Shown piece by piece: positions 1 through 46,770 of a stretch of 46,770 nucleotides of DNA (its first letter is position 1; each line of letters starts with the position of its first letter). Made by a program: the position numbers and the translations under genes. Source of the stretch: an uncultured Eubacteriales bacterium (GTDB taxonomy: Bacteria > Bacillota > Clostridia > Oscillospirales > Oscillospiraceae). The notes beneath the pieces are model-generated. The model was not told the DNA's origin, ran no database searches, and saw only the letters and a list, made by a program, of their open reading frames with translations. The stretch lies in contig OMVL01000028.1 in assembly GCA_900314485.1 (NCBI GenBank), positions 1 to 46,770 of the forward strand, given 5' to 3'.

Positions 1-2
1 CC

Positions 3-257
3 ATGAACCCCTTTGATCTCACCGAAACCGCCGTATTATGCACCTATGCCCAGCACTATATCCGGACCATCCAACTGCTTATGGATGATGTGATCGTGGC
101 CAGTTCAGACGACATTGATGGCATAGAGCGGGTTCATGCTCTGCTCTATGCCGCCGAAACCACTTTGGACAAGGCCCAGGATCAATTGGAGGAATTTATG
201 GACTCCGCCGCTCAAGAGCGACGGGCATCATCAGAGGGGGAAAATGCACTGATGTAA
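3..257 (+). CDS. Small acidic hypothetical protein (84 aa)
   Basis: I do not recognise this protein. It has 84 residues if it starts at the ATG at position 3; the window edge prevents a check for a ribosome binding site or a longer upstream start. It is acidic and predicted mostly helical, with no membrane segment or signal peptide and no cysteine pair suggesting metal binding. Its composition resembles small accessory proteins carried on integrative elements, but that is only an impression. It stands alone on the plus strand next to a serine tRNA gene and a cluster of hairpins, facing the rpoBC block. A 14-bp copy of the tRNA 3' end lies just after its stop, so it could be the last gene of an integrated element. 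Coding status is plausible, not certain. Confidence 0.45.
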   Translation: MNPFDLTETAVLCTYAQHYIRTIQLLMDDVIVASSDDIDGIERVHALLYAAETTLDKAQDQLEEFMDSAAQERRASSEGENALM

Positions 258-299
258 GCCAGGCGGATACCCTCACAAAGAAGGAGGGATTTGTCTGCA

Positions 300-383
300 T
301 TTTCTGTCTCGCCATGCGAGTCAGAAAACAGATGTGTCCACCAGTGTGCGCACTGGTGGAGCCAACCGCCCCCGGCAGTTGGC
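300..383. repeat. Three consecutive hairpins in a non-coding stretch
   Basis: Positions 258-450 hold no convincing gene. Three inverted repeats follow one another: TTTCTG-CTCGC with GCGAG-CAGAAA (301-326), TCCACCAGTG with CACTGGTGGA (337-360), and GCCAAC with GTTGGC (361-383). They could be a structured RNA, decayed terminators, or the end of a mobile element. No promoter was found that would clearly drive them. Confidence 0.5.
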
Positions 384-408
384 ATTTCACTTCAAATCCC
401 CCTTCAAG

Positions 409-450
409 TATGAAATAACTCCCCCGCTTTGGCGAGGGAGTTATTTCATA
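409..450 (-). terminator. Hairpin directly after tRNA-Ser(GCU), probable tRNA operon terminator
   Basis: TATGAAATAACTCCC pairs with GGGAGTTATTTCATA, a 15-bp stem topped by CGC/GCG, beginning at the base next to the mature tRNA 3' end. There is no U tract after the stem, so termination efficiency is uncertain. It could also help 3' processing of the tRNA. Confidence 0.5.
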
Positions 451-538
451 CGCGGAAGGAGGGATTTGAACCCTCGCGACGGTCACCCGCCCTACGCCCT
501 TAGCAGGGGCGCCTCTTCGGCCACTTGAGTACTTCCGC
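451..538 (-). tRNA. tRNA-Ser (anticodon GCU)
   Basis: This 88-nt type II tRNA reads on the minus strand. The acceptor GCGGAAG (532-538) pairs with CTTCCGC, followed by discriminator G, as expected for serine. The anticodon loop contains GCT, the long variable arm is present, and the T arm reads GGTTCAAATCC. The 3' CCA is not encoded, unlike in the neighbouring tRNA-Ser. It probably shares a transcript with the upstream tRNA-Ser(UGA), 45 bp away. Its 3' end is duplicated at 280-293. Confidence 0.93.
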
Positions 539-583
539 AGGCCGAAAACCACCAAGGGTATTCCATTGTTACGAGGGAAAGAA

Positions 584-673
584 TGGCGGAGAGAGTGGGA
601 TTCGAACCCACGGCTCCTTGTGAGAGTCACCGGTTTTCAAGACCGGCTCCTTAAACCGCTCGGACATCTCTCC
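584..673 (-). tRNA. tRNA-Ser (anticodon UGA)
   Basis: This type II tRNA has acceptor GGAGAGA (667-673) pairing with TCTCTCC, a G discriminator and an encoded CCA (584-586). The anticodon stem-loop CCGGT-CTTGAAA-ACCGG gives anticodon TGA, which reads UCN codons. A long variable arm is present, as expected for serine. It is the promoter-proximal tRNA of the pair. Confidence 0.94.
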
Positions 674-697
674 GAATCATCTCGCAAATACGGGTAG

Positions 698-726
698 ATT
701 ATACCCGCTTTCCCGCCGTTTGTCAA
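698..726 (-). promoter_or_regulatory. Perfect-consensus sigma-A promoter for the two tRNA-Ser genes
   Basis: On the minus strand, TTGACA (721-726) and TATAAT (698-703) are separated by exactly 17 bp. This is a full consensus match, which fits a strongly transcribed stable-RNA unit. The predicted transcript starts about 18 nt upstream of the mature tRNA-Ser(UGA). Confidence 0.85.
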
Positions 727-738
727 TAGGTTTTTCAG

Positions 739-769
739 AAGGGTTGCTGCACTGAGCGCAGCAACCCTT
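739..769 (-). terminator. Terminator hairpin after rpoC
   Basis: GGGTTGCTGC pairs with GCAGCAACCC, and the stem can extend through AGAA/TTCT to 14 bp with a 7-nt loop. It lies about 20 bp after the rpoC stop and before the tRNA promoter. The U tract on the minus strand is weak, so the call rests on stem strength and position. Confidence 0.65.
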
Positions 770-788
770 CTCATTTGCTTCCGGGAGC

Positions 789-4652
<3,864 letters not shown>

Positions 4653-4670
4653 GTTTCGTCCTCCTCCTTC

Positions 4671-8384
<3,714 letters not shown>

Positions 8385-8426
8385 AGATGCGTTCACTCCC
8401 GTTCTAGCAATTCCGATTCGTACAGG

Positions 8427-8448
8427 GGGCGTTCTGTGCGATACGCCC
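8427..8448 (-). promoter_or_regulatory. Hairpin in the rpoB 5' leader
   Basis: In the rpoB leader, GGGCGT pairs with ACGCCC around a 10-nt loop, about 45 nt before the rpoB start. No U tract follows, so it is not a terminator. It could shape translation initiation or mRNA stability; function is unknown. Confidence 0.35.
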
Positions 8449-8479
8449 GGGTCAGTTGTCTGCCATTTCTCCTTCACTC

Positions 8480-8508
8480 TTGCACAGTCAAGCGCTCTGT
8501 GTTATAAT
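8480..8508 (+). promoter_or_regulatory. Plus-strand promoter opposite the rpoB leader
   Basis: TTGCAC, a 17-bp spacer and a perfect TATAAT lie on the plus strand, where no coding gene follows. It faces the rpoB promoter head-on, so it would either make an antisense RNA or interfere with rpoB transcription. Confidence 0.5.
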
Positions 8509-8562
8509 CCAACTAACAGGTGAGAAAGGGCAAACAAGGCTATTAAGCCAGAATAGCAATTT

Positions 8563-8591
8563 ATTGTACATCAATCCTCCTCTCCTGTCAA
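8563..8591 (-). promoter_or_regulatory. rpoB promoter
   Basis: On the minus strand, TTGACA (8586-8591) and TACAAT (8563-8568) are separated by 17 bp. The start point would be near 8556, giving a leader of about 170 nt before the rpoB ATG. It sits just downstream of the mscS terminator, so rpoBC can be transcribed separately from the str module. Confidence 0.8.
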
Positions 8592-8611
8592 GGAAAAATT
8601 GCCAAATACAC

Positions 8612-8646
8612 GCAAAAAATCCGTCTGAGCAGTTCTGCCCAGACGG
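8612..8646 (-). terminator. mscS terminator (likely bidirectional)
   Basis: CCGTCTG and CAGACGG (8621-8646) form a hairpin followed on the minus strand by ATTTTTTGCG. It begins 8 bp after the mscS stop. On the plus strand the same hairpin is followed by TTTTCGTTTATTT, so it can also end a plus-strand transcript. Confidence 0.8.
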
Positions 8647-8653
8647 TTTTCGT

Positions 8654-9529
8654 TTATTTCTGCTCGATCATGTGAACGTTGAGATGGTTATAGGGGATCT
8701 CAATACCTGCCTTGTCCAGCGCCATCTTGGTCTGCTCCAGCAGATCGTACTGAACAGGCCAGAAGTCTGATCCCTTGCACCAGAAGCGGGCCGTATAGGT
8801 AACGGCGCTTTCCCCAAAGGCGGTGACACGGGCAAACGGCAACTCCGGCTCACGAAGCACCATGGGATTTGCCTCCATTACCTCCACGATGACACGCTTG
8901 ACTGACTCCATATCCGCATCATAGCTGATCGAAAAATTGAGGTCAACGCGGCGGGTGCCGCCCCGGGAGCAGTTGACGATCACACCGGAGACAATAGTAT
9001 TATTGGGCACCACGACCACTCGGTTGTCCGGCATCAGAAAGTTGGTATGCAGCAGACCGACCTCCTGCACCACTCCCTCGCCGCCGGTAGTGACCACGTA
9101 CTCCCCGGCCAGAAGGGGCTTGGAGACGAGCAGCAGAATACCGCCGAAGAAATTGGCCAGGGTATTCTGAGCAGCCAGAGCAAAGGCGGCGCCCACAACA
9201 CTGAAGATCGCCACCAGGGAGGTGACATCGACACCCAGCGTCCCGGCAATGACGAGAACCGCCACGGCATAGACAACAACATGGATGAGCGAACCCACAA
9301 ATTTGTTGGCCGTAGGCTCCAGCTTCATCTTCTTGACTGCCTTATTGGTCAGAGAGAGGACGATCTTCGCCACAATGATGCAGACGATCATGGTGACAGC
9401 CGCCCGGATCAGCGGATTTTCCATGGTCTCCAAAAAGGATTTTGCCACATCCGCCGCAGCGTCCGCCGCCTCTTCTCCGATCACGTTCTCTACCGCGTCT
9501 TTTACTTCGCTTGAAGAAATCTCTTCCAT
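8654..9529 (-). CDS. Small-conductance mechanosensitive channel, MscS family
   Basis: This membrane channel opens under hypo-osmotic tension to release solutes. The protein has 291 residues. An acidic helical N-terminus (residues 1-35) precedes three predicted membrane segments at about 41-60, 84-103 and 107-140. The last contains the Gly/Ala-rich pore helix typical of MscS (GAAFALAAQNTLANFFGG). A soluble beta domain with MPDNRVVVVPNN follows, then an alpha/beta C-terminus. The start has AAGGAG 8-9 nt upstream. It lies between the tuf terminator and the rpoB promoter with no clear promoter of its own, so expression may depend on read-through from tuf. Substrate specificity cannot be told from sequence. 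Confidence 0.92.
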   Translation of the reverse strand: MEEISSSEVKDAVENVIGEEAADAAADVAKSFLETMENPLIRAAVTMIVCIIVAKIVLSLTNKAVKKMKLEPTANKFVGSLIHVVVYAVAVLVIAGTLGVDVTSLVAIFSVVGAAFALAAQNTLANFFGGILLLVSKPLLAGEYVVTTGGEGVVQEVGLLHTNFLMPDNRVVVVPNNTIVSGVIVNCSRGGTRRVDLNFSISYDADMESVKRVIVEVMEANPMVLREPELPFARVTAFGESAVTYTARFWCKGSDFWPVQYDLLEQTKMALDKAGIEIPYNHLNVHMIEQK

Positions 9530-9563
9530 CCCCTACGCTCCTTTCTGTGCGTTTCATGTGACA

Positions 9564-9591
9564 AAAGGGCCGGCAAAGCTGCCGGCCCTTT
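9564..9591 (-). terminator. tuf terminator
   Basis: AAAGGGCCGGC pairs with GCCGGCCCTTT (11-bp stem, 6-nt loop), followed by TTTTGTC on the minus strand. It starts 15 bp after the tuf stop. Confidence 0.85.
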
Positions 9592-9605
9592 ATGAGTGAG
9601 TGAGA

Positions 9606-10808
9606 TTACTCGTTGATGTCGATAACGACGCCGGAGCCGACGGTACGGCCACCCTCACGGATAGCGAAACGCAGGCCCTTCTCGATGGCGATGGGGGTAA
9701 TCAGCTCAACATCCATGTCCACGTTGTCGCCGGGCATGCACATCTCAACGCCGTCAGGCAGGGAGATGACGCCGGTAACGTCGGTGGTGCGGAAATAGAA
9801 CTGAGGACGATAGTTGTTGAAGAAGGGGGTGTGACGGCCGCCCTCGTCCTTCTTCAGGACGTAAACCTGGCCCTTGAACTTGGTGTGGGGATGGATGGAG
9901 CCGGGCTTGCAGATGACCTGGCCACGCTCGATGTCGGTACGAGCAATACCACGCAGCAGAACGCCGATGTTGTCGCCAGCCTGAGCGAAGTCCAGCAGCT
10001 TGCGGAACATCTCGATGCCGGTGACGACGGAGGTCTTCTTCTCCTCGGACAGGCCGACGATCTCGACAGGCTCGCTCATCTTCAGGGTGCCACGCTCGAC
10101 ACGGCCGGTAGCGACGGTGCCGCGGCCGGTGATGGTGAAGACGTCCTCGACGGGCATCAGGAAGGGCAGGTCGGCCTTACGGTCGGGAGTGGGGATATAG
10201 TCGTCAACAGCGTCCATCAGCTCCTTGATGCAGGCATACTCGGGAGCGTTGGGATCGGTGGACTCGCTGATCAGAGCGTTCAGAGCGGAGCCCTTGATGA
10301 CAGGGGTGTCGTCGCCGGGGAACTCGTAGAAGTCCAGAGTCTCACGGACCTCCATCTCGACCAGCTCCAGCAGCTCCTCATCGTCGACCTGATCGCACTT
10401 GTTCAGGAAGACAACGATATAGGGCACGCCGACCTGACGGGCCAGCAGCAGGTGCTCCTTGGTCTGAGCCATGGGGCCGTCGGTAGCAGCGATAACCAGG
10501 ATAGCGCCGTCCATCTGAGCAGCGCCGGTGATCATGTTCTTGATATAGTCGGCGTGGCCCGGGCAGTCAACGTGAGCATAGTGACGCTTCTCGGTCTCAT
10601 ACTCGACGTGAGCGGTGTTGATGGTAATGCCGCGCTCCTTCTCCTCGGGAGCCTTATCGATGGAAGCGTAATCGGTGTAGGAAGCCTTGCCGGAGAAGGC
10701 CAGGTACTTGGTGATAGCAGCGGTCAGAGTGGTCTTGCCGTGGTCAACGTGGCCGATGGTGCCAATGTTGACATGGGGCTTTGTGCGGTCAAACTTTTGC
10801 TTAGCCAT
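9606..10808 (-). CDS. tuf: Translation elongation factor Tu
   Basis: EF-Tu is the GTPase that delivers aminoacyl-tRNA to the ribosome. The protein has 400 residues, normal for the family. G-domain motifs are intact: GHVDHGKT (19-26), DCPGHADY (81-88) and NKCD (136-139). Beta-barrel domains 2 and 3 follow. The start is an ATG with AAGGAGG and good spacing. It is the last gene of the str module but also has its own promoter 70 bp upstream and a strong terminator, consistent with very high expression. Confidence 0.98.
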
Positions 10809-10873
10809 TTTGGATGTTCCTCCTTGATAAACAAATTCAAAGATAGTTATTTTTGGTAGCGCACTATACGGTC

Positions 10874-10902
10874 ATTGTACCCTATTGTGCACTGGATTGC
10901 AA
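10874..10902 (-). promoter_or_regulatory. tuf promoter
   Basis: TTGCAA (10897-10902) and TACAAT (10874-10879) have a 17-bp spacer on the minus strand, within the fusA-tuf gap. It gives tuf expression independent of the upstream ribosomal genes. No good terminator separates fusA from it. Confidence 0.75.
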
Positions 10903-10929
10903 CACTTTTTTGGGGCTTTATCCCAAAAA

Positions 10930-13032
10930 TTAGCCTTTACGGCCCCGGCTGTCGATGATCTTATCAGCGATGCTCTTGGGCACGTCCACATAGTGGTCAG
11001 GCTCCATGGTGTACTGGCCGCGGCCCTGCGTGCGGGAACGCAGGTCGGTAGCATAGCCGAACATCTCGGCCAGAGGCACATAGGCATCCACCTGGGTGGC
11101 GCCGTTGCGGGGCTCCATGCCCTGGATCAGGCCGCGGCGGCTGTTCAGGTCGCCGATGACGTCGCCGGTATACTCGTCGGGAGCGGTGACGCAGACCTTC
11201 ATGATCGGCTCCTGGATGACGGGATCCGCCTTGCGCATAGCCTCCTTGAAGGCCATGGAGCCGGCGATCTTAAACGCCATTTCAGAGGAGTCCACCTCGT
11301 GGTAGGAGCCGTCGTACAGGGTGACCTTGACGTCCACAACAGGATAGCCTGCCAGCACGCCGGCCTGGAGTGCGCCCTGAATACCGGCATCGACTGCAGG
11401 GATGAACTCCTTGGGGATGGAGCCGCCCACAACAGCGTTGACGAACTCATAGCCCTTGCCGGACTCGTTGGGCTCGACAATGATCTTGACGTGGCCGTAC
11501 TGGCCGGAACCGCCGGACTGGCGCTTGTACTTGGTGTCCTGATCCACTTTCTTGCGGATGGTCTCCTTGTAAGCGACCTGAGGCGCACCCACGTTGGCCT
11601 CCACCTTGAACTCGCGGAGCAGACGGTCCACGATGATCTGCAGGTGCAGCTCGCCCATGCCGGCGATGATGGTCTGGCCGGTCTCCTCATCGGTGTAGGT
11701 CTTGAAGGTGGGGTCCTCCTCAGCCAGCTTGATGAGGGCGACGGTCATCTTCTCCTGGCCGGCCTTGGTCCTGGGCTCAATGGCCACCCGGATCACGGGC
11801 TCGGGGAACTCCATGGACTCCAGAATGACGGGAGCGTTCTCATCGCAGAGGGTATCGCCGGTAGTGGTGTTCTTCAGGCCGACAGCGGCGGCAATGTCGC
11901 CGGAGTAGACCATCTCGATGTCCTCACGGTGGTTGGCATGCATCTGAAGGATACGGCCAATGCGCTCACGCTTCTTCTTCGTGGAGTTCAGCACAGCGGA
12001 GCCGGAGGTCAGCTGGCCGGAGTAGACACGGAAGAAGGTCAGACGGCCCACATAGGGGTCAGTCATGATCTTGAAGGCGAGAGAGGAGAAGGGTGCGCTG
12101 TCGTCAGCGGGACGCTCTTCCTCCTCGTCGGTATCGGGGTTGACGCCGCGGATGGCGGGGATGTCCACAGGGGCGGGCATATACTCCACAATGGCATCCA
12201 GCAGCTTCTGAACGCCCTTGTTGCGGTAAGAGGTACCGCAAACCACGGGTACCAGCAGATTGTCGATGGTGCCCTTACGCAGAGCGGCACGGATCATGTC
12301 GGTGGGGACCTCTTCCTCCTCCAGGACGAGCATCATGATCTCCTCATCAATATCGGCCACGCTGTCCAGCAGCTTGGTGCGATATTCCTGAGCCAGCTCC
12401 AGCATATCCTCGGGGATGGGCTCAACACGCATGTCCTTGCCCATGTCGTCATAATAAATGTCGGCATTCATCTCCACCAGATCAACGATGCCGCGGAAAT
12501 CGCCCTCGGCGCCGATGGGCAGCTGGATGGGCACAGCGTTGGCCTTCAGGCGCTCGTGGATCATGTCCAGAACACGGTAGAAGTCAGCGCCCATGATGTC
12601 CATCTTATTGACATAGATCATCCGGGGGACCTTGTAGTGGTCAGCCTGACGCCAAACGGTCTCAGACTGAGGCTCAACGCCGCCCTTGGCGCACATGACG
12701 GTCACAGAGCCGTCCAGCACGCGCAGGGAGCGCTCCACCTCGACGGTGAAGTCCACGTGGCCCGGGGTGTCAATGATGTTGATGCGGTGGGGCTCAAACT
12801 GGTTGTTGGAGCCGCTCCAGAAGCAGGTGGTAGCAGCGGAGGTAATGGTGATACCGCGCTCCTGCTCCTGGACCATCCAGTCCATAGTGGCGTTACCCTC
12901 ATGGGTCTCGCCGATCTTATGGTTGACGCCGGTGTAGAACAGAATACGCTCGGTGGTAGTGGTCTTACCAGCGTCGATATGAGCCATGATGCCGATATTT
13001 CTGGTCTTTTCCAGAGAAACTTTTCTAGGCAT
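10930..13032 (-). CDS. fusA: Translation elongation factor G
   Basis: EF-G is the GTPase that drives ribosomal translocation and, with RRF, ribosome recycling. The protein has 700 residues, the standard length. Motifs include AHIDAGKT (17-24), the DTPGHVDF switch region and NKMD for guanine recognition. Domains II-V follow, with the conserved GMGELHLQI and RGRGQYTME-like C-terminal segments. An ATG start has TAAGGAG 9 nt upstream. It lies 42 bp after rpsG, in the conserved rpsL-rpsG-fusA-tuf order. Confidence 0.98.
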
Positions 13033-13074
13033 TGAATACGCTCCTTACTGAAGTGTGTTTGGGGTGATAGGGGA

Positions 13075-13575
<501 letters not shown>

Positions 13576-13586
13576 TCATCGGTACT

Positions 13587-13703
13587 CGGAGACGGTTTCG
13601 TCTCCGTGCAGAGAGGATAATCCTCTCCAGTGCCTGCCGAAGAACTTACCCAAATCTATGAATAAGCGTCTTCGAGCAAGGCCTGTGCCTTGCGCTTATG
13701 CGC
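13587..13703 (-). promoter_or_regulatory. Structured rpsL-rpsG intercistronic region
   Basis: The 193-bp gap between rpsL and rpsG holds tandem hairpins. CGGAGACG pairs with CGTCTCCG (13587-13606) and GAGAGGA with TCCTCTC (13611-13627). A composite stem has GCAAGGC/GCCTTGC (13676-13693) enclosed by ATAAGCG/CGCTTAT (13662-13699). No promoter or ORF was seen. In E. coli the rpsL-rpsG gap is the S7 autoregulatory site, so a similar role here is a reasonable guess, not shown. Confidence 0.5.
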
Positions 13704-13738
13704 TGAAAGTGCTTTGAGAGTTTTGGTAAGGCCGGGAA

Positions 13739-14161
13739 TTACTTCTTCTTAGCCTTGGGGCGCTTAGCGCCATACTTGGAGCGGGCCTGCATACGGCCGT
13801 TGACGCCCTGGGTATCCAGAGTGCCGCGGATGATGTGGTAACGAACGCCGGGCAGGTCCTTGACACGGCCGCCGCGGATCATAACCACAGAGTGCTCCTG
13901 CAGGTTGTGGCCGACACCGGGGATATAAGCGGTAACCTCGTAGCCGTTGGACAGACGCACACGGGCGATCTTACGGAGAGCGGAGTTAGGCTTCTTGGGG
14001 GTGGCGGTACGAACTGCGGTGCAGACACCACGCTTCTGGGGAGAGGGCTGATCGGTCTCCTTGTCCTTCAGAGTATCCTTACCCTTCTGAAGAGCGGGGC
14101 TGTTGGACTTGTAGATGGAAGACTTACGGCCTTTCCGTACCAGCTGGTTAAAAGTAGGCAT
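13739..14161 (-). CDS. rpsL: 30S ribosomal protein S12
   Basis: S12 sits at the decoding centre and controls accuracy. The chosen ATG gives [13 protein letters not shown], 140 residues, with AGGAGG 10 nt upstream; an in-frame start 24 bp earlier would overlap that site. The [10 protein letters not shown] loop (residues 55-64), where streptomycin-resistance changes arise, is wild type. A Lys/Asp-rich insertion after residue 25 is usual in Clostridia. It lies 62 bp after the L7Ae-like gene. Confidence 0.98.
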
Positions 14162-14223
14162 GAACTGATTTCCTCCTTTCCTCAAAGATAGATCTATTTT
14201 AACGGGACGTACCCGCTAAAATC

Positions 14224-14463
14224 TCAGGAAAGAACCGCCGCTGCGGCGGCTCCCACCGACAGGCTGCACATGCGTCCCAGCTCCTTCATGGAGGGGACCC
14301 ACTGCACGTCCACCTGACGCTCCCGGCACAGGGCCTGAAGCGGCCCGGTCAGGTTGGGGTCTGCGTTCTCCGCCAGCAGCACGCTGCCGGCAGTTCCGTT
14401 TAAAATCGCCTTGCGGGTCTGCTTGACTCCGGCCACACAGGCTTTGTTCTCTTGGCCAGACAA
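14224..14463 (-). CDS. L7Ae-family ribosomal protein (YbxF/RplGB-like)
   Basis: This is a kink-turn-binding protein related to Bacillus YbxF, which precedes rpsL in many Firmicutes. I start at a TTG ending at 14463 with AGGAGG 7 nt upstream, giving 79 residues, close to the roughly 82 of YbxF. An in-frame ATG further upstream at 14529 overlaps the -35 box of the operon promoter, so it cannot be on the transcript. Recognisable features are GVKQTRKAILNG, AENADPN and the C-terminal MKELGRMCSLSVGAAAAAVL. Its cellular role in Firmicutes is not well settled. Confidence 0.9.
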   Translation of the reverse strand: MSGQENKACVAGVKQTRKAILNGTAGSVLLAENADPNLTGPLQALCRERQVDVQWVPSMKELGRMCSLSVGAAAAAVLS

Positions 14464-14500
14464 ACAGACTCCTCCTATCGGCACATTTACAGACCTAGAG

Positions 14501-14529
14501 ATTATAACATTGAATATTTCTCCCGTCAA
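14501..14529 (-). promoter_or_regulatory. Promoter of the str module
   Basis: TTGACG (14524-14529) and TATAAT (14501-14506) with a 17-bp spacer lie on the minus strand. The start point near 14494 is about 30 nt upstream of the TTG start of the L7Ae-like gene. It heads L7Ae-rpsL-rpsG-fusA(-tuf). Confidence 0.85.
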
Positions 14530-14577
14530 GGAAATTTTTGCACGAAACGGGACTTATTTTTGACCGCTTTCTCGTAT

Positions 14578-15648
14578 TTAGAGAACAATCAGCTGTTTGG
14601 GGGACTTTGTCAGCACCTCGCAGCCGCCTTCCCCCACAACCACCACATCCTCAATGCGGACGCCGAACTTGCCGGGGAGGTAGATGCCCGGCTCTACGGA
14701 GACCACAGCCCCCGCCGGGATCGCCGTCTTGCAGCCGCCCCGGAAGCCCGGGTCCTCATGGATCTCCAGTCCCAGACTGTGGCCCAGACCGTGGCCAAAG
14801 CAGTTGCCGTAGCCCTCGGCGGCAATATAGTCCCGGGCCGCCTTGTCCACCTCGCAGCCGATGGCCCCGGCATGGGCGGCGGCAATGCCCAGCAGCTGGG
14901 CCTTTGCCACGATGTTGTAGACCCGCTCCATCTCCTCAGTGGGCTGGCCCACCGCCACAGTACGGGTCATGTCGGAGCAGTAGCCGCCGTAGATGCTGCC
15001 GAAGTCCATGGTGACGAACTCTCCCTTTTGGATCTTCTTCTCGCTGGGGATGGCATGGGGCATAGAGCCGTTGGGGCCGGAGGCCACGATGGGGTCAAAG
15101 GAGTTCTTGGAAGCGCCGAACTTCATGTGGTAGTAGGTGATGAGGGCGGCGATCTCCTGTTCCGTCACACCCTCCTTCACGTGGTTGAGTATTTCTGTAA
15201 AGGTCCGGTCGGTGATGGCCTGAGCCTGACGCATGAGGGCCAGCTCCTCCTCGTCCTTGGAGGCACGGAGGTCGGCGACCAGCCGTCCGGCGGGCACCAG
15301 CGTCACGCCTTCGCCCAGGGTCTTGCGCCAGTTGTTGAAGCTGAGCAGGGTCAGGTACTCCTCCTGAATGCCGATACGGGTGAGTCCCAGACGGGCAATG
15401 TCCTCCTTCGCCAGCGCCAGGTGGTTTTTGCCGCCGCCGATGGTCTTGACGGTGCAGCCGGTCACTTGCCGCTCCGCCGCCTCCGTGTAGCGGGAGTCGG
15501 TGTAGTAGACGCACTCGTCCTCCGTGACCAGCACCACGCCCTCGCCCCGAAAGCCGATGGCATAGGCCTCCCCCGGCTCTGAGGTGATGAGCATGGCCTG
15601 AATGTTGTATTTGTGTAATTGTTCCCTGATTTTGTTTAGATGGTTCAT
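14578..15648 (-). CDS. Xaa-Pro aminopeptidase / M24 family metallopeptidase
   Basis: This cytoplasmic dinuclear-metal peptidase removes N-terminal residues preceding proline. The protein has 356 residues: a creatinase-like N-terminal domain (about 1-130) and a pita-bread catalytic domain (about 135-356). All five expected metal ligands are visible: Asp215, Asp226, His290 (in GHGLGHSLG), Glu319 (VSVEPG) and Glu333 (RIED). ATG start with AAAGGAG 6-7 nt upstream. It follows the TIM-barrel gene after a 107-bp gap containing an inverted repeat, so co-transcription with yqeG is possible but not certain. In related genomes this family often precedes efp, which is not here. Confidence 0.92.
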   Translation of the reverse strand: MNHLNKIREQLHKYNIQAMLITSEPGEAYAIGFRGEGVVLVTEDECVYYTDSRYTEAAERQVTGCTVKTIGGGKNHLALAKEDIARLGLTRIGIQEEYLTLLSFNNWRKTLGEGVTLVPAGRLVADLRASKDEEELALMRQAQAITDRTFTEILNHVKEGVTEQEIAALITYYHMKFGASKNSFDPIVASGPNGSMPHAIPSEKKIQKGEFVTMDFGSIYGGYCSDMTRTVAVGQPTEEMERVYNIVAKAQLLGIAAAHAGAIGCEVDKAARDYIAAEGYGNCFGHGLGHSLGLEIHEDPGFRGGCKTAIPAGAVVSVEPGIYLPGKFGVRIEDVVVVGEGGCEVLTKSPKQLIVL

Positions 15649-15675
15649 TTCTTGCTCCTTTTCTTACATTGAAAT

Positions 15676-15746
15676 CGTAGGGGTGCGCCTTGGCACACCC
15701 CTCAATGCAGTCTGTTGAACGGGGTGTGGCAAGCCGCACCCCTACG
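15676..15746. repeat. Inverted pair of GTAGGGGTGCGG-type intergenic repeats
   Basis: A 26-bp segment starting CGTAGGGGTGCGCCTTGG (15676-15701) is followed 20 bp later by its near-perfect inverse ending CCGCACCCCTACG (15721-15746). Transcribed, it would form a very stable hairpin between the TIM-barrel and peptidase genes. The same unit occurs as direct repeats at 45006-45105. Confidence 0.8.
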
Positions 15747-15755
15747 TGATCCGCG

Positions 15756-16610
15756 TTATCTCACCTGCTCATAACATGCCTTCATGGTCAGCGCGTCCTC
15801 GCTCTGGGTTCCGGCGGACTCGCAGACGATGATGGGACTCCAGTCTCGCCGGGCGATCTCCTCGGCCAGCGGCGCAAATTCCGGCCCCCAGCCCCGGTCA
15901 GAGAAGCAGAGATGCCGAGCCTCTCCCCCTTTGAGGGTAAATTCGATTTTGGAGAAGTGGCTGTGGAACCGGCTGGCCCGCTCCTCGCCCAGAGCGTCCG
16001 CCATTTTGTCCAGCATCATCTTGCAGGCCGCAGCGCCGTTCAGTTCCCCCAGCGTCCGTGCGTAGAGATGTCCAAAATCCACACAAGGGAGCAGCCGCTC
16101 GTCCAGAGCGCACAGCTCCAGCACCTCGTCCAGATCTCCCAACTGGTTGATCTTGCCCATCGTCTCCGGACAGAGGACGAGATCGCCATACCCCTGCTCG
16201 TCGCAGGCGTTCAAAATCGCCTTCAGAGAGGTCTTGGCGATTTCCATCGCCTCTCTCCTGGTCCGCTTCATCAGGGCGCCGGAGTGGACGACGATGCGCT
16301 CTGCCCCCATCCACTTTGCCGCCTGACAGGAGGCGGTGACGTAGCCGATGTTCTTGTCCAGCGCCACCGGGTCAGGGTTGGACAGGCTGATAAAATAGGG
16401 GGCGTGAATGGAGAGGGTGATGCCGCTCTGCCGGGCCTTTTCTCCCAAAAGCCGGGCGGTCTCCTCCTTCACCCGGACCCCTCTGCCGCACTGGTATTCG
16501 TAGTGATCCAGGCCGATTTCGGCAAGCCACGCCGGGGCGTCCAGGCTGGACTTGCTGACGGTGTTCGTAAAGGTGTCGGAATTGCCCGCCACGCCGAATC
16601 TCGTGCTCAT
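15756..16610 (-). CDS. TIM-barrel protein, endonuclease IV / sugar isomerase-like
   Basis: The 284-residue protein resembles the AP endonuclease family 2 (xylose isomerase-like TIM barrel). Characteristic pieces are LSIHAPYFISLSNPD near residue 65, ERIVVHSGA near 105, a CPETMGK segment, CVDFGH with metal-ligand-like Asp and His, and FHSHFSKIEF. These match the metal-binding strands of deoxyribonuclease IV, so a role in repair of abasic sites is likely. Nfo proteins are about 280 residues, so the length fits. The ATG overlaps the yqeG stop by 4 bp (ATGA) and has AGGAGGG upstream, indicating translational coupling. A sugar-phosphate isomerase function cannot be excluded. Confidence 0.82.
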   Translation of the reverse strand: MSTRFGVAGNSDTFTNTVSKSSLDAPAWLAEIGLDHYEYQCGRGVRVKEETARLLGEKARQSGITLSIHAPYFISLSNPDPVALDKNIGYVTASCQAAKWMGAERIVVHSGALMKRTRREAMEIAKTSLKAILNACDEQGYGDLVLCPETMGKINQLGDLDEVLELCALDERLLPCVDFGHLYARTLGELNGAAACKMMLDKMADALGEERASRFHSHFSKIEFTLKGGEARHLCFSDRGWGPEFAPLAEEIARRDWSPIIVCESAGTQSEDALTMKACYEQVR

Positions 16611-17065
16611 TCCAGTCCCTCCTGATGGGGACAGGCCGCCCGAAAGGGGGTCTCTATCCCGTATCGGATGCGCCGAAAGACGGTATCCAGTGCGATCGGC
16701 TCGGTCAAGACGTCCCCGATCATCAGGGTCTCCTCCGCTGCAAATCCGGTCTGTTCCAGCGCCGCGTCAAACCCCTTCCGCCGGGGTTTTCCCGCATGGC
16801 TGATAAAATCCACGCCGAAGGCCTTCGCAAACCGCCGGGAGCGGTTGGGCTTTCTGCCGTTGGAGAGGATGAACACCTCTATTCCCGCCCGATTCAGCTC
16901 CTCTTTCCAGCGAAAGAGCGCAGGGGAAGGCTCCGGCTCCCGATACCGGGCGATGGTATTGTCCAGATCGGCCAGCACCAGTTTGACGCCCTTGCTCCGC
17001 AGCTTTTCCGGCGTCAGTTCATAGACGCTGCCCACCCGATAGCGGGGAATCAGCCCAATTGCCAT
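16607..17065 (-). CDS. yqeG: YqeG-family HAD-IIIA phosphatase
   Basis: This is a haloacid dehalogenase-type phosphatase of unknown physiological substrate, widespread in Firmicutes. I start at the ATG ending at 17065, preceded by GCAGGAGG, giving 152 residues. The nucleophile motif DLDNT (33-37) is intact; motif II is ILSNGRK and motif III/IV is MIGDVLTEPI. Its usual neighbours in Firmicutes are yqeH and aroE; here it is the first gene of an operon with the endonuclease IV-like gene, coupled by a 4-bp overlap. Confidence 0.92.
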   Translation of the reverse strand: MAIGLIPRYRVGSVYELTPEKLRSKGVKLVLADLDNTIARYREPEPSPALFRWKEELNRAGIEVFILSNGRKPNRSRRFAKAFGVDFISHAGKPRRKGFDAALEQTGFAAEETLMIGDVLTEPIALDTVFRRIRYGIETPFRAACPHQEGLE

Positions 17066-17108
17066 GTCAGTTCCTCCTGCACATATTTTTCTGCGCACAT
17101 ACATAGGT

Positions 17109-17137
17109 ATTATATCATTTTGTAAACTCTGCCACAA
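17109..17137 (-). promoter_or_regulatory. yqeG promoter
   Basis: TTGTGG (17132-17137) and TATAAT (17109-17114) are 17 bp apart on the minus strand. The -35 box is weak but the -10 is perfect. The start near 17102 lies about 37 nt before the yqeG ATG. The opposite-strand gene begins only 17 bp beyond the -35 box. Confidence 0.65.
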
Positions 17138-17153
17138 GAGGGAGGCCGACCTC

Positions 17154-17930
17154 ATGCCGTCTTTTGCGTCCTTTCACTGCATCGTTTCTCCTGCCGATCT
17201 GCCCCAGCTTCGTTCCTATCCGTTGATCCCCGTTCTCTACGCCTATCAGGTGGGGGCGGGGCCGAAGCTGCTTCGTTCCTGCGGACCCACCACCCTCCGG
17301 GGCGGGCTGCTGGGGGCCGGTCTGGGAGATGCCTCCCCCGCAGGAGATCCTTCGCAATTTTGCCGCCAGGCGGTGCTGGAGTGCCAAAGCCGGGGGGCGG
17401 CGGGGATCTTTGCCGACTGGGACCGGTTCAGCCGCTCTCTCTTCCAGTTTACCCGCACTCTGGGACACAGTTTGGAGCGGGCGGGGCTGATCCTCACCGT
17501 GCCGGAGGCCTACGCAGGGGTGACGGAGAAGGCCCGGGTGCTCATCTCCTCCGCCCTCTCCGGGGGGACGTTGGAGGTGCGGCTGAGCGAAGCGTTGGAG
17601 CGCCACGGGCCGGACCGGACCGTGCTGGCCCTCCAGCGGATGCGGGAGGATTTCCGGCTCCCCAGCCCCTCCGGCCGGGGGAAGCTCCTGTCCCGGGAAG
17701 AGCTGTCCGCCCTCTGCGCCCGGCGGCCGGCGGTCTACTGGTCCTCCGAGCTGTGCGCCCGGTATTTTACCTACCGGGCGGGAGACGGGGTCCATTTTGT
17801 GCTCTTCGACGACGGCGCCAGCCTGCAAAAAAAGCTGGAGCTTGCCCACCGGCTGGGCATCCGTCACGTCTGCGCCGCCTGGTCGGAGATCTCCGACTGT
17901 GTGGGAGCGCTGACAGGGCAGCGGGGGTAG
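17154..17930 (+). CDS. GH18-like TIM-barrel protein of unknown function
   Basis: This 258-residue protein has no close match I can name. The stretch AAGIFADWDRFS (near 81-92) is where glycoside hydrolase 18 proteins have their DxxDxDxE strand. FVLFDDGASLQKKLELAHRLGIRHVC (near 219-244) strongly recalls the closing strand-helix of GH18/YaaH proteins, where a DDarS-K pattern precedes GLrG. The catalytic Glu of GH18 is not evident; the corresponding segment ends in Asp-Trp-Asp. No signal peptide or membrane segment is seen, so it is probably cytoplasmic. ATG start with GGGAGG 8 nt upstream. It is transcribed divergently from yqeG. It may be a catalytically dead or repurposed barrel. Confidence 0.8.
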   Translation: MPSFASFHCIVSPADLPQLRSYPLIPVLYAYQVGAGPKLLRSCGPTTLRGGLLGAGLGDASPAGDPSQFCRQAVLECQSRGAAGIFADWDRFSRSLFQFTRTLGHSLERAGLILTVPEAYAGVTEKARVLISSALSGGTLEVRLSEALERHGPDRTVLALQRMREDFRLPSPSGRGKLLSREELSALCARRPAVYWSSELCARYFTYRAGDGVHFVLFDDGASLQKKLELAHRLGIRHVCAAWSEISDCVGALTGQRG

Positions 17931-18010
17931 ACCAATGTGTGGCGAATATCGCTTTTCAGCGGGCGAGTCCTCCATTGCCCGCTGATCTCCCGTCGATTTC
18001 CTATCAGCAT

Positions 18011-18041
18011 CAAAAATCCCCCGATGCCGCAGCATCGGGGG
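18011..18041 (-). terminator. serA terminator
   Basis: CCCCCGATGC pairs with GCATCGGGGG (10-bp stem, CGCA tetraloop), followed by ATTTTTG on the minus strand, 21 bp after the serA stop. Confidence 0.88.
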
Positions 18042-18062
18042 ATAGGCATTGCTGTTTTCCGA

Positions 18063-19226
18063 TCAAACCAGCCGCACACGGATGACGTTATCCATGGCAT
18101 TGATCTGCTCCCGGACATCCTCGCCCACCTCGGCGTTGACATCCACCATGGTGTAGGCGTACTCGCCCCGGGATTTGTTGGTCATATTCTCCACGTTCAC
18201 GCCCTGCTTGGCGAAGATGGCAATGATGTTCGCCAGCACAGAGTGGACATTGCGGTGAATGACGCAGAGCCGGCCGACGCCGGAGCGGGGCATGGAGACG
18301 GTGGGGAAGTTCACAGAGTGGACAATATTGCCGTTTTCCAGGTAATCCTTCAGCTCCTGAGCCGCCATGACGGCGCAGTTCTCCTCGCTCTCCGGGGTGG
18401 AAGCGCCCAGATGGGGGGTGCAGATGACGTTCTTGGTCTTTGCCAGAGCGTTGGTGGGGAAGTCGGTGACGTACCGGGCCACCTTGCCGCTTTCCAGGGC
18501 GGCGATTACCGCCTCGTCATTGACCAGGCCGCCCCGGGCAAAGTTGAGGATGCGGACGCCGTCTTTCATCTTCTCAATGGACTCGGCGTTGATGGTATTT
18601 GCGGTGTCCTTGTTGTAGGGCACATGGATGGTGATATAGTCAGAGACACGATAGATCTCGTCCAGATTGGTGGTGTGATGCACATGGGTGTTGAGCAGCA
18701 GCGCGGTATCCACCGTCAGGAAGGGGTCATAGCCGATGACATGCATGCCCAGAGAGACTGCGGCATTGGCCACCTTTGCACCGATGGCGCCCAGGCCGAT
18801 GATGCCCAGGGTCTTGCCCTGAAGCTCGGGGCCGATGAAGTTGCTCTTGCCCTTTTCCACCACAGTGGTCACATCCACGCCTTCCAGCACCCGGTTATTC
18901 ACCCACTGGCTGCCGCCGAAGATGTCACGGGAGGAGTAGAGCAGTGCGGCCAGCACCAGCTCCTTGACGGCGTTGGCGTTGGCGCCGGGGGTGTTAAAGA
19001 CCACAATGCCCTGCTCGGAGCAGCGGTCAACGGGGATATTGTTAACGCCTGCGCCGGCACGGGCAATGGCCCGCAGCTCCTTGGGGAAGGTCACTTCATG
19101 CAGGCTGGCAGAGCGCACCAGAATGCCCTCATAAACGTCCGGATCATCGCTGATCTGATACTTGTCAGCAGGCAGCTCCTGAAGGCCGACAGCTGCGATC
19201 TTGTTCATAGTCTTAATGCGATACAT
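18063..19226 (-). CDS. serA: D-3-phosphoglycerate dehydrogenase
   Basis: SerA oxidises 3-phosphoglycerate with NAD, the first step of serine synthesis. The protein has 387 residues from the ATG preceded by AAAGGAG. The Rossmann motif GLGAIG is at 144-149, catalytic Arg231 is in FARGG, and the catalytic His272 is in PHLGAST. The C-terminus (about 315-387) is an ACT regulatory domain, typically the serine feedback site. The canonical DVFxxEP glutamate segment is replaced by VTDFPTNAL, a shorter variant; I have seen similar wording in clostridial SerA proteins, but the catalytic Glu assignment is uncertain. The gene is monocistronic with its own promoter and a terminator-like hairpin in the leader. 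Confidence 0.93.
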   Translation of the reverse strand: MYRIKTMNKIAAVGLQELPADKYQISDDPDVYEGILVRSASLHEVTFPKELRAIARAGAGVNNIPVDRCSEQGIVVFNTPGANANAVKELVLAALLYSSRDIFGGSQWVNNRVLEGVDVTTVVEKGKSNFIGPELQGKTLGIIGLGAIGAKVANAAVSLGMHVIGYDPFLTVDTALLLNTHVHHTTNLDEIYRVSDYITIHVPYNKDTANTINAESIEKMKDGVRILNFARGGLVNDEAVIAALESGKVARYVTDFPTNALAKTKNVICTPHLGASTPESEENCAVMAAQELKDYLENGNIVHSVNFPTVSMPRSGVGRLCVIHRNVHSVLANIIAIFAKQGVNVENMTNKSRGEYAYTMVDVNAEVGEDVREQINAMDNVIRVRLV

Positions 19227-19250
19227 AGGTCTGTTCTCCTTTCTCAGGCC

Positions 19251-19276
19251 AAAAACGGGACAAATTGCCCCCGTTT
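19251..19276 (-). promoter_or_regulatory. Terminator-like hairpin in the serA leader (possible attenuator)
   Basis: AAACGGG pairs with CCCGTTT, followed by TTTTTGG on the minus strand, between the serA promoter and the ribosome binding site. It looks like a short intrinsic terminator inside the leader. No T-box motif or leader peptide was found, so a regulatory role is inferred only. Confidence 0.4.
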
Positions 19277-19290
19277 CTCTCACGCCAACA

Positions 19291-19319
19291 ATTATAGCAA
19301 TCCGGCCTGTCAATTTCAA
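19291..19319 (-). promoter_or_regulatory. serA promoter
   Basis: TTGAAA (19314-19319), a 17-bp spacer and TATAAT (19291-19296) lie on the minus strand. The leader would be about 58 nt. A closer TTGACA inside the spacer is only 11 bp from the -10 and is not used as the -35. Confidence 0.75.
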
Positions 19320-19424
19320 TGAATCACCTCTCTAAAGAAAAGTCCCCGTTTCTCCCCGTTCCTGTCACTTTTGCTCATATTCCAGTTCGTCTCACATCTG
19401 CTCTATCCCGCCATCGTTCACAGC

Positions 19425-19505
19425 TTATTCAAAATCCGTTTGCAATTTCTTCACCAACAGTGTTGCTTTTTCCTCTATAATAACACCATCAAAAGCGCAC
19501 ATCAT
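19425..19505 (-). CDS. Possible 26-residue small protein
   Basis: Just after the hprK terminator, AAGGAGGTTTGA leads directly into ATG ATG and a 26-codon frame (MMCAFDGVIIEEKATLLVKK followed by LQTDFE), which stops at 19425. The ribosome binding site is as good as any in the window. No promoter was identified between the hprK terminator and this frame, and no family is recognised. It could be a real small protein, a leader peptide or chance. Confidence 0.3.
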   Translation of the reverse strand: MMCAFDGVIIEEKATLLVKKLQTDFE

Positions 19506-19541
19506 TCAAACCTCCTTCTCTTTCATTCTTCTTTTCTCTCT

Positions 19542-19581
19542 CAAAAAGGAAACTCCGGTGCCGGTGGCATCGGAGTTTCCT
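19542..19581 (-). terminator. hprK terminator
   Basis: AGGAAACTCCG pairs with CGGAGTTTCCT (11-bp stem), followed by TTTTTGAGAG on the minus strand. The stem overlaps the hprK stop codon, so the gene ends inside the hairpin. Confidence 0.85.
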
Positions 19582-20488
19582 ATATTCTGTCCCTTCGCTC
19601 CAGCAGGCCCATCTTCTTGTGACGGTTGTTCATAGCCGCCGTCTCGATAATGATCGCCAGATTTCGACCGGGTGTGACGGGTATGGTCATCACAGGCAGC
19701 TCCACATCCAGAATGGAGGTATGGTCGCTCTCCAGACCCAGACGGTCGTAGACCATGCCCTCTTTCCACAGCTCCAGATTGACCACCAGGTCGATCACCT
19801 GGTCGTCCTTGACCGCCGCCATACCAAACAGCTGGCGCACATCGATGACGCCAATGCCCCGCAGCTCCACATAATAGCGGATCAGCTCCGGCGCCGAGCC
19901 GATCAGCTTGCCCGGTCTGACCTGATGTATTTCCACAGCATCGTCGGCAATGAGCCGGTGGCCCCGCTTGATCAGCTCTACCGCCGTCTCGCTCTTGCCC
20001 ACGCCGCTCTCGCCCAGCAGCAGCACGCCCTCGCCGTAGACCTCTACCAGCACGCCGTGCCGGGTCACTCTGGGGGAGAGATGCCGGCTGAGGGCGGTAA
20101 TGAGGCTCATCTGAATATCTGCCGTATTGCGCTCAGTGCGCAGCAGTGTCCGCCGGTACTTCTCCGCAGCCGCAATGCACTCCGGGAAGAGCTCCAGATT
20201 CCGGGCAATAATGACTGCCGGAACGGGATGGGCAAACAGATCCTCAAACCGTCTCTGGCGCTCCTCAGAGGTCAGTTTTTCCAAATACGTCCACTCCACC
20301 TTGCCCAGCAGCTGGATCCGCTCGTTGTCAAAGTAGTCGTAAAATCCCACCAGCTGCAGGCCCGGGCGGTTGATGTTCATCTTGCGGATGCGGATCTTTT
20401 CGTAATTTCCATAGCTCCGGATCACCTGAAAATCAAATTCCTTGATAATGGTGCCCAACTCTGCGTAATATCCCGAAGCCAAGACCAT
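19580..20488 (-). CDS. hprK: HPr kinase/phosphorylase
   Basis: HprK phosphorylates HPr (or Crh) on Ser46 and removes the phosphate, linking glycolytic state to catabolite repression. From the start used here it has 302 residues. The P-loop GESGVGKS is at 159-166, near its position in Bacillus HprK, and the C-terminal LELWKEG and PVTPGRNLA signatures are present. The start is uncertain. An ATG at 20524 abuts the -10 box and would lie at or before the transcript start. The ATG at 20488 follows GAGGAGG by only 2 nt, while a TTG at 20482 has ideal 8-nt spacing and gives 300 residues. The gene is divergent from rpmB. Confidence 0.9.
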   Translation of the reverse strand: MVLASGYYAELGTIIKEFDFQVIRSYGNYEKIRIRKMNINRPGLQLVGFYDYFDNERIQLLGKVEWTYLEKLTSEERQRRFEDLFAHPVPAVIIARNLELFPECIAAAEKYRRTLLRTERNTADIQMSLITALSRHLSPRVTRHGVLVEVYGEGVLLLGESGVGKSETAVELIKRGHRLIADDAVEIHQVRPGKLIGSAPELIRYYVELRGIGVIDVRQLFGMAAVKDDQVIDLVVNLELWKEGMVYDRLGLESDHTSILDVELPVMTIPVTPGRNLAIIIETAAMNNRHKKMGLLERRDRI

Positions 20489-20524
20489 CGCCTCCTCTTT
20501 TGTAAAGTTCTTTCCATATTTCAT

Positions 20525-20553
20525 AGTATAGCGTCTTTTGCCCCGTTTGGCAA
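20525..20553 (-). promoter_or_regulatory. Putative hprK promoter
   Basis: TTGCCA (20548-20553), a 17-bp spacer and TATACT (20525-20530) lie on the minus strand. The start near 20518 implies a 30-nt leader before the ATG at 20488, and rules out the upstream ATG at 20524. Confidence 0.55.
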
Positions 20554-20665
20554 TGGTCTCTTTGTCTTTTCCCGATGTTTTTGGGTGCGGTCCCGGCATC
20601 CCGTCCCGTTTTTTCCGTCGAATCGCACTTTTTCGCCTGTTCTTTGAAAAAATTTGAAAATACTC

Positions 20666-20694
20666 TTGATTTTCCGTTCCTTGTCTGCTAGAAT
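20666..20694 (+). promoter_or_regulatory. rpmB promoter
   Basis: TTGATT (20666-20671), a 17-bp spacer and TAGAAT (20689-20694) lie on the plus strand. The leader to the rpmB ATG is about 80 nt. Confidence 0.7.
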
Positions 20695-20779
20695 AATCCA
20701 TGCTGTCTTAGGCTGAGATGCGATTTCTGTCCGATGTCCCTCAGTCCAAACGTAATTCTTAGCGAGGAGGTTTTGCTAA

Positions 20780-20965
20780 ATGGCTAAATGCGACTTTTGC
20801 GGTAAGGGCGTGACCTTTGGTATTCAGGTTTCCCACTCCCATCGTCGTTCCAATCGGCCTTGGAAGCCCAACGTGAAGCGCGTCAAGGCGATCGTGAATG
20901 GCACTCCCACCCACGTCTACGTCTGCACCAGATGCCTCCGTTCCGGTAAAGTTGAGCGCGCCTGA
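20780..20965 (+). CDS. rpmB: 50S ribosomal protein L28
   Basis: L28 is a late-assembling large-subunit protein. The protein has 61 residues, normal for the short Gram-positive form. It is the zinc-binding (C+) type: Cys4 and Cys7 at the N-terminus and Cys49 and Cys52 near the C-terminus form a ribbon. GAGGAGG precedes the ATG with an 8-nt gap. It is monocistronic, between its own promoter and a perfect terminator. A C+ form suggests no zinc-independent substitution at this locus. Confidence 0.97.
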   Translation: MAKCDFCGKGVTFGIQVSHSHRRSNRPWKPNVKRVKAIVNGTPTHVYVCTRCLRSGKVERA

Positions 20966-20981
20966 GCGTCTGTGCGCTATA

Positions 20982-21018
20982 TACCTCTCTGTTTGGGAAA
21001 CAGAGAGGTATTTCTTTT
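20982..21018 (+). terminator. rpmB terminator
   Basis: TACCTCTCTGTTT pairs with AAACAGAGAGGTA (13-bp perfect stem, GGG loop), followed by TTTCTTTT. Confidence 0.92.
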
Positions 21019-21021
21019 CAT

Positions 21022-21190
21022 GGTTATCCATTTGAGTCAGCTTAGGGGACACTCCCCCAGTCACTTCGTGACAGCCCCCTCAAAGAGGGGGCCATTGGCA
21101 ATGATGAAAAGACGAACGAGTTTCTGAGGGAGGTGTCACCGAGAGTGACGGAGGGAGTCCGCATTCTCTGGCTGAGTTATCTGGATAACC
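21022..21190. mobile_element. MITE-like palindromic element (169 bp)
   Basis: The ends GGTTATCCATTTGAGTCAGC (21022-21041) and, inverted, GGTTATCCAGATAACTCAGC (21171-21190) match at 15 of 20 positions. Similarity continues inward through CAGTCACTTCGTGACAGCCC and its counterpart with CCGTCACTCTCGGTGACACC. There is no ORF. The inner TCACTTCGTGACAGC palindrome resembles widespread intergenic repeats of gut Clostridia. Target-site duplication is not clear. It separates the rpmB and ftsH terminators. Confidence 0.7.
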
Positions 21191-21219
21191 ACGTTTCTTT
21201 TTTTGCCCCCTTCAATATA

Positions 21220-21251
21220 CGCAGCGCTGCAGGAATACCTGCGGCGCTGCG
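21220..21251 (-). terminator. Hairpin after ftsH, probable operon terminator
   Basis: CGCAGCGCTGCAGG pairs imperfectly with CCTGCGGCGCTGCG around AATA, starting 6 bp after the ftsH stop. The minus-strand tail TATATTG is not a strong U tract. Confidence 0.6.
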
Positions 21252-21257
21252 ATTCAT

Positions 21258-23141
21258 TTATTCCTTTTTCTCTCCCGCAAACCGCGACAGAGCCTCCGAC
21301 TCCGCCGCCTCGGTGGCGTCAGGGTCGAAGATCCGCTCAAATTCCAGAGCGGACATAGTCTCGTGCTCCAACAGATACCGGGCCGTCCGCTCCAGAGCAT
21401 CCATGTGTTCGTTGAGGATGCTCCGGCACTTTTCATAGGCAGCGTCGATGATGGAGCGCACCTCCACATCAATGGCTGCGGCGCTCTCCTCAGAGTAGCT
21501 GCGGGCCTGACCCATGGAGCGGCCGATAAAGACCTCGTTGTTCTCCGAGTCGTAGACCATGGCGCCCAGCTTATCGCTCATGCCGTACTTGGAGACCATA
21601 TTGTGGGCGATGCGGGTGGCTCTCTGCAAATCGTTGGACGCTCCGGTGGAAACGTCCTGCAGCACCAGCTCCTCCGCCACTCTGCCGCCCAGAAGGCCCA
21701 CGATCTCTTCCTCCAGCTCCCGCTTGCTCATATAGGGCTTATCCTCCTGAGGCAGGGAGATGGTAAGGCCGCCGGCCTTGCCTCTGGGGACGATGGTGAT
21801 CTGATGCACCGGGTCCTGGGTGGGCAAAAAGCGCATGGCCACGGCGTGGCCCGCCTCGTGGTAGGCGGTGAGCCGCTTTGCCTGGGGCGTCACCACCTGG
21901 CTCTTCTTCTCCGGTCCGGCAATGACCTTGATCATGGCCTCGTGAAGGTCTCCCATGCGGATGACGGGCTGATCCCGCCGGGCGGCCAGCAAGGCCCCCT
22001 CGTTCATCAGGTTTTCCAGATCGGCGCCGGTAAAGCCCCCGGTGGCCTGGGCCACCACATGCAGGTCCACGTCGTCGCTGAGGGGCTTTTTCCGGGAGTG
22101 GACCTTTAAGATGCCCTCCCGGCCCTTAATGTCGGGGTAGCCCACATAGATCTGCCGGTCAAACCGGCCGGGACGCAGCAGGGCGGGATCCAGAATGTCC
22201 TGCCGGTTGGTGGCCGCCATGACAATAACGCCGGTGTTGCCGGCAAAGCCGTCCATCTCCACCAGCAACTGATTCAGAGTCTGCTCCCGCTCGTCGTGTC
22301 CGCCGCCCAGGCCGGTGCCCCGCTGGCGGCCCACAGCGTCGATCTCGTCAATAAAGACGATGGCCGGAGCGCTTTTCTTCGCCTGTTCAAAGAGGTCCCG
22401 GACCCGGCTTGCGCCGACGCCCACATACAGCTCCACAAAGTCGGAGCCGGAGATGGAGAGGAAGCGGACATCCGCCTCTCCTGCCACGGCCTTGGCCAGC
22501 AGCGTCTTGCCCGTGCCCGGAGGGCCGACCAGCAGCACACCCTTGGGGATGCGGGCTCCCAGGCGGTTAAACTTGCCGGGATCCCGGAGGAAGTCCACAA
22601 TCTCCTGCAGCTCCTCCTTCTCCTCCTCCGCTCCCGCCACATCTTTAAAGGTGACCTTGGGTGCGTTGGGATCATCGTTGGAGACGGTTCTCGCCCGGCC
22701 GAACTGGGCTGCCCCGTTCTGGCCCGCAGACTGCTGCCGCAAGAGAAAGACGAAAATCAGAAACACCAGCAGCCCCATAATAAGGGTGGGCATGATCTCC
22801 ACCCACCAGGGCGTGGCGCTGTCCGGATAATAGTAGTAGTCGGTGATAACACCGTCCTGCCACTGCTGGCGCACCAAATCGTTCAGGTCGCTATAAAAGG
22901 TCTCAAAGCTGTGGATGCTGCACTGGACGGTGCTCTGTCCGTCCACCGGCTCCGTCAGCTCCAGAGTGACCTCATTGTCCCGGACGGTGACGGTCTTTAC
23001 CTGCTCCTCCTCCAGCAGCTGCACCATGCGGTTGTAGCTGACAGTGGGAGCGGAATCCAGTCCGTCCCACAGGCTGACCAGCGCCACAACGGCAAGAGCC
23101 AGCAGCAGATAGGGCAGGAGGCTTCGATAGGTACGCTTCAT
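21258..23141 (-). CDS. ftsH: ATP-dependent zinc metalloprotease FtsH
   Basis: FtsH is a membrane-bound AAA+ protease that degrades misfolded membrane proteins and regulators. The protein has 627 residues. Two membrane segments (about 9-25 and 115-134) flank an extracytoplasmic domain. The AAA+ module has Walker A GPPGTGKT (206-213), Walker B FIDEID (263-268) and the second region of homology [19 protein letters not shown] (310-328). The zinc site HEAGH is at 428-432. ATG start; GGAAGTGAATCC upstream is a weak ribosome binding site. It lies 19 bp after hpt, the conserved tilS-hpt-ftsH order. Confidence 0.97.
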
Positions 23142-23160
23142 GGATTCACTTCCTTATAGA

Positions 23161-23709
23161 TCACTTCTCGTACACTTCAGGCTTCAAAATGCCGATATAG
23201 GGCAGATTACGGTACTTTTCAGCAAAATCCAGTCCGTAGCCCACCACAAAGGCGTCCGGCACCAGGAATCCGTAATAGTCCGCCGAGATGGGCTTGGTCC
23301 GCCGCTCCGGCTTATCCAGCAGGGTACAGATGCGGATGGAGGCGGGGTTGCGGACAGACAGGGTCTTGGTCAGGTAGTCCAGCGTATTGCCGGAATCCAG
23401 AATGTCCTCCACAAGAATGACATGTGCTCCGTTGATGGAGTCGGACAGGTCCTTCTTGATCTCGATCTGGCCGCTGGAGCTGGTGCCCTTCCCGTAGGAA
23501 GAGGCTGCCATAAAGTCGATGCGGCAGGGGATGGTGATATACCGGCTCAGGTCCGCCAGAAAGATATAGCTCCCCCTCAGGATACCCACCAGCACCACGT
23601 CTTCCTTATCGGCATAATCCCTGGAGATTTGTGCGCCCAGGGCGGCCACTCTCCGCTTTAGCTCCTCTTCGGAATACAGCACCTCTGCAATGTCTCGATC
23701 CATACCCAT
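23161..23709 (-). CDS. hpt: Hypoxanthine phosphoribosyltransferase
   Basis: This enzyme converts hypoxanthine or guanine plus PRPP to IMP or GMP in purine salvage. The protein has 182 residues, normal for bacterial HPRT. The PRPP-binding loop VILVEDILDSGNTL is intact, LRGSYIF supplies the first PRPP contact, and DYYGFLVPDAFVVGYGLDF is the purine-binding segment. The first ATG has AAGG 8 nt upstream; a second ATG two codons later is possible. It lies between tilS and ftsH in a classic Firmicutes cluster. Confidence 0.96.
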   Translation of the reverse strand: MGMDRDIAEVLYSEEELKRRVAALGAQISRDYADKEDVVLVGILRGSYIFLADLSRYITIPCRIDFMAASSYGKGTSSSGQIEIKKDLSDSINGAHVILVEDILDSGNTLDYLTKTLSVRNPASIRICTLLDKPERRTKPISADYYGFLVPDAFVVGYGLDFAEKYRNLPYIGILKPEVYEK

Positions 23710-23730
23710 ATCTGTTACCTTCCCTTTCTC

Positions 23731-25113
23731 TCATTTCTCTTCTCTTTGGACGAAAATACACAGCGCCCGCTCGCCCGGCCGGGCCGTGCTGCTCTCGCTG
23801 CGGCCCATGCCCAGAACGGCGGCCACCCTTCCGTCCAGTTCAATTACGGGGATCAGCGCCCGCTTCTCTCTCGGGATCTGTTCCTCGATCATCCACTTTT
23901 TCAGCCGCTTTGTGCCCCGGCGGCGGAGGTCGATCTCGTCCCCCGGCTGTCTGGGACGAATGATGATTTTGGACTGCTCTTCCGCCCGCAGCCAGAGCTC
24001 CTCCGGCCCCGCCGCCTCGGGGCAGGTTCCCCGCCGGCAGGTGAGAGTCACTCCCGCCTCCGGAATCGACACACGCTCTCCCGGGGCAAGGCCCAGGGGG
24101 GCAAATCCCGGCTCCGCCGCTCTCCGGGGCGAGACGGTCAGCCTGTCATAGCTGCGCCGCCCCGCAAGACCTCCGGCCAGAGAGACCTCGCCGGAGGGCA
24201 GCCCCCGCCCGGCCAGCTCCAGCAGCGCCTGCCGCTGGTTCTGGGGCAGTACAGTGCCTGGGCGAACGCCCTGCGCCATCTGCTGTAACAGCCGGAGGGC
24301 AATGGCTTCCGGCTGGGCATTTAAATCGGAAACGGAGACGGACGCAGCATCTCCGTCCAACGTCAGCAATTCCTCTGCCCGCTCCGCCGTCAGCTGTGCC
24401 AGACATTCCTCGTCCCGGCGCAGGCTCTCCGCCGTGCGGCTCAGCGTGCGGACGACGGAGGGATTTTTCTCCCGCAACAGGGGCATTACCTGATGGCGCA
24501 GATAGTTTCGGGTGTAGGCCGTGTCCCGGTTGGTCTCGTCCTCCCGATGGGGGATGCGGTTTTCCGCGGCGTAGTCTTCAATTGCTGCCCTGGTGATCTC
24601 CAGCAGGGGGCGGATGATCCTGCCCCGTCTGGGCGGAATGCCGCCGAGCCCGTTCAATCCGCTGCCCCGCAGCAGGTGGAGCAGCAGCGTCTCGCCGTTA
24701 TCATCGGCGTTGTGGGCCGTTGCGATATAGTCCGCTCCCGCCCGGTCCGCCGCATCCTCCAAAAATCGATAGCGCAGGATGCGGGCGGCCTCTTCCACCG
24801 TCAGTCCCTGCGCCCGGGCGCAGGCGGCCACGTCTCCCCCGCCGATCTCGCAGGGGATCTGATGGTCCTCGCACCAGCGCACCACGAATTGGGCATCCTC
24901 CACCGACCGGGGCCTGAGCCGATGGTCAAAGGTGGCGGCGGTCAGCAAAAAGCCCTCCCGCCGGCTCCACATCCACAGCAGATGGAGCAGCGTCATGGAG
25001 TCGATGCCCCCGGAGACGGCGCAGAGTACCCGGCAACCCGCTGTGAGCGAAAAACCCTCCCTGCAGCAAAAGCGTTCTACACGCCCCGCCAGGCTCAGTC
25101 CTGATGCTTCCAT
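23731..25113 (-). CDS. tilS: tRNA(Ile)-lysidine synthase
   Basis: TilS adds lysine to C34 of tRNA-Ile(CAU) so that it reads AUA, using ATP and lysine. The protein has 460 residues. The N-type ATP pyrophosphatase motif SGGIDS is at 34-39; TAHNADDNGETLLLHLLRGSGLNGLGG and the RNYLRHQVMPLL signature follow. The C-terminal third is a TilS-C substrate-binding domain ending near PREKRALIPVIELDGRVAAVLG. Its start overlaps the end of dnaB by 19 bp, so translation is probably coupled, and hpt follows after 21 bp. Confidence 0.95.
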   Translation of the reverse strand: MEASGLSLAGRVERFCCREGFSLTAGCRVLCAVSGGIDSMTLLHLLWMWSRREGFLLTAATFDHRLRPRSVEDAQFVVRWCEDHQIPCEIGGGDVAACARAQGLTVEEAARILRYRFLEDAADRAGADYIATAHNADDNGETLLLHLLRGSGLNGLGGIPPRRGRIIRPLLEITRAAIEDYAAENRIPHREDETNRDTAYTRNYLRHQVMPLLREKNPSVVRTLSRTAESLRRDEECLAQLTAERAEELLTLDGDAASVSVSDLNAQPEAIALRLLQQMAQGVRPGTVLPQNQRQALLELAGRGLPSGEVSLAGGLAGRRSYDRLTVSPRRAAEPGFAPLGLAPGERVSIPEAGVTLTCRRGTCPEAAGPEELWLRAEEQSKIIIRPRQPGDEIDLRRRGTKRLKKWMIEEQIPREKRALIPVIELDGRVAAVLGMGRSESSTARPGERALCIFVQREEK

Positions 25114-26447
25114 TCCAGATTGGCAAAGGTGGTAAACTCAGGCAGCCACTGGACCATGACCTTGCCCGTCTCGCCGTGGCGGTTTTTCGCCACGATGATC
25201 TCCGCCTGATTCTTAAACTCGCTGTCCTCATTATAGTAGTCGTCCCGGTAAATAAACATGACCTCGTCTGCGTCCTGCTCGATGGCGCCGGACTCACGCA
25301 GGTCGGAGAGCATGGGCCGCTTATCCGACCGGCTCTCGTTGGCACGGGAGAGCTGGCTGAGGCACAGCACGGGTACATTCAGCTCTTTTGCCATGATCTT
25401 CAGCGCACGTGAGATGTCGGAGACCACCTGCTGCCGGTTTTCGCCGGAATAGTTCTGCTTGCCGCCGGCGGAGGTCATCAGCTGAAGGTAGTCAATGACC
25501 ACAAGGCCCAGATTTTCCACCCTGCGGCACTTGGCGTTCATATCCGCTACAGAGAGGGAGGGATTGTCGTCGATCAAAATAGTCGTGGCGTTCAGGCTGC
25601 GGCAGGCCAGCGTCAGCTTTTCCCAGTCATCCTCCTCCAGCTGGCCGGTGGTCAGCTTGGTGTTGGGAAGAAAGGACTCGCTGGAGATCAGTCGGGTCAC
25701 CAACTGTTCCCGGCTCATTTCCAGGGAGAAAAAGACCACTGCCTTGCCCGAGTGCTTGCCTGCCTCCAGGAGGATATTCAGAGCCAGCGAGGTCTTGCCC
25801 ATGCCGGGCCGGGCGGCCAGCAGCACCAGATCGGAATTGCCAAGGCCTCCGATCATCCGGTCCAGATCCAAAAGTCCCGTGGACGTTCCCGGCACGGCGC
25901 TGCCGGCCTCTGCCAGCTCGCCGATGCGGGCATAGACGTCCGCCGTAATGGCGGAGACCGGGGTCAGGCCCTGAAAGGCTCTGCCCTGACGGATGGCATA
26001 GATCCGCTGCTCCGCCACCTCCAGCATCTCCGTGCCGGTGGCAGTGCCCTCGTTCACCAGACTGCTCAGGTCCCCCGCCGTCTCCGCCACCCGGCGGAGC
26101 AGGGCCTTGTCCCGGACGATCTCCACATACTCCATGACGTTGGCGGCAGTGGGAGTGACCTCCATCAATTGCAGGAGGAACCCTCTGGTGTTTTCCTCGG
26201 AGTAGGTGCCGTCCGCCCGCATCTGCTCCTGCACCGTCACCGGGTCGATCTTCTTGGACAGGGAGAACATGGAGTAAATGGCCTCATAGACCTCAATATG
26301 CTGTTTGGTATAGAAGTCCTCCGGCCGCAGAGCCTCCACCACCTGGGGAATACAGCGGCTGTCGATGAGCATGGCGCCCAGCACCGCCTGCTCGGCGGCG
26401 TCGGAATGGGGCATCTGGCGGGTCAAAAGCTCGTCTAATTCCGGCAT
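25095..26447 (-). CDS. dnaB: Replicative DNA helicase DnaB
   Basis: This hexameric helicase unwinds DNA at the replication fork (called DnaC in Bacillus). The protein has 450 residues. The N-terminal domain starts with PHSDAAEQAVLGAMLID. The RecA-like domain has Walker A RPGMGKTS (213-220) and VVIDYLQLM as Walker B. Later motifs are LSQLSRANESR and LRESGAIEQDADEVMFIYRDDYY. No intein interrupts it. An ATG start with GAGGAAGG sits 8 nt upstream. It is 81 bp after rplI, in the conserved gdpP-rplI-dnaB order. Confidence 0.97.
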   Translation of the reverse strand: MPELDELLTRQMPHSDAAEQAVLGAMLIDSRCIPQVVEALRPEDFYTKQHIEVYEAIYSMFSLSKKIDPVTVQEQMRADGTYSEENTRGFLLQLMEVTPTAANVMEYVEIVRDKALLRRVAETAGDLSSLVNEGTATGTEMLEVAEQRIYAIRQGRAFQGLTPVSAITADVYARIGELAEAGSAVPGTSTGLLDLDRMIGGLGNSDLVLLAARPGMGKTSLALNILLEAGKHSGKAVVFFSLEMSREQLVTRLISSESFLPNTKLTTGQLEEDDWEKLTLACRSLNATTILIDDNPSLSVADMNAKCRRVENLGLVVIDYLQLMTSAGGKQNYSGENRQQVVSDISRALKIMAKELNVPVLCLSQLSRANESRSDKRPMLSDLRESGAIEQDADEVMFIYRDDYYNEDSEFKNQAEIIVAKNRHGETGKVMVQWLPEFTTFANLEWKHQD

Positions 26448-26528
26448 GCGTTCTCACCTTCCTCTACGATTGTCTGTTAATCGAAAGCAATTTGTACGGG
26501 CCGTACATACGCTTCGTGAGGATCTGCT

Positions 26529-26972
26529 TTACGCTTCCTCCACAAACACATTCAGCACGCCGGAGACCTCGTAACCCAGTTTGGCCTTGACCTGATAGCC
26601 GCCGAATGCCTTGATGGGGTCGGACTGGAGCTGTGCCTTGGGGATGTCTACACCGTACTGCTCCTTCAGGGCGACGGAGATCTCCTTGGTGGTGACGCTG
26701 CCGAACAGCCGTCCGCCGGCGCCGGCCTTGGCCTTGACGTGGACAGGCATGTCCTTCAGCTTGCCGGAGAGTGCGACGGCGGCCTCTCTGGCCCGCTGTT
26801 CACGCTCCTTCCGCGCCTTCTCCTGCAGCTCCATGGTGTTGATGTTGTCGGCAGTGGCAGCCACCGCCAGCTTTTTGGGCAGGAGGAAGTTCCGGGCGTA
26901 GCCGTCGGATACCTCTACCATCTGACCCTTTTTGCCCTTGCCCCGGACATCCTGCTGTAAAATTACCTTCAT
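26529..26972 (-). CDS. rplI: 50S ribosomal protein L9
   Basis: L9 is an elongated large-subunit protein that helps maintain reading frame. It has 147 residues. The N-terminal domain carries the signature GKKGQMVEVSDGYARNFLLPKKLA; a long connecting helix (about 42-75) leads to the C-terminal domain with GGRLFGSVT. AGGAGG precedes the ATG by 8 nt. It is second in the gdpP operon. Confidence 0.97.
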   Translation of the reverse strand: MKVILQQDVRGKGKKGQMVEVSDGYARNFLLPKKLAVAATADNINTMELQEKARKEREQRAREAAVALSGKLKDMPVHVKAKAGAGGRLFGSVTTKEISVALKEQYGVDIPKAQLQSDPIKAFGGYQVKAKLGYEVSGVLNVFVEEA

Positions 26973-27021
26973 TGTAATGACCTCCTGTCATGTCGTGTAT
27001 CAAATATGGCGTAGGGACAAT

Positions 27022-29007
27022 TCAATTCTCGAAGTATTTGTCGATCGCCTGCAACAGCTTATGCAGCGTTTCCTGAAGAGAACAGTTGGGCACCTGCGCC
27101 CCCGCCGCCGCAGCATTGCCGCCGCCGCCCAGCATCTCCAGAATATACTGGACGCTCACCTCGCCCACGCTGCGGGCGCAGATGATGGTAGTATTGCCGT
27201 CGGGGAAGAGGACGAAGGACGCCTCTGCACCCGCAATATTAAGCAGCTCATCCGCCGCCTGAGAGGCGATGACCCGGCCGATGGTCTTCTCCGCTGCGGA
27301 GACGGCGATATTGCCGTGGATCATCTTGGCGCTGCGGATCACGTCATATTTGGCAACGGTGTCCTCCAGATCGTTTTGGAACAGCTTTTTCACCTCTGTG
27401 GTGTCTGCGCCCCGCCGCCGGAGGAAGGCCGCCGCCTCAAAGGTGCGCCCGCCGGTGCGAAGGGTAAAGCTCTTGGTGTCCAGAACGATGCCCGCCAAAA
27501 GCGCCTCGGCCTCCAGACGCAGCAGATCGGACGGCTCGATGAGGTACTGAACCATCTCCGTCACCAGTTCGCAGGCAGAGGAGGCGTAGGGCTCGTGGAA
27601 GTTCAGCGTAGCGTTAGAGATATAGTCCGCCGCCCGCAGGTGATGGTCGATGACCGCCACTTTGGTGCTGGAGTCCAGCAGATCACGGGCGATGACCTGA
27701 TCCGGCCGGTTGGTGTCCACCACCACCAGAAGGGACTTGTTGTCCAGCTTCAGTATGGCGTCCTGATGGCTGATAAACCGGCCCTCGTACTCCGGCAGGG
27801 CGGCAATTTTTTTCGCCATGACAGCGCCGGGATAGCTGTTTTGCTCCTCGATGATATAGGCAGGCACGCCCCGCTTCCGGGCAATGGCGCAGACGCCGAT
27901 GGATGCGCCCACGGCGTCCAGATCCGCCACCCGGTGTCCCATGACAAAGACGGCGGAGGAGGACTGGATCAGCTCGCCCAGTGCGTTGGACATGACCCGG
28001 CTCTTGACCTTGGTGTGCCGCTCTGTCTCCTTGGCACGGCCGCCGTAAAACTCAAAGTTAAACCGGTTTTTGATCACCGTCTGGTCGCCGCCCCGGGAGA
28101 GGGCCATCTCTATGGCAAGGCTTGCAAAGTCCATCATGTCCCCGAAGCTGGCGTCCATGCCGACGCCGATGGAGAGGGTGGCGCTGATGCCGTTGGGGCT
28201 GACGATCTTGTGGACGGCGTCTACAATGGAGAACTTGCCCTTGCGGAACTGGTCCAGATATTGCTCCTCAAAGACGCAGAGATACCGATCCCGGTCATAC
28301 CGGGTGAGCAGCCCCCCTGCCGGCTGGAACCAGGCAGTGATCTCGTCCTCCACAGAGGCCCGGAGGCTGCTGCGGGTCTTGTCGTTGGTGTTGCGGATCA
28401 AATCCTCATAGTTGTCGATGAGGAGAATGGCCACCACCGGGCGTGTGGCAAAGAACCGCTCCCGGATCTGGGCAAGGCCGGTGATGTCCATCCAGTAAGT
28501 GGTGGCGAGCAGGCTGTATTCTTCCTCTCCCGCTCCCACTCTGGCCACATGGCCGAAGACCACGTAGTGTCTGCCATTCAATTCATATTCGTTGGGACAT
28601 TCCGTCTTACCGTCCAGCAGCCACTTGGTGGAAAACTCGGGAACAGCGGCGTCGATCTTGGTATCAAACAGGTGCTCCCGGTCGCCGGTAATGTTCAAAA
28701 AACGTTCGTTTGACCAGATGATGTCTCCCGTGTCCGGTTGGAAGATGACCATGGGGAAGGGAGAATTCACCATGGTGTCCTTGCTGGCCGCGTCAATGTT
28801 GTTGGTGACGCTGGCAATATACCGGGCAGTCTCTTTGCGCCGGCGGCTGCGGGTGATGAGATAGTAGAGGAACAGCACTGCCACCAGGCCCACTTCCCCA
28901 AGGCCCACCTGTAACTGGAAAAAACAGGTCACCCCGGCAAAGGCCAGCAGGAAGAAGAGATACAGCTTCACTCTCGGCTCCAGCATCCGGTTCAGCTTTT
29001 CGTTCAA
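27022..29007 (-). CDS. gdpP: Cyclic-di-AMP phosphodiesterase GdpP
   Basis: GdpP is a membrane-anchored enzyme that hydrolyses c-di-AMP, controlling potassium and osmolyte balance and wall stress. I start at a TTG ending at 29007, with AGGAGG 8 nt upstream. That gives 661 residues, close to the 659 of Bacillus GdpP; an ATG far upstream lies beyond the promoter. Two membrane helices (about 15-31 and 36-51) are followed by a PAS-like region (about 80-178). A degenerate GGDEF domain ends in SRGGDQ (304-309), and a DHH domain has HRVADLDA (358-365) and IDHH (453-456). A C-terminal DHHA1 with GGGGNAAAAGAQ closes the protein. It is the first gene of the operon. Confidence 0.95.
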   Translation of the reverse strand: MNEKLNRMLEPRVKLYLFFLLAFAGVTCFFQLQVGLGEVGLVAVLFLYYLITRSRRRKETARYIASVTNNIDAASKDTMVNSPFPMVIFQPDTGDIIWSNERFLNITGDREHLFDTKIDAAVPEFSTKWLLDGKTECPNEYELNGRHYVVFGHVARVGAGEEEYSLLATTYWMDITGLAQIRERFFATRPVVAILLIDNYEDLIRNTNDKTRSSLRASVEDEITAWFQPAGGLLTRYDRDRYLCVFEEQYLDQFRKGKFSIVDAVHKIVSPNGISATLSIGVGMDASFGDMMDFASLAIEMALSRGGDQTVIKNRFNFEFYGGRAKETERHTKVKSRVMSNALGELIQSSSAVFVMGHRVADLDAVGASIGVCAIARKRGVPAYIIEEQNSYPGAVMAKKIAALPEYEGRFISHQDAILKLDNKSLLVVVDTNRPDQVIARDLLDSSTKVAVIDHHLRAADYISNATLNFHEPYASSACELVTEMVQYLIEPSDLLRLEAEALLAGIVLDTKSFTLRTGGRTFEAAAFLRRRGADTTEVKKLFQNDLEDTVAKYDVIRSAKMIHGNIAVSAAEKTIGRVIASQAADELLNIAGAEASFVLFPDGNTTIICARSVGEVSVQYILEMLGGGGNAAAAGAQVPNCSLQETLHKLLQAIDKYFEN

Positions 29008-29070
29008 GGGCGCGCCCTCCTCTCTCACATCTGCCCCGACGGGGTAAATGTACCCAAAATAACTTTTATG

Positions 29071-29099
29071 ATTATGGCACAATAAGCGGGAAATTGCAA
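29071..29099 (-). promoter_or_regulatory. gdpP operon promoter
   Basis: TTGCAA (29094-29099), a 17-bp spacer and CATAAT (29071-29076) lie on the minus strand. The start near 29064 gives a leader of about 57 nt to the TTG start of gdpP. Confidence 0.75.
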
Positions 29100-29159
29100 G
29101 CTTTTTGCCTTTGATTGCAGGCACTTCCTCCTCTTTCCCCCTGCTCCCTCTGATTTTCC

Positions 29160-29188
29160 TTGCGCCTTGGCCTATTCTGGGGTAGAAT
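29160..29188 (+). promoter_or_regulatory. nadE promoter
   Basis: TTGCGC (29160-29165), a 17-bp spacer and TAGAAT (29183-29188) lie on the plus strand, about 32 nt from the nadE ATG. It is divergent from the gdpP promoter. Confidence 0.65.
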
Positions 29189-29226
29189 AAACGGCAGGAA
29201 ACAATCTTCTCAAAGGAAGTGCACCT

Positions 29227-31164
29227 ATGAAAGACGGATTTGTCAAGGTCGCCGCTGCCACTCCCTCCATCCGGGTGGCAGACTGCGCCTATAATGCAGC
29301 ACAGACCATCGCCCTCATGCGCAAGGCCGCAGAGAAGGGCGTCAAGGTCCTCTGCTTCCCGGAGCTGGGACTGACCGGTTATACCTGCGCCGACCTTTTT
29401 TTACAGCCCACACTGCTGGAAGGGGCAAAAAAGGCTCTGGAGCAGGTGGTCGATGCCTCCGGAGATCTGGATATGCTCATTGCCGTAGGTCTGCCCCTCA
29501 GACCCGTCCACCGGAACAAGCTGTATAACTGCGCTGTGGTATTCGCTCACGGCGAGGTGCTGGGCGTTGTCCCCAAGCGGCACATCCCCACCTATACGGA
29601 GTTCTACGAGGGCCGGTGGTTTGCCGCCGCCGAAGACGACTGCGGCACAGTGGAGCTCTGCGGCTCGGAGGTCGCGCTCTCTCCCCGGCAGGTCTTTCGC
29701 TGCCAGGAGCTGCCGGAGCTGTGCGTTGGCGTGGAGATCTGCGAGGATCTGTGGGTGCCCAATCCTCCCTCCAACCGGCTGGCGGCGGCAGGGGCCACGC
29801 TGATGCTCAACCTCTCCGCTTCCGACGAAGTCGTCTGTAAGGACAGCTACCGCAGGAGCCTTGTCACCGGCCAGTCCGGCCGGCTGGTCTGCGGTTATGT
29901 CTACGCCGACGCCGGGGAGGGAGAGAGCTCCACCGACCTGGTCTATGCCGGTCACAACCTGATTGCGGAAAACGGTTCCTTACTTGCCGAGCGCCGGTTT
30001 GAGACGGGGCTGACCGTCTCCGAGATCGACGTGCACAAGCTGGCCTTTGAGCGGCAGAGAATGACCACCTTCCCCTCAGACAGTGACGAGGGAGTGGATG
30101 AGGTCTATTTCTCCCTGCATGGGGAAGAGACTCCTCTCACCCGCTATATCGCCCCCAATCCCTTTGTTCCCGCCAATCACAATGACCGGGCCGCCCGGTG
30201 CCAGGAGATTTTTACCCTGACCTCTCTGGGTCTCCGGAAGCGTCTGGAGCACACCCACGCCAAGACGGCGGTGATCGGTCTCTCCGGCGGACTGGACTCT
30301 ACGCTGGCCCTGCTCATCGTGCATAACGCCATGAAGATGCTGAGCCGTCCGGCCACCGACATTCTCTGCGTCACCATGCCCTGCTTCGGCACCACGAACC
30401 GCACCAAGGATAACGCCACCAAGCTGGCAGAGTGTCTCGGCGCCTCTTTCCGGACGGTGGACATCGGTGAGGCGGTAAATCTCCACTTCCGGGACATCGG
30501 TCTTGACCCCGGCGACCGCTCGGTGACCTACGAAAACTGCCAGGCACGGGAGCGCACCCAGGTGCTGATGGACATTGCCAACAAGGAGGGCGGTCTGGTC
30601 ATTGGCACCGGGGACCTCTCCGAGATGGCTCTGGGCTGGAGCACCTACAACGGAGACCATATGAGCATGTACGCCGTCAACTGCTCCATCCCCAAGACGC
30701 TGGTGCGGCACCTGACGGCATGGGTCAGCGACGAGCATCGGGAGACCCAGCCCGCCCTCTCCGCCGTTCTGGACGATATTCTGGCCACCCCCGTCTCCCC
30801 AGAGCTGCTACCCCCGGAGGAAAACGGCGAGATCGCCCAGAAGACAGAGGATGTGGTTGGCCCCTATGAACTCCACGACTTCTTCCTCTATTACGGAATC
30901 CGCTACGCCTTCCCGCCCGAGAAGGTCTATCGGCTGGCCCGTTACGCCTTCGGGGATCGATATGCCCCGGCAGTTGTTTTGAAGTGGCTGCGGAATTTCT
31001 ACTGGCGTTTTTTTGCCCAGCAGTTTAAGCGCTCCTGCATCCCCGACGGGCCGAAGGTGGGCTCCGTCACCCTCAGCCCCCGAGGGGACTGGCGGATGCC
31101 GTCAGATGCGGTGTCAAGCCTGTGGATCGACCAGGTGAAGGAGCTGCAGCAAGAATTGGAATAA
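29227..31164 (+). CDS. nadE: Glutamine-dependent NAD+ synthetase
   Basis: NadE amidates nicotinate adenine dinucleotide to NAD in the last step of NAD synthesis. The 645-residue form is the glutamine-using fusion. The N-terminal nitrilase-fold glutaminase has the catalytic triad Glu46 (FPELGLTGYTC), Lys117 (VPKRHIP) and Cys172 (VEICEDLW). The C-terminal synthetase has the ATP pyrophosphatase loop SGGLDS (353-358) and GTGDLSEMALGW. Both active sites look complete. CAAAGGAAG lies upstream of the ATG. The chromate-transporter pair follows after 37 bp and may be co-transcribed. Confidence 0.97.
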   Translation: MKDGFVKVAAATPSIRVADCAYNAAQTIALMRKAAEKGVKVLCFPELGLTGYTCADLFLQPTLLEGAKKALEQVVDASGDLDMLIAVGLPLRPVHRNKLYNCAVVFAHGEVLGVVPKRHIPTYTEFYEGRWFAAAEDDCGTVELCGSEVALSPRQVFRCQELPELCVGVEICEDLWVPNPPSNRLAAAGATLMLNLSASDEVVCKDSYRRSLVTGQSGRLVCGYVYADAGEGESSTDLVYAGHNLIAENGSLLAERRFETGLTVSEIDVHKLAFERQRMTTFPSDSDEGVDEVYFSLHGEETPLTRYIAPNPFVPANHNDRAARCQEIFTLTSLGLRKRLEHTHAKTAVIGLSGGLDSTLALLIVHNAMKMLSRPATDILCVTMPCFGTTNRTKDNATKLAECLGASFRTVDIGEAVNLHFRDIGLDPGDRSVTYENCQARERTQVLMDIANKEGGLVIGTGDLSEMALGWSTYNGDHMSMYAVNCSIPKTLVRHLTAWVSDEHRETQPALSAVLDDILATPVSPELLPPEENGEIAQKTEDVVGPYELHDFFLYYGIRYAFPPEKVYRLARYAFGDRYAPAVVLKWLRNFYWRFFAQQFKRSCIPDGPKVGSVTLSPRGDWRMPSDAVSSLWIDQVKELQQELE

Positions 31165-31201
31165 CGCTTCCCCTGCGGGACGGAAAGAAGGAACACATAC
31201 C

Positions 31202-31756
31202 TTGAACACCTACCTCGACCTCTTTCTCACCTTTGCCAAAGTAGGCGTGTGCACCTTCGGCGGCGGCTACGCCATGCTCCCCATCCTCCAGCGTGAGGTG
31301 GTGGAGAAAAAGGGCTGGGCGACCGACGAGGAGCTGACAGACTACTTTGCCATCGGCCAGTGTACCCCCGGCATTATCGCCGTCAACACTGCCACCTTCG
31401 TCGGCCACAAGCGAAACGGAGTTCCGGGCGGCATTGCGGCAACTCTGGGCCTTGTCTTTCCCAGTGTTGTCATCATCACGATCATCGCCGCCTTTCTCCG
31501 GAATTTTGCGGACAGCCCCTATGTCGTCCACGCCTTTAACGGCGTCCGGGCCTGTGTCTGCGTGCTGATTGTCAATGCGGTACTGAAACTGCGGAAATCC
31601 TCGGTTATCGACCTGCCCACGGCGGTGATCTTCTTCACCGTCTTTGTCCTCTCTGCCATCTGGGGCATCTCCCCCGCTATTATGGTGCTGGCAGCGGGGA
31701 TCATCGGTCTGGTCCTCAAGCTGGTCGGGGAGAAGAGAGGGGGCAAAGCGGCATGA
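31202..31756 (+). CDS. Chromate transporter family protein, first half
   Basis: This 184-residue membrane protein is a single-domain member of the ChrA family. The signature KVGVCTFGGGYAMLPILQREVV is at the N-terminus, followed by FAIGQCTPGIIAVNTATFVG and about five hydrophobic segments. Full-length ChrA proteins contain two such domains; here they are two genes overlapping by 4 bp (ATGA). The start is TTG with AAGGA 9 nt upstream. The transported ion in gut Clostridia is unknown; sulfate, chromate or another oxyanion is possible. Confidence 0.9.
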   Translation: MNTYLDLFLTFAKVGVCTFGGGYAMLPILQREVVEKKGWATDEELTDYFAIGQCTPGIIAVNTATFVGHKRNGVPGGIAATLGLVFPSVVIITIIAAFLRNFADSPYVVHAFNGVRACVCVLIVNAVLKLRKSSVIDLPTAVIFFTVFVLSAIWGISPAIMVLAAGIIGLVLKLVGEKRGGKAA

Positions 31757-32325
31757 TGATCTACCTCCGTCTTTTCTATGAGTTTTGCAAGGCGGGGCTG
31801 TTTGCTGTCGGCGGAGGACTTGCCACCGTTCCCTTTCTCGCCGCTATGGGCCAGTCCACCGGTTGGTTTACAGCAGGCGATTTGGCGGATATGATCGCCG
31901 TGTCAGAGTCCACCCCCGGCCCGCTGGGCGTCAATATGGCCACCTATGTGGGCTTTGAGGTGGGCGGCGTTCCCGGCGCAGCGGCGGCCACACTGGGACT
32001 GATTTTCCCCTCCATTGTCATTATTGTCATTATTGCCGCCTTTCTCCGGAAGTTCCGGGACAGCAAGTATGTGGAGTACGTCTTCTATGGCCTCCGTCCC
32101 GCCTCTACCGGTCTGATCGCCGCCGCCTGCTGGGGAGTCATTGCCATCTGCCTGTTGCAAGTGGGCGCTGTAAATGGCGCTTTGGTGCACTTTTCTCTGA
32201 ACTGGCAGCTGCTGATTTTGGCGGCTGTCGTCTTTGGCTGCACCAACTGGGAAAAGCTGAAGAAGGTCCATCCCATTGTCTGGATCGCCCTGTCCGCCGG
32301 GGCGGGCATCCTGTTTCGGCTGTGA
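31753..32325 (+). CDS. Chromate transporter family protein, second half
   Basis: This is the 190-residue partner of the preceding gene and its paralogue. The motif GLFAVGGGLATVPFL corresponds to CTFGGGYAMLPIL in the first, and VSESTPGPLGVNMATYVG to CTPGIIAVNTATFVG. Several hydrophobic helices follow. It is translationally coupled through the ATGA overlap, so the two probably form a heterodimeric transporter. The CPx-type difference between halves (TPGPLGVN against TPGIIAVN) is usual for such pairs. Confidence 0.9.
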   Translation: MMIYLRLFYEFCKAGLFAVGGGLATVPFLAAMGQSTGWFTAGDLADMIAVSESTPGPLGVNMATYVGFEVGGVPGAAAATLGLIFPSIVIIVIIAAFLRKFRDSKYVEYVFYGLRPASTGLIAAACWGVIAICLLQVGAVNGALVHFSLNWQLLILAAVVFGCTNWEKLKKVHPIVWIALSAGAGILFRL

Positions 32326-32374
32326 TTTTGAACTAAAATATGGCAACCCCTGCGCTAAGTTTGGGGAACGCACA

Positions 32375-32402
32375 AAAGGGACGGGCAAATGCCCGTCCCT
32401 TT
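32375..32402. terminator. Bidirectional terminator between the chromate transporter and DUF805 genes
   Basis: AAAGGGACGGGC pairs with GCCCGTCCCTTT (12-bp stem, AAAT loop). It is followed by a short T-containing tail on plus and TTTTGTG on minus, so it can end both convergent transcripts. Confidence 0.85.
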
Positions 32403-32433
32403 GGTGTACCAGCGGATGTATGCAGTTATGCGT

Positions 32434-32799
32434 TCAGTTCCCCTTGGGGTTGGGGCCATACTCGTTCTCGCCGGGCTGGCTGTCCTGGCAGAGCCAGTAG
32501 AGCAGGATGAAGGGACCGGCCAGAGGAATGAAGATAAAGAAGAAATAAGCGCCGGACTTGCCCAGATCGTGGAGGCGGCGCCAAACGACGGCCAGACTGG
32601 GGACCAGAACAGCCAGAGAATAGATCACAGAGATAATTGCGATGATGGCGCTGCCGTGAGTCAAGCGGCTGAGCGTGTTCAGGACCAGGTTGACGATAAA
32701 ATTGAACAGGAAAAAGTACCAATACTCGCTGCGGCGGGCACGGCCGGAGAAGGTTGCGTAGTTGGTAAATACGCTGGTGACGGCTTCGGTAAAGTTCAT
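32434..32799 (-). CDS. DUF805 membrane protein
   Basis: This 121-residue inner-membrane protein belongs to the DUF805 (YhaH-like) family, function unknown. The family signature FSGRARRSEYWYFFLFN is at about residues 18-34, followed by three hydrophobic helices (about 28-50, 55-75 and 85-104) and VVWRRLHDLGKSG. The ATG used here has GGGAGG 8 nt upstream; an in-frame ATG 30 bp earlier would bury that site. It has its own promoter and lies between two convergent or tandem terminators, so it is monocistronic. Confidence 0.92.
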   Translation of the reverse strand: MNFTEAVTSVFTNYATFSGRARRSEYWYFFLFNFIVNLVLNTLSRLTHGSAIIAIISVIYSLAVLVPSLAVVWRRLHDLGKSGAYFFFIFIPLAGPFILLYWLCQDSQPGENEYGPNPKGN

Positions 32800-32868
32800 A
32801 TGCTTTCCTCCCTCAAAAATGTCGGGCAAAGGGGCGTGTAACCAAATGTTTGCCCGTAAGATAGTGTT

Positions 32869-32897
32869 ATTATATAAAATTGTGCATTATGCGTCAA
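32869..32897 (-). promoter_or_regulatory. DUF805 gene promoter
   Basis: TTGACG (32892-32897), a 17-bp spacer and TATAAT (32869-32874) lie on the minus strand, with a leader of about 63 nt. Confidence 0.78.
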
Positions 32898-32934
32898 GTC
32901 TTTCAAGCAATTTTACTCAATTCAGCCAACATAA

Positions 32935-32962
32935 AACGGAGAGGGATCGCTCCCTCTCCGTT
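32935..32962 (-). terminator. Rubrerythrin gene terminator
   Basis: AACGGAGAGGGA pairs with TCCCTCTCCGTT (12-bp stem, tetraloop), followed by TTATGTTG on the minus strand, 25 bp after the stop. Confidence 0.8.
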
Positions 32963-32987
32963 AAACAGCATTGTCTGCGGCAGTCTC

Positions 32988-33536
32988 TTACTTGCCGAAA
33001 TACCGCTTCAGCAGACCGGCAAACGCCTTGCCGTGACGGGCCTCGTCACGGGCCATCTCGTGAACGGTGTCGTGGATGGCGTCCAGACCCAGAGCCTTTG
33101 CCTTCTTGGCAAGCTCGGTCTTGCCGGCGGTAGCGCCGTTCTCGGCCTCCACACGGACCTTCAGGTTCTGTTCCGTGGAATCGGACAGCACCTCGCCCAG
33201 GAGCTCTGCGAACTTGGCGGCGTGCTCCGCCTCTTCATAGGCAGCCTTCTCCCAGTAAGCGCCGATCTCGGGATAGCCCTCACGATAGGCCACACGGGCC
33301 ATAGCCAGATACATACCCACCTCAGAGCACTCACCGGTGAAGTTTTCACGCAGGCCCTGCTTGATCTCCTCGGGCACATCCTGAGCCACGCCCAGCACAT
33401 GCTCGGAAGCCCAGGTCAGCTCTCCGGCCTGCTCAATGAACTTGCTGCCGGGGCACTTGCACAGAGGGCACTTGAAATCAGCGGGCAGATCACCCTCGTG
33501 GACATAGCCGCAGATGGGGCAGACATACTTTTTCAT
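32988..33536 (-). CDS. Reverse rubrerythrin (rubredoxin-ferritin-like)
   Basis: This is a diiron peroxidase that reduces hydrogen peroxide in anaerobes. The 182-residue protein has the rubredoxin domain first: Cys6, Cys9 (CPICGY) and Cys23, Cys26 (CPLC). A ferritin-like four-helix domain (about 55-182) follows, with [23 protein letters not shown] and [10 protein letters not shown] supplying the iron ligands. Classical rubrerythrin has the opposite order. An ATG start has AAGGAGG 9 nt upstream. It is monocistronic with its own promoter. Presence fits a strict anaerobe with oxidative-stress defence. No clear PerR box was identified in the promoter. Confidence 0.95.
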
Positions 33537-33611
33537 AACAGAAATCCTCCTTATGTACTGAATCTTGCATCAGAAAATCAGTGTTTGGGTTTTTAAACTT
33601 CCAGTATTTGT

Positions 33612-33641
33612 ATTATAGTAAAAGATCCATCAGTTGGTCAA
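33612..33641 (-). promoter_or_regulatory. Rubrerythrin promoter
   Basis: TTGACC (33636-33641), an 18-bp spacer and TATAAT (33612-33617) lie on the minus strand, about 75 nt upstream of the ATG. Confidence 0.7.
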
Positions 33642-33733
33642 CGATAACTTGCAACATTTGCAAATATCTTTTAGGTTGACACTTTTTTGTAAACCTCCCA
33701 TTTTTATTGGCGTTTTGTTTTTCCTTTTAGCCG

Positions 33734-33764
33734 GAATTTCGGCAAAAAGCAGAATTTCCGCAAA
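33734..33764 (+). repeat. Direct repeat upstream of the ilv promoter
   Basis: GAATTTCGGCAAA (33734-33746) and GAATTTCCGCAAA (33752-33764) repeat with an 18-bp period and one mismatch, ending 6 bp before the -35 box. This could be a tandem operator for a branched-chain amino acid regulator; the factor is unknown. Confidence 0.35.
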
Positions 33765-33770
33765 TTCACC

Positions 33771-33799
33771 TTGACAAACCACGCCGGGGACTATATCAT
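33771..33799 (+). promoter_or_regulatory. ilv operon promoter
   Basis: TTGACA (33771-33776), a 17-bp spacer and TATCAT (33794-33799) lie on the plus strand. The transcript would start near 33806 at the 5' end of the T-box leader. Confidence 0.75.
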
Positions 33800-33805
33800 A
33801 TTGTT

Positions 33806-34073
33806 TACTTCACAAATGCAGTGATCGGGAAAGTAAGTACGGTCCCAGCGGCTCAGAGAGGACGCATCCGGTGCAAGCGTCTCCGCAGTCCGTCACCGAA
33901 AGTCACCTGGGAGCAGCTGACCGAACGGCAGGGAGATTCTCTGCCCAGTAGGCTCAGACGGGATCTCTCCCGTTATAGAGAGCGCAAGTGCATGGAGCAG
34001 AGTTCTCCATGAATTTAGGTGGTACCACGGAGTCATGACCGCTTCGTCCTAATGGAGGGACGAGGCGTTTTTT
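33806..34073 (+). promoter_or_regulatory. T-box leader, specifier read as GUC (valine)
   Basis: The leader carries the T-box AGGTGGTACCACGG (34017-34030). An intrinsic terminator follows: CGCTTCGTCC pairs with GGACGAGGCG, then TTTTTT (34040-34073). Stem I can be folded by analogy to glyQS: TCGGG pairs with CCTGG, AGTA follows on the 5' side, and the distal arms are ACGG/CCGT, GCGG/CCGC and GACGC/GCGTC. After the second strand comes CGAAA, then GTC (33902-33904), then A, where glyQS has CGAAA then GGC. Thus uncharged tRNA-Val would be sensed. UGGU in the antiterminator bulge predicts a discriminator A, as in tRNA-Val. T-box presence is secure; the specifier is an inference from folding. Confidence 0.9.
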
Positions 34074-34127
34074 ATTGCGGCGATCAAATGGCCGCAATCG
34101 CAATTTGCACAAGGAGGTGCAGGCCCC

Positions 34128-35756
34128 ATGACAGGAGCACAGGCGCTGATCGAAAGTTTAAAGCGGGCAGGTGTAGAACATATCTTCGGCTATGCCGGAG
34201 CCACCATCTGCCCCACGGTGGACGTACTGGCCCAGACGCCAGAGATCGGCTACACCCTGGTGCGGACGGAGCAAAACGCCGGGCACATGGCCTCCGGCTA
34301 TTACCGGGTCACCGGCAAGGTGGGGGTCTGCATGGTCACCTCCGGCCCGGGAGCCACCAACCTGCTCACCGGCATTGCCACTGCCTATCTGGACTCCATT
34401 CCCATGGTGGCTATTACCGGCCAGGTCCCCAGCCATCTGCTGGGCCGGGACATTTTCCAGGAGATCGACGTCACCGGCGCTGTGGCCCCCTTTTCCAAGC
34501 ACAGCTATCTGGTCAAGGACGCCAACGACATCCCCCGCATTGTGGCGGAGGCCTTTCACATTGCCTCCACCGGCCGGCCCGGCCCGGTGCTCATCGACCT
34601 GCCCATTGACGTGCAGAATCAAAAGCTGAAAAGCTATGCCTATCCGGAAGAAGTCTCCATCCGCAGCTATAAGCCCAGCGTCCGAGGCAACGACCTGCAG
34701 ATCAAGCGGGTAGTTTCAGCCATTGAAAGCGCCAAGCATCCCGTCATCTATGCCGGCGGCGGCATCTTTCTGGCAAACGCCCAGCAGGAGCTGCTGGAGC
34801 TGGCGGAGCGGACGAATATCCCTGTAGTCACCACCATGATGGGCCTGTCCCTGCTCCCCACCCATCACCCTCTGAACCTCGGCATGATCGGAGCCTTCGG
34901 CAACGTGGCGGCCAACAAGGCCTTGGCCAAGTCCGACCTGCTCGTGATGATCGGCAGCCGAGTGGCCGACCGGGCCATCCTCTCCCCGGAGGAGGTCCAG
35001 CGGCGGATGACCATCATTCATATCGACGTAGACCCCGCAGAGATCGGCAAGAATATGCGGGCGGAAATTCCCGTAGTGGGCGATGTCAAGTCCATTCTCC
35101 ACCAGATCCTGGAGCGCATCCAGCCCCGGAGCGGCGACGAGTGGCTGGAGCACTTCCAGGCCCGTCGGAAGGAGGAGCTGTCCCGTCCCTTCCCGGTGAA
35201 GGAGGGATACGTCTTCCCCGGCTCCCTCATGCGCAAGCTGGGTGCGAAGCTCCAATACAATGCCGCCGTCTGCGTGGACGTGGGACAGAATCAGATCTGG
35301 GCCTGCAAGCATCTGACGATGGACGGCCCCCGCTTCCTCACCAGCGGCGGTCTGGGCACCATGGGCTATTCCCTCCCTGCCGCCGTGGGCGTCAAAGTGG
35401 CCCAGCCCGGGCGGCAGACCGTGGTGATCTGCGGCGATGGCAGCTTCCAGATGTCCTTTAACGAGCTGGCCGCCATTGCCCACGCTCAGCTGGACATCAA
35501 AATCGTCCTCATTCAGAATAGCGTGCTGGGCCTGGTGCGCCAGATTCAGGACACGCCTACTTACCCCGCCGGGCCCTTCGGCGTGGCGCTGGACGGCTCG
35601 CCTGATTTTACCGCCATTGCCGCCGCCTACGGCATTCCCAGCCGGGTGATCGGCGACGAGAGCGAGATAGACGGCGCTCTGGAGGAGCTGCTGCATCAGC
35701 CGGGCGCCCGCCTGCTGATTTGCAGGACGGATCCCAAGGCGACCACCAATGATTAA
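34128..35756 (+). CDS. ilvB: Acetohydroxyacid synthase large subunit, copy 1
   Basis: AHAS condenses two pyruvates to acetolactate (valine and leucine path) or pyruvate with 2-ketobutyrate (isoleucine path), using ThDP. The 542-residue protein has the catalytic Glu48 (TEQNAGH) and the ThDP motif GDG (436-438) ending in Asn464-Ser465. It differs from copy 2 in telling ways. The usual GYPGG reads GYAGA, NN in the ThDP motif is NS, and VRQWQ reads VRQIQ with Ile473. That Trp sets preference for 2-ketobutyrate in E. coli AHAS II. It is about 25 residues shorter than copy 2. AAGGAGG lies upstream of the ATG. It is the first gene after the valine T-box, and ilvN1 follows after 11 bp. Confidence 0.93.
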   Translation: MTGAQALIESLKRAGVEHIFGYAGATICPTVDVLAQTPEIGYTLVRTEQNAGHMASGYYRVTGKVGVCMVTSGPGATNLLTGIATAYLDSIPMVAITGQVPSHLLGRDIFQEIDVTGAVAPFSKHSYLVKDANDIPRIVAEAFHIASTGRPGPVLIDLPIDVQNQKLKSYAYPEEVSIRSYKPSVRGNDLQIKRVVSAIESAKHPVIYAGGGIFLANAQQELLELAERTNIPVVTTMMGLSLLPTHHPLNLGMIGAFGNVAANKALAKSDLLVMIGSRVADRAILSPEEVQRRMTIIHIDVDPAEIGKNMRAEIPVVGDVKSILHQILERIQPRSGDEWLEHFQARRKEELSRPFPVKEGYVFPGSLMRKLGAKLQYNAAVCVDVGQNQIWACKHLTMDGPRFLTSGGLGTMGYSLPAAVGVKVAQPGRQTVVICGDGSFQMSFNELAAIAHAQLDIKIVLIQNSVLGLVRQIQDTPTYPAGPFGVALDGSPDFTAIAAAYGIPSRVIGDESEIDGALEELLHQPGARLLICRTDPKATTND

Positions 35757-35767
35757 AGGAGGCCCAC

Positions 35768-36253
35768 ATGAAACAGACGATCTCCGTTCTGGTGGAAAAT
35801 CAGGCCGGCGTCCTGAGCCGCATCACCGGCCTCTTCTCCCGCAGAGCCTTTAACATTGAGTCTCTGGCTGTCGGCGTCACCGACGACCCCACCATCTCCC
35901 GCATCACCATCATTGTGGACAGCGGCAACAGCGTGGTGGAGCAGGTGGAAAAGCAGCTGAACAAGCTGATCGAGGTCATCAAAGTCCGGACGCTGGAGGA
36001 GAATCAGTTCATCGGCCGGGAACTGGTGCTGGTCAAGGTCAACGCCACCCCCAAGACACGGCCGGATATTATGACCATCTGTGAGCTGATGGGGGCGAAA
36101 GTATCAGACATCTCCCCCACCTCCCTGACGCTGGAGCTGTCCGACACCCCCGACCGCATTGACACCTTCGAGGCTATGCTCCGCCCCTTCTCCATTCTGG
36201 AGCTGGCAAGGACCGGGGTCATCGCCCTGCAGAAGGGGAACGGGAAGATTTGA
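35768..36253 (+). CDS. ilvN: Acetohydroxyacid synthase small subunit, copy 1
   Basis: The regulatory subunit confers valine feedback inhibition and activates the large subunit. The protein has 161 residues: an N-terminal ACT domain (about 1-75) with VENQAGVLSRITGLFSRRAFNIESL, and a C-terminal ALS_ss-C domain (about 80-155). The length is typical for IlvN/IlvH. AAAGGAGG lies just upstream of the ATG. It probably pairs with the preceding large subunit, but exchange with copy 2 cannot be excluded. Confidence 0.95.
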   Translation: MKQTISVLVENQAGVLSRITGLFSRRAFNIESLAVGVTDDPTISRITIIVDSGNSVVEQVEKQLNKLIEVIKVRTLEENQFIGRELVLVKVNATPKTRPDIMTICELMGAKVSDISPTSLTLELSDTPDRIDTFEAMLRPFSILELARTGVIALQKGNGKI

Positions 36254-36303
36254 GGGTAATCGCCCCTACGCCACATCCCGAACATTTAGCGAGGAGTGAA
36301 TCA

Positions 36304-38007
36304 ATGAAAATCCGAGCCACCCAAGCCATCATGGAGTGCCTGCTGGAGCAGGAGGTGGATACCGTCTTCGGCTATCCCGGCGGCACCATCCTCAACGTCT
36401 ATGATGAGCTGTACAATTACAAAGATAAGATCAAGCACATCCTGACCGCCCACGAGCAGGGTGCCTCCCACGCCGCCGACGGCTATGCCCGGTCTACCGG
36501 CAAGGTGGGCGTCTGCTTTGCCACCTCCGGCCCCGGGGCGACGAATCTTACCACCGGCATCGCCACCGCCTATATGGACTCCTCCCCCGTGGTCTTCATC
36601 ACCTGCAACGTGACGGAGCCGCTTCTCGGCAAGGACTCCTTTCAGGAGGTGGACATCACCGGCATTGCCATGCCGATTACGAAAGCCACCTATCTGGTCC
36701 GGGACGCCCAGTCCATTCCGGGCATTATGCGTCAGGCATTTGCCGTGGCAGCGACGGGACGTCCCGGCCCGGTGCTCATCGACTTTCTGAAGAATGTCAC
36801 CAACCCCACTGAGATGATCGACTATGAGTTCATCCCCTGGTACGAGAACCGGACCTGGGGCAGCGTCCGGGAGCTGAGCGAGAGCCACGGGTTGAAAGCC
36901 CCGGAGCCGGACCATGAGGACATTGACATTCTGGCGGAGATGATCGCCCAGAGTCAGCGCCCCCTGCTCATCTGCGGCGGCGGCGTGGTCCGGGGCAGGG
37001 CGGACAAGGAGTTTCGGGCATTTGCCGAAAAGCTGGACGCCCCGGTGGCCATTACCCTTATGGGCGGCGGCGGTTTTCCCGGAGCGCACCCTCTCTCCAC
37101 CGGCATGGTGGGTATGCACGGCAGCCGGGCGTCCAACCTGGCCTGCAACGAGTGCGATCTGCTCATCGCCGTGGGCTGCCGGTTCTCCGACCGGGTGGCG
37201 TTGAACCCCAAGACCTTTGCCAAGCAGGCCAAAATCGTCCACATCGACATTGACCGGGCGGAGATCGACAAGAACGTGCTCACCGACCACCACATTGTGG
37301 GTTCTGCCCGCCGGGTGCTGGAGCTCTTGAATGAGCGGATCGGCCAGTATGACCACACTGACTGGAAGGAGCATATCATCCCCCTCCGTCAGCCTCAGGT
37401 AGCCGAGGCGAGCGAAACGCTGACGCCCAAGCAGGTGCTGGAGACGATTCGCAGACTGGCTCCCCAGGACACCATCGTTGCCACCGACGTGGGCCAGCAT
37501 CAGATGTGGTCGATTCAATATTTCCACTTCGACTATCCCGGACAGCTGCTGACCTCCGGCGGCTTTGGCACCATGGGCTTCGGTCTGGGCGCCGCCATTG
37601 GGGCCAAGTGCGGCAATCCGGATAAGGTAGTCGTCCACACCACCGGCGACGGCTGCTTCCGCATGAACTGCCATGAGCTGGCGACTGTGGAGCACTACGG
37701 TCTTCCCATTATCACCGTCGTCTTTAACAACGGCACCCTGGGCATGGTCCGTCAGTGGCAGAACCTGATCTACAAGAAGCGGTTTTCCGAGACCACGCTG
37801 GACCGGGGCCCGGACTTTGTCAAATTGGCGGAGGCCTACGGGCTCCGGGGCAAGCGGGTGACCAATCTCCAAGAGATGGAAGAGGCCATGGAAGAGGCGC
37901 TCTGCGCCGGCTGCGGCTACGTCATCGACTGCGTGCTGGATATGGACGAGATGGTCCGGCCCATGGTGCCCGGCGGCGGCAACATCACCGATTTTCTGCT
38001 AAAGTAA
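36304..38007 (+). CDS. ilvB: Acetohydroxyacid synthase large subunit, copy 2
   Basis: This second AHAS catalytic subunit, 567 residues, is the more canonical one. The catalytic Glu51 (AHEQGASHAADGYAR) and the motif GYPGG are intact. The ThDP motif runs GDGCFRMNCHELATVEHYG to FNNG, and MVRQWQ has Trp485. The ATG chosen has GAGGAG 7 nt upstream; an earlier in-frame ATG would overlap the ilvN1 stop. It follows ilvN1 by 50 bp with no separate promoter seen, so both synthases share the T-box control. Confidence 0.96.
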   Translation: MKIRATQAIMECLLEQEVDTVFGYPGGTILNVYDELYNYKDKIKHILTAHEQGASHAADGYARSTGKVGVCFATSGPGATNLTTGIATAYMDSSPVVFITCNVTEPLLGKDSFQEVDITGIAMPITKATYLVRDAQSIPGIMRQAFAVAATGRPGPVLIDFLKNVTNPTEMIDYEFIPWYENRTWGSVRELSESHGLKAPEPDHEDIDILAEMIAQSQRPLLICGGGVVRGRADKEFRAFAEKLDAPVAITLMGGGGFPGAHPLSTGMVGMHGSRASNLACNECDLLIAVGCRFSDRVALNPKTFAKQAKIVHIDIDRAEIDKNVLTDHHIVGSARRVLELLNERIGQYDHTDWKEHIIPLRQPQVAEASETLTPKQVLETIRRLAPQDTIVATDVGQHQMWSIQYFHFDYPGQLLTSGGFGTMGFGLGAAIGAKCGNPDKVVVHTTGDGCFRMNCHELATVEHYGLPIITVVFNNGTLGMVRQWQNLIYKKRFSETTLDRGPDFVKLAEAYGLRGKRVTNLQEMEEAMEEALCAGCGYVIDCVLDMDEMVRPMVPGGGNITDFLLK

Positions 38008-38020
38008 GGGGGTAGAGAAG

Positions 38021-39596
<1,576 letters not shown>

Positions 39597-39612
39597 TTTT
39601 TGCCCAATACAC

Positions 39613-39645
39613 AAAAGGCAGGCGCTTTTTGCCTGCCTTTTGTGT
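39613..39645 (+). terminator. ilvC terminator
   Basis: AAAAGGCAGGC pairs with GCCTGCCTTTT (11-bp stem, 7-nt loop) ending in a T tract, 17 bp after the ilvC stop. It separates ilvB1-ilvC from the lipoprotein-ilvD part. Confidence 0.88.
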
Positions 39646-39674
39646 TTGCGTTTGCATATTCTTTGTGTTATACT
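39646..39674 (+). promoter_or_regulatory. Promoter upstream of the lipoprotein gene
   Basis: TTGCGT (39646-39651), a 17-bp spacer and TATACT (39669-39674) lie on the plus strand directly after the ilvC terminator. It may also drive ilvD, since no terminator was found between the two genes. Confidence 0.65.
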
Positions 39675-39737
39675 GGCATCGTGAGCAATCGTGCCACAAA
39701 ACGTTAGAAAACTATGATTGCAATAGGAGGAACTGAG

Positions 39738-40271
39738 ATGAAAAAACTGACCGCACTGCTTCTGGCCCTTCTGATGATGCTCTCCCTCAGCGCATGTAAT
39801 CTGTCCGACCTGCTGGGAAGCAAGGACCGGGATGACGACACTCCTTCCCACAACACCAGCACCAACGCCACCGGCGACGTGGGTGAGACCCAGCACACCT
39901 ATTGGTTTGACTTCACCGTCAACGACGCCTATCTGACCCACCGTGTGGACGGCGAGAGAGCCGACGACGGCTATCAGTTCCTGGTGGTGGATATGACCGT
40001 CAAGAACACCTTCAGCTCCGAGATCACCATGTACCGCTATGACTTCCAGACCCAGTGGGGCGACGGCGACGAGGACTACGCCTGGCCCACCTCTATGGAT
40101 GCTGACGGCTACTTCCCCGACTCCTACGATCTGCGCGCCGGCAAGAAGCGCACCGACCAGCTGGTCTTTGAGGTCCCCGAGGACTGCGAGGACTTCGCTC
40201 TGGCCTATCAGGAGGAGTTTGAAAACGGCGACACCGGCGATGTGTTCTTCGTCTACTTCTCCGTGGAGTAA
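39738..40271 (+). CDS. Small secreted lipoprotein with DUF4352-like domain
   Basis: This 177-residue protein has a lipoprotein signal peptide (MKKLTALLLALLMMLSLSAC) with the lipobox LSAC, the Cys at residue 20. An Asp/Ser/Thr/Asn-rich linker follows, then a compact beta domain (about 55-177). WFDFTVNDAYLTH and YQFLVVDMTVKNTFS resemble the DUF4352-type immunoglobulin-like fold of Firmicutes lipoproteins. It is anchored outside the cytoplasmic membrane; its ligand is unknown. AGGAGG precedes the ATG by 7 nt. Its place between ilvC and ilvD is odd: it has no evident role in amino acid synthesis but may share a transcript with ilvD. Confidence 0.88.
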   Translation: MKKLTALLLALLMMLSLSACNLSDLLGSKDRDDDTPSHNTSTNATGDVGETQHTYWFDFTVNDAYLTHRVDGERADDGYQFLVVDMTVKNTFSSEITMYRYDFQTQWGDGDEDYAWPTSMDADGYFPDSYDLRAGKKRTDQLVFEVPEDCEDFALAYQEEFENGDTGDVFFVYFSVE

Positions 40272-40320
40272 TTGATGCTCCCTGCCATACTTATCCCCGC
40301 CGCCAAGGAGGAACTATTCC

Positions 40321-41946
40321 ATGCGTTCTGATAACGTGACCCAGGGCGTGGAGCGGGCCCCCAACCGCTCCCTGTTTGCCGCTCTGGGCTATACCAAGGA
40401 GGAGACGGACCGCCCGCTGGTGGGTATTGTCTGTTCCCATAACGAGATCGTCCCCGGACATATGAATCTGGACAAGATCGCCGAGGCGGTCAAGGCCGGC
40501 GTTCGTATGGCCGGCGGCACGCCCATTGAGTTTCCCGCCATCGCCGTCTGCGACGGTATTGCCATGGGCCATATCGGCATGCGGTATTCTCTGGTCACCC
40601 GTGACCTGATTGCCGACTCCACCGAGTGCATGGCCATTGCCCACCAGTTTGACGCGCTGGTCATGATCCCCAACTGCGACAAGAATGTCCCCGGCCTCCT
40701 GATGGCCGCCGCCCGTATCAACGTCCCTACCATTTTTGTCTCCGGCGGCCCCATGCTGGCCGGTCACCTGGACGACGGACGGCGCACCTGCCTGAGCGAT
40801 ATGTTCGAGGCAGTAGGCGCTTACCATGCCGGGGCGCTGGACGAAAAGGGCGTGGAGGAGTATGTCATGAACTGCTGCCCCTCCTGCGGCTCCTGGGAAG
40901 CCATCGGCATGGGTCTCCGGGGCAACGGCACCATTCCCGCCCCCTACTCCGCCCGCATCCGGCTGGCCAAGCAGGCAGGTATGCAGGTGATGGAGCTGCT
41001 GAAAAAGGACATTCGGCCCCGTGACATTATGACCGAGGCCGCCTTCCACAATGCAGAGATCGTGGATATGGCCCTGGGCTGCTCCACCAACACCATGCTC
41101 CATCTCCCGGCCATCGCCCACGAGTGCGGCATTGAGATCGACCTGAACCACGTCAACGACTTCAACGCCCGCACTCCCAACCTCTGCCACCTGGCTCCCG
41201 CAGGCGCCACCTTTATGGAGGACCTGGAGCGGGCCGGCGGCGTCTATGCCGTCATGAAGGAGCTGGCGGATGCCGGACTGATCCGCACCGACCTCATTAC
41301 CTGCACCGGTAAGACGGTGGGCGAGAATATTGCAGATGCGGTCAACCGCAACCCGGAGGTCATCCGCCCCATCGACAATCCCTATCTGGCGACCGGCGGT
41401 ATTGCCGTTCTCTTTGGCAACCTGGCGGAGCACGGCTGTGTCGTCAAGCAGTCCGCCGTGGCTCCCGAGATGATGCAGCACTCCGGCCCCGCCCGGGTGT
41501 TCAATTCCGAGGAGGAGGCTATCAAGGTCATCTATGCCGGAGGCATTCAGCCCGGTGATGTGGTGGTCATCCGCTACGAGGGCCCCAAGGGCGGCCCCGG
41601 CATGCGGGAGATGCTGAATCCCACCTCCGCCATTTGCGGTATGGGTCTGGGCGCATCTGTGGCCCTTATCACCGACGGACGCTTCTCCGGCGCCACCCGG
41701 GGCGCTGCCATCGGCCACGTCTCCCCGGAGGCCGCCGCCGGCGGCACCATCGGTCTGGTGGAGGAGGGAGACATCATCTCCATCGACATTCCCAACCACA
41801 AGATCACCCTGGAGGTTCCGGACAACATTCTGGCCCAGCGCAAGGCCACACTGGTCATGCCCGAGCCGAAAGTCAAAAGCGGATACTTGGCACGCTATGC
41901 CAAACTGGTGACCTCCGCCGACAAGGGCGCAGTACTGGAAGGGTAA
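40321..41946 (+). CDS. ilvD: Dihydroxy-acid dehydratase with internal 13-codon deletion
   Basis: IlvD dehydrates 2,3-dihydroxy acids to 2-keto acids in valine, leucine and isoleucine synthesis, using an Fe-S cluster and Mg. The reading frame is open for 541 residues; clostridial IlvD is about 554. Asp78 (VCDGIAMG) and Cys119 (PNCDK) are intact, as are the C-terminal [13 protein letters not shown] and [10 protein letters not shown]. But CPSCGS (186-191) runs directly into [13 protein letters not shown]. Family members have CPTCGSC-SGMFTANSMNCL between these. The missing piece holds an Fe-S ligand Cys and the TANSM loop, so this protein should be inactive unless the assembly is wrong. Ribosome binding site AAGGAGG. 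Identity is certain; activity is doubtful. Confidence 0.93.
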
Positions 41947-41962
41947 GCGATCATAAACACCG

Positions 41963-41999
41963 ATTTGCCGGTTCGGAAGTTGCTTCCGGACCGGCAAAT
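41963..41999 (+). terminator. Strong hairpin after ilvD
   Basis: ATTTGCCGGTTCGGAAG pairs with CTTCCGGACCGGCAAAT (17 pairs including one G-U, TTG loop), 16 bp after the ilvD stop. No U tract follows, so it may protect the mRNA end rather than terminate. Confidence 0.6.
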
Positions 42000-42020
42000 G
42001 CGATCTTAAAGGCATCTTCA

Positions 42021-42049
42021 TTGACGAAAAGAGAAAAATAGAGTATAGT
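42021..42049 (+). promoter_or_regulatory. Promoter of the FN3-like membrane protein gene
   Basis: TTGACG (42021-42026), a 17-bp spacer and TATAGT (42044-42049) lie on the plus strand, with a leader of about 56 nt. Confidence 0.7.
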
Positions 42050-42111
42050 AAAGCATAGAATCGAACGGGGGCGAAACAAAGCGCAAATCGCCGCCGGGAA
42101 GGATATGCACT

Positions 42112-42945
42112 ATGAAGACGAAAAAGTGGATCATCTGGCTCATTGCAGTCGTTGCACTGCTGGCCATTTTGGGCGGCGTCTATGCCTATGCCCTGTCCCA
42201 TCTCCCCGTCTCCTATGGGGAAAAAGGTCATCTGACTTCGGAACAGCTGACGGACGAGGGCTATCTGGCCGCCTGGCAGCAGTGTTCCCAGCTGACGGCA
42301 GCCTGCCGGGACAGCTGGAATGGCAAGTGGCCGGATTACTACGGCGGCATGGGCGTGGTGGAAAACGAAGGGGAGTATCTGGTCAACGTCTACCTGACGG
42401 AGAATACCGAGGCCAACCGTCAAGCGGTCTGTGAGGCCGCAGGCGTCCAGCTTCGGGCCTTTACTGCTACGGATGTCTCCTGGTCGGAGCTGGAGGCCAC
42501 TCTGAAACGGGTGGACACTGCCAAGTCCCTGCCCTTTGTCACTGTTCAGGGCTGGGGCATTGATGTAGAGCGCCGCACCGTTCGGGTCTATCTCTCTCAC
42601 CGCAGCATGGCGACCACCCTTGTCCTTGGGCTGGTGAAAGGCCCGGTAGAGACGGTGATCATCCCCGTCCAGCCCACCGTCCGCTCCGCCACACGGGAGG
42701 AGGACGGCACCGTGACCCTGTCTCTGGGCGGCCTGACCTACGCCACTGCCTACGATGTAGAGATTTCCACCGACGCCGCCTTTGAGGAGAACGTGAATGC
42801 CATTTCCTTTGAAGGAAATGACGCAGAGGTCTCCCTGCCCGAGCCGGGCCAGGGAGAGGCCTGGTACGTCCGGGCCAAGAGCTATCTGACGGTAGAGGAG
42901 ACCACCTATCAGAGCGAGTGGAGCTCGGCAAAGACGGTGAAATAA
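42112..42945 (+). CDS. Membrane-anchored extracytoplasmic protein with FN3-like C-terminus
   Basis: This 277-residue protein was not recognised as a named family. The positive N-terminus KTKK and a hydrophobic helix (about 6-27, no lipobox and no clear signal peptidase site) suggest an uncleaved anchor with the rest outside. A middle alpha/beta region (about 60-165) precedes a C-terminal beta domain (about 180-277). LSLGGLTYATAYDVEISTD and EAWYVRAKSYLTVEETTYQSEWS look like fibronectin type III strands. GGAAGGA lies 8 nt before the ATG. It is monocistronic, facing mtaB. Function unknown; a sensor or wall-interaction role is only a guess. Confidence 0.85.
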   Translation: MKTKKWIIWLIAVVALLAILGGVYAYALSHLPVSYGEKGHLTSEQLTDEGYLAAWQQCSQLTAACRDSWNGKWPDYYGGMGVVENEGEYLVNVYLTENTEANRQAVCEAAGVQLRAFTATDVSWSELEATLKRVDTAKSLPFVTVQGWGIDVERRTVRVYLSHRSMATTLVLGLVKGPVETVIIPVQPTVRSATREEDGTVTLSLGGLTYATAYDVEISTDAAFEENVNAISFEGNDAEVSLPEPGQGEAWYVRAKSYLTVEETTYQSEWSSAKTVK

Positions 42946-42959
42946 TTGTGAAAAGAAAA

Positions 42960-42986
42960 CTCCGGCCTTCTCAGGCCGGAGCTTTT
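42960..42986. terminator. Bidirectional terminator between the FN3-like gene and mtaB
   Basis: CTCCGGCCT pairs with AGGCCGGAG (9-bp stem, tetraloop), followed by CTTTT on plus and TTTTCTTTTC on minus. It serves both convergent genes; the tail touches the mtaB stop. Confidence 0.88.
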
Positions 42987-44283
42987 ACGTTTCCGATTCT
43001 ATTTTCCCGAACAGCCGATTCCCCCCGGCCTCGGTAACCGTGATGGGGACAAGGACATTGTGCCAGTCCCCCTCTGTATCGGTGCAGACCTCCACATAGT
43101 TGGGCGCGTGCCCCCGCCAGAGTCCGTCCTTTTTCTCCTCCAAAAGGACGGAGAGGGTCTCCCCCGCAAAAGAGGAGAGATAGTTCTGCTGTAATCGGGC
43201 AGCCACCGCTGCCGCCCGGCGGGCACGGGATTCCTTCTCCGCGTTGGGCACCTGATCGGGTGCGGCGGCCGCCGGGGTGCCGGGGCGCTTGGAGTAGGGG
43301 AAGATGTGCATGGCGGCAAAGTCCGCCCGCTCCAGAAAGGCCAGCGTGGTCGTAAATTCCTCCTCCGTCTCCCCGGGGAAGCCCACGATCAGGTCGGTGG
43401 TAATGGCGGGCCGGTGGAAATACTGCCGCAGCAGGGCGCAGGACTGCAAAAACCGGGCGGTATCGTACCGGCGGTGCATCCGCTTCAGGGTTGCGTCGCA
43501 GCCGGACTGGAGGGACAGATGGAAGTGTGGGCAGAGGTTGGAAAGCTGAGACGCCCTCCGGCAAAATTCCTCCGTGATCGTTCTCGGCTCCAGACTGCCC
43601 AGCCGGATGCGCAGGTCCGGGACGGCGGCGCAGAGGGCTTCCAGAAGGTCAATGAGCGATTGACCGTTCCTCCACTCCACCCCCCAGGAGGAGATCTCAA
43701 TGCCGGTGACGACGATCTCCCGGTAACCCTCCGCAGCAAGCTGCTTTGCCTGAGAGACGGCGTCCTCCAGCGGCTCGGAGCGGAGCGCCCCCCTGGTATA
43801 GGGTATGATGCAGTAGGTGCAGAAGTTGCGGCAGCCGTCCTGGACCTTGAGCATAGCCCGGGTGCGGCCCTCCAGGCCGCCGGCGGGCAGCACTTCAAAC
43901 CCCGTTCGGCGGATGGCGTCGTCCACGTCGATCCAGGGCTGGCGGCGGCGGACCTCCCGGCGGACCTGATCGAGAAATGCCTGCTTGCTGCCCGTGCCGG
44001 AGATCACATCCACCTCCAGGGCCGCAACCTGTTCCGGCTCTGCCTGGGAATAGCACCCGCAGACGCCGATGACAGCGTCCGGATTCTGCCGCCGGACCCG
44101 GCGGATGACCTGGCGGGACTTCTTGTCGCTGACGGCGGTGACAGAACAGGTGTTGATGATGTAGAGCTCAGCCTCCTCCTCAAAAGGGACGGCAGTGTGG
44201 CCCTCGCCCTCCAAAATGGACTGCATGGCCTGGCTTTCGTACTGATTCACTTTACATCCAAGGGTATAAATCGCAAAACGCAT
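42985..44283 (-). CDS. mtaB: tRNA t6A37 methylthiotransferase MtaB
   Basis: MtaB is a radical SAM enzyme that converts t6A to ms2t6A at position 37 of ANN-decoding tRNAs. The protein has 432 residues. The N-terminal UPF0004 domain carries Cys10, Cys46 and Cys77 for the auxiliary cluster; the radical SAM motif CRNFCTYC is at 151-158. A TRAM-type C-terminal domain (about 370-432) binds tRNA. The ATG at 44283 gives the typical MRFAIYTLGCKVNQYES start; GGGAG upstream is far from it, so initiation may be weak. It is divergent from the HD-domain gene, with paired promoters between. Confidence 0.95.
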   Translation of the reverse strand: MRFAIYTLGCKVNQYESQAMQSILEGEGHTAVPFEEEAELYIINTCSVTAVSDKKSRQVIRRVRRQNPDAVIGVCGCYSQAEPEQVAALEVDVISGTGSKQAFLDQVRREVRRRQPWIDVDDAIRRTGFEVLPAGGLEGRTRAMLKVQDGCRNFCTYCIIPYTRGALRSEPLEDAVSQAKQLAAEGYREIVVTGIEISSWGVEWRNGQSLIDLLEALCAAVPDLRIRLGSLEPRTITEEFCRRASQLSNLCPHFHLSLQSGCDATLKRMHRRYDTARFLQSCALLRQYFHRPAITTDLIVGFPGETEEEFTTTLAFLERADFAAMHIFPYSKRPGTPAAAAPDQVPNAEKESRARRAAAVAARLQQNYLSSFAGETLSVLLEEKKDGLWRGHAPNYVEVCTDTEGDWHNVLVPITVTEAGGNRLFGKIESET

Positions 44284-44302
44284 AAATTCGTCACTCTCTC
44301 CC

Positions 44303-44331
44303 TTGCTTTCCCACAGGCCGCAAGGTATAAT
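44303..44331 (+). promoter_or_regulatory. Promoter of the HD-domain gene
   Basis: TTGCTT (44303-44308), a 17-bp spacer and TATAAT (44326-44331) lie on the plus strand, about 60 nt before the ATG. Confidence 0.7.
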
Positions 44332-44349
44332 GAATATTTGATGTCACAT

Positions 44350-44378
44350 ATTATAGCGGAAAATCAACGAGCAGTCTA
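44350..44378 (-). promoter_or_regulatory. Putative mtaB promoter
   Basis: TAGACT (44373-44378), a 17-bp spacer and TATAAT (44350-44355) lie on the minus strand. It overlaps the start region of the divergent transcript, so the two promoters are face to face and would compete. Confidence 0.5.
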
Positions 44379-44398
44379 CCCCGGAAAAGGAGTCAGCT

Positions 44399-44983
44399 AT
44401 GGCAAATGACCACGCCTTTTTCGCCCTCATCGCCCGGATGCGGAACATCGACCGCTGGGCGCTGATGCGCAATACATCCAAGGAGAATATTCAGGAGCAT
44501 TCCCACATGGTGGCGGTGCTGGCCCACGCCCTGGCTGTCATCCAGAACCGGTACTACGGCGGCATGATCGATCCCGGCCAGGTGGCGGTGGCCGCCCTGT
44601 ATCACGACGCCACCGAGATCATCACCGGCGACATGCCCACCCCCATCAAGTACTACAATCAGACCCTGCGGGCCTCCTATCAGGAGGTGGAGGACATGGC
44701 GGCAAACCGGCTGCTGTCCATGCTGCCGGAGGAGCTGCGGGTTGAATATGAGACGCTGCTCCAGCCGGCAGACCCGGAGGTGGAGGCGCTGGTCAAGGCG
44801 GCGGACAAGCTCTCCGCCTATCTGAAATGCGTGGAGGAGCTGAAGGCCGGAAACAACGAGTTCCGGCTGGCCAAGGAGCAGACCTACGCCGCCCTGGCGA
44901 AAAAACCGCTGCCTGCCTTACAGCACTTTATCCAGCACTATCTGCCCAGCTTCGAACTGACGCTGGATGAGTTGCAGGGGTAG
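44399..44983 (+). CDS. HD-domain 5'-deoxynucleotidase, YfbR-like
   Basis: This 194-residue protein matches the YfbR family, which dephosphorylates deoxynucleoside monophosphates. HD-domain ligands are visible: His34 (QEHSH), His69-Asp70 (YHDATE) and a later Asp in KAADKLSAYLKC near 137. ITGDMPTPIKYYN (75-87) is a YfbR signature. Arg15 or Arg19 in RMRNIDRW likely matches the substrate-binding Arg18 of E. coli. The ATG has AAAAGGAG upstream. The role would be control of dNMP pools; the metal and preferred base are unknown. Confidence 0.92.
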   Translation: MANDHAFFALIARMRNIDRWALMRNTSKENIQEHSHMVAVLAHALAVIQNRYYGGMIDPGQVAVAALYHDATEIITGDMPTPIKYYNQTLRASYQEVEDMAANRLLSMLPEELRVEYETLLQPADPEVEALVKAADKLSAYLKCVEELKAGNNEFRLAKEQTYAALAKKPLPALQHFIQHYLPSFELTLDELQG

Positions 44984-45005
44984 ACCGTCGCACTGGGATC
45001 GGATC

Positions 45006-45105
45006 TGCAATCATTCGCCGTAGGGGTGCGGCTTGCCACACCCCGACATGTCAATTTGCAATCATTCGCCGTAGGGGTGCGGCTTGCCACACCCCTACAT
45101 GTCAA
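45006..45105. repeat. Two tandem 49-bp intergenic repeats
   Basis: Two copies (45006-45054 and 45057-45105) differ at one base. Each contains GTAGGGGTGCGGCTTGCC and an internal GGGGTG/CACCCC inverted repeat, and ends in ACATGTCAA. The same core occurs as an inverted pair at 15676-15746. The stretch between the HD-domain gene and the ACT gene holds nothing else apparent. Confidence 0.88.
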
Positions 45106-45130
45106 AATAAGTACAGAGAGGAAGAACACT

Positions 45131-45400
45131 ATGAGAGCCATCGTTACCGTGGTCGGTCAGGACAGAGTGGGCATCATCGCCGATGTCTGCTCCCTTCTGG
45201 CCAACAACAAAGTGAATGTGCTGGACATCAGCCAGACCGTTTTGCAGGAATACTTCACCATGATCATGCTGGTGGACACTGCCGCCGCTGAAATGCCCTT
45301 TGCCCAGCTGGTCCAGTACCTGCGTGAAGAGGGGGAGAAGATCGGTCTCTCCATCCACGTTCAGCGGGAAGACATCTTCAACGCCATGCACCGGATCTGA
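45131..45400 (+). CDS. ACT-domain protein, UPF0237 family
   Basis: This 89-residue protein is a single ACT domain of the UPF0237 (GcvR-like) family. [31 protein letters not shown] is the ligand-binding strand-helix-strand, and MIMLVD and [15 protein letters not shown] close the fold. ACT domains usually bind amino acids; the ligand here is unknown. GAGGAAG lies 7 nt before the ATG. It is 10 bp upstream of the UPF0210 gene, a conserved pairing, which suggests a regulatory subunit or sensor for that partner. Confidence 0.94.
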
Positions 45401-45410
45401 GGAGAGCATT

Positions 45411-46769
45411 ATGTTAACTGGAAGTGAAATTCAACAGACGCTGCGGATGATCGATCAGCAGCATCTGGACATCCGAACCATTACCATGGGCATCTCCCTC
45501 CTCTCCTGCGCCGACCCGGACCCAGAGGTCTGCTGCCGCAAGATCTATGACAAGATCTGCCGCAAGGCAGAGCGGCTGGTCCCCACCGGCGAGCAGATCG
45601 AGGCAGAGTTCGGCATCCCCATTGTGAACAAACGCATCTCCGTCACCCCCATTGCCCTGGTGGCGGCGGGCTGCGAGACGGAGGACTACGTCCCCTTTGC
45701 CCAGGCTCTGGATCGGGCGGCAAAGACCTGCGGCGTCAACTTCATCGGCGGCTACTCCGCACTGGTGCAGAAGGGTCTGACCGAGGCGGACAGAAAGCTG
45801 ATGCGGGCGATTCCCGAAGCGCTGGCTACCACCGATTTTGTCTGCTCCTCCGTCAATGTCGGCTCCACCCGGGCCGGCATCAATATGGACGCTGTCCGGT
45901 ACATGGGCGAGGTAGTGAAGAAAACCGCCCTGCGTACGGCGGATACCGACGGCTTCGGCTGCGCCAAACTGGTCATCTTCTGCAATGCCGTGGAGGATAA
46001 CCCCTTTATGGCCGGCGCCTTCCACGGCGTGGGCGAGGCGGAGAGCGTCATCAACGTAGGCGTCTCCGGCCCCGGCGTGGTCTATCACGCCCTCCAGTCC
46101 GTCAAGGGCCAGCCCTTTGACGTGGTGGCGGAGACAGTGAAAAAGACCGCCTTCCGCATCACCCGCATGGGCCAGCTGGTGGCAAGAGAGGCCAGCACCC
46201 GGCTGGACACTCCCTTTGGCATTGTGGACCTGTCCCTTGCCCCCACTCCCGCAGTGGGTGACTCCGTTGCCCGGATCCTGGAGGAGATGGGTCTGGAGGT
46301 CTGCGGCACCCACGGTACGACAGCGGCGCTGGCGCTCCTGAACGACGCCGTGAAAAAGGGCGGCGTCATGGCGTCCAGCCATGTGGGCGGACTCTCCGGT
46401 GCGTTTATTCCTGTCTCTGAGGACGAGGGCATGATCGCCGCCGCCCGGGCCGGGGCGTTGACGCTGGACAAGCTGGAGGCCATGACCTGCGTCTGCTCGG
46501 TTGGCCTCGACATGATCGCCGTCCCCGGGGACACCACAGCGGCGACCATCTCCGCCATTATTGCGGATGAGGCCGCTATCGGCATGGTGAACAACAAGAC
46601 CACCGCCGTCCGCATCATCCCCGCTCCCGGCAAAACCGTGGGGGACACGGTGGAGATGGGCGGTCTGTTGGGCTCTGCCCCTGTCATGCCGGTGCATCAA
46701 GGCTCTGCGGAGGACTTTATCGCACGGGGAGGGAGAATTCCCGCGCCGCTGCATAGCTTGCGGAATTGA
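45411..46769 (+). CDS. UPF0210 (PFL family, DUF711) protein
   Basis: This 452-residue protein is complete, its TGA ending one base before the window edge. It belongs to UPF0210, widespread in anaerobes and archaea, with no established reaction. Visible landmarks are [14 protein letters not shown] near the N-terminus, [12 protein letters not shown] near 117, [18 protein letters not shown] near 147, [21 protein letters not shown] near 204 and a Gly-rich C-terminal [14 protein letters not shown]. The fold has been compared to glycyl-radical or pyruvate-formate-lyase-like barrels, but no glycyl-radical motif (RVxG[FWY]) is seen here. ATG start with GAGGAGAG upstream, 10 bp after the ACT gene. Confidence 0.93.
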
Positions 46770-46770
46770 A

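Follow-up and report, generated by a model that had tools for sequence, protein, structure and literature searches.

In D-xylonate dehydratase, a member of the IlvD/Edd family, three cysteines serve the Fe–S cluster, and the third of them is described as fully conserved across the family (PMC5770437). The motif around this third cysteine is given as GTCSG or GACGG (PMC9314677), and the same two reports assign a role in catalysis to the C-terminal TDGRFSG motif. The closest described case of damage to the dihydroxy-acid dehydratase gene, ilvD, is that of Streptococcus thermophilus, in which apparent natural ilvD lesions are reported inside a kept ilv operon, as in the genome considered here; however, a second ilvD is reported in all strains there, whereas none was found here. 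Literature searches on ilvD pseudogenes, deletions or auxotrophs returned nothing close beyond the S. thermophilus case. Nothing on a Lactococcus ilvD was found, judging by title, in a search on ilvD auxotrophy in Lactococcus lactis, and nothing close was seen in the list of results on auxotrophy in Oscillospiraceae or among the matches listed for inactive ilvD and cysteine. Branched-chain auxotrophies are reported as predicted in 40–41% of human gut catalogue genomes (PMC10689445).

The window analyzed here is a 46,770-nt stretch of contig OMVL01000028.1 (assembly GCA_900314485.1) from an uncultured Eubacteriales bacterium of the Oscillospiraceae; the genome assembly has 1,770,745 bases in 76 contigs and is 97.68% complete. 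The features of the locus are collected in Table 1. The presence of an ilv cluster around ilvD, stated in an earlier sequence-only reading of the window, was borne out by comparing the ilvB–ilvN pairs and ilvC with those of relatives. Two successive ilvB–ilvN pairs of different type lie in one ilv cluster (34128–38587), and the first ilvB has one 1-residue gap relative to that of the related genome G012. A fast-evolving lipoprotein-like DUF4352 gene is located between ilvC and ilvD (39741–40268); a 55% identical homologue occupies the same place in the genome of the nearest relative, G018, and the stretches of G012 and a further relative, G005, gave no match at E ≤ 1e-20. At 45131–46766, an ACT-domain protein is followed by a DUF711 protein.

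Table 1. Positions of ilvD, its putative functional motifs and the neighboring ilv genes in the window.
Feature	Position	Strand	Basis
First ilvB–ilvN pair, 542 + 161 aa, 83–84% identity to G012	34128..36253	+	Names from sequence
Second ilvB–ilvN pair, 567 + 188 aa, indel-free vs. G018 and G012	36304..38587	+	Names from sequence
ilvC, ketol-acid reductoisomerase, 341 aa, indel-free vs. G018 and G012	38571..39596	+	Name from sequence
ilvD, dihydroxy-acid dehydratase, 541 aa	40321..41946	+	ORF; TIGR00110, NF002068, PF00920 and PF24877 matches
Cys77-Asp78-Gly79, kept; putative first cluster ligand	40549..40557	+	Invariant in 23-row alignment; role by motif transfer, as described in PMC5770437
Cys119-Asp120-Lys121, kept; putative second cluster ligand and Mg site	40675..40683	+	Invariant in 23-row alignment; role by motif, as described in PMC5770437
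CPSCG (Cys186, Cys189), kept, directly 5' of the gap	40876..40890	+	23-row alignment, 109-locus comparison
Deletion junction Ser191-Trp192-Glu193; 39 nt fewer at 40895/40896 than in G018	40891..40899	+	Alignment, codon reading

Judged by its profile matches, the ilvD product plainly belongs to the IlvD family. It scores 712.9 bits against TIGR00110 (curated cut-off 618.15) and 759.4 bits against NF002068 (cut-off 644), passing both, and it matches PF00920 and PF24877, each along the whole profile. With the Cys-Asp-Gly class of IlvD covered by TIGR00110 and NF002068, it shares the full-length match above both cut-offs, the Cys-Asp-Gly and Cys-Asp-Lys motifs, and the ilv neighbors; the TDGRFSG motif with the catalytic serine (T451–G457) is also retained in the 23-row alignment. 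What sets it apart from members of this class is the absence of the third cluster cysteine together with 12 other residues.

The missing segment is confirmed. Codon 191 is TCC (40891–40893) and codon 192 is TGG (40894–40896), so Ser191 abuts Trp192, exactly as the sequence-only reading had it. The in-frame loss of 39 nt that it proposed is equally clear from the alignment with ilvD of G018, which belongs to the same genus and is 96% identical to the window protein at the amino acid level: exactly 39 nt are absent from the window, and no further indel occurs within the gene. The 13-residue gap is also seen in comparisons with G012 and G005 and in the 23-row alignment. The order ilvC, lipoprotein gene homologue, ilvD is also found in G018, but its ilvD has the 39 nt. 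The window protein is 13 residues shorter than that of G018. The suggested usual length of about 554 aa agrees with the matched lengths in relatives (549–554 aa), with the exception of three loci of 540–541 aa, in which the match ends at query residue 527 or 528, at a contig end in two or three of them.

The comparison with IlvD of close relatives, proposed in the sequence-only reading, was extended to 111 loci: 30 kept from a protein search of 98 genomes (match in 61), the best 80 of 591 loci retained from a genome-contig scan, and one from a search of the window genome. Two of them are the window itself. All 109 others carry the segment [C/W]SGMYTANSMNC[L/V], the first position being Cys in 108 of them and Trp in the remaining one, L081; some records entered this set twice, by different routes, and 103 distinct coding sequences remain, 102 of them with Cys (this count took only motif-matching sequences, and none of the 109 loci lacks the motif). 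The order was sampled with 295 genomes, of which 139, including that of the window, have an IlvD match at E ≤ 1e-150. A degenerate DNA pattern spanning 12 of the 13 codons is matched exactly in 124 of the 295, among them 123 of the 138 other IlvD-bearing genomes; the tables of IlvD matches and DNA patterns were compared by eye. The remaining one, G347, carries the pattern close to the end of a contig and shows no IlvD match at E ≤ 1e-150. Sixteen genomes have an IlvD match and no exact pattern, namely the window genome and 15 others; when the sequences of the latter were read, the Cys and all 13 residues were present in every one, with conservative changes. Overall, the segment is kept in 138/138 other genomes of the order sample with a strong IlvD match. 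The same short motif, whose occurrence in many relatives with proven activity would have spoken against the sequence-only reading by its own account, is found in none of the 109 loci or 138 genomes. Since all of these keep the segment, the gap is not chance variation, and among the relatives sampled the presumed lesion is unique to the window.

Within the genus, all 26 other genomes of at least 90% completeness match ilvD, with the segment read directly in 23 of these; in G013 and G027, the ilvD match is split over contigs. Loss of ilvD would therefore be unusual within the genus. Across the order sample, an ilvD match at E ≤ 1e-150 is present in 128 of the 226 good genomes. The Trp-bearing locus L081 (positions 5001–6659, Oscillospiraceae metagenome bin E05__bin171) encodes an IlvD in which Trp replaces the third cluster cysteine (CGSWSGMYTANSMNC); this is a candidate second lesion, or a sequence error, at the same residue as in the window.

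In the relatives, CPSCG is followed by S-C-S-G-M-Y-T-A-N-S-M-N-C. Because their GSCSG resembles the third-cysteine motif of the family, the first deleted residue can be assigned by motif as the third cluster ligand of the IlvD/Edd dehydratases. The G-x-C-[SG]-G cysteine is absent from the window protein, and the earlier proposal that the lost cysteine occupies an Fe–S ligand position was upheld by the alignment and motif comparison with relatives. In the phmmer alignment to 6nte, the gap is split and the retained Cys189 stands opposite the third-cysteine motif. This ambiguity of register leaves formal room for a substitute ligand; ten further residues of the stretch are missing whatever the register. 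According to the alignment, the product keeps Cys-Asp-Gly and Cys-Asp-Lys and lacks the third cysteine, the SGMYTAN loop and the start of the next helix. By homology, such a protein would be unable to hold or place the Fe–S cluster and would not carry out dihydroxy-acid dehydration; the window enzyme is probably dead.

Three-dimensional models were constructed using AlphaFold2. The intact relative L033 gave a mean pLDDT of 81.1, with a helix at 200–208 and low confidence at 78–87 and 188–198, among others. The window protein gave a mean pLDDT of 74.6, the helix at 200–208 was not formed, and confidence was low at 75–102 and 189–209, among others. We regard this comparison as weak evidence: it is based on shallow alignments of 29 and 31 rows, no cofactor was included, AlphaFold2 is not designed for mutations and judges their effects poorly, and the model of the intact L033 is also of low confidence in both cluster regions.

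The sequence-only reading had called this the only ilvD and proposed a genome-wide search for a second one. The claim holds beyond the window for the whole assembly: a single PF00920 match, that of the window, is present in the 76 contigs, and no second IlvD/Edd domain was found. A second ilvD elsewhere was thus rejected, with the reservation that a 97.7%-complete assembly does not wholly exclude a copy in a gap. A search of the assembly for another copy of the missing segment (10 of the 13 codons, up to two mismatches) also found none. Other pathway genes appear to be present. There is one leuB match above the cut-off, one class IV aminotransferase, three HMGL-like matches, and aconitase-family proteins, two of which, with frames of 421 and 484 aa, agree in size with large subunits of isopropylmalate dehydratase and may have that function; leuD and ilvA were outside the families searched. 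As no other IlvD/Edd protein was found, loss of this one would block the synthesis of valine, leucine and isoleucine, and on the sequence this block is soundly predicted. Carrier cells would then rely on uptake. Another contig carries a five-gene ABC operon encoding, in order, a binding protein and LivH-, LivM-, LivG- and LivF-like proteins. The best NCBIfam matches of all five are Liv models, each below its curated cut-off, and the operon may be regarded as a Liv-type importer with a putative substrate. BrnQ-type importers gave no match in any of the six genomes searched. The auxotrophy reading calls for caution because genome-based studies are stated to have tended to overestimate auxotrophy, with more auxotrophies in assembled genomes than in isolates (PMC10665431).

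Lineage-specific codon changes were counted in the window and G018 with G012 as the outgroup. In ilvD, 61 synonymous and 5 non-synonymous changed codons were found in the window, and 55 and 3 in G018. The corresponding numbers were 55/4 and 50/6 for the second copy of ilvB, 17/2 and 9/1 for the second copy of ilvN, and 27/1 and 20/4 for ilvC. As for the marks of a pseudogene, a conserved segment has been lost from the only copy, while relaxed selection on the remaining gene is not seen. The rest of ilvD is not relaxed by these counts, and the lesion therefore appears to be young, or else a consensus error. The event would be recent, this being the best explanation for a remainder that still evolves like the intact gene of the relative; the unrelaxed pattern is predicted alike by a loss of recent date, by an error in the consensus and by a protein that still works.

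The course of the deletion can be outlined from the comparison with relatives. An ancestor with an ordinary ilvD would have lost exactly 39 nt in frame, from base 2 of the third-cysteine codon to the last base of the Thr codon 13 codons on. One clean deletion would suffice, provided that the ancestral Thr codon was ACG (codon pair ACG GAA). Such an ancestor is assumed, because G018 and 53 of the 103 relatives have ACC GAG; ACG GAA occurs in 5 of the 103. If the ancestor instead had ACC GAG, the deletion would have to be accompanied by a base change or a one-base filler. An in-frame outcome is one chance in three. No repeat explaining the deletion was seen at the junction when the sequences of the window and relatives were read by eye. 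Deletion between direct repeats was rejected, as the short repeat ATGAACTG(C/T), present on both sides in relatives, would excise 54 nt rather than 39. A DNA hairpin at the site found no support: the G018 stretch folds worse than most shuffles (z 1.45; 186 of 200 shuffles at least as stable), although this was a partial test, as the folded stretch stops inside the deleted segment.

We consider a recent in-frame deletion that inactivated dihydroxy-acid dehydratase, with the other pathway genes and a Liv-type importer present, to be the leading explanation, with a probability of about 0.57. The deletion is known from one assembled sequence only, and an assembly or consensus artefact, in which the organism has an intact ilvD and 39 nt were dropped from chimeric or low-coverage reads, is its most serious competitor, albeit a rather unlikely one. 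The sequence comes from a single draft assembly in 76 contigs, probably a metagenome bin, as 64 of the best 80 related records are titled as MAGs; an unrelaxed ilvD and the retention of the segment by every other relative sampled also suit an error. On the other hand, the junction, inspected by eye, has no repeat able to fold the assembly graph, and the assembly contains no second copy of the segment. A chimera of two species was rejected, since G018 ranks first in similarity among 30 loci on the left (0.904) as well as on the right (0.880) side (L031 was outside this set). The comparison of gene lengths covered the 12 of the 33 window genes, ilvD included, that were matched in the stretches of G018, G012 or G005, the other 21 being outside it. 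Of the 11 genes besides ilvD, only the DUF4352 lipoprotein gene lacks at least five residues relative to its orthologue (17, in G018); gaps of 12–13 residues between the first ilvB and ilvB of G018 and G005 reflect another ilvB type (37–38% identity) and not orthologues. This speaks against poor quality of the contig as a whole, but leaves the ilvD site itself uncleared.

Possibly, two alleles coexist in the sampled population and the assembler reported the short one. Such a polymorphism suits a young lesion without decay in a genome where the other pathway steps appear present, and PMC10689445 describes predicted branched-chain auxotrophy as common in gut genomes; still, we hold it to be improbable. 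In our judgement, a natural deletion, fixed or polymorphic, is favored over an artefact by about two to one. It is very hard to believe that the shortened enzyme is still an active dihydroxy-acid dehydratase whose cluster site has been rebuilt, with Cys186, Cys189 or another retained residue acting as the third ligand. Both cysteines are retained next to the gap, Cys189 is the residue that phmmer sets against the third-cysteine motif of 6nte, and the substitution pattern is unchanged; against this, the lost SGMYTANSMNC is invariant or nearly so in the aligned relatives, and the next helix is not formed in the window protein model. Were the protein functional, the SGMYTAN loop would be dispensable.

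The interpretation given in the sequence-only reading is thus supported as a prediction. Events of this sort are commonplace. An artefactual origin would make the case a caution that in-frame mistakes in draft assemblies can pass for biology. A practical blind spot is apparent: a protein without a putative cluster ligand passes two curated IlvD models, and therefore a model-based prediction of auxotrophy would score this genome as prototrophic at this step. If the deletion is real, a single, very young event would have abolished branched-chain amino acid synthesis in a genus that otherwise keeps ilvD, and would have been caught before any further decay.
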